Part shown: piece by piece, positions 1 through 64,000 of the stretch
Layout of the letters: each line of letters opens with the position of its first letter
Position numbering within the stretch: the first letter of the stretch is position 1
Assembly: GCF_029227915.1 (NCBI RefSeq)
Contig: NC_079879.1
Coordinates: 20,724,501 to 20,788,500, forward strand
Direction of reading: 5' to 3'
Length of the DNA stretch: 64,000 bases
Origin: Hydractinia symbiolongicarpus
Lineage: Eukaryota; Cnidaria; Hydrozoa; Anthoathecata; Hydractiniidae
Made by a program: the position numbers and the translations under genes
Notes under the pieces: model-generated
Told to the model about the DNA's origin: nothing
Database searches by the model: none
Seen by the model: the letters and a program-made list of their open reading frames with translations, nothing else

Positions 1-209
1 GCACGTAGATCTACGGATCTATGGTATGCTTAATTTCAGGGATTCCTTAGCCCTGAAAAATTTTTGCTTTGCCTGCCCAAGTCATAACATTTAGACAAGC
101 TAGTGTCAATCCATTTTATATCGATACATCGATACATGCATTTAGTAATAATTTTTACATTCAAATTGACAATACATTTCAGTCAAAAAGTAACATATTT
201 CTTTTATGT
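1..209 (+). repeat. 209-bp direct repeat, upstream copy
   Basis: This segment recurs essentially base for base at 1860-2068. Identity stops abruptly at 209: this copy continues into the leader of the precursor gene (gaagcaatattcg), the other into unrelated sequence. It therefore forms the 5' flank of the first precursor gene and may hold its promoter. No clear TATA box is visible in it. Confidence 0.9.
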
Positions 210-274
210 GAAGCAATATTCGTAAAGTTTATATATTTTTCTAGCAACATAAATTTCTTTTTTAACAAATATAG

Positions 275-1381
275 ATGAGGTTCTTACAGTTATTGATGTT
301 GTTTGGGCTTGTAGCTGTTCTATTAGCAGGTATGTGCTGACATAAAATTCAATAAATTTTCCTCTGTTCGTATACCAGGTACTTTCGTATTGGCTGTAAG
401 TATAACAATAAACCATGTTTGCTCTGCTGGGAAGGACCGGATTACAGGTCCTGAAAAACTCGAAAAGAATAGGTTTAGGATTTTAGGATTTTTTATTTAT
501 AGCGAAAAGCGAGGATGATAACAAGAATGAACTAGATGTTGTGGACGAAGATGCAGACGACAAGAGCCCTGAAAAAGGTAAAATTACCGCTGTTAGTTTT
601 GAACAGGCTTTTGCCGTCTTTGTCCTATTCAGTCTCTGGAAAATAAAGGTTAAGGCTAACCTAAAGTTGGAATCCCAGTATTTCTTAGTTTAATATTTGT
701 AAAATAACGTTTTATTTTATCATAAATATTATTACGTGAAAAATACTTATGAATTGCAGGAAAGACCTAAGCTTTGAAGAATAAAATATTTAAAAGCAGA
801 CTCTGAAAGTGGCATACTACCTAGGAAAACTATAACACAATAACATAGAGAAATTATAAAAGAAACTGATGAACTGTACGTACGTATGTAAGTGGCATAC
901 TACTTAGGAAAACTATAACAAAATAACATAGAAAACACATAAATACATTGATGAACTGTACATTTGGTTATTGTTTCTTTTATAGCTGAGGACACTGATA
1001 GTGATGATGATAACAATAATAATGATAATGATGATGATGATGATGAGGATGATGCGGATGAAGATGATGAAAAGGGACAAGATGTTATGAAGAGAGACGA
1101 AGATGAAGAGGACGAACCCAAAAATGCTAAAGGTAACAATACTAATAAAATAATTTTTTGGAATACTAATTTTGCTTACTTTTAATTCTTCTACCCTAAA
1201 TTTAGATCCCTTGTGGTTTGGTCGACGACGCCGCAGCTACTACCGTCGACGATCCTACTACCGTCGACGATCGTACTACCGTCGACGCACGCCAAAACGT
1301 CGACGAACGCCTAAACGTCGCCGTTCTTACTACCGTCGCCGTTCCTACTATCGTCGTCGATTTGGCTTTAAAAAGCTCTAA
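275..1381 (+). CDS. Secreted acidic-propiece / Arg-rich-tail precursor (arminin-like architecture), copy 1
   Basis: Four exons by GT-AG sites: 275-329, 503-577, 986-1132 and 1206-1381, all introns phase 1, giving 150 aa. Exon 1 encodes a hydrophobic signal peptide (MRFLQLLMLFGLVAVLLA). Exons 2 and 3 encode a strongly acidic propiece with Asp runs. Exon 4 encodes DPLWFG followed by RRRR, then SYYRRR and TPKRRR repeats (seven 6-aa units), ending FGFKKL. By hand count exons 2+3 carry about -30 and the tail about +28. There are no cysteines. Layout (signal peptide, anionic middle, cationic C-terminus) matches Hydra arminin precursors, but I cannot claim sequence homology. A secreted antimicrobial is the leading inference; a Tyr-crosslinked structural protein or peptide hormone are alternatives. 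The exon structure is supported by the paralogue at 12515-13523. Confidence 0.75.
809..962 (+). repeat. 83-bp tandem duplication inside intron 2
   Basis: A block starting gtggcatactac occurs at 809-891 and again from 892, with small differences, just before the exon 3 acceptor. The paralogous intron at 13.07 kb has only one copy, so the duplication postdates the gene duplication or was lost there. Confidence 0.85.
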
Positions 1382-1859
1382 ACATTAAGTACAATGTATA
1401 TGCAGATATAATTTGTATGAGAAAACCAGTTTTAAAAAAGCTTGTCAATTTTTCTAAATGCCCACTCTAAATTTTTAACATTTCTCCAATCTTTGAAATG
1501 GAAAAGTGGCGGATTTAACGCTAGGGATGCAATATGCAACTTAACTTTAAGAACAGTACATTCAATCAATTTATAAAAAAAATCTTGTTGATATTGAGCT
1601 AAGTTTTTAAATTGCACTACGTTGCACAGAAACGTACCTCAACGGTCGTTAAAAGAGTGTTTTTCAAAACTGCTTATTAACTCACCACCATTGACAACTT
1701 TTATCAGTCAAAGCCTTGCGGTGCTTACTACATAGCGATGCAAAAATAACACACTTGATTTTACTCTGTTAAACGTGAAGAACAAGTTGAAACGACCATT
1801 TTCAGGGTCATCAGTGGTTTTTACTGAATTACCTAGCTTACGGATTGCTTGCATGCTGA

Positions 1860-2068
1860 GCACGTAGATCTACGGATCTATGGTATGCTTAATTTCAGGG
1901 ATTCCTTAGCCCTGAAAAATTTTTGCTTTGCCTGCCCAAGTCATAACATTTAGACAAGCTAGTGTCAATCCATTTTATATCGATACATCGATACATGCAT
2001 TTAGTAATAATTTTTACATTCAAATTGACAATACATTTCAGTCAAAAAGTAACATATTTCTTTTATGT
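1860..2068 (+). repeat. 209-bp direct repeat, downstream copy without the gene
   Basis: Same segment as 1-209, offset 1859 bp. Here it is followed by sequence unrelated to the precursor gene, so the flank has been duplicated without the coding exons. This suggests a larger tandem array extending left of the window, or an unequal exchange with a breakpoint at 209/2068. Confidence 0.9.
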
Positions 2069-2373
2069 TTGCGAGGTGGTTTTTACTGGTTACTAATAGT
2101 GGAATATTCTTTGTTGAGTATTCTAATGGTTGTATGCTTCTGCGGAAGAGAAGAGGACTTAAAGGGGGCTTATTTTGTTTGAAGTTCACATTTGGCGACA
2201 TTTTCGACAAAACGAGCACGTATTGGGATCTATACATGAAATCTGTGCGTAGGCAAAAGGTTAAGTTCTGCAAACTTCCCATTTTTTTGTTTGACGTATC
2301 TCAAGTCTTCAATTCCAGTCTTCTATTTCTTCATCTGCTGTTTAAACGTTACAGTGGAATGCTGCTACAATAA
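2065..2373 (+). CDS. Unrecognised 102-aa open frame
   Basis: An open frame starts exactly at the end of the 209-bp repeat. It encodes a basic, fairly hydrophobic 102-aa sequence starting MFARWFLLV, with RKRRGLKGG near residue 28. I recognise no domain, and there is no clean signal peptide or splice context. It is listed because it begins where a precursor paralogue would be expected, but it may be chance. Confidence 0.15.
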   Translation: MFARWFLLVTNSGIFFVEYSNGCMLLRKRRGLKGGLFCLKFTFGDIFDKTSTYWDLYMKSVRRQKVKFCKLPIFLFDVSQVFNSSLLFLHLLFKRYSGMLLQ

Positions 2374-2375
2374 AA

Positions 2376-3599
2376 AAGGGGAGTGAAATTCAAGCATATA
2401 GATTTCAGAGCTTGTTTCGGAATGTTGATAGGAGTCTTTAAATAATTTTCAGCGTTCTTTCCTACGTTTCTTGAAATTCTGTTGCTTTTTATAATAGTTT
2501 ACAACCATTGCTTTTTTATAGGAAGAGCAGTGATGAAAAAACTATTGTTTTTGAAAATAAAGTCTGCAAACATTGTAGGTATTGCAGCAGTGTGTGTAAG
2601 GCTAAAAAATGCCATAAAATTAAGCATAATTCTCTGTAAGCAACAATATTAAATTTGTTAGTGTAATCTGTATTTTTTAGCTCTTTATAAATTCGCTATT
2701 GTGGATTTTAATGGTGGTAGTGATCGTAAATCTGGTTACGCCAAGTTACGCATATGCGCATAATTTGTATACCTCATAATTTAGCCTAAGACGACACTGC
2801 TTATCAAACAAACTTAGCGTTACTACTTATCACAAAAGTTGAGAAGGACAACAAATACAAAAGGATAAATCTAACTAAAATTATTTATTATACTGTACTT
2901 TAATATAAAATTCTGTCCTTTAATACTACTTCACAGTCTCTTCTTTCGCGCTGTAAGCAACCGCTCTCGTGGCGCCCATGTAACATACTTGTCTGGGGAA
3001 GTGTGGTCTTTATAAATTTTCCTAAAATTTGCGATATTCTATTTATATTTGTTAGAAGGTATTATCTTGTCGACGTACTTTTGATAATCGTAAACATGAG
3101 CAATTCTTATTAATAGGTTAATATAAGTTTTTATTTAAAGATTAATTTCTTAATTTTTTATAGATTTCTAAATCACAAGATCTACTAAAATACATAGTAT
3201 AATAAGAAATAGAACTCACAACTAGGTAATTATACATTTTCCTAACAACATTTTGCATAGTTGTATGAGGTGAAAAAAGTAGGTATATTTAAAAAAATAT
3301 TTTATTATAATTGTTTAGACCTAATACAAGTTCTCGTCCCAATGAATTTATTCAAACTACCCTTTGGTTTATTGTGGTACTTATAAGTAACATTTTGTTA
3401 GATCTTTGTGATACTTAAAACTTCGGCTTCTACTTTTAACACCTACTGCACGACGCTTATTAAGTACAATCCTCCTGTAGCTATATATCTTGGTGTGCCC
3501 TGCAGCTTTTTTTGAATAACTTTTTGTCCCTGTAATTTCGCAAAGAAAAAAATATTGATGAGTAAGGAATCAGTCATTGTCTTCATTTTGTGATTACAG
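2376..3599. other. Intergenic, no gene seen
   Basis: AT-rich sequence without a credible coding frame. About 3165-3290 (agatttctaaatc...) resembles 32182-32330, so it contains part of a dispersed repeat. Confidence 0.5.
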
Positions 3600-3967
3600 T
3601 AATGCTTCGAATAAACGCCCACCTTCTATTAAACGCCCCCCCCCCTCGAATAGACGCCCCCCATTTTCAGTCATTTATTGAATAAACGCCCCCTCTAATA
3701 GACGCCCCCCTCTAATAGACGCCCTCTCTCATAAGGGGGCGTTTATTCGAGGCGATAGTAAAAGTATAATAAAAAATGAATAACTGTTATTGTTTTGCTC
3801 ATTTAATTAATGGTGTTATTATAATATAGAAATTTCATAAACACAACTATACATCGGTAAAATAAGGAAATTTTCTATAAACACCTTTTTTCCTAAATCT
3901 TAGGTTTAAGGTTGGAAATTTAGTTTTTCGCTTTTCAAGTTCATTCTCTAAAACCTGTGAATATCTT

Positions 3968-4316
3968 TTATTTTCTGTTGTGAAGATAAACTTTTGCCAG
4001 TACAACAAGTCCAATTTCACGATGCCGTTTACCAGTTGTTTTTGCTTTTATTTCATTCCCTGGATCTTGATTAATGAAATGATAGCAAACTTGAAATCTC
4101 AATTGGTATGTGTCCCACTTGGATATCGTTTTTGTAAAAACCAACCGCATGTTTGTCACATTCTTTTGCATCTTTCCTTTCATCCACAGCCGCGTCAAGA
4201 ATTTCTCCTATCACAGCATCCCATACTTCCTTGTAAACATGGTGACCACGAATGATACATGAAACTTCAGTCTTATAACAAACTATAAACTCTTTCCATA
4301 GCATAACTCGGGACAT
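3968..4316 (-). pseudogene. Divergent HIRAN-like second ORF of the pogo-like element, frameshifted
   Basis: Two overlapping minus-strand frames (4071-4316, then 3968-4198 in another frame) join into one protein-like sequence. It contains RGHHVYKEVWDAVIGEIL, D-KHAVGFYKNDIQVGHIP and INQDPGNEI. The pattern (G-x-x-L, then D-x-x-A-V, then V-G-H-I-P) resembles the HIRAN domain found in Rad5/HLTF-type proteins, and I recall similar stand-alone proteins in cnidarian genomes. A frameshift near 4080-4090 breaks it. It is transcribed away from the transposase and lies inside the same TIRs. The domain name is from memory and inference. Confidence 0.45.
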
Positions 4317-4578
4317 GATTCACTTATATTTCTCTGCACTTTTCTGTGTTAACGAAAACAAACAAGAGTGAAATTTATTTTCAAATAAAAATGCTTTGAA
4401 TTTGTGTGCAGAAAATGTGCAAAATTAATTTCTGTGAACAGGTGTCGTAAAACTATTGTGTTGAAAAAGTTTCTTGAGGTCACTTGATGTGTGATGTGTT
4501 ACATGCTGATGAAAATAAAAAGCAGTGAGCAGTGAACAAACAAGTTTTATTGCATGTTTTGAAAATTTTCTTGTCAAG

Positions 4579-5966
4579 ATGGCTGAAAAAGTAAGTGATT
4601 TAGCATCCTCAAGAGGAAAAAACGGCGTCCTTATTACTATGGATTTCAAAAGACAGGTCTGTGAATATGCTGAAACAAACAGCAATAGAGCTGCTGCATC
4701 CCGTTTCAATGTTGAACCAAAGCGTGTGAGAGAATGGAAAAAAGATATTCAGCAAATTAACTCAACAAAATCAAACAGGCAATGTCTTGAAGGTGGAGGG
4801 AAAAAATGCATAGATGAAGAAGATAATTTAGTACATTGGGTGTATGATCAAAGGAGTAAAATATTGCACGTGAGTCGCAAAATGATTATGTGGAAGGCTA
4901 AAAGCATGTTTGATGAAAAAAACGATGACCCTGCCATCCAAGATTCTTTCGTTGCAAGCCGTGGATGATGTGAGAAATTTATGCGGAGGCATGGATTCTC
5001 TCTACGCAGAAAAACGACGACAGCTCAGAAAGATCCCTCCTATATGATTGATCGCATTGTGTCATATTTTTTGCATATACGTCGACTTTAAAAGCAGTAC
5101 AATTTTCCCGATTCTGCTATAATTGCTACGAATGAAACTCCTGTCTGGAATCACATGGTTTCAAATACAACAGTTGAAAAAACAGGATCGAAAGAGGTTC
5201 CCATGAAATCAACTGGACATGACAAGGTCCATGTGTCTGTATGTGTGGCAGCTAAAGCAGATGGAAGCCAATGGAAACCTTTCATTGTGTTTAAAGGAGC
5301 TAAAAAAGAAAGCAAAGCCCTCCATGAAGAATTTAAACGAAAATGTTCGGTCGCAAGTTCAGCCAACGGTTGGATGAATGAACAATTGACATGGTACCAG
5401 GCGCTGGTACCAGGAAATATTAGGTCAATTTTCGTTCCAAAAACGACTCCTACCTTGGGATTCTTTTGAAGCTCACTTAACGGATGAGGTTAGGAAAGCA
5501 TTAACAAATGGCAAAATTGAAACTGTCATTGTTCCAGGTGGATGTACCAAGTATATTCAAGCCCCCGATGTTTCCTGGAATAAGCCATTCAAAGGGAAGA
5601 TACAAGAATTTTATGACGATTGGCTTGCAAATGGAAAGCATGCTTATACCGAAGCTGGAAACATGAAACCTGTCCCTAGAAGATTAATTGTGGAATGGGT
5701 GATTAAATCATGGGAGAATATAACGAATGAAACATTGGCGAAATCAATGAAATTGTGTGGTTTAGCGTTGGCGATTGACGATCTCTTGTTTCAAACAAAG
5801 GAAAAAATGTGAAGCTGGTAGAGAATTACTGAAAAATCAAATGTTGAACTTCGCCGATAAGGATTTAGATAAAAATCCATTCGAGATAACAGAAGAAGAT
5901 GTGGCTGATGCTTCGCCTGGCTTCAATATTATTGACAAAGATGACAATGAACTAGATATATTGTAA
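4579..5966 (+). pseudogene. pogo/Tigger-like DDE transposase, disrupted
   Basis: The first frame (from MAEK at 4579 to 4968) holds a helix-turn-helix region (FKRQVCEYAE ... AAASRFNVEPKRVREWKK) typical of pogo/CENP-B-like DNA binding. Downstream pieces include GFSLRRKTT, HDKVHVSVCVAAKADG, FIVFKGAKK and DSFEAHLTDEVRKAL. Further on come VPGGCTKYIQAPDV, PVPRRLIVEWVIKSW and a C-terminal acidic tail with DASPGFNIID. These are familiar DDE_1 (pogo/POGK-like) segments. In-frame stops after 4965 and near 5090, and frame changes near 5455 and 5800, make it non-coding. Start chosen at the Met preceding the HTH. Confidence 0.85.
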
Positions 5967-6125
5967 AGTTGTTGTATCCTTAAAAACTGCAAAAAGAAGA
6001 AAGTGTAAAAAATTTAATAAACGCCCCCCTCTTTTAAACGCCCCCCCTAAAGTTTAATAAACGTCCCGGGCGTTTATTCGAAGCATTACTTTCTCGTAGT
6101 TCTCTTGTAACTTCAAAAATAATAA

Positions 6126-6268
6126 GTAGATATACAATAGGTAAACTTAGGTTATTGAGATTTATTAAGCCGAGGTGATTTATATTCAACGACGCGCAGC
6201 GGAGTTGAATATAATATCACCGAGGGTTAATAAATCCAATAACCTATGTTTACCTATTGTATATATGT
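6126..6268. repeat. Near-perfect palindrome (foldback MITE)
   Basis: The left arm, from gatatacaataggtaaac through ggttattgagatttatt to tatattcaac, is mirrored by the right arm ending gtttacctattgtatata. Arms are about 62 bp around a short GC-rich centre (gacgcgcagcgg). This would fold into one long hairpin, as foldback or MITE elements do. Confidence 0.85.
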
Positions 6269-6269
6269 T

Positions 6270-6730
6270 TTATTATATACCCAAAAGAGATTGTTATAAT
6301 TAATATTACTTATTTTGTTTTGTGTTTGTTTTGTTTTCGTTTCATTTTATAGTGTAGATCGGAACATTTTTTTGTGAAATCGACATGTTTTCGAAATGTT
6401 GTTCAAATCGACACGGTACAAAGAGACAAAAAGTTCATTTCTTTTTTTTTAATGTTGAAAGTTTTGATGTTTTTGTAAAAAGAATTTTCTCGACAAAAAA
6501 AGTTCCCCCCATTTCACATGTTTGAAAATCGACCAATCAGAAAACGGACCACTAAGAAACAACCAAACACAGTTAATTACGATAAAAATTAATGAGGCGG
6601 AAAGGATAAAATCAAAACATGCGTTTACGAATGTTTTGTCAAAACTATTGTTACGTCACAAGCATTGAATAATACGGGTGGAATACGATTATTTATTCAA
6701 TGGCTGTTTTTGCTTACGGGTATATAATAA
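6270..6730. mobile_element. MITE-like element with TTATTATATACCC ends
   Basis: TTATTATATACCC at 6270-6282 is exactly mirrored by GGGTATATAATAA at 6718-6730. The 461-bp interior has no coding frame. It directly abuts the palindrome on its left, so the two may be nested insertions or one composite element. Confidence 0.6.
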
Positions 6731-6965
6731 TAGTAAATATTTACATTGCTATATTACATTGTGTATTATATTATGCTCATTATGCTGATAGATGTTTAAA
6801 AACGGAAAAAAAGTGTAAAATCAAATGAATTTGACAACTTCCCTTATCTTTTGTACCTTCGGTTTCGACTGAAATCGTGACATATTTCTGGCTATGCAAA
6901 CAAAAGAGTCGCAGAAATGAACGCCATTATGAATATTTATATATTTTTTTGAAATAGGAAAGTTC

Positions 6966-9098
6966 CAGGGGCGTAGCCAGCGTCAGTCAGGCTCTGCGGT
7001 CGACTGACCTACTTTTTTCATTTCAACACGTCGTTTTTTCCACCGCCAACGCCAACACATGGATGGGCGCACCAATGGTGCATCCGGCACAAATCTTTTC
7101 CCGGGCGGCACACACAAGCTTCGCGCTTTGCACGTCGTTTTCGCAGGATATAACAGTATTCACTTTGTTTTGCAGGCTGAGGTGTTGAATTTCTACTTTG
7201 TTTCGCAGATAGTCTTTTTCGCAGGATTACCTGCGAAAATTATACCTATGTACGGTCTTGTGTCTTCCATTTATGGTCATTTTGGACGCATCCTATTGGC
7301 TAGTAAATTTCGCAGAGAGGTTAAAAATTCGTTCCATATATGGCTATGGAACATACACAAAAAGTCAAAAAACAAAACAAGAAAAAACAAGGCTAGCGAA
7401 GTTGTGAAGGTGAAGAAGGCATGATGTTGCTGTCAAGCGTGGGTCCGTATTAAGCTTTATAACTTGTATAGAGCTTCATGAAAATTCTCTATACTCGAAC
7501 CATCCAATTTTTGTATCTGTATGTAAATCTTCAGATTTGTTTTCCTGTGTAGAAAGCACTTTCAAGTTTTCAGTTAGCTAGCTATTCATCCTCTTCTGTA
7601 ACTCTGTGTAGACAGCAGATCTTGTAGCTATACAGAATAAAGCTATTCTTATAAGCCTTTATAACAGTTTATTTAAGAGAAATATTTTAACTTTTTATCC
7701 TGATTGTGGTCAGCTATGATTCAAGACGGTTTTAAATCAGAAGATTTTTCCTCATCTGCCTTCAAATAAAAATTTACAACCAGTATCTATTTTATTTTGC
7801 GATAATGACAAACATTCGGGCAATTTAAACCTATTATTTATTTATTTATTTCCGAATTTATATACAGGATGAGTATGTCAGTAAAAAATACTGTTATAAA
7901 TATACGTCCTAATCCCTTCAGTTTCTTTAAGTTTGAGTAAAGCTACGTTAGAGCGTTCTGTTCAATATTTTAAGCTAGGTTGTCATATGTTATGACAACA
8001 AAGCAAAAAAAAAAGAAAAAGGAAACGTGTGTATCATCTCGAAGTTGTTCCTTTTGCATTAACCAAAACGTTAGTTAATCAACGTGGTACTTCTAGCACT
8101 AATGACAAGACTTCTTCCATTTGTAAAAAGCAAATTTTTAACTTAAAATCTTTTTCGCCAAGGGGATTTCTAAATCTAAACCTATTAAACCTAAACAAGT
8201 TTTATCTGCAGAACCTTGGTAGATGCATTCTCTTCAGGTTTTCTTAACGGTATTGGGAAATATAATGTAGGCACTCACTACGACAAGCTCCACACCTCAG
8301 TGATCACGATTATTCTTCCCATTGTAACTTGCGAGAGGACGTCTTAAGGTTTATTCATTGTAGTGAAGGCTCTCAGGTTTGTCTTTTTCAAAGGTCATTT
8401 TAAAAACCTTATGAACTTTCTCTTGATATATATACAGAATTGATAAGGTCAATGTTATGACGATGCTGGCAATGTATCTGTTAAAATTGATAATTGTCAT
8501 GCTAACATTTTAAAGCAAAACAGATTAGCTTTATACATATCCTTGTTCTTCTCATTGCTTAAATTTAGTTGTCTGTAATTCATGCTTTGTACATTATTTC
8601 TGAAACATGATGAATCGAATCAAACGTAACATATTTTTACAAATTTTCCAAAAGTAGTTTAAAATTTTTACGCAAGAATGTTCCTTATTTAACTAATAAT
8701 CCCAACTATGCCCATAATTTTAATATTTGTAACACGATGTGTGGAACGTATTATTAACACGAGGGTTTTCAATGATTTGTATGAAGGCATTTTGTCCATG
8801 GTTCCATTTCATTATATTGAATTTTTTATTATATTTATGAAGAAAGAAGATTTTGATTTGGTTATTTTTCAATGACCTCCAATGACCTTTTTCGATCAAT
8901 TCAATCAATACTTAACGTTTATCGCGTAGTCACAGAACCGTTTTTGGCGTTTCAGTGCTTAAAGGGCGTAAAAAGGCGTTGGGGGGGGCTCACAACGCCC
9001 CCAAACCCCTAATTGCTTATTATCGCATCTGCGGTGCGATGTTGACCCTGCGGGTCAATGGTTCGACTAAGGTTAATTTTTTTCTGCCTACGCCCCTG
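6966..9098. mobile_element. hAT-like non-autonomous element
   Basis: The left end CAGGGGCGTAGCCAG and the right end CTGCCTACGCCCCTG form imperfect 15-bp inverted repeats of the type common in hAT transposons. The 2.1-kb interior has no transposase; a 121-codon frame at 7059-7424 matches nothing I know. The 8-bp flanks (gaaagttc / agttcata) share only agttc, so a clean target duplication is not visible. The ends are convincing; their pairing as one element is less certain. Confidence 0.6.
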
Positions 9099-9239
9099 AG
9101 TTCATATATTATGTAGGCAACACATTCGAAAGGCTGCATTTAAAGAAATTGGGTTAGACATTGGGTTAGACAAAATAAGTTAAATATATAGATAATTTAA
9201 TGTTTGAAATAATCTTCTAGCTAGTATCTAGTCTATGCC

Positions 9240-9565
9240 ATAAGTGTCCTAATTAACTATTTACCAGGAAGCGAGAATGTTTACCCAACATCTCTTTTGG
9301 AACCCAATAAGCATATAATTACTTCCTCACCAAGAAATTATTGTTTACTTACTAATTGTTAATAGTTCCTTTTATTCCTAGCTACAGTATTTAAGATGGC
9401 ACAATATGTATTGATTAAATATTAACCAGTAGGGAAGCAGGATTGGTTACTAAACGTCTCTTTGGGAACCAAAGAAGCATATAATTACTTCCTCACCAAC
9501 AGATATTTGTTAACTTACTAATTGTAAATAGTTTTCTTTGTTCTTATAATAATAGAGATGGGACG
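9240..9565 (+). repeat. Imperfect tandem duplication, unit about 170 bp
   Basis: Two adjacent blocks share ggaacc..aagcatataattacttcctcaccaa and ttacttactaattg(t)aaatagt, the first near 9290-9375 and the second near 9465-9540. There is no coding content. Confidence 0.75.
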
Positions 9566-12236
9566 CGTTGTTTTTTCATATATCTTATTTCCCATGTTTT
9601 TACTTGCACGCCTTCTTAGGCAATAACACGGAATTGCAGAGGACAGAGTAAAATAAAAATTTGAACTTTTTGTTATACAAAAACTAAAAATAAGGAAACT
9701 ACTAAACCAATAAACTCCTTTGTAGATGGACGTGTGTAAACATTAGTTGTTTCGAAAGATTATTCATTTTTTAAGTATTACGTGGGTATAAGAGCAGGCG
9801 ATTTTATAAACTTCGAAAACAACATCTGTGCTATTACGATTCGATTTTTCGTCTGAGAAACTTAGTTAATCATTGCGGCATAACTACTGTCTTAACAGCA
9901 ACATGCAACTAAATCACAGTTCTTAGGTTTTTTTAACTTTGCCGCCAAATGTTCTTAAAGTTTTCAAAATAGCATTTCTTTAACCATAAGAATGATGCAA
10001 AAAAATTTGTTATCAGCAACAATCAGACACAAAATTAAGTAATAATTAATTTCCTGTGGTTTCACATTAGTGTTTACTGATCTGACATAAAAGTTAAAAT
10101 CTTGCAGACAAATGTTCATCAATTTCTGTCATCTAAAAAGGACTTTTAGCCAATTTTTTTTATCGGTGTTTGTGGCATGCCATCATTATTTGGAAGCAAT
10201 ATAACTTCAATCGTCCACTAACATAATGGCTCTCCTATTTTTTACCCCTCATCTGATATAAATCTAAAAAAACGTACATTCTTTTGCTAAAATTAAAACC
10301 GGCAACCTATTTTTAAACGATTAGCTAGACCTATTTGATAGATACTACTAATCAGAAAGATACCTACCTGGTTTTATGCTAGCTAGTTTTAAGAGCTATG
10401 AGATTTCCTTTCGAAAAGTTTTTCCATTAGCTAGGTAGGTCCTAAGAAAGGGTTAATTAAATGTAAAAATGTGATTTACTAAGTACATAACTACATTTTC
10501 TCACAAAAATATAAAGACAATGACACTTTTTTAGCCATGACCACACTGAGTTGGCAACTGTTGGCACATTTTAAGAGTTAGGACCAAACCAAAGATCATA
10601 AGTTTACGGAAGTAAACTTTGACAAGTTGAAGTTGCGTGACTTTAGTATAGGAAGGGCATATGTAACTTCTTGTGGGGAGGAAGTTCGAAATTTGCAAAC
10701 TTGTTTTAATATATTTTGTCGGCGAGTGTAATTAGAATGATTTGTTCAGTGTACATTGGGCAAACTTGCTTTATGACATGACAAACCAACAGGCTTTCCT
10801 GGGTAAAAATAAAAGAAAAAACTCGCAGTGTGAAAGAAGATGTTGTCTTGCATAATTAGAAATGTAAGGGAAAATGACTAGACTAAATTTAAAAGGTAGT
10901 TATCATTATTGAAAAAGCTAGTTAAAAATATTGGAATTTGCAGCGTAAAAAGCTAATTTCAACGTCATGTGAAACTTTTGGTGAATTTTACTGAATACAG
11001 AAACAATGTTTATTACCTAACACGTCTTAAAAAGTGAACGTCCATTGTTATTATTTAGCCCGACAACTTAAGTCACACGTATCAAATTAAGAAATCTTGC
11101 ACAATATTTAAAATACTCTTTTGACTGTGCAGTTTGTTTTGGAAGTGAAAATAATTTCGAATTGTCATGCCCCAAGAGCTGCTAAGTGTACTGTAATATA
11201 ATTCAGTGACGTAGGAATCTGCAAAGATCGCCACAATTTAAATTTTAAACGACCCCTTTTTTATTTTATTAAAAATAGCTGCTCACTATACGATCCTAAT
11301 CAACTTCCGTTACCCAGAGGAATAATTAGCATTCATACGCAAGTCATCCAACATGGTCAAACTTTTAATGCAGAAAGAAAGACCGCTTTAACTATTCTTG
11401 TATTATTCTATTTCTTCTATTTTTTATTTTTTTTATTTGAAACTATATTTTACACTTGTAGCTTGTTATTTGTAATTTCATTACTACTTTTTGTTCATCA
11501 TTCTTATAAGATTTTATCGAAGAATGAATAAACAGACGAACAAAACAACCGACGCAAGCAAGCAGCAAAAGGTCTATCTTTAGGACTTTTTGTGGATTTT
11601 CGAGCACTTGCTGGGGTTTTTCCATGTGAATGATGTAGAACAAGAGAAAATAAGTTAATTATTAACCTTTATTTGGTTGTCAGAATTTAAAAAAAGAATC
11701 AAAATCAACTATGCGTAAATTGTTCCCCTCTCTTTGAGGGCTTTAACACAACAGAACCCGTTTGCATTTCAATAATACTCTACAATGTCAGCACTAAAAA
11801 TAATGTATAAAATCGGCAATTTACAGTATTTTCTTATTTTACAGTTCTAACTTCCTAAGTTGCACGAAAAAAACACTCGCGCAACAAACACTGAAGTTTG
11901 TGACATTCCTACAGAAACCAAATTACACTCGTGATAGCATCTCGTACGTAATCAGATTAGATAAGTATCTATCAAATGATTATCACGGAGGAACATCGCA
12001 CTATATTTTGTGATTAAAAATAACAGCAATGTACAAACAAATACCTCTTGTTAAGCCCTAAATATGTACGTATACTTAAGAATGATATATACAATACAGT
12101 GGTGTTATAATAAAATAAATAAACGTGGGGTTATTTTTTATGTTAATAAGAATAAAAGTTGTTTCGTAATTTCTACCCCCTGATCGACATAATCAGAGGG
12201 ATCATTACTCAGCAATATTTAGTTTCGGAACGTACT
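9566..12236. other. Intergenic, no gene seen
   Basis: About 2.7 kb of AT-rich DNA between repeats and the second precursor gene. I found no frame longer than about 65 codons that looked coding, and no repeat I could define. Confidence 0.5.
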
Positions 12237-12309
12237 TATAAAAGAGCATGATTCTCCTTAAAACGATCAGTGAGAGATTCGTAGTAAGAAACAGGTGTCA
12301 CTTTGCATG
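12237..12309 (+). promoter_or_regulatory. Putative TATA box and non-coding 5' exon of precursor gene copy 2
   Basis: TATAAAAG lies at 12237-12244. About 25-30 bp downstream begins a short stretch ending at 12309 in a consensus donor (catg|GTAAGT). Acceptors at tttttctag (12484) or aaatatag (12514, directly before the ATG) would join it to coding exon 1. Inference from signals only. Confidence 0.45.
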
Positions 12310-12449
12310 GTAAGTACATTGCAGTAGGTACCTCCATCGATGTGTCTATTGGATGCCCTTTTTACATCTATTCATTGGCGTATTATGGTTATTTATTTTT
12401 TCTTTCTTTTTGTACTAAGTAACAAGGCAATGGAACAAACTATAAAGAT

Positions 12450-13974
12450 GAAGCAATATTCGTAAAGTTTATATATTTTTCTAGCAACATAAATTTCTTT
12501 TTTAACAAATATAGATGAGGTTCTTACAGTTATTGATGTTGTTTGGGCTTGTAGCTGTTCTATTAGCAGGTATGTGCTGACATAAATTTCTATAAATTTT
12601 CCTCTGTTTGTATACCAGGTACTTTCTCTTTGGCTTTAAGTATAACAAAAAACAATGTTTGCTCTGCTGGGAAGGACCGGATTACAGATCTTGAAGAACT
12701 GGAAAAGAATAAGCTTAATAAAGGTTTTTTTATTTATAGCGAAAAGCGAGAATGATAACAAGAACAAACTAGATGTTGTGGACGAAGATGCAGACGACAA
12801 GAGCCCTGAAAAAGGTAAAATTACCGCTGTTAGTTTTGAACAGGCTTTTGGCGTCTTTGTCCTACTCAGTCTCTGGAAAATAAAGGTTAAAGGCTGAGAT
12901 GTGAATATACGCTAACTTAAAGTTGGAATCCCAGTATTTCTTAGTTTAATATTTGTAGAATAACGTTTTAATTTATCATAAATATTATTACGTGAAAAAT
13001 ATTTTTGAATTGCAGAAAAGACCTAAACTTTGAAGACTAAAATATTTAAAAGCAGACTCTGAAAGTGGCATACTACTTAGGAAAACTATAACAAACTAAC
13101 ATAGAAAACACATAAATACATTGATGAACTGTGCATAAGGTTGTTGCTTCTTTTATAGCTGAGGACATTGATAGTGATGATGATAATAGCGATGATGATG
13201 ATAATGATGATGATGAGGAAGGGGAAGAGAGGCAAGATGTTATGAACAGAGACGAAGATGAAGAGGACGAACCGAAAAATGCTAAAGGTAACATTAATAA
13301 CAAAAAAAAAAAATTTTTCAGACTGCTAATTTTGGTTACTTTTAATTCTTCCACCTTAAATTTAGATCCTTTGTGGTTTGGTCGACGACGCCGCAGCTAC
13401 TACCGTCGACGATCCTACTACCGTCGACGATCGTACTACCGTCGACGAACGCCTAAACGTCGCCGTTCTTACTACCGTCGCCGTTCCCACTATCGCCGTC
13501 GATTTAGCTTTAAAAAGCACTAAACATTAAGTACACTGTAAATGCAGATCTTTTTTGTACAAGAAAAACCAGTTTAAGAAAAGCTTGTATATTTTTAAAT
13601 GCTAAAATTTTAGCATTTTTGCAATCTTTAAAATGGTAAAGGGGTAGATTTAACAGTAGGGATGCAATATATCACATCTTTGAGGACAGTAAGTTCAATC
13701 AATTGATTAAAAGTTTTTGTTAATATTGATCTTAAATTTTAAATTGCACTACGTTAGTTATTTACAGAAACTTATTTGCGTACTATCTCAACGGTTGTTA
13801 AAGGAGTTTCTTGCCATTTCAAAACTGCTTATTAACTCACCACGATTGACTACTTATATCGGTCAAAGCCTTGCTGTGCTTACTACAAAGTAGTACAAAA
13901 ATAATACACTTATTTTTACTCTGCTAAACGTGAGGAACAAGTTGAAACGACCATTTTCAGGGCGATCAGTGGTT
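12450..13974 (+). repeat. Segmental duplication, copy 2 (pairs with 210-1819)
   Basis: Collinear with 210-1819 across exons, introns and 3' flank. The sequence left of 12450 is unrelated to 1-209, so the two gene copies have different upstream regions. Confidence 0.9.
12515..13523 (+). CDS. Secreted acidic-propiece / Arg-rich-tail precursor, copy 2
   Basis: Exons 12515-12569, 12740-12814, 13159-13287 and 13366-13523, all introns phase 1, giving 138 aa. The signal peptide exon is identical to copy 1. The acidic exon 3 is 18 nt shorter, and the cationic exon is also 18 nt shorter because one TPKRRR unit is missing. The tail reads DPLWFG-RRRR, three SYYRRR, one TPKRRR, SYYRRR and SHYRRR, then FSFKKH. 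By hand count the propiece carries about -25 and the tail about +24, so the near-neutral balance of copy 1 is kept. Probable secreted cationic peptide precursor; function inferred from architecture only. A TATA box and likely 5' exon lie upstream. Confidence 0.75.
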
Positions 13975-13979
13975 AATTA

Positions 13980-14599
13980 ACTTATCACAGTATTTAGACT
14001 TGCACAATGCAGACTCGGTTTGGGATAAGCAATTTCTGTACCGTTGTGAATTCTTTGAGGCATCGAAGGATATCATCAATGTAATAGCGACGTTTATCTG
14101 CATCAATTTTGAAAAAAGAGCTAAATTTGGATAAATGCTGATGTTTAAAAGGGTTCAGTGGGTGCGCTCTACAATATGATAAATGTTCTATGCGTTTATT
14201 TAGAAGAAATTAAAGATATGAATATTTTAGCAATCTAGAATTGCTATTTCTTAAAATTTATGAAAGCTGGAAAATGTTCAATTTCAATGACAAAATAATC
14301 TCTTTAATAATAGCCATAATTTGTTCACAATGGTTCGCCCAGCTTTTTTCGAAACCCCCGCGAATTATAGACAAAGGCACATGAAACAATATGAGATACG
14401 TCTATTTTGAAATCTGCGTCGTCTGTTTTTGTCTCCGGAAAACTTTATATTTTTGTTCTAATATGTTTGTACATGTTAAGATAATTATATTGTCACACTT
14501 TTTAGCCACATGCAAATCTTGAACTCACAACGGTGAAGTTTTTGACTATGAACGTAGATTACTGTCATAAAAACTTCTTCCGCAAAATTAGCTAGGCGG
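13980..14599. other. Intergenic, no gene seen
   Basis: No coding frame and no repeat recognised. Confidence 0.4.
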
Positions 14600-14666
14600 G
14601 GTAGCGACGGGCTGTTTCCTGTGTTTTTAACACCGAGTCACACAGTTGCTTGTGGCTTCCGGCTAG
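14600..14666 (+). mobile_element. Helitron-type 3' end
   Basis: The block with gacgggctgtttcctg and ttgtggcttccgg ends in CTAG at 14663-14666 and resembles the 3' end at 27305. It is the terminal part of a Helitron-like element whose 5' end I could not place. Confidence 0.4.
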
Positions 14667-14794
14667 TATAAATTATAATTCATGTATACGCCTGTCTGTC
14701 TGTGACGTAAAATGATAACACAAATAGCGAGATGCAACCAATGCGGTATAAAAAGACAGGCGAACCCGTGGATTTTTCTACGGGTGACCGAGTA

Positions 14795-14976
14795 TCTCTT
14801 TATTAATAGCCGTATTTCGTCTGTCTGTCTGTATCTGCGCGTACCCCCAGGTGAGTTAGAAAATGATGTTATGGAAAGGCGAATATCAAATGCGATATAT
14901 TTTTATCCACTTTGTTGCGTCGAGTAAATATAAAAGACGGGCGAACCCGTGGATTTTTCCACGGGATAACGACTAG
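14795..14976 (+). mobile_element. Short non-autonomous Helitron, complete (182 bp)
   Basis: It begins TCTCTTTATTAATAGCC, contains a GTCTGTCTGTCTGT tract near the 5' end, and ends with the perfect hairpin CCCGTGGATTTTTCCACGGG (14946-14965) followed by ataacga and CTAG. That is the Helitron plan: 5' TC, 3' hairpin, CTRR terminus. It is flanked head-to-tail by a preceding copy (hairpin at 14765-14784, degraded CTAG) and by a following 5' end (TCTCTTTAATAATAGCC from 14977). Confidence 0.65.
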
Positions 14977-15439
14977 TCTCTTTAATAATAGCCGTATTTT
15001 GTCTGTTCAAAATGGTTGCGCGCAGTTTTTTTGGAAAAATAGCGCAGGGGCCCGATTTTTACAGACATGCGCTTTTCGGCTAGACGCTGCTTAATTTAAG
15101 AATAAGTTTGGAATTGCACCAGAACCGGATAAATAAACAACATACTACGGAGGCTATTTCAGCTTGGAAGTGATGGTGTCAAGTTTGCAGATCTGTTTGA
15201 CCTTTTTATCTTTTTTATGCTTTTTAATTTTGTAGTATTTGTTTTCTTTCTGTTTTCGCATGTTGAGGCACGGTATGTATTTTTACGTTTTTCTACCCAC
15301 GTACAGATCTTAAATCACCACTTTTAGGATTTTGGCAAGAAGCGTAGATATTTACCCATCATGGCTAGCTAGCTATAATTAGCTTAACTTATTCCTAATA
15401 AAATTGCTGAGTAACTTTTTTAACCGGACTGGGTAACGT

Positions 15440-15960
15440 TGGGCTGTTTCCTGATTTCTTTTAAAACCGAAGCGATAAAGATTTTTGGAAAATAGTATTA
15501 CCCCTACGCTCCTGTATGACACGGTTTACCTTTTAAGTGCTCAGTCTGGTGCTAACGACAGGCTGTTTCCTGCGATTTTATTTGAACCCTTGTGGTAAAG
15601 TTTTTTTTGGAAAATGGTATTACGCCTATTACTCATTTGTGACATGGTTTACGTGTAATTAATATTCAACCCTGTGTTAGTAAAAGCCTGTTTTGTGAGT
15701 TCCTTTTTTAATTTGAAATAGCGATAAGTTATTTTTTGGAAGTGACACCGTTTACCTGTACTAAGTGCTCAGTCCGGTGTCACGATTAATTTGGTAACGT
15801 TTAATGAAATTTGTTCTGCAAAATATTGGCTAATTGTTTTTGCTATGACAGAGTAACAACGGTTTGTAAACTCTGCTTTTATTTCAGCTTTTGTTGCGGT
15901 AAAGTTATTTTTTGAAAAATATGTGGCAGTCGCAACACTACAATGGTGTGTGCGGTTTAC
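15440..15960 (+). repeat. Tandem repeat, period about 120 bp (first locus)
   Basis: Units share gctgtttcctg (starts near 15443 and 15562, with a degenerate one near 15686), ggaaaatagtattac-cctac and tgacacggtttac. A distinct terminal block (gagtaacaacggtttgtaaactctg) follows. The same arrangement recurs at 26600-27190, where it ends in a Helitron-like terminus. Confidence 0.75.
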
Positions 15961-15964
15961 TTAT

Positions 15965-16060
15965 TGGCTGGGTCAACCTCGTTCCCAGGGCAATTTTTCG
16001 TTTTTCTGATATCCAAGACGGCGCGAAGAAATGACCCTGGGCCAGGCTGGTTAAAATCAA
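15965..16060. repeat. Dispersed CCCAGGG-type short repeat
   Basis: It contains caacctcgttcccagggc and gaccctgggccaggctgg in inverted arrangement. Related words (cccgtccccagggtcat, gatcccagggc) occur near 62590 and 55571. This suggests a short palindromic element family. Confidence 0.4.
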
Positions 16061-16314
16061 CACGATTCGTGCTGATTTTTAATTTATTCAAAATTTGGTC
16101 ATTTGGTTAAGAATTGCATGCAGGCCGCCGAGAACACCGTTTTGCTATAATTTATGCAAAACAATCTTGGATCAAATCATGGATAGAGTTTTATTTTTAA
16201 TCAGAAACAAGTTTTGAGTTTTTGCTTCAGAAAACATGATTGCAGTGTTGCCTTCGGGTTTTTTTTTTGGCTACATACAAATTTTAAATATATGTTTATT
16301 TTAAAGTTTTCAGC

Positions 16315-16740
16315 CATCTATAGCTAGCTAGCAAAGGTCCAAGACGTACTTTTGTAGCTACAAAGGTTGTGCAAACCAAGGTAGCTAGCTAGCTATACAC
16401 TTTTTTAATTATGATTTTTAGCTATCTTTATTTCATATTATAGTTAGAAGTGAAAGTACTTTTAGCTAGCTATAGCTAGCTTCTAAGCCACAGAATTCTC
16501 AGAGGGTTTTGTGATTAGAATTACTGAAGATGCTTATTATTATTTTATTATTGAAATTATTTACCCAGGATAGCCTGTTCGGGAGAAATAGAATTAGTTG
16601 TGTATACCTGTATATACCTACCTGTTGTATTTGAGCTAGCTAGAAGGCTGCTAAACATGTCTTCAAAGAAACCTTCATTGTGTTCCTACTACACTCTGTG
16701 CACAAAAGCTAGCATAGCTAGCTTTCTAGTCTAGTAGCTA
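16315..16740. repeat. Cluster of AGCT/TAGC tetranucleotide runs
   Basis: Self-complementary tagctagctagc tracts appear repeatedly (near 16320, 16382, 16465, 16635 and 16710). Similar tracts are scattered elsewhere (26521, 60363). No gene is associated. Confidence 0.6.
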
Positions 16741-17044
16741 CCTCCTCAACTGCACTGCAAAAAAAATCGGAAGCTTACTTTAACAGCCTCTAAGTACAAC
16801 TAAAAGCTATTTAATTTTTTTGCACTTTGGGCTATCCAGCGTCCCTTTCGCACATAAACTTAGCCGCCATTATTGTTTTTCTGTTATTTTCAATTTTTTG
16901 CGCATAAATTAATTTATCTTCATATTTAACAGAAACTTGAGAAACCAATCAGATCACAGAACTGACCAGTGTGGCTCAGGGTCATGTCTTCTCGCCGTTC
17001 AAGATTGTCAGAAAGAGAAAAATGGGCCTGGGGACGAGGTTGTG

Positions 17045-17480
17045 CCTGGGTAACTAGGGACCACATGGGACGAAATTGGGTAAGCTTTCCAGACCTGGGT
17101 CCCCGATTTCGTTTCGGAATGGACATGTTGATGCTGTCATCGAAAAACCTTTAAACCGCAATATTTACGTAACTGTTTGTCAAAACTACATGATGCTATA
17201 CATTTTCTTGATCAGCGTTTCAATATCTATACGATGAAGGAAACGAGCATACAAATTTCGAAAGAAAAATTTTTTGTACTTTTATTAGGGACCTAGCTGA
17301 CGTCAGCAAATTTTTTAAAACCTTTTTTTTACCTTACCATTCATCAAAAGCACATGTTTATATTAACGGTACCGGAAATCATATATGTAAGAGAGGAAAG
17401 GATACCTTACTACTATCACTTCATGTGCAACTACAATATTTAAAAATTACATAAACATAATAACAAAAAAATGATATGCA
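17045..17480 (+). mobile_element. Helitron-family internal fragment
   Basis: gggtaactagggaccacatgg ... gggtccccgatttcg ... cattttcttgatcagcg is the reverse complement of sequence in the minus-strand elements at 23738-25174 and matches 36950-37640. No intact terminus is visible here. Confidence 0.5.
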
Positions 17481-18170
17481 TATTGTCTTTAGTATAAATG
17501 TGTATAAAAAAGCCATACGTGTGTACATAATATCCTAGTCCCGTGGGATAGCATTCGGCCGTCGGAGAATTCGTAGCACACGCCCTCCACAATTTTGCGA
17601 AAATATAAGTCAATGCAAATTTTTTAGACATTTCAAGATTACTAGCACCATATTCCATAAATCAACAAAATTTATTAACAATATAAGAACGTCAAGTATT
17701 GCAAGAAGTCATCAACTCAAAGAAAATATGCGATGATATATAGGGATAAAGGTCTCACCATGCTGATGTGAACAGAGGAGATAACTCTACTAAACAATAC
17801 TCATAGTCACGTTATCTAATATTGAGATCTAAAAATTTCAAATTGGCAGTATGATGTAAACAAACAAAGAGGAAGGAAGAAGAGGATAAAATCGATGCAA
17901 AGTTGTATTTAGGCCATTATTACGCAACAACAGATATGTAACGCATTGTTAATGTAGAATTTCTTTGCATAGGAAATATATTTTTGACTGCCAAGTTTCT
18001 AAATGTCTTGTTAGGAAGTTAGCTAGCAGTATACACATTTTTTCAAATTGATTAAAGATGTTACCAGTTGAGAGTTTGTAACATTTAAAGTTGATTTACT
18101 TATGAGTAAATGAAAGGTGTTAAAGAGACGTTAGCTTTTATTAATCATAAAAGTGTATACTATCTCAAAA

Positions 18171-19351
18171 ATGGAAACTGGTGGAAGTACAATGGACACT
18201 GTTGCTGCCTCAGCAAAAAAGAAATACAGGTATGAGTATATATATACAATTAAAGTATCCTTTCTAGAGAAAAATAGGATAACTTTTTACATGGCATGTA
18301 CATTAGTGTTTACTATAATTTTAGTTCTGTTCACCAGCGTTCTGTGGAGAAAAAGTTATTAAGAAACAAAGAAAAAAAGCAACGAAGAAAAGAGCAACGT
18401 AAGCGCCTCTATGAAGCTAAAAAGAAAGAGACACTGGAAAAAGATGAAAAACTGTTATTGCTAGAAAGACAAAATTCGGTTTTAAAAAGAGAGGTTCAAA
18501 AAACCCAAAAAGTAGCTGCTTCAGGTTCCAACCGAATGATATCAATGAATTCTCTGTCGGTATCAATATTACACCAAAATCGAAACAAAAATGTGGGAAT
18601 TAACAGGTTTTTTACCTCAAGAATAACCACATTCAGACGCAGTGATGTGATTGACTTGGAGAAGGATATACATTCCGGTGCATTTGGGTCAGTCTTCACT
18701 GGGTACATTAAAAGTATTCAACAAAGGGTAGCAGTAAAGAAAATGGATGAGAATTCAACCTCTTTAGATGTTTTAGTTGAAGCAAAGATCACTTCACACT
18801 TAGCTTCGCTTTCAGGTGGAATCTATTTTCCTTATGTATATGGTATTACCGACTCGAAATGTATTTTGTTGGAGTTTATTGGAGAAAACAACAAATTTTC
18901 TCCCAATCTTAATACCGTGATGGAAAAAAGTGACCTATCGAAATCAAGTTGGATCCAAGTGCTAACAGAAATTTGCAAGGGATTTAGTTTCATGCACACC
19001 AAAAACATTTTGCACAACGATGTACATAGCAAGAACATTGTCTTACGAAACAAACAATTCGTCAAGATTATAGATTTTGGCAAAGCTACTTTAATATCCG
19101 ACCCCTTGCGGTATGACATAAAGCGTGGTAGTGAAAGGCAGAAAAAATTTAATACTAAACATTGTCATCTTGCCTACGAGTTAAGGAACGTACCTGGCTC
19201 TTATCAAAGTTTGGAAACAGATGTTTTTAGTATTGGATACAATTTTGGAAAAGTTGCACAAAGATTAAAGTGGGAAGGATTGGACAAAATTTCTACTTCC
19301 ATGATGAACATAGTTCCGGCGAATCGTTCTACTTTAAGCAAAGTGCACTAG
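18171..19351 (+). CDS. Protein kinase with basic coiled-coil N-terminus
   Basis: Two exons fit: 18171-18229 (METGGSTMDT...) and 18325-19351. The donor cag|GTATGAG and acceptor attttag|T keep the frame, giving 361 aa. Residues about 25-80 are Lys/Glu/Arg-rich and probably coiled coil. The kinase domain starts near residue 130, with glycine loop SGAFGSV, VAVKK (ATP lysine near 158), helix C Glu near 172, catalytic loop HNDVHSKN (Asp about 252, Asn about 257), DFG at about 270-272 and a helix-F Asp in ETDVFSIG. All catalytic residues are present, so it may be active. HND-V replaces HRD-L, a variant I associate with expanded invertebrate kinase families; APE is replaced by AYE. The substrate is unknown. 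The last codons and stop lie at the start of a tandem duplication, so the C-terminus may be altered. Confidence 0.8.
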
Positions 19352-19585
19352 TCTAGCTTGACGCGTTTGTGGATGGAGCTAGCTAATAGGCGGTACGCGT
19401 TCGTGTACATGCCTAGCACACTGATCATCCTCATGCGGCGCAGTTGCGTTTTTGTTTTGCGACTAAAATTTAGTTGGTTGATGATGTGTGCACTAGTCTA
19501 GCTTGACGCGTTTGTGGATGGAGCTAGCTAATAGGCGGTACGCGTTCGTGTACATGCCTAGCATACTGATCATCCTCATGCGGGA
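19343..19585 (+). repeat. 145-bp tandem duplication at the kinase gene 3' end
   Basis: gtgcactagtctagcttgacgcg...cctagca(c/t)actgatcatcctcatgcgg occurs at 19343-19437 and again at 19488-19582. The kinase stop codon TAG falls inside the first unit. Confidence 0.9.
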
Positions 19586-20064
19586 TGTTCTCGTTTAATT
19601 TGCGTTTTAGAGTTTATATTTTGAGTTGAAATGTTATATAAAAATTATTTGTAAATTCCTTTGCGTATTTTATTGTTTGTTATAATTTATTATTTTAAAT
19701 GGTGTTTGTTCTGATTCTGAAGAAAAAAATAATTTCCATTAATATTTCCTTAAAAAGGGACTTTTGGTTGGTGAAATTTACTAAAGGTGACTAATATTTT
19801 TACCGAGCAAAAAATATTGCCGACTTACGGCTCAGGTGATTGCAGCGACCTTTTTCGCTGTGAAAAAGTCAAATACTGCCACCAAAAGTTGGGCCACTTA
19901 TTTAGAAATAATTCGGTAGAAGTGCGCAATTTTAAAAGTAGGTTTTCAACAGAAAAACGTCATGTACGATTTGAGATAACTTGCAACACATCAGGTTTGT
20001 TATTCGGACAACTCCAGAACATCTTATTTAAATCCCGACTATTTGCAAACAAGAAGTTTTTCGT

Positions 20065-20154
20065 CAGCTAACATGCAAACGCCTTGTTGGATTTCAGATA
20101 ACATGCCAACATCTTGTTTGTTATCGGATAACACGTAAACATCGTGTTTGAAGT
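20065..20154 (+). repeat. Three 30-bp tandem units
   Basis: Units at 20065, 20095 and 20125 share the pattern c-g-taaca-g-aaac-ctTGtt. Related words (gataac, acatc) extend on both sides to about 20210. Confidence 0.75.
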
Positions 20155-20377
20155 TGTCAAAACTGAAAAACATCAAGTTATCGCCGTCTCGGATTTCAGA
20201 TAACATCAAATTTGGTGCAGTGAATGTAGAGCGTTTTACCAGTTGGCCCCGTGATAGCTAACTGGTAATATGCATTGACTTGTAAAGAATTTCCCATTTT
20301 TGTCCTTGATTAAGTGGCGTTCTTTATAAATCTTCTCGTATATTACTTGCAGCAGTATAAGTAACGTAAAGACAATT

Positions 20378-23054
20378 TTATTGTGAAATCTTTTTCTCTA
20401 TAAATGTTTTTAATGCAGAGAGCTCGTTGTGCACTTTACTGACTAAGTTATGATCATCTTCAATTAAATATGTCAATTTCTCGATTGCGTTTAAAAGGCT
20501 TCTACATGCTTCTACATTCATTTTTTTCATATTTGTTTTTTTTTTGAATCATAGATTCCCCAACCGCAATATCTTTGTTCGATCCATCTCCAGTTTTAAC
20601 TTCACTCGTAGTATCTTTACCAGAGACAGAAGCTTCAATTTTCTTCTTCTTTTCATCACGTGAAGAAAATTCAAAGATTTTACTCAGTTTGGACACAATG
20701 TTGTGGGAAATCTCAGCAATTTTTACTTTAGTCCCTAAAAGTATGAAAAACTAACTTTATTATTGTGCAACGTATTGTTATTGGCAATATATGACAAATC
20801 ACAATCTTGGACAAAAATATTGAGACAAAGGCAGTTTTTCCTCATTTTTCAAATATGGACAAAAGTGTCAAACAGTCAATGCTCTTCAGGCGGCAGGTTG
20901 CAAAGTCGCTAATTTTGCACACACGTAAGCAAGTCAGACGGGTTTGAATATTTGTTAGTCACACCTGCACACGAAAATAATCCACTTTGGGGGCACGAAT
21001 ACTCCATAATTCGTGAAAAATGGCCATGGTGACGTCAGAACCAATGTAATTTTAAAAATTTGGAATTTGCTAAATAACCTAGGATCCTAAGTCCCCTCTA
21101 AATACTGACAAGTAAATTTTGCCACGTTCAAATTGTGTCAATCTAATATAGAAATAGACTACGCAATCACTTGTGGTAGCGAACTTCGAAATTAGCTGTC
21201 TTGTTTGAAGACATTTTTACCAAGATTGTAGCTGTACGACCGACGTGAAACGCAAAAACGCTTATTTTATGTTATGTAATATCACACACCTTCGTCGACT
21301 CCTTCACATGTATAATTTCCTTTAGTGTAGCGATAATTATTGCGTATAATTTTTTCTCAACACACACACCCACTAAATTGAAACAATTCAGCTTTTTTAA
21401 TTCAAAATGTATAAAACAACGCTTTACTTTATGTAATATAAAGGTCCACCAGAGCAGTAATAAGATATTAATAAGATATGATTATTTTTTGAAAAAATAT
21501 AAAATAGCTACCTGTTGAGGGATGGGAAGACTCTTTTTCAGTTTGAAATTCTGAGCTGTAAGATTTATTCTGATTGTTATCAACAGTCGTAAATTCTGGT
21601 GATATGCGCTTAGCTGATGGCTTCCGCCTGGGTAGTGGAATAGGGTTAGCTGGTAATATAAGCCTAGCTGGCGGTTGTTGTGGTCGGCTGCTGCCATAAT
21701 CTAATTTTTAAACAGCATTACAAAAATACAAACAAAATAGTTCCTTTTTTCTAAAGGCCTTGGAAATTCTTGTATCGGATATTTCAAAAAACGGAAATTT
21801 CAATTAAATGGAATATTCACAACAGTTTAATAGAAAATCTCAAGAGATTACAAAACTTGCATCTTCTGTCCGAGTTCTCCAGCATCATTTTTTGAATTTA
21901 TAAAATAAAACTATACATTTAAACAGATTTGCTTGCATATTGGTTAACTCATGGATATAAATCGTTAGCCTACGCATATCTAAATCCGCCCATCATGTTT
22001 TAGCCCGTTTTGTAAAGTGTAGTAATCTCTGTCTTATACAGCCTTGACACAAAAAAACAAGTTAGTAGCCGTTTTGAATAGATAAACAAAATGCAACAGA
22101 CTAGCTGGGTGAACCAGTTTTATAAGACAAATTGAGCGCAAAAGTGCAGGGCAATCATGCTGCACATGCAGCTAGGTGCTAATAGTTAAGAATTAAAACA
22201 ACCGTTGTTTAAAAAACAAGACAGGATACAGGCCATCGTAACCTTTTCCTAGTAAAATAATTACTCGATAATTTCTATTTTATGGAATAAGTTATTATAA
22301 AAAATTCAACCATTTTTATGTGCCAATTTCCACCACTTTCAGTTAGGTATCCAAAATAGTCCAAAGTGCACCTTAGCTAACAAAAATTCAATTAGTGGAT
22401 ATAACACATAAAAACAATATCGCTGGCTAAAGATAAAAGCACTGAATACAAAACGTAAGAAAAGCATTAACTATTGGACTAGCTGGCTGAGATGCTTCTC
22501 TTAAAATCTTTAAATTGAACTTGCATAGCTAAAAAGGGACAATATATTTATCTTGACATGTCAAAATATGTTAAAAAAAAGTATTAAAAAAAACACTTCA
22601 AACAGAACTACCGATTGCTTCTGTGTTTGTCGTAGTGGCTACGAAAGCAGAAAAACCTGGTTTTAGCATGCAGTATAGCCATCTGTACTAGAATCGTCTA
22701 ACAACATCCTTGCATTTAAAAGACCATCTTTTCGTGTAATTATATTCTGTTGTTGAAATGAATTCCATAAAAGATGTTTTGCGTAGTGGCTCTGAGACTG
22801 AAATTACTGTTCGAATATAGAATTATTAAACAACTGAAATCTCCAATAGGCAAAGGAATCTAAAATTCTTATTACTCCGAAGGAAAAAAGGAAATGGGAA
22901 ATTTGAATTAGCTTTAACGGAATATGCCGCCTAAGTAAACAACAAAGCTTTTTTTCCGCAAGCAAGTTGGATAAATAGATATACTACAGATTGGCATTGA
23001 GAAAACACTTACTATTTCCTGCTAGCGTGTCTGCTACTGTTTTGCATTGCCAAT
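20378..23054 (-). CDS. Unknown protein, 3' part; charged, Pro-rich linker and C-terminal coiled coil; frameshift in last exon
   Basis: Three minus-strand exons have compatible phases: 23013-23054 (WQCKTVADTLAG), 21512-21700 (Pro/Arg-rich, containing PPARLILPANPIPLPRRKP) and 20378-20734 (starting TKVKIAEISHNIVSKLSKIF). Within the last exon a run of ten A residues (T10 on the plus strand, 20536-20545) shifts the frame and gives an early stop at 20502. One base fewer would continue to a convincing helix-forming end (SLLNAIEKLTYLIEDD, VSKVHNELSALKTFIEKK) with the stop at 20378-20380. This could be a sequencing or assembly error or a real mutation. Upstream exons beyond 23054 were not found. I recognise no domain. 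Confidence 0.55.
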
Positions 23055-23737
23055 CTAAAAACAGACAAATTTAAAAACAGCGATACTAAACATTAAAACA
23101 TAAGTCGACAAATGATTAAAGCTTTGTCAAATTAAGTTGGGTTCAGATGTGTTTTGTACACTTTGAGGCATGGCTTAATCCTATTTAGTATAAACGAGAA
23201 GTGAATAGAAAGTTTCCGTTTCAATTTAATTCCGTCGTCTGAATTAAAACTTGGCAAGGTTATAATACAAGACAAAAAAATTAATTTAGCATGGTTATTT
23301 TCTCGCTTACGTCAGCGTTTTCTTGGAACGTTTTCTGTAATTTCAAAATCTAGGAAAATACCATTACTTATTTTAATCGTGTGCTTAAGATAGATCTTGC
23401 CAAAATTTGGGAACTCTTATTTTAATTTTTAGTTAGCAATATAACTGCTTTACATCCAGGTTCTATGAAAACGGAAAAACGGATTACACACAGGTGACAA
23501 GGCTTTAGAAAAATACATTTGCCCAGCATAAAAGAATTTTTAGCATTTTTACGTCGTGACGTCATCAACAGTTGTAGTCAAATTTGTGAACGTGATAAAT
23601 CTATTATTTACATAATTTTATATCAATTTAGCAAGTATTTTAGAACAGATAATACAATTTGAATTTACCAAAGAATATCAAATGAGGACTTTAGGTTGAG
23701 AACAATGTGCCAATGGTTCAGAAAAATATAGAAATAA

Positions 23738-24467
23738 CTAGTCGATAAAGCCCGTGGAAAAATCCACTTGTGCAGATTAAAAACGAAAAAGAAGTGTCAT
23801 TTGAATTTTGATAACGTCAGCAACCCATCCATAAAAAAAATTTAGAAACTTGTTTTCACGTTACATCTATTGTGTAGAAAATGCTGATCAAGAAAATGTA
23901 TATTGTATATGATCATGCGCTTTTGATGAGCGGTTAATGAGTTATAAGGGTTTAAAAATTTTGCCGACGTCAACAAAGACCTGCAAAAACACAAAAAAAA
24001 TGTTTTTAACAACTATATAGATCTAATGCCTTCATCGTATATATCTTAAAACACTGATCAAGAAAATGTATAGGATCATGTACTTTTGATAAACGGTTGC
24101 AGAGATATTACGGTTTAAAGGTTTTTGATAAAGTCACCAATCCGTCCATTCCGAGACGGATTCTGGGACCCATGTTTGGGAAAAATACTCAAATTGTCCT
24201 AGCTGGTCCCTAGTTACCCACGCGGTGAAACATCATTGATGTCACCACCTCGTTTTAAAGTTATTTGGCCTCAAAGTTTTAGGTGCACTGTAATGGCTTT
24301 ATTAATTTACTATAAAATACTGACGGTAAAGTAGTGTTATTGACGTCGCGCCGTAACGACAGAAAATTTAACATATTAGACATGCAATTTTCGGCGATGT
24401 CAAAAAAAAATAGTCATATCAACTTTGCCTGTCACAGACACACGAAACTGGCGTATTATTATATAAA
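23738..24467 (-). mobile_element. Non-autonomous Helitron (minus strand), array member 1
   Basis: Read on the minus strand it starts near TATATAATAATACGCC beside a CAGAC/GTCTG tract. It ends with hairpin GTGGATTTTTCCAC, then GGGCTTTATCGA and CTAG (23738-23741). No Rep/helicase gene is present. It abuts a second copy. Confidence 0.65.
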
Positions 24468-25174
24468 CTAGTCGATAAAGCACGTGAAAAAATCCACTGA
24501 GGCAGGATAAAAATGAAAAAGAAGCGTTATTTGAATTTTGATGACGACAGCAACCCATCCACAAAAAAAATAATTCAGAAGCATGTTTTCACGTTGCCTC
24601 TATTGTGTAGAGCTTAAAGCGCTGATCAAGAAAATGTATATGATCATGTGCTTTTGATGAGCGGTTAATGAGATATAAGGATTTAAATATTTTGCTGACG
24701 TCAGCAATGACACGTCAAAACACACAAAATTATTTTTTAGAAATTTGTATACCGCTTGTCGTATAGGTCTTTAAACACTGATCAAAAAAATGCATAGGAT
24801 CATGTACTTTTGATAAAAACGGTTGCAGAGATATTAAGGTTTGAAGATTTTTTTTATGACATCATCAACCTGTCCATTCCAAAACGGATTCGGGGACCCA
24901 GCGTTAGGAAACTTACCCAAATTGGTCCCAGGTGGTCCTTAGTTACCTATGCGGTGAAATATCATTGACGTCACCACCTCGTTTCCAAGTTATTTGGCCT
25001 TTAAATTTTAAGTGCACTGTAATGACTTCATTAATTTAATATAGAATGTTGACGTTGAAGTAAACATTTGAGACATACTTTTTTCGTCGACTTTAAAGAA
25101 AATTTCGGCGACATCAAAGGAAAATGACGATATCCACTATGACCGTCACATACACTCCGTATTATTATATAAGA
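24468..25174 (-). mobile_element. Non-autonomous Helitron (minus strand), array member 2
   Basis: On the minus strand the 5' end reads TCTTATATAATAATACGG and the 3' end finishes in CTAG at 24468-24471, with a slightly degraded hairpin. It is collinear with the preceding 730-bp copy throughout, so the two form a head-to-tail pair. Confidence 0.65.
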
Positions 25175-25559
25175 TAATTATGGCCAGCCGGGTCAAAATT
25201 TTGGCACTCTTAAAAAACATGCATAGCATTAAAAAGAGTTTCTATACCTACCAATTTTCTGAGACAGATCATAAATTACCTCTTCGACAGGTTCTGTCTA
25301 TAAGTAAAAATAGTGAGTAAAGATTATTATTTCTGAAATTATTTACCCAGGATAGCTACTTCAGTTTCTATTGGTACTGCTATCATCGCGGGTACTGCGG
25401 CGCGGGCTTTTAGTACATTTAAAACTCCCAAGTGGGCTGTGAAAGTCGTGCAAGCACAACAAACGCGGAACTAGACAACAGCCTAAGATATCAACCCTAT
25501 TTTCATGCTAAGCGCCAAGCAGAAAAGACACATTCACACTTTTATAGCCTTTGGCATAA

Positions 25560-25637
25560 CTCTGCCGGGGTATAAGTCCAAGACCTCCCACACTACACTA
25601 CAAGCGAATGCTCTACCACACTGTCACCGGTTGGTTC
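25560..25637 (-). repeat. tRNA-derived SINE head or tRNA pseudogene
   Basis: Minus strand: GTGTGGTAGAGCATTCGCTTG resembles a tRNA box A region, and GGAGGTCTTGGACTTATACC is a decayed box B/T-arm. The body continues left to about 25450. It is not a functional tRNA, because the T-loop is degraded and no clean anticodon arm can be drawn. Confidence 0.5.
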
Positions 25638-26599
25638 AGTCAACAAAAAGTAGAATGTTACGGAAAAATGCTAAAGCATGAAATAAAAAAAGTAGATGCA
25701 GCAGCAGAAACTCCAGCAGCATAAGCAGAAAGAAAAACAACAACAACACGTGATACACGTTTCAGTATATACAAATATATGTCCAAAGTTTTTGTTCAAG
25801 CAGTATCAATCTCCTGAAGATTTACAGAGGAATTTAATAAGCAAGTAGCATTTTTAAACATTAGATTAAATTAATCCTATTAACGATATTGGGTCTGGGA
25901 CGGTAGTGATTTATTACATAACTCTTTTTTGCTCAGTTGCATGGTTATGATACTTCCCGAGATTTAATATTTATCTATGAAACACCTGCATGTCAACGTT
26001 TTAGGTCCCATACATTTTAGAGCCATTATTATTGGCTATCACTCGAAAATACTTATAAAATCTACTAAAATACTTCTAAAAAGATTTCTATGGACGAGTG
26101 TTAAAACCACGAGGGTTTTTTGGTTTTAGTTAACATTGACCAAATATGGAGGATCTTAAATACTAAAAATACCATAACTTTTGATAGTCCAAATGTAATC
26201 ACACTTGGAACTGTGATAATATGTCATAAAAGAAACAAAACGATAGCAACTATTTCTTGCTGTTATCAGGATATTTCCTCTGATATCAACCGAACCTTGA
26301 AATTTGCCCATAATACCACTATCTACTTAGAATTTGATTACTATAGTTCCAAATCGTATTTTAACATTCTGTTTAGAGTGAAGAAATGTAGGTATGCTTA
26401 CTTACTATGAAAGCATATTCACTACCATAATATTCCACATCAACTTCAAGCGTATCTAAAATAAAACAACAGGCTCGCACATCTCAACAATATTCTGAGG
26501 CAATTAGTTATGCTAAATGTAGTTAGCTAGCTAGCTAGGTTACTACATCTTTAATTATTTTCTGCAAATGAAATGGCTGAGCGATTGTTTTAGCTAAAC

Positions 26600-27305
26600 A
26601 GGTAACGACAGGCTGTTCCCTGTGTTTTTATTTAACCGAAGATGCAATGAAGTTTTTTGAAAACGGGTATTACGCCTATACACCTGTTCAACTCTGTTTA
26701 ACTGTACTAAGCGCTTAGCCCAGTATTGACACAAGAGACTGTTTTTTTGGAAAACGATGTTACGCCTATGTGCATGTATAACGTGGTTTACCTCTACTAT
26801 ACGGTTCAACCCACTGTGACAATTAATTTTTAAAGTTAGTCCATGTAAGCACTGTTTACCTGGACTAACCGCTGAGCCCTGTGTTATCAATGGATTGGTT
26901 CTTGCATTTTGAGTTTGCGAGAAAGTTTTTTTCACAGGGGTATTCTCCCTATACGCCTGTGCAACACGGTGTAACTGTCCTAAGCGCTGAGCTTGGTGTC
27001 ACGATTAATTTTTTAACTTTCACAAAAACTTACCCCACAAAATATAATAACATTGACCGATTGTTTTTGCTATAATAGAGTAACAACGGTTTGTAAACTC
27101 TGTTTCTATTCCAGCTATCTTTGCAGGAAAGTTACTTTTTGAAAAATGTGTTACCGTCGCAACATTATAATAGTGTTTGCGCTTCATTTGATTTACGACA
27201 TACTATATGCCTTTACTTAAGCGCTCCACCTGACCGTGTTCAACGCCGGGTCACACCTTTACTTGTGGCTTAATCTGGCGTTTCGACACCGGGTCTCCCG
27301 GCTAA
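26600..27305 (+). mobile_element. Helitron-like element with internal ~120-bp tandem repeats (second locus)
   Basis: It carries the same tandem block as 15440-15960 (ggctgttccctg, tattacgcctata, gtttac units) and the same downstream block (gagtaacaacggtttgtaaactctg). It ends ACACCGGGTCTCCCGG then CTAA at 27302-27305. The stem CCGGG/CCCGG followed by CTRR is the expected Helitron terminus, and the next base starts another TC-type 5' end. Confidence 0.6.
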
Positions 27306-28010
27306 TCTTATATGTTAATCCTATTGCGTGAGTGAGCAAGTGAGCCAATGGCACAAAAATCACGGGTCAGTCTCTTATTTCTTAAGCATTGTCTCTCCAA
27401 AGCAGGGCTTTACGCTAAAATTCACTAAGTTAAAAAAAATCACATAGCGGAGGTTTATTTCTATTCATGTTAAAGAAGCATAGAGCCGTAACGGTTAATA
27501 ATAGTACAAGTTTACCCCCGGTTTAGCATGCGCCTGCCGTATCTCACGGAAAAAAGTTGTTTACCAACTAAAAAGAAAAAGCTGAAACGAAGAATGCTGT
27601 CTCTTTTTTATATATTTTGTACTCATTTCTAAAATTAATTCTGCACCAAGTTCTTTGTTCTTATTAATCTTTTATTTTTGTGTTCTGGGACCGCGGTTGC
27701 TACTATCGCATTCAAATATAATTCGTATACAAAATGTAACAAGAAAACAAACTGCTGCTGTCGAGTATTAAGGTTGGTATTAGTTAGAAATATTTTATAT
27801 AGAGAAGGAAAATGTACGATGATATAACGTCAGAAAGAGAACTGATTGAAAAATGTATCAGACAATTGCATACATTTTCAATCCGTTTTCCTTCTGACGA
27901 CGCGAAATTTATTAATCGAAGTAAAAAACTGATTGGACTTTTATCGAGAAATGCTAGCTAGAGCTACCTACTGAAATAGCAGGTGTGTTGTTTAGAGTAT
28001 CTGGTAAAGA
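27306..28010 (+). mobile_element. Helitron-like repeat, copy A (pairs with 53582-54410)
   Basis: It begins TCTTATATGTTAATCC directly after the preceding CTAA. It shares blocks with 53582-54410: acgctaaaatt-ac-aagttaaaaaaa, cgtatct-acggaaa-aagttgttta-caact, tgttctgggaccg-ggttgct and aaaaaactgattgga-ttttat. Its 3' end is not defined. Confidence 0.6.
27812..27961 (+). CDS. Small 49-aa frame conserved between two repeat copies
   Basis: ATG at 27812 opens a 49-codon frame (MYDDITSERELIEKCIRQ ... SKKLIGLLSRNAS). The corresponding region at about 54205-54345 is clearly related but interrupted by indels. It may be a remnant of a captured exon or a repeat-borne peptide. No domain is recognised. Confidence 0.2.
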   Translation: MYDDITSERELIEKCIRQLHTFSIRFPSDDAKFINRSKKLIGLLSRNAS

Positions 28011-28499
28011 GATAGTTGTGTAACGATTTTGTAACTATTTTAACTTTTCGAACTCAACTTTTCCATAAATAATCCTTGTTGTGTCTTGAGCTTTGAACAG
28101 GTTTTCTTTACGCAAATTTTTTATAAAAATACATAAATATTTTTAACCCAAAGTCATAAACCCACGTAAGTTTCCAATCTAATGTCAATAACCCCTGTAA
28201 CATTTTTACACGTAGGCTGACAAAAAGTTTAACAGAATGTCAGAAACAAAACAATAAAAAATAACTTAACACACGAATTTTAAATGCTACAAAATTTCTT
28301 CCACTTGTCTTATTGCATGTGGTCCCTTGTAAAGTTTACAGGTCATGTGAAATAGATTATAACAAAGGGACTTTCTATTCGAATGCCGTCCCGTTCAAAA
28401 CCACGTATTTGAGCGAACCATATTGCTTATTTTCTATCAAGTGGTTTGTAAAGGTTGCGAGACAAATGTAAACAAAACAAAAATACTCGAAAAACTCGC

Positions 28500-28640
28500 G
28501 CATTTGGGTGGTAAAAAATATCGCGTGTGCAAAAGTGACAGACAGACACACGGAAGCTCTGTATTCTTATAGAGACTAGTCGATAAGGCCCGTGGAAGAA
28601 TCCACTCAGGCACAAGCGAATCAAAAGTGATCTACCAGAT
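28500..28640 (-). mobile_element. Junction of two minus-strand Helitron ends
   Basis: Minus strand: a 5' end TCTCTATAAGAATACAGAGC with GTGTGTCTGTCTGTC sits at 28574 leftward. It abuts the 3' terminus of another copy (GTGGATTCTTCCACGGGCC-TTATCGA-CTAG, ending at 28575). The far ends were not located. Confidence 0.5.
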
Positions 28641-28785
28641 AATAACAACAACCCTTTGATTGGGATAACTGCTTGAACAAAGCCAGCAAAGCAGTCCATA
28701 TGCGTATCGCATTGGATAGTATATCGTTATACCTATCGAATGTTAAATAATGAAGAGACGAATCTAATGCAAAAGTCATTCGAAT

Positions 28786-30555
28786 TTATACTAAAGTCAA
28801 AGAGAATAACATTGGTGAGATGTACGAGATGATTACAACAGTGATTTTGTCGAAAAAACAACCAGAGAATTCCCTGGGATTTGACGATTCACACATGTCT
28901 GCTGACGAAAGGATATTTATAAGAATTTCGGGTGATGATGTAACCATGTTCGATGGTCGCTGTGTTCTTCCTTTATCATTCAAAGAAAAGCAATCAAATC
29001 TACGAGATGTGGTGAAAAAAGACTCTACAGCTTGAAACAAAAGTCTGGCGACATCTGGTATCTTTCACACCATGGAATGTATTACCTAAGAAAACCAAGA
29101 AAACTTTGCGTTTTAGTGGGCTAGACCTGACAAAACAAATTGTTGGAGTTTTGTGTCGATTCCGTCAAAATCGCATTGGTATTATGGCTGATACTCCAGC
29201 TATGTTCTACCAAGCGCTTGCCCCCAAACAACGAGGGTCCTTCTTTCGATTTCTGTTGTGGAAAAATACTGATTTCATTAAACCGCCTTTCAACTTTAAG
29301 ATGAACGTTCAAGTCTTTAGATTTACCTCATCAATAAGTTGCTCTAGCTATGCGCTCAGAAAAACAGCGATCGAAGGTCAAAAACAATATGAACAAGCTG
29401 TATGCGAAACTCATTTATGCGGATGACATGCTGAAATCACGTTATGATGTCCCGACCTCAATCAAGCTGGTGCAAAATGTCAAATCATTATGCAATATAG
29501 GAGGATTTAATCTGTTAAATTTGTCAGAAACAATGAAACTGTCTTCCATGTTATACCAAAGGAAGATATTGGACAGTTAATAAAAAAAGCCAAATTGTTG
29601 AAAGGAATAGATCTACCGATAGAGCCCTATGTGTTTCGTGGAATCTATCATTAGACTTCTTTAAATTCGTGATAGATGTCAAGGCGAAACCTATCACCAG
29701 ATAAGAAGTGCATCAGTAGTATAGTTTTTATATATATAGTATAGTCATCCCTTAAAATTTATGCACGATGCAACAAGGTTGAGACGATAAAAATTCCACA
29801 AGACATCGCGAACGATTGGATCAAGTTCTGGGTTTCTGTTACAATGAGAAGATTCGAACCATTTGTTGCAAATTGTTTTGAAATGACCAATCATCTACAA
29901 GCGTTGAAGATTGGAGATGTGTGAAATCATTGGATAGCCCTGCTAAAATTTCGTCAAGGGAAATTTAGCCACGGTCCTGACTTTTTGTGGACTCCAGAAT
30001 CTTCCAACAACGAATGAGATGTCAACACTTGTGAGTTGAGAAAGGTAATGTCATAAGCAAAGTTGAAAAATCATGGTCGAAAAATGACATTGTGGAACAT
30101 TAAACGGGCACTTAGTTGAGAAAATTGTATCGTATTATTGGATGGATACTACTTTTTGTAGCCAAGAAGAAAAATGCGAGTAACACTAAAGATTGGACAG
30201 TCATCAAAGTACAGAATAATATCACACAGAAGATCGCATTTAAACCGAATTTGATGCGGTGAAGAAAGGGAATTGTGTTGGTCAAAACAACATGATTCCA
30301 AGTCTCAATTCATTCTTTGGTGATTCGACTGGTATAAAAATAAGAAGGTCGAATATTGAATATGAATCAAAACACCCCATATTATTACGGAAAAAACATA
30401 AATTGTCAGAACTGACAATTCGTTGGTGTCATCAAGAATGCATCCAAAGAGGACGATTACATACCTCGCATGAATTACGAACTCGTGGCTATTGGGTCGT
30501 CAATGGAAATAATTGTTTTCGCAAATCCATACATAACTGTGTGATCTGTCAATAA
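28786..30555 (+). pseudogene. BEL/Pao LTR-retrotransposon pol remnant
   Basis: Broken plus-strand pieces in order. Reverse transcriptase N-part: GLDLTKQIVGVLCRFRQ, GIMADTPAMFYQALAP and FRFLLWKNTDF (29118-29320). Catalytic YADD motif (YADDMLKS, about 29418). RNaseH-proximal segment: DRALCVSWN...FVIDVKAKPITR (about 29612-29703). Integrase zinc-binding region: HPILLRKKHKLSELTIRWCHQ, LRTRGYW and C--C (30380-30555). These match the usual BEL/Pao order. Several frameshifts and stops are present, and no LTR pair could be identified. Confidence 0.8.
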
Positions 30556-30639
30556 ATAAGAGGAAGGACAACCGAGGAACTAGCAAATGAGATAGTTGTA
30601 GATTGTAGTTGATCTCATCAATGGATTCACTTCGAGTGG

Positions 30640-31062
30640 ATTTGGGATATCAGTGGATTTGCGCAGTTGGTCAACAGTGATTTTGCATGACTGGTCAACG
30701 CCAGTAAATGATGTTTGAATTGATTTCCGTAGCTAGTCAACACCGGTGGTTTTGGCTTGAATTGATTCTCGTAGCTGCTCGACACGAGTGTATCGGTTCA
30801 AACTGCTCTCCGTAGCGGTTTGACACAAGTAGTTTTAGTTCGAATGATTTCTGTAGCTGGTCAACACCAGTGGTTGTGATTCGAATTGATTTCCGTAGCT
30901 GGTCGACACCAGTGGTTTCCATTCGAATTGATTCGCGTAGCTAGTAGACACCTGTGGTTTTGATTTGAATTGATTCCCGTAGCTAGTCGACACCCGTGGT
31001 TTCAATTCGAATTGATTCCCATAGCTGGACGACACCAGTGGTTTTGATTCGAATTGATTCCC
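30640..31062 (+). repeat. 42-bp minisatellite, about eight to ten units
   Basis: Units begin (g/a)tagctggtcgacaccagtgg and end cgaattgattccc. Starts fall near 30729, 30771, 30812, 30853, 30895, 30937, 30979 and 31021 (41-42 bp spacing). Two degenerate units lie to the left. It follows the integrase remnant directly. Because 42 is a multiple of three, several frames stay open on the minus strand, giving 14-residue repeats such as STSYGNQFE; I treat those as a by-product. Confidence 0.9.
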
Positions 31063-31069
31063 GGTAGTA

Positions 31070-34000
31070 TGGTTATATTGGTAGACGTGATTGGCGAAGT
31101 AGATGTTTTTACATCATCGCGTCTCTTTAATGTTTAAAGGCGGTTGAAAAAGACAATAATGACTTGTTCGTCCATTGCGTCAAACCTTTGTTCTTGAATT
31201 TCATATGAGCTTGTTCAAAAAAGTAGCGCGGGTCCGTATTGTTGGAGACTCCATTCAATCGCGTTTTCTTCAAGAAGTTGCAATATTTGTTTCAGTACAT
31301 CTTCTTCTTTCTAAAGAAATTTGGGAAGTCGACAATAAAACGTTCATTGTTTGCCTTCTTTCTCATTGTAGTCGTAGATTAGGTCCACTGTGCATTTAAT
31401 GTTTCTCCTTATTTTCTTCCTAAAATTACCACAAAAGTTGACATGTGCCTATTAAGTATCTTCTGTCGATTGAACAAAAAAAAGCGAGCACAAATGCTGT
31501 GGAAGCAAATGACATTGAATAGGAAAATGTTATTAACGAATTTAGTAATTAAGATTCACAACACGAAGGTTGTAATTTAAACAAAAAAAGCAACTACAGT
31601 GGAAGATCAATTTAGGATCATGGTGGGTCAGGGTCATGATGGACAATCAATTTTTATTATATTTAATATGATTTCTGCGTGACTCTTGTTACTTTTTATT
31701 TTTTTTACGCACCATTGTTTTTACAAAGGTCCGACAAAATGAGAAAAATAGGTGAAACCCATAGGATACTAAAAAACATTAAACATTGACTTCATATATT
31801 TTTTTAACAAACTTGACTAACCATGTGTTAGAATCTATTATACATGCACATTTCATATCCATTGCTTTTTCTTTTATGGGACTTAACTTAAGAGCTCAAA
31901 GAGTCCCATCAGGGCTTTAGGGACCCATAATAAACCGGTCTCAATGGAATGGCTTTTAACTAGCTCAAGTACTCTGTTGATTAAACATTTCAGGAATATA
32001 ACTAGTATATTATAACTTGATATGATGACGTCAGAAATCGTTCTCACCGTTTTGAGTCGATGAAATTGGTTTGCGTGCGACTTAAAAGGATCCCATGTTA
32101 CTATCCTTTAATGGAGAGGCGAACAAAAACTATTTTGTGGCAGCCAGAAAATAAATTTTAGACGAAAGAAAAAATAAAATAGATTTCTAAATCCTAAAAT
32201 CTGCTAAGGTAACTACTATAATAACAAATTTTATAACTATATTTTATAACAAAGTATCTGTATATCTTCTTAACAACATTTTTACAAAATCTTCATGACT
32301 GTACAGGATGAAAATAAGTAGGTTTTGGATGTACTTACCAGTAGGCATCAAAAATAAGATTTCTCACTTAAGATTCTTGCGGTCCGGTTCGCGTCATAAT
32401 ATTGGTTGAACCAATCACGGGCCAGTATTCAGATTAAGCAGCCATTATGAAATGATAGACAAATGCCGTAATCACAATATTTTTGTGGCGAAACCTTCAT
32501 AAATACAATACTGGATTTTTAAAGGAATTCTTCTTTTTTTAGTCAAATTATTAATATGTTTTAGATATTACTTAATCTTTGCCATTTTGCGACATTTTAA
32601 CGCCGTTTTGCTTGTAAATTCTGTTTAATTAAGATTTCTACTGTGAAGGTTTGACCGTGAAAAGTCCACTTGTACCCTCATCGGAGAGCAACGAAAGAGA
32701 ACATTCCGACCGCAAGAATAACCAAGAATATTTTACGTACTATATAATAATAACAGCATTTAATAACCTTCGTTTAAACTTCTCTGAACTTAAAAAACGT
32801 CTATCATGTTTTAAGTCCCCTTTCCACAAAATACTACGAGCTTCGAACGATGAAGTTTGTTATGGTGAGATGGCGCTAAATTTAAATAAATATACAGACC
32901 GGAAACATTCAACAATAAATCGAACGCGCAATATGGTGGCTTCATCTTTATTCACGAATCTTTACGTTCTTTATCTTTACTTACAAAGTAAAATAATTTG
33001 GTCAGTACGTTCAGTAGTATAAAATAATAAAAATGTTCTTTACATGTTGTTCAAAATTTTTTGCTATTTTAAACTGTAAGTTTTTTTATACATTATTTTG
33101 TGCGTATTGATCCGTAACTATCACAATAAGGAAAAAAATGAGAAATATATGCCATTGTTTTTTTTAATTTAGCCACCCGTTTGATATATGAGTAAAAATA
33201 CTGAATTATATATTATTCACCACTCACAGACGTAATTAATGGTATTTTTACCAGATTGTTTTATATTTTGGGTCTGGTGTGTTGTCGTTCTGCAAAATTA
33301 TAGGTGCAAATACTGTTTTTACGTGAAAAAAATCAATTTTGTGTAACTGTACAAACTAATATCGAAACATTGCTAGCGTTTGCTTCAAGACTTTTTTATT
33401 ATGATGGCTGTAACATGTAAATTGATTTATTACAGAGCAGACCAAGCCAGTCGATCTGATCTACAAAATCAACACTGTTATCATGAACTTTTGATCAGCA
33501 GCCATGCCGTGCGCAGTTCGCCTCTTCTTTAAATAAAAGGTAAGATTTAAACTTATTAATGTTAAACTAACTTCGAGAGGCAGTAAATTGTTTTCAATAA
33601 AAAAAATAAGTATCAGCAAGCAAAATACGTATTTCAGCGACTATCTGATGCGTAAAATATACTTCAAAATGTAAAAATAAAAATTTCTTGTCAGCTATAG
33701 CATCTCTTTGTAACTTTGTTGTCTTTCACCACATATAAATTTAGATGAGAGATCGTGAGAAATATTTTCATAATTTTTTTTAGACAGTAGAAAAACATTT
33801 TTAATAAGACACAGAAAAAAAATTTAGTCATAGAAATTAATAAGATCTTCTGTTGGTTTTATTAAGAAGATTTTTCATTACGATAAGAATCATCAATGTT
33901 CAACCTATTTCTCATAGTCTGACTGCTCTCGTCGTCCCGCCGTGTAATATTGAAACAGACAGAAAAGTCTGAAACGAGTTATTATTTTTTTATCTATCTA

Positions 34001-34585
34001 TATTTAAATGTAATTGCAGCCAAATTAAAATAAGGACACAATATAAACTTTTTAAAAAGAATATTGAGTTATTCCAATTGGAAAGACTGTGGAATAAAGC
34101 ATACAACCTTGAATTTCACAGTATGTATCTTTCTTACAATATTTTTTTTGAAGTTTTTAGCCCTTTTAGCACAAAAAGTGACTTTTATGGATCTTACTTT
34201 CTTTAGGTCCCTCTCTTTCACTTTTTTCAGTTTTTTTATGTTATGGGCAGCTAACTTGGGCACCAATCTAAATTTCGCATTCGCGTTGTGAATAAAAATA
34301 CTGTAGACTCACAAAATAATACATTTAGGGTTGTATAATATATGGCGTCATAAGGGCTTTGTAATAAAACTCTTTAAGTTTGAATTCGTTAGCCAAGTTG
34401 TACTCGCCAATCTTTTTTTTTTATATAGAAAATTGTGTAGTGTCTAGTTATTGTTTCTTATGAGTAAATAAAAAGTTCGATAGAGAAGAAGCTTTTATTT
34501 CTACCTTGTTAATAGAACTATCTTGCTGCATGGTTAGGCCACTTATTTCTACCATTTTAGCTTTTTTCTACACACCTTATAATCA
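31070..34585. other. Intergenic; one dispersed-repeat segment, no convincing gene
   Basis: 32182-32330 resembles 3165-3290. A 123-codon frame at 32651-33022 has no recognisable domain. A possible 5' splice site (aaaag|GTAAGA, near 33540) could belong to a non-coding exon of the GPCR gene, but that is speculative. Confidence 0.4.
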
Positions 34586-35000
34586 TCTATATAATACAGA
34601 GAGTGTGTCTGTGTGTGAGTCTGTGTGTAATAGGCAAAGTGGATATGTTCATTTTTCTTCGATGACGACGAAAAATGTATGTCTGAAATGTTAAAATTTT
34701 TGACGTTATGGCGCGACGTCAATGACACTACTTTAACGTCAATATCTTATATTAAAATACGAAGCCATTATTACATTTACATTTCCAATTCCAATTACAA
34801 TTACAACCCACGCTCTCAAAAATTACTGACGTCACCACCTCGTCTATTTATTAAATACGAAAGTTGTGTCTGTGTCCGTCAAGGTGGATATTTCATTTGT
34901 CATAAATATTACATAAAAAATTATGGAGAAAAAAAGATACTTAGTTGTGAAATGCAGTTATTTATGTGTTAATGTAGTAATTATCTCAGTAGATTTTAGG
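34586..35000 (+). mobile_element. Helitron-type 5' end and partial body
   Basis: TCTATATAATACAGAG followed by GTGTGTCTGTGTGTGAGTCTGTG and ggcaaagtggatatgttcatttt matches the 5' portions of the elements at 36561 and 37237. No 3' terminus was found. Confidence 0.5.
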
Positions 35001-35356
35001 TTTTAAAAATATATAAAAAATTTTTCTCGCTTAGATTCTTTTTCTGGGTGCCACCAAATATTTTTGATCGCCCCTCTTTTAAGAAAGTTTGACAAGACAA
35101 CTCCAAGGAACCAGGGAAAATGCTTCTACTTAGTGAAGGTTCCACTTATCTGGGGTTCCACATATCGAGCGGCAACTGGATATTTCTCCAACTTCACTAC
35201 CAACAAAGTGTCTTAAGCAACTTGCTACCAATTTTCTTTAAATGGCTGTTGTCTGTGCCTTCTAACTGTTTCTAAGCGTTGTACAATGAATAATTACAGT
35301 TAAATGTTTATGTTATAAATGTTGTTTTTTTATTTAGGTACAAGCATTTTATTACA

Positions 35357-36376
35357 ATGGTAATAAAATGCGCTGAGGAGATACTAATGCATTCAAATGA
35401 CACATTCTATTTGGCGAGTTTAAGCAAGAGAGAAATTTTTCCAAAGACAGTTTATTTTATTTTATGCGTTCTAACCGTAATCATATACGCCATTAACTTA
35501 ACAGGAAATGCAGCAGTAATATTTTCTATTTTACTACAAAAAACCTTGAGAACTCCTATGAATTATCTTCTATTAAATCTGTCGATTATACACATTTCTT
35601 CTGGTACGAACATCCTGTTTTTCACGTTTGTTACGGATACTGGATCCGTTGTGGACACACAAAAAAGCCAAGATCTTTTATGTGGGTATAGTGAAGGAGT
35701 GGGATTTTATTCAATTTGCGCGACAGTATATTTGTTTACATTGTGTGCCATTAGCGTAAACAGGTTCCTTGCAGTCCAATTTCCAACAAAAAAAGAATAC
35801 CGAATGAACAAAAAAACAGTGATTATTTACAATGTACTCGCATGGTTTGTTTGTGCTGGTTTGGCTTCTCCATCATTCCTTTCTTTTCGTTACAACAGGC
35901 ATGTCCGACTGTGTTTGCGACAATGGAACAATATCAAACATTCATTTGTATATCGAATAATTCTTATTTTCTTTGCTGTTACAGTTCCAATAGTGTGTTT
36001 TCTCCTAGCTTTATTCGCTCTTATATGGAAACGAACGAGAAGCAGATTAAATTGCCAAAATGGAGGATCAGTGAGAACTACAACGCTTAAAAAAGCAGAG
36101 AAATTGATTGTGTTGTCGATGGTAATTTTAATCGCCTGTTGGATTCCTTTCGCGATATACTGGTGCTTATGGACAGTTGGCTACTTTCCTGGTTGCAGTG
36201 GTAGCATTAGATCTATGACATGGATTCGAGTGACGATATTATGCTCAACAATCAATGGAGCAATTGATCCATTCCTTTATACGTGTGGCAACACGAAACT
36301 AAGAAGAGCAGTGACATCATGTCGTACATGGTTGCTATCACGGACAAAAGTTTCTGCCGTAAATAATGTAACTTAG
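35357..36376 (+). CDS. Rhodopsin-class (class A) G protein-coupled receptor
   Basis: Uninterrupted 339-aa frame with seven hydrophobic segments. Landmarks: N-terminal glycosylation sites (SND, LTG region), TM1 LTGNAAVIF, TM2 NYLLLNLSIIHIS, a Cys before TM3, TM3 end ISVNRFLAV, TM4 Trp in LAWFVCAGLASP, TM5 Pro in TVPIVCFLLALF, TM6 CWIPFAIYW and TM7 AIDPFLYT, with a short basic tail. The family norm DRY is NRF, NPxxY is DPFLY, and the conserved TM2 Asp appears to be His. The ligand is unknown; cnidarian genomes hold many such orphan peptide- or amine-like receptors. Met at 35387 is an alternative start. A tttatttag acceptor (about 35337) just upstream suggests a 5' UTR intron. Confidence 0.85.
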   Translation: MVIKCAEEILMHSNDTFYLASLSKREIFPKTVYFILCVLTVIIYAINLTGNAAVIFSILLQKTLRTPMNYLLLNLSIIHISSGTNILFFTFVTDTGSVVDTQKSQDLLCGYSEGVGFYSICATVYLFTLCAISVNRFLAVQFPTKKEYRMNKKTVIIYNVLAWFVCAGLASPSFLSFRYNRHVRLCLRQWNNIKHSFVYRIILIFFAVTVPIVCFLLALFALIWKRTRSRLNCQNGGSVRTTTLKKAEKLIVLSMVILIACWIPFAIYWCLWTVGYFPGCSGSIRSMTWIRVTILCSTINGAIDPFLYTCGNTKLRRAVTSCRTWLLSRTKVSAVNNVT

Positions 36377-36560
36377 GATGTGATCTAATAGTTGGGGGCA
36401 ACGCCTTTTTTGTACTGCGGTCAGACCCGCTAGAATATTAATATTAACTGGTGTCAATGTGAAGAGAATCTCTGTACCCACGCCCTTAACTAACCCTATC
36501 TATAGTTAAAATCTACCCGAATAAGAATAATTCAAAACAGGCTCCTGTGGTCATGGTAAT

Positions 36561-36745
36561 TCTATATAATAACACGAAAATTGACAGGCAAAGTGGATTA
36601 TATTTTTTACAGTTATCTTTAAAAGCGTCTATAATAAATCCCCTATAAAAATGTTCTGTAATTTATAAACGTCTTGTTTAAGATTTTAATTGCCTAGAAC
36701 AAATCATGTGACAAAATAAATTCTGCCACAGGTTTTAAGAACTAG
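36561..36745 (+). mobile_element. Short Helitron-like element, array member 1
   Basis: It starts TCTATATAATAACACG and ends aagaaCTAG at 36742-36745, with the next 5' end following at once. The terminal hairpin is weak. Confidence 0.4.
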
Positions 36746-37236
36746 TCTATAATATTAATACAAAGACTGTCAATGCCAGAGTGAATGTCTTCATTTTCCT
36801 CTGAAGTGAATAAAATAGTTATGTCTTATTTGTTAACTTTTTTGATGTTACAGCGCGACGTCAATGCATTTAGACTGAAGGCAATGTGTTTAATAAGACT
36901 GGGGAAGCCGTTACATTGCAGTTATAACTTTAAGGCTAAATAACTTGGAAACCAGGTTACCTAAACCTAGGGTCCCAAATCCTATTCGGTATAAACGTGT
37001 TGATGACGTCATCACAGGACGTTTAAATACTTCTGCAACCGTTCGTCAAAAGTACATGATCCTATAAATTTTCTTTATCAGCCTTTCAAGCTCTAAACAA
37101 TAGAGAGGCAACAGTCAAATAAAATTTCTAATATATTTTTGTGTATGAACGGATTATTCCACGTCATCAAAATTAAAATGGCGAATCTTTTTCATTCTTC
37201 TGCCAACGTGGATTTTTTACGGGCTTTATTGATTAG
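36746..37236 (+). mobile_element. Non-autonomous Helitron, array member 2
   Basis: It starts TCTATAATATTAATACAAAG and ends AACGTGGATTTTTTACGGGCTTTATTGATTAG (CTAG mutated to TTAG). The internal sequence matches the family at 24.1 kb in reverse complement (gggtcccaaatcc, cttc(t)gcaaccgt). Confidence 0.6.
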
Positions 37237-37838
37237 TCTCTTATAATAATAATAAGACAATGTCTGTCTGTGTGTCTGTCTGTAGCAGGCAAAGTACATG
37301 TGTTCATTTTCCTTTAATATAGCCGAAAAAAATTATGTCTTATTTGTTCTGACGTTACGGAAAGACGTTAACAACATGTAATCTAATGTCAATAGCCTAA
37401 TTTAAAATAATGAAGCTATTGTAATGCACATATAACTGTGAGACCAAATAACTTAGAAACAAGGTGATGACGTCCGTTATTATGAATAAATTGGGTAAGT
37501 TTTTTGAACCTGGGTTCCCGAATCCGTTTTGGATAGACATTTCAAGCTCTAAACATTACTGACAGCAGATAAAAAAATATCGCCAAATTGTTTTTGTATA
37601 TGCACTGCTGACGTAAGCAAAACACCTAAAACAACCTATTTTCCATTACGGAGTTTTATACCGCGCAGGTATGGGCACTAGCAAAGCAGTTTATGGAGAC
37701 AAATTTTTGGTTTGTTTTCTTTTATCTCGATAGCCGGAATAAATTTCATGGTCAGTTTTTAACAGGTATTATGGTTAGTGCTGCGAAAAGAAGCAGTTCT
37801 TCTACCTAAATGGATCTCGCGCGGGGCTTATCGACCAG
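37237..37838 (+). mobile_element. Non-autonomous Helitron, array member 3
   Basis: It starts TCTCTTATAATAATAATAAG with a GTCTGTCTGTGTGTCTGTCTGT tract and ends GGGGCTTATCGACCAG (CTAG mutated to CCAG). It is head-to-tail with the preceding copy. Confidence 0.6.
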
Positions 37839-37839
37839 T

Positions 37840-39141
37840 TTTATAACCGATAGTAGCAAAGTGATAAAATTGTTACGTTCACTTTGCTTTCTTGTTAAGT
37901 GTGACCGATACGAAAATAGGTCGGATCAAGCGGTAAAGTAGTCCCACCTCGCCCTGAAGAATTACAAGTATCTTACACCATATATTTCATATAGATACCG
38001 CTTTAAAATACTTACTAGCCTGACCCCTATTAACAAGCGTATCCAATCAATATACACGTTTATTTAGTTAATAAATAAAGTTAGTTTCAGTTGAATATAA
38101 TCAATTAATGAATGAAAAAAGTAATATCGTTATCGAAAATGACGTTGAAGTCCATTCTCGAGGTCTGGGGACGACAATGATTGACGTGAAAATCATGACT
38201 TTTTAGTGCGATGATGCTATTCATGCATGCATGCTAACAAAGCATGCTGAATATAATTGTGGCAACAACTTATTTTTTGTCACCTGAATTTGGTTTTTAG
38301 GACAAAATTGATCCAAAGAATAAAATAATTTGTTTTTGATAAGAATAAATAACACAAAAAGCATGCTGAAGTTGACGTCACTTTGTCATTTCGCGGCTTA
38401 AAAAGGATGGAAAACATGATGAAGGCACTGAAGCACCTTGCCTAACTTGGTTCAAATATTAAAACCGCTTCGATTTGACAAACTTTATCATTGCAAACAA
38501 AATTTTGGTTAACGCAATTCTGAGCCTGCCTAATTTGCGAAAACCAGTTAAATTTTAATTATTGTTTTTATCTGGATAGAAAGGCAGGTGTGAAAGAGGA
38601 GAGAGATATGGAGATATAGACATATTATACAAGTTAATTAAATTCAACTATTTACAACTTTTTACATGCAAATTTGCTACTTTTAAACTGATACTTTGTT
38701 TCGCTTTTAAAGAGTTTTTAATTACATTTCCTTTCCTTTCGTGCAGTATATTTCAGCAAAAAAAATTCAATTCGACACAACCGGAACACCCTAGGAATTG
38801 GAGGTTTGGACACTAATTACCTTGGCGAAAAAAATTAGCGCGGAGAATTAACTTGAGAAAACAAAGTAATAACATGACATAACATATAAATCGATTTTAT
38901 TGTTTTTATTATCTTGCTTCAATGATAAAAAATGAATAATGAGATGATATCTTGTATGAATTTGGTACTGCAGGCATTAAAAAATCCTGGCATTGCTGTA
39001 ACTACAACCATTACCTGCGCAAATAAAACAAATAATTCTGCCGAACAGAATAATCAACTGCCTAACTTTAAAAGAAGTGTTTACAAACGTTTTTGGCCAA
39101 ACTAATTAGAGACCAGGCGCCAAACTGCCTTAAGATTCAAA
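37840..39141. other. Intergenic, no gene seen
   Basis: AT-rich, with a short catgcatgcatgc tract near 38224. It probably includes the promoter region of the SH2-like gene, but no TATA box stands out. Confidence 0.4.
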
Positions 39142-42100
39142 ATGGCAGAAGACAGTGTCGAATTAAAGTATATAAAGAGATCTGATCTGCTTCAATTTTT
39201 GGGTATTCCCAAAAAAACTAAGGTTACCTGGTAACTTTCAGTTCCCATTTTGTATGCACTTTATTTTTTTTAATTGCCCTCTCTATGAGAATATATTTAT
39301 CTTTATAAAGTGGAAGTTAATATGGCGTATTAACTGATTAAGCGACTCGGATTGATAAGTTGTACATAATACCATGTTAATGATTAATAAAGCAGAGGAC
39401 TATGAATTTATTACTTAAAGTGTTTTTGAATTGTCGCTTTAACTTTGCCATTTATTATAGTATTGACTTCCCCTGTCATTGTTACAAGGTAATTTATATT
39501 TTGTGTTGATTACAAGTATATAGATAGGTAGATACGTACCAAAAATATTCGGGAATATTACACTTTCTTTTTATTTTCTTTATTAAATTTTTTTTTAAGA
39601 TTCTAATTAAAACGAACAAAGATACAACCAGTAGCACCTAAACCGAAGCGGAAACCAATGCCACAAACAGATCGGAGACAGTTGCAGCAACCTTTACCAT
39701 CACCACTACCAAAACAATCACCGAAGTTTCTGTCAGATGTACAACAACCAATATTAATAAATAATAATTCAGGAACTGATAAAGCAGACGCAACACCTAA
39801 ACAAAGTATTACCAATGAATATCAGATAGGATTGGTAAGTAAATAATGGTGCTATGAAATATAACTAACGATTATATATACTACAAAACAAGATGAACAA
39901 GTAGGCAAAATAACTGCATGTAAAAGTAAATGATTTAGGAAGGAACAGGAAAACACTGAAAATATGATAAAAAATATTATATATAATATTTTTACAGGAG
40001 TTTTCATCGGATGGGTATGATAAGTTGTCAATTTCAATAGCTTATAGATGGTGAACTGTACCTTATATTGTGCAGTTGTAACTTAACCTATGGGACAAAC
40101 AAGGGGATAGAGCTCTCACAAAGAATCTCCTACGTAATCAAATCACAAGTAAACACGGCTTTTACTAAAAAAGCTTATATTTTTTTACTTACTTGGTTGG
40201 TTGGTAAATGTATATTCTTATTTTTCAGATGAGGAACATGGCTATGAATGCACTTCACAGTATCAAAAAGAATCTATTTATGACGATCCTCATTATTTGC
40301 AGGGTTTTACTAATTTATGAGTTACCTCTTGTGTTCTATGCTTTTGTAGGATTTGTTAAAGTAATATATTACACCTGGAAGGATAGAGTAAAGCAGTTTT
40401 TGGCTCTTCAGGTTCAGGATTCGGAATATCGAGAGTTTAACTTTCACGGTTAATACTTACCACGAATTTTTCTTTAGAAGGAGCACTGTTAGGAAAAAAG
40501 AAACCGACTGCTTTCAAGCCAGGTCAAGCTAATCAGGTAAGACATGGCTTTGACATCAAACAACAAGATGGGCTGTTTAAATGAAATTTAAAATACGGTT
40601 GGATATATCACTAAACAAGACGCCATTCAGAACAACCTCGTACTCAGGGTTTTTATAAATTTCGACGAAAACTTGCCTTAACGTAAAAACCATACAAGTA
40701 ACAGGGACGAGGGTGTTGTCTGTATGGGAAAGCGGAAAGAGAAATACTTCAACCTGCATGGCAAATTTGTGTTTTAACATTCAAAGATATTATTTAGCGT
40801 TTTTCTTTAATTTATAGGAAGTTCTCCCAAGAGATTTGAAGACACAAAAGGTGAAGGGTACGTCTTTTATATAAAAAACAAAAAGAATATAAGCCTTAGA
40901 ACAGGTTTAAAATATTTGAAGCTTTTCACATTTTTATGATTTGCTTAGATGTTTTAAAAAGATATCGCCCACCTACAGTTTTAAAGGAAGACATTTTTGT
41001 GGAACATTTTTCTGCGGAATTTATTTTTCCGATTACGGAATGTTTAAATTGCAAATGTAAACTTGTTGAAATATGTCTAATCAGAAGCAAAAAAACGTTG
41101 GATGAATTTCAAAGGAATGTAAAAAAGTGCTTTAAACGCAAACACATTCGAGACAAACAGTGGAATTCGTATTGTTTCGTGTTGCAAAATCAATAAAAAT
41201 CTAACTTCACTTCACTAAATTTTTTTATCTATATTTAGAACTTATTTCCCAAGAATATTTCACAATGTTAAAAATTTCCATTCCAGTAATCTGTAGAAAA
41301 TGAAAGTTTGCAAAAGTACGACTGGATACGAAACAAAGACAAAGCTTTGAATGCACATGTTCGAGAAATTATAAATAAGCAGTCATGTTTTTTAGAAACT
41401 GTACCTCACGATGAAGCTCTTTGGAACTATTTTTGGTTCAAATGCATATCTCAAACAGAAGCAGAATATTACTTGAAAGAACTGGGACAGGTAAATATGT
41501 CCAACCAAAGTTTGTAAAATAGATGTCGCGTTACTAGCTGGCAGCCCTGTTAGTTTGCTTTCAGTGCGTAAAATCATAGGTCCATCTTGAAAAGTCTTGT
41601 TAGAGACTAAAAGTGTTAGTCGACCCTTTTCTCTTGGCCTACAGCGGCACCAGTAATTGTGCTTGTACGACTCTCGCAGCTCAAATAGAAGCTTTTGGTG
41701 GTCCAAGGTGCTTAAATGATAACACAGTATAACTAGGGGCTTAAGAATTATAAGTTTGAAAATCTCCTCACTCCTATACCTTATTCTAGGTTCCTTTTGC
41801 TTAGATGTAGAAATAAAAAAATAATTCTAATTTAGCAAGGAGCATTTCTCGTGAAACCAGAGACAGCTTCCGATTTTCGTCTGTTTGTTTATCACAGAAA
41901 ACGCATTGCATAGCTTCGGTAATATTTATCATTTTACACCGTCAATAAAACCTGGCATACCGTTTTTATTCGCACGATCGCCTGCGATCGCAGCAAGGTT
42001 GTGTGTTACTTTTACTCATTTGAGGAGCTCATTCGAGTGAATACAGTGTTAGAAAATAATCGAATTCAGAAGAACAACAAATGTACGAATGTTTTGCTGA

Positions 42101-42422
42101 ACAAAACTTTTGACATTTTAAAAAAGTTCGTCACCCCATGCGACTTTATTTGCAAGATTAGTTTTTAAGAATTATGCGCAATTGGCTAAATTAAATTTTG
42201 CGAAATTTTCAGGCGTTAGGGGGGGATAGCGGTTTTATTAATTTAGCCACGGTGGACGACTACACGAAACTGTACACGTTTTATAATCTTAGCATAACAA
42301 AAGAAGATAAATACGACTACTTTATCCTGGAAGGTCACCATGGACATACCAGATCTCATTTTGTTCTACCGAAAACAAGCCATCAGATTAACTCGCTCAA
42401 ATGTTTTACTGACGCTCACTGA
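39142..42422 (+). CDS. SH2-domain adaptor-like protein (SLP-76/BLNK-like layout), exon model partly uncertain
   Basis: Candidate exons: 39142-39220 (start ATG in a good context, MAEDSVELKYIKRSDLLQFLG) and about 39624-39834 (Pro/Lys/Gln-rich, PVAPKPKRKPMPQ). A Tyr-rich exon near 40230-40310 (EEHGYECTSQYQ, SIYDDPHY) follows. Then come a short exon about 40818-40859 (EVLPRDLKTQK), one starting about 40950 (DVLKRYRPP), 41297-41490 and 42213-42422. The last two join in phase and form an SH2-like domain: WFKCISQTEAEYYLKELG, then GDSGFINLA, YNLSI and a final HQINSLKCFTDAH. Pro-rich and Tyr motifs before a C-terminal SH2 are typical of immune-type adaptors. The FLVR arginine is missing (FINLA). Exact joins in the middle are unsettled. 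Confidence 0.5.
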
Positions 42423-43386
42423 AAGAAAATATCTTAAAGACAACCGTGCTTGCGTGTTGAAGAGAACTGCGTGTAAATTAAAACTCCGGTGTGACGTCCA
42501 TAACATGACAGCGGGATTGTATGGACGCAATAATTTGATATAATTCGTTAAAAACTTCATACTTTGTTATGAGCGTTATTATTATCCGTATAGTCAAGAA
42601 AATATTAAAACTTCCGTTAGCATTTTTCTTAGAGAACTGAACTCAACTTTATTTCAATAATTCTGTAAATAATGGACGATTTTAAGCGTAACCCAAAAAT
42701 CGGGAAAATGTAAAAACCTAAAAGTATGTTAATCCTATACGGTCCTAGGAAGCAGGGATGGATTCCGAATACAAAACAACACAACTTTATTTCACCAAGG
42801 GGAATAATTCTGTAAATTTTGGACATGTCATTAATCTGATTTCCCGATTTTTACCATTTTTACCCGAAAAATGATAATTCACTCTGGGACTAAGGTAATT
42901 AATTTTAAAGCAAATAATGGTATTTTCGACAAATTCAAACTTCCGATGATATAAGTAAATATTTATTGCTGGCATTTTGCGAATAGGGCTAAATATGGCA
43001 CCGTTTTTATATATTTATATAACACGAACGTTATAGAGTTATCAATGTTATCAAGTGCTAAAAACACTAAAACAAGTGTTAGCAAGCCTTAAACTGTAAA
43101 AAGTTGTTAACATTTTTTTCATCTGTAGACATATAATGTAAAATAAGTATAAAATAATTAAACATAAAAAAATGTATTATTTTAAATATTATTTAATTGT
43201 GTGCATCTTTTTTATACGTTCCCAGATACTCCTGTATCTGGGAAGTTATAAAGTGGCTACTCCCTATTTTAGTCCAAAAGTAACTCGTCAATTCTGAAGC
43301 ATGTTGCAACATTGACGCCTGACGATTGTTGTAATATGTCGCGTAACGCCACCACCCTAACTCCTTTTCTTTCGCGAAGTTTCCTT
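42423..43386. other. Converging 3' ends of the SH2-like and BCKDHB genes
   Basis: AT-rich, no coding frame of note. It should hold both 3' UTRs, but polyadenylation signals are not distinctive. Confidence 0.4.
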
Positions 43387-46300
43387 TCAATAATTTGTCA
43401 CAGTTTTGATGGCTTCAAAACAACGAAATTTATCAGGTAGATAAAACGGTTCGAAAACATGCGCGAATGGAGTGTCGTGGCCACACACTCTTTGAATCGG
43501 TGCTTCCAAATGAAGAAAGCATTGCTCCTAAAAAAAAGCAGTTTAAATTTACAACAAAATCACGGCTTGGTGCAGTGACCGAAAGCATTATGGGTAAGAA
43601 GGATACGTAGTTGGAAACAATTTATAACATAAGATCACCACAGCAGTTGTACTTCGAGGTGAAGTAAAGCTCCCCTCATGTAATCTCATGTAACTGGGTT
43701 GTTATGAATTAAACAAATTATTATGCATCAATAACTTAAAAAACGCTTTTATCAACTTTGCACTTTCACTGCCAGCAACAAGGGTGACAAAGTTCGGAAT
43801 ATCACGTCAAAACCAAAGTAGACATACTTGTATTGTACTAGCAATTTCAGCAGCAAAACCTCCTGTGATTGGTGCTTCATGCGCGATAATAAGACGACCG
43901 GTCTTCTGAACAGACTAGAAAGTAAAAATTATAAAGCATATTACTCACAGCAAAGTACTTATTAATAGCAGTAATGACAAGTAGGCGAGAAGAGAAGAAG
44001 GAAAGGGAGGATTCTATAATAGTTTGCGAAAAATTAAAGGCTTTTTATCTATATTCTAGTTTTTAGCAAATAAAAAAAAGCTAAAAAATAAGACAAGGAG
44101 AGACCTTCTTATTTCGTTTTAGTACAAAATAATATGCGAATAAATTCCTACCTCAGCAATTGTTTGCTCGTCCCAGGGAATAATAGTTCTTAAATCTACA
44201 ATCTCACAAGATACACCAAGTTGTTGTTCCGCCATTTTAGACGCTTCTCTCAATACCTGAATTTGTGTTCCCCACCCTAGAAGTGTGACATCACTCCCTG
44301 AAAATAATGCAAATTGGAGATTGTGTTTAGGTGGTTAAAATACTAGAATTTTAATAAAAAAGTTTAATATGCGAGTATGAATTATGCTAGCCTTAATGCG
44401 GGGGCAAACCAGTCCAACATGTTGTTGAATGAATCAATGGGGAGCCGTTACGAATTGTACATCAGACATGCGGTGCAAAACGTTCGAAGTTTGTCAGTGT
44501 ATGTGAAGTTCTTATGTTGTATGTGGTGTTGAAGTAAAAGGCGGAGGCAAACAAAATGGCGGACGGAAGGAATTCTGCAGTGCTGCTTATATTGCTGAAC
44601 GTACAGACGATGAAAAACCAACTAGCGGAAAAACAAGAGTGGATAAAGAGGGAACAAAATGGATATTTTAGTAATATGATTAAAGAATTGAAGATCAAAG
44701 ACAGATTTGGATTTAGGAAAATGTTTCGGATGGATGTGGGGGATTTCGATTTCCATCTTAATGAAATATCCCATCTTATATCACCGGGCCAGATGAGCAA
44801 CTGTGGTGGCCAGAGACCAATCATAGCAGAAGAAAGACTCGCCCTTACTCTTTGTTTTTTTGCGACAGGATTTATTGATTTCGAACGTTTCAACGTTCGA
44901 AATTCGCGGGATTTTTATATGTTGGATGAAACGTACCACCAAACCAATCCAACATGAAAATTCACGCAACTCAGATAGAGAATTCCTTTGATCTTGCCGA
45001 AAATGTTGGATGAAATGTTTGACGGCGATTAAACTTCATCCAACATCGTCCAACACGATTTTTTCTTCTTTTTTGAAAATTTGAAGTGATTCAAACCAGT
45101 CCCACATTATATTTCATCCAACATCACAAAAATTGCATGTTGGATGAAATATTGGTTTGCCGCCGCCTTTAAGAAGGTAATTAACACCCCTAAAATATTT
45201 TAAGTCATTGTTTTTGCTTAGACTATGTATAATAAACTTAATGTTTCTATGCAAAATTTCGAAGGATATAGCTAGCTAGTTAAAAAGGTTTGAGGTAAAA
45301 GCAAGATAAGTAATTATATTGAATAAATCACGGATATTCAATATTTTTACTTGGATGCTCAATATGATATTAAGATGATTTTATTGATTGTTTTTGTCCT
45401 CAGTAATCATAAACTTTTCCACCGCTATTAGCTTGACTTTCGTGTAAGTCACTAAAGTCGAAAACCAACAACAGTTTCGTAGCCTCTTTAATACTACGTA
45501 CCAGACTTTAATATGACGTACCAATCTTTTTCTTACAGTGATTAGTAAAAAATCGCGAAAGTTTTTTCTTTATAGTACATACCTTCTTCTACTATATCAG
45601 CTTTTGATAACGGAAGTTCGTAATCATTTACAGGTACCTCTTCAACTATGAGAAAATGTAGAAGCACGTGATGCAAAAGCATGTTACATGAAAATAAATT
45701 ATAATCATCCTTCAAAAATGAGAAGATGTCGTTAGCTCGCGCGCATCAAAGGTAATTTAATATTTCATCGGTATACACAAAAAAAATTAGCAATAATTCT
45801 GATACTTTTTATTCGCTGAAATTTTTTTTAAAATCCATGTTTTTCATAGATAAAAAAAGACAAAAATAAAATAAAAAGAAAGCGACATTTTAATTTGTTT
45901 CAATATTTCAGTTATATCAGCCGTAGGCTTTTGTTGACACCAACACAAACTAAATACCCTGGAAATCTGACGATTTTTTAGTATGAATGTATAACGGCTA
46001 GACCCCTGAATGATAAAGACCTGCTCAACTGTGGCTATATTAATGGACATCCTACCTGCTTGTCTGTATAATATTTTTGGTTCCAAAAAAACGACAGGAT
46101 TTTTATCGCGAATAGATGCTAGCAATAATCCCTTTGCTTGGCTGGGACTTCGGGGGATCACAACCTAAAAGGGAAAGCAGAATTTAGCAAAATAAGTAAC
46201 ATACTGTGATGAGCTATGGATTAAAGAAAATATTTAGACTTTATAAGAGCACTTTGTTAGCATGTCCCCTTTTTGGTAAAACGTGGTACAGTATATATCT

Positions 46301-49300
46301 TATGTGCTTTTAATTTTAACAGAGCTAGTTTATATGAATATTTAGTGTGACATTGAGACGAAAATCAAAAGAACAGGATCATACTGAGCCGGAAATTTGT
46401 GTCACATCGCTTTCTAGTAAAAATAATAAGAGCGCTTTTTAAAAAAACGAGAGTGTGTAAAAAGCTTATAAGAAGTGTCAGATTTTTTTTATTTTTTTCT
46501 TCTTTAAGTTTCTCAATATTGTACAACATGATCCAAATTGTTTTTACATTTAACATGACAATTTAGACGGTAGATGCGTATTATAAACAAAAATAATCGC
46601 CAGAATGACAACGTTTTGCTCAGAAAAAATCACATTTTAATCGGTTTATGCCTTTTAACAAATTTTCAAACGTTTTGCCTCGGTCATGGTATAGTATACT
46701 ATGTGCTCAGGCATACTAAACAAACACTTCCTACACAGAAAGAAATTGCTCTAACACCAACGAATGAGAGGTTGTGTCACAAAGAAACATATCTGACTCA
46801 ACTCTACTCCAGTTCACTTATTTCCATTGCTTCTCTGTTCTACGCTCTTGGCATAACATAGCATAGCTAGTTTTCTACGTTTTGACGGCAAAGGAATTTG
46901 GTAAAAAAGTTGTATTATTCCAACGTAAGCGCTAACATGCTACTACGTATGCAATTTTTGTGTGTTAGAAGCTGTTTAAACGTATATTTTCAGAACGTAA
47001 AAGTCTAGAGGATTAACGAAAAAACGATATGTCGCATAAAGACACAAAAATACATAGTAACAAAGATCTTTCAGTATTATTGATAAAACAAGACTACTGG
47101 TGCTTGATTACCTTCAAACCCGGTGTGTGAGCAAAGTAGGCTTCTGGCATTTGTGAGTGATACAATGCACCATGCCCAACCGCTCCACATGGCGTTCGAA
47201 TGGTAAGTGAACCACAATCAAAGAGGTTGCCAGAACGATATCGACACTTTGCAGCTTCATTTACAATCTACACGAGTAAGTTAGATTCTGTGATACTACG
47301 GAACACGGCGGCCATTTATATTTATGAGGAAATCCAGGACTTTCCCAAGGGCTTTCGACAAAAACAGAAATTTAGCAACAACAAAAAAAGGTTCAGACAT
47401 GTGTTTGCTACAAGTAAGAAAAATACTTAAATAGACCAGGCCCTGAAGGGGGTCAAGCACCACCCAGAAAGGGAAAATTTTTTGTTAGCAACATGTTATG
47501 TCTTAGGTATTGGAGCTTCAGAAAAGGTATGATAAATGGTCTAACTCCGGAGGGTGAACCCTCCAAGGCTCTCCATCTTGGGTGCTTTGACACAATTTCT
47601 TGTTGAAATGCCTGTTTCAGTATCCGATGTTTCTGAAAAGTTACCCCTGCCTTAGATAGTGTATTTGAGTATAAATGTACCTTATTAGGATAACATTATA
47701 ATTCTAAAATAAATTTCAGTAGATATTCTGCTGCACCCTCTAATTTTGATTTTTGCAATATGCTTAACAAATATGACAAAAATAAAAAAACTTAAATCGA
47801 CTAATCAGTAATCATTCTCATCACCGTTCTTAGTAACTTTCCACGTCACTGCCAAACTCTGATTCGTAATCGCTCTCCTCCTCCAAAAGTTTTTCCAAAT
47901 CATCTGGGAATGCCTCGTCAAGCCAATGAATTTGACCCACCGCTGTCCATCCATGTTCTTCTATATTTGGGAATTCAGCTTTAGGATCAACAGCTCTCTT
48001 CCACATGTAAGCCACAGCAAGTGCTCTTTTGCAATGTAACTTTAAAACGATTATTTTATTTTATTTTCTATGCTTTTGATTAAAGAGTTGACATCGTGCA
48101 TCATCTACACTTTTCAATTTTTGACTGTATAGCAAACAGAAATATTCTTCCAGCTGCTTGAACAAGTCTTCTGATAACTTTTTACCAGAACCAAGATTAG
48201 CAAACGATGCTTCAAACCTTTGATATTTTTCAAGAATTTTCCAACAGATGGCTTTTCCTATTCGAAAAAAGAAAGATAAATAATCGTTGCCTGAAAAGCA
48301 TGCAAACCAATCAATGCTGAACATCTTGATAACGATAAATCAATTGCTCCAAGGAAAATGCGTTTCCTGCTTTTTCCACACCCACTGTCAACAATTACCC
48401 TATCATTTTCATTGACTAAAAGTGACAGGCACAATATGACGATGTCTGTGTCGCCAGAGGGTGATCTGACAATTACATGGTGTTTGGGGGATTGTTGTAC
48501 TCCACAGCATGTGTCACAATTTTTGTATCAGCTTCTTCCTGCGTACTTAGCAACCTGTCAAACTCAAAAATTCCTGACGAGTTAACTTACATTCATCTTC
48601 TCTTGAAAGCACAAGGGTGTTGCATTTATTGGCTTCTAAAGCTCGCGATTTTTCATTTTGCAGTGTCTGGAAAATGAGCTGTATAAGTCTTGTTTTGTTT
48701 TGGCCACATGACAAAAACTTCTCTTGGCACTTTGGATCTTGCTGATTTAATGATACTTTGCGATGTACATCTTTTTTCTCTCTCAGCATCTTTGATTGAG
48801 TTTGAGAAAATAGCTGTCAGCAACAATATCGACACGATCATATCCTCTTGGTAACAAAGATAAAATTTTCCAGAAAAGATCTTCATAGTTGACAGGAATG
48901 TCAGTCATTGTTCTTATCAGTGCCATCAAATCAACAATTAACGCTGTTTTGCTTTTTTCAAACATTCTCTGTTCTGTAATTCTTGATAATATGTTTCTGG
49001 AGTTCCCTTTTGTTGGTCTTCCTTATTGATCCATCGGCTGTACACAAACTAAGCAGGACTTCAGCCAGCGTAGATTGGAAAATAAGGATTTTCTCTCTCT
49101 TAATGGATTCATGGAAGGGAACTTCTTTTCTTCTTAGTCTTGTATTGATTTAATGATGTATTTCACAGAAAGTAAACAACTGGTTGCATCATCTTCAAGC
49201 TTGACTCCAGAACTCAGAGACACCAAAACATCTTTTTCGACATCGAAACCGAACGGATTGATGTATTCTTCTGTCAAAATCTGCATGACACTCTGCACAA

Positions 49301-51931
49301 ATTTATCGGATTTAGCAATTTGTGACGGACGTGCTGGTTTATACACACCAGGATCATTAGCGCTAATTCACACATTTCACGAAGTGATTGGGTGTTTTTA
49401 GCCTGCTCTGATCTATTCATCACCCACTTGTGCACCGAATTTTCTTTCGTACCAAATGCTTTGATTCGTTTTACGTTACCACTGTCAAGAGGTTTAAATT
49501 TGCTGAAAGAACAATTTTGATTATTGTAATGTATTACATATGCATTTCAGTGTCATTTTGCAGTATCTACGTTTCTAAAAAAGAAAGCAAACATGTCAAT
49601 TGAGAAAAACACTCCATAAATTCACGAGACCTTAGAAAAAACTCTAATATTGAAACAAATAGAATCAACCTACAACGACGCTGGTTTTTTGTTGTGATTT
49701 TGCTAGCAAGTATTATATAAATTATTATTTGGTTCTGTTAAGCAACAAATTAACTATATGCACATGTGAAAACAGTAAAATGTAAAAAAAAAGTCAAACT
49801 CTGATCTGTTGAACTATTAATAATTAGAAATCTTTAGAAATTACCAGCATGTGTAAGCAGGTAAACAAAAAAACTTAAATACAGAATAATGTTGACCAGC
49901 GTAAATATGCTTCAAATCTACATCAACTGAGTTTAATACAGACAACTTGGCTATTAAATTGCACTGCGATTGAAGGAGGTACAATGGTATGACATATTTC
50001 AAATAGTATATATTATCTCAAAATGCTGCTACCATTTTTGTTTTCATATTTGTTTGATTTGTTTGCACAGTTTCACATAAGTACGAAGGAATTCTGGTTA
50101 CTTTTTGAGCTCTGCAATGAAGTGTGCGACAGAGTATCTACCAAAATTTAATTAAAATCACAATGTTATCCTAATAAGGTACATTTATACTCAAATACAC
50201 TATCTAAGGTAGCCTACTTATTCAGAAACATCGGATACTGAAAAAGGTATTTCAACAAGAAATTGTGTCAAGCACCCAAGATGGAGAGCCTTGGAGCGTT
50301 CACCCTCCGGAATTAGGTTATTTACCAAACCTTTTCTGAAGCTCCAATACCTGAGACATAACATGTTGCTGACATGTTGCTGTTAAATATTATTACAATT
50401 TGTAGTATGATTTTAACTGTGTGCAGAGAGAGAATACGGCTATTATCACAATGACCAGTTGTTAGCCGAAAGTAATAATATAGCAGGTATTTTCAAAATA
50501 CGAAGTTCCCTTAAAAAGTAATGTTCATTAACATTTACCTGGTCAAAAGCTGGAAATATATAATCAGCAAATTGAATTTCGGCTATGGCAGTTGTTCCCA
50601 TGTTAGCCAGACCTATGCCAAAACCAACAATGCCTTGTTCACACAGTGGAGTATTGAACACCCTGTCTTTTCCTATAAGTTATAATTTAATTAGTAAATT
50701 CAAGTATCTGTGGGCATTTTAGTAAGGTTGGGTATTTAAATCACGCAAGTAAATTGAATTTTTTTTTTAAAAAGATGCAGATGAGGTTTTCCCACACTAA
50801 ATCAATTGAATGCTTGAATGCAGAGGGATCTCTATTTCGCTTTTTTATCATTTGAATTATTTGAATTAAGGTTAATTTGTTTTGCGAGCTTCGTTTGTTT
50901 CTTCTCTTCTATTTTCAAAAAGCTTTATCGCAAAAGAACAAGATGTGTTTTCATTATTTTGGCACGGGGTGGCAAAATTTAGGAGAAGAACCATTCCATT
51001 ATTCAGGGGATTTTGACAAACTTTCAGAACAACATGAACACTATAGTTGATAGTCCATTTTTCGCTAGAACACAATGTTAGTTATAATTGTTTTTGAAAA
51101 TGTGATAGCAAAATATCACTGCCGGAAAGAATAAACAATTTCAAGAGATTTTAGGAGAAATAAATATTTTTGGTGCATATTACATAGGGGGAGGGGTCTC
51201 AATTTTTCAGGTTCTTTTGGAGAATTTAGGAAGTGGCCCCTGTACTGTAAACAAATGAACATACATTAACAAATAAAATCATTACTTTTTGACAATTTTG
51301 AGACATTTTATGAATTCAAAAGACTTTTTACAAGTCTTTTCCTGCTATAAATGAATATTTGAAAATTAGGTAGACCAAATACGACACACAGACAACTAGT
51401 AAGTCGTAAGCCTTTTAATGAATTTGAACAGGCAGTCTTGTTTAAGAAATTTTAATGACAGTATACCATATTTATCAGCTAAGCCCATAGTACAACGAAA
51501 AACACCACCAAAGTTAACATCTTCACCAAATATTACTGAAGATAAAATTAAAAACTACAAGAATAGTAACAACAACAAATATGAATAACAAAAACAACAA
51601 ACAAATTATAAAAAGAGAATTTAATGACAAAACAATAATCTATAAATAGTTACATGCGGTGTCATCAGTTTCCATAGCAATATCCATCGCATTGGTTAAA
51701 GATTGGAACAAATTCATTTTCTTTGTTTCGCCTAGAATACAAAAAATTAGTCCAATACAAAACAAAACATCTTATACCTTTCTAGCTCTCAAATTTTATA
51801 AACCTATACATACCATTAACTGCAATTTTCTCAGCAACGAAAGAAAATGCTGATGCATATCTTTTTAATAAAATATGTTCTCGAGGTAAAGGATAGTTTA
51901 GAAATCTGCGCATTCCCCTTAATATTGTCAT
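43387..51931 (-). CDS. BCKDHB: 2-oxoisovalerate dehydrogenase subunit beta, mitochondrial (branched-chain alpha-keto acid dehydrogenase E1 beta)
   Basis: Ten minus-strand exons, all with GT-AG sites and matching phases: 51814-51931, 51654-51731, 51467-51535, 50539-50672, 47112-47267, 46056-46164, 45583-45645, 44152-44297, 43828-43914 and 43387-43527. Together they encode 366 aa, close to the family length. Family segments in order: [141 protein letters not shown] and the C-terminal [20 protein letters not shown]. The N-terminus is Arg-rich and amphipathic ([19 protein letters not shown]), fitting mitochondrial import. With the alpha subunit it forms the thiamine-diphosphate E1 decarboxylase of valine, leucine and isoleucine breakdown. 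Two transposons sit in its introns. Confidence 0.96.
44396..45168 (+). mobile_element. PIF/Harbinger deletion derivative in a BCKDHB intron
   Basis: The ends ATGCGGGGGCAAACC and (reverse) AAGGCGGCGGCAAACC form imperfect inverted repeats flanked by TTA on both sides, the 3-bp duplication typical of PIF/Harbinger. The 773-bp element keeps only an N-terminal piece of the nuclease ORF. The word CATCCAACAT, or its complement ATGTTGGATG, recurs several times near the right end. Confidence 0.75.
44556..44957 (+). pseudogene. Truncated Harbinger-type nuclease ORF
   Basis: 133 codons. The segment [29 protein letters not shown] and [14 protein letters not shown] match the start of PIF/Harbinger transposases (N-terminal part of DDE_Tnp_4 proteins). 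The catalytic region is absent: the frame runs into terminal repeat sequence ([13 protein letters not shown]). Confidence 0.7.
47484..50371 (-). mobile_element. 2.9-kb transposon with ~210-bp inverted repeats in a BCKDHB intron
   Basis: 47484-47699 (acatgttatgtcttaggtattgg ... ttattaggataacatt) is mirrored at 50162-50371 (aatgttatcctaataagg ... gagacataacatgt) with few mismatches. The interior carries a decayed minus-strand protein gene (47830-49346). It lies between BCKDHB exons 50539-50672 and 47112-47267. I cannot assign a named superfamily. Confidence 0.75.
47830..49346 (-). pseudogene. Transposon-borne EADT/DTD-motif protein, disrupted
   Basis: Minus-strand pieces in order: [19 protein letters not shown] and [22 protein letters not shown] and [61 protein letters not shown]; and [35 protein letters not shown] and EEHGW. 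I recall this order from large transposon-related protein families in cnidarian, amphioxus and other invertebrate genomes. The spaced acidic residues (D in VADSY, EADT, DTD, GND) suggest a PIN/FEN1-like metal-dependent nuclease fold; that is inference. Multiple frameshifts and stops disrupt it. Confidence 0.6.
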
Positions 51932-53581
51932 ATTTTTTTCTAAAAAATTATAATGAAGATTAACAAAAAAATACAAAAAGATCTGACAGAAATTTAATAT
52001 GTGCAAGTATGGAATGTGCTTCCAATAGGACAAAAAAATTGTATCAATAATCGCTAAAAAATTATAGGGGAGGGGGAAAGGGTTGAATTACCTTACATTG
52101 GAATATTCTAAGTCAGGTAATGAATAATGATCAGTTTTAATGTACATAATATAAAATACGAAGTCCTTGGTCAAGGACACAAAAATCGCAAACTTGTTTT
52201 GTACTTTTGGTATTAGGCTTTGTATATTACAATACAACATCAAAAACAATTATCTGTTCACCAATAAGCAACATTATAAGCAACAAAAAATTGTTTCAAA
52301 AGTTGCATTTTGGGATTTAATCGTTTAAAAAACAAGCATTTTTAAACAAAGTTAAAGGAAAGTCAGAAAATTCTATCAGATACAGTAATATTACAGTAAT
52401 ATATATATTTATAACTTATTCACGTACACATAATACAAATAAAATTCATTATAATGTATAAATATTCACACAAAGTCCTAATAAATGTTAACATATATAA
52501 CAAGAGAGGTTTGCTTTTCTCCTTCTATATTTTCTAAAATATTTAGCCAGAAGTAATCACACCGAAATTAATTATAATGCTTCCTCAGGAGAGGACATAT
52601 TTAAGAGGACGTAACATTTGGTGTGTTATTACTAGCACATGAAAAATATAAGATCATATTATATAGTCATTTTTATGTTCATTAGTGCCAGAAGTAGCTG
52701 TTTGTGATCATGCTGGGAGTTTGCACGTGTACATTAATCTGTGTCAGAATGTCGACGCATACTTTGACTAATTTAAGTTGTTATTAAGGAAATATATATT
52801 AAAAGTGCTTGTTGTTAGTCAAAAATGGTAGTTATGAGTAGCAATGGCAGAATTCTTTTGAATTTGAATTCCTGTGGCTTTTTCTACAGGCTTACGACTA
52901 GTATAGCTTTATTACACTATATATTCTGTTATTACAAATGTTTTTCTTGCTTAGATTTGTAATAAAAGCTTGCTTTTAACGACAAGGTCAAATGAGGTGA
53001 AATAAATTTTGTACAAGATTCCTTATTTCATGTTATTTTAAAACGTCTCCACTGTGTAAAACATCACAAAAAATATATAAGAAATACTTTGTTGTATAAT
53101 GTTTCTCTAAAAAGCAAGGGCAGGCAGAAACATTTAGAAAGCTTTGGAAGATAATTTCATGTTATAACATGCAGTAGAAAAACACGCTTAACACCAAGCC
53201 TTTAGATTAGACACATTTTCACAATAAACAATTTGGAGAACATCATCACGTCATTTAAAAGGGTATATTGGGTGACAAAAAACATTTTTTCGAAATATAG
53301 TTTTGGTTTGAAAGTGGAAATATATCTTAAAAAAATATGTCTTCTTTCACAAAAAAACTAATAGCTTGTGTGCTTGGTTTGGGAAAATATATGCAGAGGA
53401 ATGTAATTGTCTTTTGACGCTCATTTCATGAAATAATGCAAGCTAAATATAAAAATTATACTTAGCTGATATTACATTAAATAAAATTTTTCTATTTAAT
53501 GATGAACTAAAACAGCACAACTCCTTTTAATTGTGAAATAAGCTAAAAAATAATATATGCAAGAATTATTCCTTCATGTTA
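51932..53581. other. BCKDHB upstream region and intergenic DNA
   Basis: No coding frame recognised. It contains one Helitron 3' end (cctgtggctttttctacaggcttacga then CTAG, 52871-52901). Confidence 0.5.
52871..52901 (+). mobile_element. Helitron 3' terminus
   Basis: cctgtggctttttctacagg forms an imperfect hairpin, followed by cttacga and CTAG at 52898-52901, as in the other copies. The remainder of this element was not delimited. Confidence 0.45.
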
Positions 53582-54410
53582 TCTATATAATAATACGCTT
53601 CTGTGAGTAACCATGTGAGTCCACAACACGCAAAGTACGGGTCACTTTTTTATGACGTGGTGTTACGCTAAAATTTACCAAGTTAAAAAAAAACGCAAAT
53701 CAGGGGGTTGCTATATAATCATTTAATTCTTCTTTCTTATTACCTTAAAAAATAAAACTCTATTTTACTGAAAACTTTATTTCATTTAAACTATCTTTTT
53801 TATTTTGAAACGTTTTTATTTGTTTTGTTTTTATTTTAAAAGTCCCACGGAGTTGTTATAAATATAATAATTTAATTTTACCCCTGGATTAATTTCCACG
53901 CCGTATCTAACGGAAACAAGTTGTTTATCAACTATAAAAAGAAAAGCGGAGCGAAGAAGGTTGTCTGTTTTTCAAAGTAATCCTGGAAAAAGTTATTTCA
54001 AACATTGTTTACTCATCATGAGGTTAGATTAAAGCTTATATTTGTTTTTCTATATTTTCCATTTTTGTGTTCTGGGACCGAGGTTGCTTCCTTTTATAGA
54101 AATTCTATTGGATTCGAATATGAATGTAATTCGAATCTGAAATGTAAAAAACCTGTTGTGTTGTTGTCAAACGAAGTTGGTGTTGTAGTTAGAAATGTTT
54201 CTAACGTACGATGATTTAACATCACAAAGAGAACTGATTGGAAATGTTTCAGGCAATTGTATGCATCTTCAATCCGTTCTCTTTGGGATGAAACGAAGTT
54301 TAGTATTCATAGTAAAAAACTGATTGGAGTTTTATTAGGAGAACGCTAGCAAGCTACCTACTGAGAAGTGAAAGAAAAACAGGTTCGTTGTTTAGATTAT
54401 TTAGTAGAGA
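53582..54410 (+). mobile_element. Helitron-like repeat, copy B (pairs with 27306-28010)
   Basis: It starts TCTATATAATAATACGC and shares at least five collinear blocks with 27306-28010. The small frame of copy A is broken here. Confidence 0.6.
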
Positions 54411-55570
54411 AATGAACTTGGGTGTAAAACGAGTTTTCTAGCCATTTCTTTCAGAGCTAAATTTTCCTTAAATATTAAGTTTGTTGTTATGTCTTGAGCC
54501 GGAAAATATTTTTTTTAAGCACTTATTTTGTAAGTACATACTCTAAAAAATGGATCAGAAGTTTAGAATATCCTAAAAATATGTCTAAGCTTAATAGTTT
54601 CTTTTAAATATGAAGATTTGTATGACGCACAAAATTTATTAGAAGTTTACTTTTTTTTATTGTATATCAAACTGAACTTTTTTTTGTCCAAGCAATGAGC
54701 TGTTACATGTAGTAGAATTGCCATTAGCTAGCCATAGTAACTTATAGCATGCTTTTTTTTATTAAGGCATTATATGTTTTCAGGCCATAGTCATGTTAAG
54801 AACATATTGAGAAAAATGAGGATAGCATTTGTCCAAGAAGTTTAGAACATTGAGGCTGAAACTAAAACACACTATTCTTACAAAAATAGCGTGTATATCC
54901 TAGAAAAGAATTTACATAAACATGTAAAAAGTAATTTTTCTGTTATTACTGTTTTTCACACTACAGATTGTGTGATTCAGTGTTGATGTCGTTATAAAAA
55001 AACTAAACCTAAAACCAAAACTTAAATCAATGTTTACATCTGTTACGTTGCCGTCTGAAATATATTCGATTCTTAAATTCGAAAACGCTGCATTGTTATC
55101 TTCTTTGATTTTATGCGTGATTTTTTAACTATAAGTTTGGGTCTGTTCTTTTAATATTTTGGATTGAAATATTTCGGTAGATATACAACATACTAAATGA
55201 TTTAAGTTTTTATATTTCTCTTTTATGTGTTTTCAACTATTAATTTCTTATATTTTGAGTATAATTTTGGAAGGTTTGCCGTTTGCAATAGACTAAACAG
55301 CTGATTTTGTATGACTTTGAAAAATGTTGAATTTTTTTTTTAATGTTTGGTATCCTTTTTTTCCCTGGTGTATTTCTGGAATGGCAAAGCAAGTATATAG
55401 TTTTTGCGTACTTCGCTTTTTACGTAACGGCTGTTAGACGCCTTTGATTTTTTTAGACATTTTCCATTTTTATTTCATAATTTTTTTTATTATTTTTTTG
55501 TTGCACATGTTTATATTTTTAGACGTTTTGTTTCAGCAGTTATAAACATAGAATAATGCAGATTGTGAGC
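54411..55570. other. Intergenic, no gene seen
   Basis: T-rich sequence without a coding frame or recognisable repeat. Confidence 0.4.
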
Positions 55571-55655
55571 AGCCTTGATCCCAGGGCTTTTTTCTCTTTT
55601 TGCAATCCCGTTATAAAAGAGACAAAGAGCCCGGGGTCGAGGTTGAAATGTGATT
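55571..55655. repeat. Short palindromic element (CCCAGGG family)
   Basis: agccttgatcccagggcttttt at the left is mirrored by aaagagcccggggtcgaggttg at the right. This forms an imperfect hairpin of about 85 bp, likely a tiny foldback MITE. Confidence 0.5.
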
Positions 55656-56934
55656 TTTGAAAATTCAAATTACTGAGTTCTATGTTTTTATTTGGCACCC
55701 CTCAAAAGGACTCAATAAGAGATTCAGAGGATTCTTTTACGGGAATTCGGCTAGTTTCACATACTTCCAGACAATTTGGGTCAATATTTTAATACCAGAT
55801 CCGAGAATGAAAAGATACACAGAAGAACAAAGTGTTTCCATCTAAAAAGAAAAAAATTATAATAAATATTATATTATTGGACAAAAAAGGAAAAAAGTCT
55901 TGCCACAACAAAGATAAAATTACACGCACAGCACTGCAGCACTGTTTGAACATTTTTCTTACTGGAAAGCTTCTAGGGGGTGAGGGGAAATTCAGGACGG
56001 GCAAAAAAAAATGAAACAAGATAGTGAAGAGTACACTAGAACAAAAAAAAAGTTTACTTGAGAAAACCATATTGAATTCATTGAACTCAAGCAAAAAAAT
56101 TCTGTAATTACAGGTTAAGACATGTTTAAAAAGCTTTAAGGCAGTATTGTGGACAGTACACCATGTATATTTTTTTGGCTTCTGGTAGAATTTTCGTTTG
56201 AGAAAATTGTCAACTATAAAGATGAAGAGATGCAATGCAAAGGTCATTGTGAAAATTGAGACAAAAAGGGTTTACAACTTTCATAAAAGGAAAAACAAAT
56301 GAGAAGAAAGATATGAAGAAAACCAGGCCTATCAATAAGAAAGTAACACCAGAGCAATAAATCGCTCTCCTAAGGTTGCAAATATTTCAACTGGGCAAGC
56401 AATTTGAATAAGTAGAATAAGCTTATAAACACATATTTTATCACAAACTCTTTTTTATCTATTTTATTTTGTTTTTTTTTTATATATTTTAGTTCTTTCT
56501 TACTGTAAATAATAAGAAAGGGAACATTAATTTCCATGTGAGATGAATTGATATTGCTCGTATAGAAAAACATTTTTGAAGTGGGGAAGCAATTAATGGC
56601 TAAGCTAGTTTCTTATTTCTCAGAATTGGTGAGTCTTTGCGTGAGCAAGAGCAATTGCTCTCCCCTTATTGATAGACCTGGTTTTCCTTTTCTCTTGTTC
56701 TTTTTAACATCTTGTATAAGCCAAAAATTATATAAAATTGCAAAAATGTCAGAATTAGGATATTCTCGCAGAGTTTCATGAAATTTTAAGAAAAGTGGTA
56801 ATTTATGAACGTTCACATTTTTGCTCATATTAATTGAATATTTCCTTATCTGGTCTATTGTCTCTCACAACTGCCAAATAGCCCCTCGAATTAACAAAAC
56901 ATATTTTTAACAAAGATAAACAACAAGAACATAC

Positions 56935-58916
56935 ATTTTTCATTAGCTTATCCATCTTCTCTTGACTTAATTTTGCACGCTCGTCCTCTGATAAAGCTTC
57001 TCTAAACAAGATATTCAACTGGAATTAAAATGAATTTGAAAATACAGTTTTACATTAAAAAATACGACAACATATACTTTGTTTCATCTTCATTTTCTAA
57101 GTCGAAGTGAAGTTGTGCTAGATCTTCTTGTTGAGTTTTTATTTGATCCATTTTATCCAAACTGCAATTTTCATCTAAAAAAAGCAAATTAGCAAAGAAA
57201 CATTTAAGCAGCATTTGCCATTTGATAACCATTTTAAGTTTGGGATGTATTTATACTTAATATATAGAAATACATAGAAAATTGAACATGTGTAGAGTTA
57301 GTTGTACACTCGCTTTATTTTGCATTGTTAAAGTTGTTACAAAATGTGCCAAGTTTTAACATTCATAAGAATCATATAGGAGTCAATGTCAGTGAACTTG
57401 TATTTAATCATAAAATAATAGCATAAATATATAGCATTCCATTCTGCAACTTTTTGCCAATTTAAAAAATATTAAATTAGATTTCTTTAATTTCATATAG
57501 ATAAATTTACCATTTATTTAAATATTGCATTTGGCCGGCTGGTGTATTCCACAGGTCACAGGTTGCAGGTCACAGGTCAAAATTTTAAAATGTTTTACAT
57601 TGTGACATTGCAAATAATTTTAGTCATCTTAAGTTTCGTGACGCAGCGCCATTACAAAATATGAAATACAGAGAAATTTTAACACTCCTTGCAATCTTTC
57701 TCGTCAGAAAAACCGCCACCACCCCTTTATACATTATGATTAGAATGTATGGATATAAGCTGCATGTAAACAACATTGACCCCTGAACGCCACTTAAACC
57801 TTAATGTTAGATTGAATTTAGAAAACAAGTATTCTAAAAAACTTTTATTTAAAGTGAAAAAAAACTTACATATATTATATTACACAGATAAGAAACAGAA
57901 GAGTTAAGAGTTAAGTTTATATCCCATAGAACAAAGTAATTATTGAGTCAACATCACGCCCTGTAAAAAGGTATTTGTTTACCAGCGATCACAAGTGAGA
58001 ATATACCATACACATTTGGGGATAAAGTTAACTCGCCACTTCAAATGAAACAAAAGATGCGTAAAACAAAAAATAATATAGCCAAAAAAAACTTTAAGTT
58101 GTAAAATACCAATAAAATTTAAACTGAAGTTCAAAATGTGCTTTCAATTTCATTTTGTGAACGTCACCGAGATTACCTTTCACTTCATTGTCTACAATAT
58201 TTTTTAAATGTGGAAATAGGTCCCTCCTTCTATCACAAATTTAAGCTGTAAATAAAAATCTTGCATATCAGAATGTTCAACCACGCTGGATTAACAGCTG
58301 TTGTTGCTGGTGCACATTTATTATTAAACACTGTCAAACAATGGTTTTGCAAGTACCACAGGTACCAGAGTATCTGTGAAACTGGAAATTGTTTTTAATT
58401 TATTTTCTCATATCATATTGCGCCTGTGGATACTTTCGGATGAAATATACTAACCTTGTCCCAGGGACTTTTTTAGTCAAACGTAAGACCAGGTCGAATA
58501 TATGTGTTTATGGCGCAGAATCACCGAAAAGGGCTACCAAAATGTTGAATGTTAAAAAATATCAAAAGCAAGCTAAAAATATATGGTAAACTTATTTTGG
58601 CATGTGACCTGTGTAGACTGTAGAATACACTAGCCAGCATTTGACAGATAGAATTGAATTTTAATTTACATACTAAAACATTTTTTTATTTGTTTTATGT
58701 GACCAACTTTCACTGTCTAAAAAATGATTTTTTACCGAAAGCATTAAGCTTTCCTTTCTTAAAGTCGTCTAGCAGTTTTAAAAGATTATCTTCCACTTCT
58801 TCCATATAATCTTGATCCATCAGAAAGCTATGTGCTTGACTGTTTGGTGCTCTCTTCTCAGCTTCTGTTTCCTCTGTTGCACCTTGACCAATATCGTCTT
58901 CTTTCTTATCTGCCAT
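56935..58916 (-). CDS. CCDC28: Coiled-coil domain-containing protein 28 (CCDC28A/B) homologue; last exon not found
   Basis: Three minus-strand exons with matching phases: 58736-58916 (MADKKEDDIGQ ... LLDDFKKGKLNAF), 57078-57174 (DENCSLDKMDQIKTQQEDLA) and 56935-57001 (EALSEDERAKLSQEKMDKLM). The pattern HSFL-x-D, LL-x-LL-x-DF-x-x-GKL-x-AFG, then C-S-x-x-x-M-x-x-x-x-x-x-Q-x-x-LA-x-L is characteristic of vertebrate CCDC28A/B. CCDC28B interacts with BBS proteins and modifies ciliary phenotypes. The acceptor of exon 3 is set at cttgtttag|A because the upstream alternative breaks the frame. A final short exon with the family C-terminus was expected below 56935 but I could not identify it. Intron 1 contains a 1.1-kb TIR element. 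Confidence 0.82.
57534..58638. mobile_element. 1.1-kb TIR element in CCDC28 intron 1
   Basis: The left end GCCGGCTGGTGTATTC and the reverse of the right end, GCTGGCTAGTGTATTC, match at 14 of 16 positions. Subterminal acaggtcac words occur at both ends. ATTTG flanks both sides (57529-57533 and 58639-58643), a plausible 5-bp target duplication. No transposase frame is visible. Confidence 0.65.
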
Positions 58917-59350
58917 TATTTATTCAATTCATTTGTGTCCTATTAAAGCATATGATAAGTGTGTTGCATATCATTTTCATTAGAACCACACCATATTCAA
59001 AATCCCCATTCAGTTATTTTTCAAAATTCTCAGAATTTTTTAAGACACATTGACATAATTAAATGTGACATTTTTTTCTTGCATTCAATTAGTGAATTTT
59101 TTTTTGTGTCTTTCTTTCCAACTGAATCATGTCTTTCATTGACTGTGATGCTATAGAATACTGTTGGATGAAGAAAATGACTGAGACATGGCTTAATTAA
59201 AATGGAAACTCTCACTACAGGATCGAGCCCTGTTAGTGGTTCGAGCCCACAAGGATTCAGAATACATAAATAGATATGGGCTGATAAAGGTAACGTACCA
59301 CACGGTAGATGGCAGTGATCTCACTACAGGAAATTCCAACCTTGTCTCAC

Positions 59351-59424
59351 CGTCGAAGCAATATCTCAGTTGGCAGAAAAGTGGGGCGCTAACCCAATGG
59401 TCACTGGTTTAAATCCTGCCTGGA
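59351..59424 (+). repeat. tRNA-derived SINE head
   Basis: aatatctcagttggcagaaaag resembles tRNA box A (D-arm), and ggtttaaatcctgcc resembles box B (T-arm), at tRNA-like spacing. The acceptor stems do not pair well, so it is not a functional tRNA. The SINE body probably continues to about 59500. Confidence 0.5.
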
Positions 59425-59429
59425 ATTAT

Positions 59430-60523
59430 CATCGCTACAAGAGCATTCCCGCACAGATGTGGAACAAGAAGATGCGACCTTTGTCTCTCTGAAAAAATGA
59501 ATCAAATGGACTCCTTAACAAACGCACTGAGTTGCTTTCAAGATGTCGCCATAGAAATACGTTTATTATAGAAAATTTAAAATCGGGTATATATTTGTTT
59601 TCCCTATTGTATTGAGACTACATATACCTAAGAATATGTTTTTAGTGTCACCAATAGTTGTACCTGACGATTGTTAAAAACATGAAACTCACAGTTGCAG
59701 AGATGCCAATCCTACTGATATGCTTGGCAGGTGTAACGCTTATATAGGATACAGAAAAATTACGAATTTGATACTTCTAGATTGGTGGAAAATACCTTTC
59801 CCAGGCGTGTTTCTCAAAATCTTGCAGTCACACATTTGAAGAATTTGGTAAAGTTTTCCATCTATCGAGTAAAGTCAATAAGGAGGACGCGAAGTCAGTT
59901 TGACAATTTGCGTAAGAAGAGGGACGAGAACGGAAACACTCCCTCAGAAGTTTTTTGGGACCAGCTTTTTTGCGTGTGGAGAACCTAAGGGTGACCTAAT
60001 ACAATTTTCCTTTTTTATTATAATAAATTAGTAGAAAAATCTTGGCTAAGGTGATAGAAAAAACAAATGTTAAACTGGAAACTCAATATCAAACCATATA
60101 TACAATTCCAAGTATAGCTAGAAATATAAACATTGTTCATGTACTTTTTGATGGATGTTGCAACTTGTATTGATATGCAGCACTTTTTGAAGCTTTGCTG
60201 GAAAAATTGCTGGATGCAGGGGTGGTTCTATCTATAACTTTTCAGTTGGGTGAGGATACTGTGATTGCGGGTGTCACCCACTTGATGCAGGTAAGTTCAC
60301 ATATCTGCAGTTGTACCATATAGAGTAACACTCTGTAAAGTTTTTGGTCTTCGGTTTTGTCTATAGCTAGCTAGCTATATAGCTACATCTTAGATTTGGC
60401 AAAGTTGGGCGTAGTTGAGTTGCCCAAAATCTCTATAGCTCAAACACTCTCAAGCTACCTTTGTAGCCTCTTCTAAAACAATTTACAGGGGCTAACAACA
60501 TAAAAACAGAAACACTTACACAC
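59430..60523. other. Intergenic, no gene seen
   Basis: A 68-codon frame at 59782-59988 (Arg/Lys-rich) has no recognisable family. There is an AGCTAGCT tract near 60363. Confidence 0.35.
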
Positions 60524-60685
60524 ACTACCTACATAATACATTGTCAACTGAACACCCGAACCTGAACACGGAAATGCGGAACAATTTACCCCGGAATACC
60601 GGAGACTACCTACATAATACATTGTCAACTGAACACCCGAACCTGAACACGGAAATGCGGAACAATTTACCCCGGAATACCGGAG
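60524..60685 (+). repeat. Perfect 2 x 81-bp tandem duplication
   Basis: The unit from actacctacataatacattg to ggaataccggag occurs at 60524-60604 and 60605-60685 with no difference seen, so it is recent. 81 bp is 27 codons, which keeps a short plus-strand frame open across it; I do not consider that frame coding. Confidence 0.92.
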
Positions 60686-60689
60686 CTCC

Positions 60690-62587
60690 GGAACAACTAA
60701 ATTATGTTTTAAGAATACGGTAACCCCTGAGGCACATATTCAGAATTTAGAATATCTCTTCTGCTCGCTATATTAACCCCAACAAATATATATATATTCT
60801 GAAAACCAAATAAGTTATCTCTAGAGTGAAAATAAAATATTTCCATAAAAAAATCCAAAAAGGAGAAAAAAAATTATATACAAAAATTCACCCTTCCAGT
60901 TCATTTTGTCGGACACTCCCCCCAGTAAAATTTTTGTTTGTTGAAAAAAATATAATTGCGAAGCTGTTATGCAGCTCTAAAAAACTTTACTTTTTTAACT
61001 CAAAACAACACGTGGTTCCAAAAATATAGCATATTTTATGTTACAATAGCTGTTTTATGACTGATTTATCTATTTTTAAGCAAGTTTTGTAGCCAAAGAT
61101 ATAGTTGTCGCAACAAACTTCTCAGTTTTCCTCAAAATAATAATTATAAATGATGTTTACCAAGAATACCCGACCAATATCAGTCAATTTTGCCTCTTGC
61201 GAAAATACTGACGTGGTCACGCCCTAGTGATTGCTTTACTTTGATTTCTTCTTAAAGATAAGATCTCCGAGCGCGCTTAGTAATAAAACATAGATATTCC
61301 GCTAACACATCCGCCTGAAGTATGTTGAGCAACTTGCATTTAACTAAGCAAAGTCGTAGCAAGAAATATATCCACACTTGTGGAATTGACTTTGTATTCT
61401 TCGCATAGTTATTATGCGTAGTAAAACATAGATAAAAAGGATATTTGTGGCTCTGCATTGGCAAACACACTTTAAAAGATCACAAGAATTTATCAAAATA
61501 GCCTAACTTGTTGCAAATTAAGGTAGTTGTTGCGTTCAACTAGGAACCAGTCCCTATGCTTTAAGTAATCAATTAAATTAAAGAACGCACCTTTTCTAAT
61601 AAAAAAGGCTGCATTGCAGTATCGGTTTAACAACAAATTTGTAAAGATGCATTTACATGTTGTAGCTGTGGTTGATAAATAAGAAGCCTTGTGCATTTGT
61701 ACACGAATAAGCATAGGTAAAAAGGGTCAACATAATCAACGGTATGCCAAAGAAAATGCCTACAAATTCAGTCTAATGAAGACAACCTCGTTTAAAGTAT
61801 TTTTCGCTTCAAATATCACAGAAGTGTTAACTCTAATATCAATATGCGAGAAAAATGTCCTGGGAACGAATTTGTGCGGACAAAATGAAGTTGTACTTTA
61901 CCAAGACCAACTAAAACAAAACGTGTTTAACAAATCGACAGCAAACAACCAACGCACTATCTTTATCGAAAATTTAATTTATATTTGCGCCCCAGGGTTT
62001 GTTGCCTGATGTCAAAGCCGCTAACGCTTACTTGACGGCTCACACGCCGCCTCAACCTCGTCCACAGGACTATTTGCTTCTCAACGGCGCAAGAAATTCT
62101 GGTGCTATTGTCGTGTAAGGTATTATCCCACTACATTAACAAAATCAAAAAAAAAATATTATTTTCTTAACTTTTTTATGATAATACGATCGATACAATC
62201 TAGCTTGACAAATTCGTTAATAAAATGCATTTAGTCCGTTGTGTCATAGTTACTTGTTCTTTAGGCAAATTAGAGCCTTTTAGACGTCCTCGCCTGGGTA
62301 AAGAAGGCTATCGGGTTATGTATTCGTTTCTAAAATAGTGACAACTGAGGGCTTCGTGAATTAAAATTTTTTGCACGCTATGTTTTGTGCGCCCTACATA
62401 AGTTAAAAAACACGTTAGCATACAATAATTTTAGTGCACAGATAACCTCGTTCCTGGTTCCAGAGTTGTCATTGTTGTCGTTTATGTTTACAGCAAATTA
62501 GCTTAACCTACTGCTTTCTTTTTTTAACATTCAAACCCAATTTTAATTTATTATGTTACTTTTTATTAGCAAAAGAGAAGAAACGTC
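60690..62587. other. Intergenic, no convincing gene
   Basis: A 106-codon frame at 61689-62009 has no recognisable domain or splice context. Otherwise nothing seen. Confidence 0.35.
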
Positions 62588-62709
62588 AGCGCCGAACTCC
62601 CGTCCCCAGGGTCATTTCCCTTTTGATGTGAGAGATGACGTCGAAAACTCCTCGTCTTCTCCCATATCAACAGGACAAAAATCCTAGGGACGAGGGTGAT
62701 TAGCGCCGT
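62588..62709. mobile_element. Short MITE-like palindrome (CCCAGGG family)
   Basis: The left end agcgccgaactcccgtccccaggg and the right end cctagggacgagggtgattagcgcc are imperfect inverted repeats about 120 bp apart. Confidence 0.5.
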
Positions 62710-62995
62710 ATATTTAACATTTAACAATGGTGGGATAATATAGTTTAATTATCGATCGCATAGATGGAGCGAACAAAAAATTTCTTTCGTTTTTACATGA
62801 GTTCAACTTTGTTATACTTGTCTAAAATCTAATATTAGAAATCGTTATTTCATGTGCGCTATTAGATTGTCACGTAAAAGTTAAATACATACATGTTTTT
62901 TTTTCATAAGAGACTCGATAGTAACTGCTAAAATCGACAATTATATTGCTGAGGTATTTTTAAAAGGATAAACAATAACGTGTATTTTATTATTG

Positions 62996-63092
62996 GTTCG
63001 GTGTTCCGGGTTATTTGATCCAAAGTACCGGTATTCCGGGTTGTTCCGAATTATCTGTTCCGGTGTTCTAGTGTTCCGGGTTGTTCCGTGTT
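62996..63092 (+). repeat. TTCCGG-rich degenerate repeat
   Basis: Repeated words gttccgggttgttccg and gttccggtgttc over about 100 bp. They are the inverse of the ccggaataccggag / ccggaacaac words at 60590-60695, so the two tracts may be ends of one repeat family. Confidence 0.6.
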
Positions 63093-63099
63093 CCGATTT

Positions 63100-64000
63100 T
63101 CAGCGTTTTACAGAGAAGCGCGGCATGGTTTTGTTCATCCTATTTCGAAATAAACCCGATTTTGTCAACACGTTTAATCTTGCATGTGCGTTTTCGCATG
63201 GCTTGCCCGAAAACACACATCGTAAACTAGCCATAGTTACCACTAATGCGCCCCGAATTACAAATAACGATTTCAAACATTCAAATTTAGAACGGGATTT
63301 AAAATTAAAATGGAAAATGGTGGACGTTTGAAATTTATAAAAACTGCAGTGTTAGAACTTATTATTTTCGTTATTTTCACATTTGGCTAAGGCTCTATCT
63401 ATAAAGTTAGATCTTGATTAAATATATGTACACTTTAAACGCCTCTAGCCTTCTTGTTGTGTAATTTCACGTAATCATTGCTTTTGATTTTTGGTTAAAA
63501 TTCGTTCAAAAGACTTACGCATACATTTTTGACTTATCAAATCTCCAAAAATTCTTGTGCTGTAATAACAAATTGTGTCTGAAAGCTATTCTGCTGAAAC
63601 ATTTTCCGCCAAATATGACGAATATGATAGAAATGCAGTACGGAATTGCATAGAGGCTTGTGAATAAGCTTATTGCCCAGGGGAAAATTTTTAAATAAGA
63701 AGCCCTGCGACTTGAAGATTTCCGTCATTAGCCTAAAAGATTCTGAAATTTGAAGTAGACTTTAAAACGGAGAACAATGGGGTATATAAACACATCATAA
63801 GTATCCTAATTCTCAATTATTATTGCGTAAAATACAACTTGATAAATAAAAAATAATTTTTTTTTACATATATATAGTATATATTCTAAAACAATAGTTA
63901 AAACTTTAACTGGATTTTTTTAAACTGATGCTATGTATGAACTTCACGATTCGAATATATATAATAACTTCTGAACAATTTCAATTTCAATGAATTATTA
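63100..64000. other. Intergenic, no gene seen
   Basis: Only short frames without recognisable domains. Confidence 0.35.

What the first reader, a model, noticed from the sequence alone, without database searches (positions are those of the whole stretch)
275..13523. Paired genes for secreted precursors with acidic propiece and Arg-rich SYYRRR-repeat tail
Two four-exon paralogues encode a signal peptide, an Asp/Glu-rich propiece and a cationic tail of RRR separated by SYY or TPK. The layout mirrors Hydra arminin precursors (established: signal peptide, anionic region, cationic antimicrobial C-terminus), but the regular 6-residue SYYRRR periodicity is unlike any arminin I recall. It could be a new cationic antimicrobial family.
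Basis: partly seen in the sequence, partly recalled or inferred. Interest (0 to 1): 0.88.

Follow-up and report, generated by a model that had tools for sequence, protein, structure and literature searches.

The report
Secreted Arg-Tyr repeat precursor gene pair
A genome that looks like a relative of the polyp Hydractinia carries two sister genes for small, apparently secreted proteins in which a strongly acidic front half cancels the charge of an arginine-rich repeated tail; this is the usual blueprint of a masked antimicrobial peptide, built with an unfamiliar repeat, but its activity is untested.

Summary
Two four-exon genes, A (275-1381, 150 aa) and B (12515-13523, 138 aa), encode a signal-type N terminus, an Asp/Glu tract and a tail of RRR blocks spaced by SYY or TPK. 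Introns are GT-AG, exon indels are 18 nt, and Arg triplets vary only at third codon positions. There is no transcript evidence. 'Arminin-like' holds for the layout only: the tail aligns to arminin 1a worse than shuffles, lacks helical amphipathicity, and PMC10945409 reports arminins confined to Hydra. No relative was found in a 5.8-billion-protein search that holds some Hydractinia proteins. New here: (1) the two halves cancel in both copies (-30/+28, -25/+24), each half differing by six residues; (2) the 3-Arg/3-other spacing leaves one R-x-x-R furin motif per protein, at the head of the repeat; (3) exon 4 is better conserved than its neighbours (intron 3, 3' flank) though not than intron 2, while the acidic exon is no better than intron 3. 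Best explanation: a charge-masked secreted polycation released by furin, most likely antimicrobial (0.5). Main rival: an Arg/Tyr coacervate or adhesive (0.22).

The parts
275..329 (+). Gene A exon 1: signal-type N terminus MRFLQLLMLFGLVAVLLA
   Evidence: Kyte-Doolittle mean of residues 3-18 is 2.64; 55/55 nt identical in A and B. No signal-peptide predictor was run.
503..577 (+). Gene A exon 2: start of acidic propiece
   Evidence: 72/75 nt identical to B
986..1132 (+). Gene A exon 3: Asp/Glu tract; whole propiece net -30
1206..1381 (+). Gene A exon 4: (D)PLWFG then RRR-SYY/TPK tail, stop; tail net +28
12515..12569 (+). Gene B exon 1: signal-type N terminus
12740..12814 (+). Gene B exon 2: start of acidic propiece
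13159..13287 (+). Gene B exon 3: Asp/Glu tract; whole propiece net -25
13366..13523 (+). Gene B exon 4: repeat tail, net +24, stop
1223..1234 (+). Gene A codons for RRRR (residues 99-102), the only R-x-x-R in the protein, directly before SYYRRR
13383..13394 (+). Gene B codons for RRRR (residues 93-96), the only R-x-x-R in the protein
209..274 (+). 5' flank of A shared with B without a mismatch (66/66); TATATAT at 230
12237..12243 (+). TATAAAA upstream of B, outside the segment shared with A; possible promoter of an upstream non-coding exon
   Evidence: inference
12310..12315 (+). GTAAGT donor-like site upstream of B, outside the segment shared with A; possible end of a 5' UTR exon
   Evidence: inference

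Best explanation
A and B are paralogous genes for a small secreted polycation made in a charge-masked form. The hydrophobic N terminus sends the protein into the secretory path (inferred from sequence). The Asp/Glu propiece neutralises the Arg-rich tail in cis so that it does not bind membranes, nucleic acid or glycans inside the cell (inferred from charge balance). A furin-type cut at RRRR|S, the only R-x-x-R in each protein and at the head of the repeat, frees a polycation of 48 (A) or 42 (B) residues; the 3-Arg/3-other spacing keeps Arg out of the P4 place everywhere else, so furin itself should leave the tail whole (inferred). The tail has no helical amphipathicity, so it would act as a multivalent Arg/Tyr chain on anionic surfaces (lipid A, DNA), in the manner of protamine or the clustered-Arg peptide of PMC3681751, and not as an amphipathic helix. 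The likeliest biological role is defence against bacteria.
For: Charge: propiece -30 and tail +28 in A, -25 and +24 in B. The copies differ by one 6-residue block in each half, so balance is kept. This fits the net charge balance idea for defensin and frog propieces (PMC7073735, passages; in that paper the correlation was negative in two of three species, not significant in the third and not significant when pooled). Charge is segregated: SCD -27.7 and -20.7 against shuffle means of -1.8 and -1.7 (300 shuffles each). One R-x-x-R in each protein, at the head of the repeat; 0 of 5000 free shuffles of either tail had so few, and 4 of 5000 (A) and 14 of 5000 (B) shuffles that keep the Arg blocks whole. 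Exon 4 is 153/158 identical against 424/500 in intron 3 plus the shared 3' flank (P 1e-5) and exceeds all introns plus 3' flank together (P 9e-4); exon 3 (112/129) equals intron 3 (62/73, P 0.83). Clustered-Arg peptides kill bacteria and need their Arg and charge (PMC3681751, abstract and two sections). Bipartite charge, clustered paralogues and lineage restriction are traits of Hydra AMP genes (PMC10945409, passages).
Against: No expression, processing or activity data. The tail is strongly hydrophilic (mean Eisenberg value -1.05 against -0.35 for arminin 1a) and has no helical amphipathicity. There are 20 (A) and 17 (B) dibasic steps in the tails, so convertases other than furin might cut them, and K-R-R-R occurs twice in A and once in B. 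Regular 3+3 spacing alone gives the lack of R-x-x-R, so that lack is no proof of selection for it. The KR of A's propiece is not kept in B. Exon 4 is not better conserved than intron 2 (308/325, P 0.36), and exon 3 is worse than intron 2 (P 0.006): identity is patchy, as gene conversion would make it. Tail dN/dS is 0.53 on 5 changed codons, 2 synonymous and 3 not. Charge covariation rests on one pair of genes.
Confidence: 0.5

Rival explanations
1. An unprocessed or partly processed secreted polyampholyte that forms a complex coacervate: opposite-charge blocks and Arg/Tyr (possibly DOPA) contacts make an adhesive, perisarc or egg-coat material.
For: Segregated, nearly neutral polyampholyte with 57-59% charged residues; Tyr pairs next to Arg triplets; no dibasic site within the propiece is kept in both copies; low-confidence model with no helix or strand assigned (mean pLDDT 58.8).
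Against: Only 10 (A) or 9 (B) Tyr and no Cys; the acidic tract is no better conserved than intron 3. In the paper search on hydroid glue and coacervates none of the 20 papers listed, of 285, holds 'Hydractinia' or 'perisarc' (listing only). Mussel and sandcastle-worm parallels are recalled.
Confidence: 0.22
2. A component of nematocyst contents, where a secreted polycation pairs with the polyanionic poly-gamma-glutamate matrix.
For: Nematocysts are built by secretion into a post-Golgi compartment (abstract of PMC10014300 in the listing); a polycation would bind a polyanionic matrix (inference, matrix recalled).
Against: No Cys and no collagen-like stretch. None of the 10 papers listed holds 'arginine-rich'; one (PMC4595111) holds 'cationic protein' and was not read.
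Confidence: 0.1
3. A multi-copy peptide precursor in which RRR blocks are only cleavage sites and SYY/TPK tripeptides are the product.
For: Regular spacing; the Arg blocks are convertase-like sites (20 and 17 dibasic steps).
Against: The 15 Arg blocks of the two copies are pure Arg (only the K of TPK adjoins some of them); tripeptides without amidation Gly; spacers vary (SYY, SHY, TPK) while Arg does not; the charge balance would be unexplained.
Confidence: 0.06
4. A protamine-like nuclear protein of sperm.
For: Arg clusters resemble those of protamine (PMC3681751 section 29).
Against: Hydrophobic signal-type N terminus encoded by its own exon, identical in both copies, and an acidic half that would oppose DNA binding.
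Confidence: 0.04
5. Decayed or non-expressed duplicates.
For: A lacks the TATAAAA and donor-like site found upstream of B, because the shared segment begins at 209/12449.
Against: Frames, splice sites and stops are intact in both although the shared 3' flank is only 362/427 identical.
Confidence: 0.05

Closest known systems
Hydra arminins
   Same: Signal peptide, anionic N-terminal half, cationic C-terminal half, most paralogues in one locus (passages of PMC11051070 and PMC10945409).
   Different: No sequence similarity above shuffles; repeat of Arg triplets, not an amphipathic helix; conserved tail; host probably not Hydra, judged by the nearest named GPCR.
Hydra periculins and HyCWR peptides
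   Same: Biased charge, paralogue clusters, lineage restriction; for HyCWR no conventional cleavage site between the portions (PMC10945409 passages).
   Different: Those have Cys patterns; the present proteins have no Cys.
Defensin and frog AMP precursors (net charge balance)
   Same: An acidic propiece is held to neutralise a cationic mature part (PMC7073735 passages).
   Different: The mature part here is a hexamer repeat; no KR is kept in both propieces. The charges here (24 to 30) are larger than those of such precursors (recalled).
Protamine and the hepatitis B core Arg-rich domain peptide
   Same: Several Arg clusters separated by short spacers; reported antibacterial (PMC3681751, abstract and sections 28-29).
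   Different: Those are a nuclear and a capsid protein without signal peptide or acidic propiece (recalled).

Membership tests
Arminin | Signal peptide, anionic N-terminal part, cationic C-terminal part | tested here: met
   (signal judged by hydropathy, not by a predictor)
Arminin | Sequence similarity to arminin 1a | tested here: not met
   Score 20 for both tails; 1998 of 2000 (A) and 1991 of 2000 (B) tail shuffles, and 1833 and 1713 of 2000 arminin shuffles, score as high; first 20 residues of the junction likewise, 1696 and 1333 of 2000
Arminin | Helical amphipathic mature peptide | tested here: not met
   Helical moment at most 0.23 in 18-residue windows against 0.52 for arminin 1a; strand moment 0.35-0.40 against 0.47; model without helix, of low confidence
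Arminin | Conserved N-terminal, poorly conserved C-terminal region | tested here: not met
   Exon 1 55/55, exon 2 72/75, exon 3 112/129, exon 4 153/158; two genes only
Arminin | Confined to the genus Hydra | tested here: inconclusive
   Species not named; nearest named GPCR relatives are Hydractinia symbiolongicarpus proteins at 50 and 49% identity
Arminin | Antibacterial activity | not testable with these tools
   needs synthesis and assay
Charge-masked antimicrobial precursor (general kind) | Acidic propiece balances cationic part | tested here: met
   -30/+28 and -25/+24
Charge-masked antimicrobial precursor (general kind) | Cleavage site at the junction | tested here: inconclusive
   One R-x-x-R per protein, RRRR before the first SYY, but also 20 and 17 dibasic steps in the tails; cleavage itself not shown
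Charge-masked antimicrobial precursor (general kind) | Kills microbes; expressed at barrier tissue | not testable with these tools
   no transcripts or assays
Protamine | Arg clusters | tested here: met
Protamine | Nuclear protein made without a signal peptide | tested here: not met
   signal-type N terminus; localisation itself not tested

The most novel reading that the evidence does not exclude
A hydrozoan lineage has evolved, independently of Hydra's AMPs, a secreted antimicrobial polycation made of Arg-triplet/Tyr-pair hexamers. Its length is tuned by gain and loss of 18-bp repeat units while the acidic propiece changes in step to keep the precursor neutral, and the 3-Arg/3-other spacing makes the tail proof against furin everywhere except at its own release site: a self-balancing, furin-proof masked polyelectrolyte.
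Probability: 0.25. Interest if true: 0.75.

Novelty: new variant of a known kind. Interest (0 to 1): 0.5.

Why it matters
If right, the bipartite charge-masked precursor plan recurs in a second hydrozoan lineage with an unrelated payload, which would support the view that cnidarian defence peptides arise again and again by lineage. It also gives a very simple test case for charge co-evolution between propiece and mature peptide, because both halves differ by whole 6-residue blocks. The 3-Arg/3-other repeat is a natural answer to how a highly Arg-rich peptide could pass through a furin-bearing secretory path without being cut up.

Tried and rejected
Pfam: 14 and 8 families listed for A and B at E <= 10, none reaching its curated cut-off; NCBIfam: 11 and 7 at E <= 1, none reaching it. 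PADLOC and PHROGs were not searched. Solved structures, protein A only: 5 rows, best E 0.23. Homologue search with whole protein A: 1 of 3043 candidates at E <= 10 (E 5; the protein has an acidic run); with residues 1-52 of A: 2 candidates, none at E <= 10. Protein B was not searched in that database. Sensitivity control: phmmer of A against B and 18 random point-mutated copies of B at the same database size gives 8e-64 for B, below 1e-7 for all 3 copies with a 50% draw of replaced positions, and 6e-10, 2.5e-4 and 0.26 for the 3 copies with a 60% draw. The word pre-filter of the database search was not simulated. Idea that A is a recent copy of B: disfavoured, since the 209-bp repeats flanking A are identical while the shared 3' flank of A and B is 362/427 identical, so a further copy outside the window is likelier; the whole genome could not be searched. 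Idea that the tail is a fresh DNA expansion: rejected by third-position-only variation. The first figure for the 3' flank (372/447) included a non-homologous end and was replaced; the P value for exon 4 against its neighbours went from 2e-6 to 1e-5. Paper searches: literal string SYYRRR in 0 papers; arminin with Hydractinia in 4, of which one was read in passages and three were not opened; Hydractinia with 'antimicrobial peptide' and 'arginine-rich' in 0; the protamine search was seen as a listing only. Rfam at gathering scores and tRNA scans: nothing. Structure model of the two tails: mean pLDDT 58.8, not used for a fold search.
Full report
WHAT IS THERE. Gene A spans 275-1381 and gene B 12515-13523 on the plus strand, each with four exons, GT-AG introns and the same exon phases. 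The proteins have 150 and 138 residues. Each has a hydrophobic N terminus, a propiece of 74 (A) or 68 (B) residues with 39 or 34 Asp/Glu, and a tail of 58 or 52 residues with 29 or 25 Lys/Arg. The tail of A has 8 Arg blocks with 5 SYY and 2 TPK spacers; that of B has 7 Arg blocks with 4 SYY, 1 SHY and 1 TPK. Unspliced, both frames stop after 21 residues.

WHY IT IS CODING. Period-6 self-match (0.72 and 0.65) exceeds the maxima of 5000 shuffles for each tail (0.48 and 0.53). In the aligned Arg triplets variation lies at third codon positions only, in 3 of 3 such columns and in none of the 6 others, in both genes. Between the copies the two exon indels are 18 nt each, while intron indels are 3, 19, 83 and 5 nt. 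Splice sites and stops are intact in both copies, although the shared 3' flank is only 362/427 identical.

HOW THE PARTS EVOLVE. Identity by part: 5' flank 66/66, exon 1 55/55, intron 1 151/170, exon 2 72/75, intron 2 308/325, exon 3 112/129, intron 3 62/73, exon 4 153/158, shared 3' flank 362/427. Exon 4 exceeds intron 3 plus 3' flank (P 1e-5), intron 1 (P 0.006) and all introns plus 3' flank together (P 9e-4), but not intron 2 (P 0.36). Exon 3 does not differ from intron 3 (P 0.83) and is worse than intron 2 (P 0.006). The 5' flank plus exon 1 exceeds intron 1 (P 4e-5). The simplest reading is that the tail is held in sequence and the acidic tract mostly in charge. Limits: intron 2 is nearly as well kept as the exons, only 5 codons differ in the tail (2 synonymous, 3 not; dN/dS 0.53 there, 0.35 in the rest), and synonymous change in the tail is low too, so patchy gene conversion is a real alternative.

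CHARGE BALANCE. By integer count the propiece is -30 and the tail +28 in A, -25 and +24 in B. B lacks six residues in the acidic exon and six (one RRR plus one spacer) in the tail, so both halves differ in step and the sum stays near zero. The charge pattern is strongly segregated (SCD -27.7 and -20.7 against shuffle means of -1.8 and -1.7). This is what masking of a cationic product by its propiece predicts. A paper on 266 frog AMP sequences (passages read) calls this the net charge balance hypothesis and reports a weak negative correlation in two of three species, but not in the third nor in the pooled data. One pair of genes cannot prove it here.

PROCESSING. Each protein has one R-x-x-R, the RRRR directly before the first SYY. 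A furin-type cut there would free 48 or 42 residues. Because three Arg alternate with three other residues, no Arg inside the rest of the tail has another Arg at the P4 place; 0 of 5000 free shuffles of either tail reach so low a count, and 4 of 5000 (A) and 14 of 5000 (B) shuffles that keep the Arg blocks whole. Any strict 3+3 array has this property, so it is a consequence of the regular spacing and not in itself proof of selection for it. K-R-R-R occurs twice in A and once in B, and 20 and 17 dibasic steps fill the tails, so other convertases could still cut. The KR in the propiece of A (MKR) reads NR in B.

WHAT IT IS NOT. No Pfam or NCBIfam match reaches its curated cut-off. Against about 5.8 billion proteins, protein A finds 1 of 3043 candidates at E <= 10 (E 5, a protein with an acidic run), and its first 52 residues find none of 2. 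The same database holds named Hydractinia symbiolongicarpus proteins and an unnamed 91% relative of a GPCR from this window. Scored with phmmer at that database size, B would appear at about 1e-63. So no relative sharing words with A was found, even though related hydrozoans are in part covered; absence from any given species is not shown. Arminin: the alignment score of 20 lies below the shuffle means of 29.7 (A) and 28.4 (B). The helical moment is at most 0.23 against 0.52, and a perfect SYYRRR repeat has 0.00 over 18 residues; along a strand the tails reach 0.35-0.40 against 0.47. The AlphaFold model of the two tails has mean pLDDT 58.8 and no assigned helix or strand, which agrees with disorder but proves nothing.

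SOURCE. A single-exon rhodopsin-type GPCR (35354-36373) is 91% identical to an unnamed assembled protein and 50 and 49% to two Hydractinia symbiolongicarpus proteins, so the window is probably hydrozoan, near but not in that species.

LOCUS. A is flanked by a 209-bp direct repeat without a mismatch (1-209 and 1860-2068). The segment shared by A and B begins at 209/12449, 66 bp before the start codon. B has a TATAAAA at 12237 and a GTAAGT donor-like site at 12310, both outside the shared segment; in the part of the window upstream of A (1-290) only TATATAT at 230 was found, which B shares. So B may have a non-coding first exon and A another promoter. A broken DNA transposon (pogo/Tigger-like by its domains; the label is recalled) with 23-bp perfect terminal repeats lies between the genes (3598-6090).

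MECHANISM AND VERDICT. Shown: gene structure, bipartite charge, repeat, single R-x-x-R, conservation pattern, no relative detected. Inferred: secretion, masking, furin release, action on anionic surfaces. Precedent for antibacterial action of clustered Arg: the hepatitis B core Arg-rich peptide and protamine (PMC3681751, abstract and sections 28-29), in which loss of Arg or of charge lowers the activity of the former. Precedent for the gene plan: Hydra AMPs with bipartite charge, clustered paralogues and confinement to their lineage (PMC10945409, passages). I put antimicrobial defence at about 0.5 and an Arg/Tyr coacervate or adhesive at about 0.22. It works like a charge-masked AMP precursor; it is not shown to be an arminin, and three of the arminin features tested are not met.

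Noticed in passing
3598-6090: DNA transposon (pogo/Tigger-like, label recalled) between the two genes: 23-bp perfect terminal inverted repeats, BrkDBD and DDE_1 matches above cut-off, frame broken into pieces.
   Followed up: partly
1-209 and 1860-2068: Identical 209-bp direct repeats flank gene A, although the shared 3' flank of A and B is only 362/427 identical: suggests recent duplication or conversion and further copies outside the window.
   Followed up: partly
804-961: A duplicated stretch of 76-83 bp in intron 2 of gene A; B has an 83-nt gap there.
   Followed up: no
35354-36373: Single-exon rhodopsin-type GPCR, 91% to an unnamed assembled protein, 50 and 49% to Hydractinia symbiolongicarpus proteins named adenosine- and opioid-receptor-like.
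   Followed up: partly
18278-19348: Protein kinase domain frame followed by a 96-bp direct repeat at 19343/19488.
   Followed up: no
30714-31063: Minisatellite of 42-bp units with a 126-bp higher-order period.
   Followed up: no
60524-60685: Two perfect 81-bp tandem copies; very recent, or an assembly effect.
   Followed up: no
6130-6264: Palindrome-like element of about 135 bp that matches its own reverse complement at 86%.
   Followed up: no
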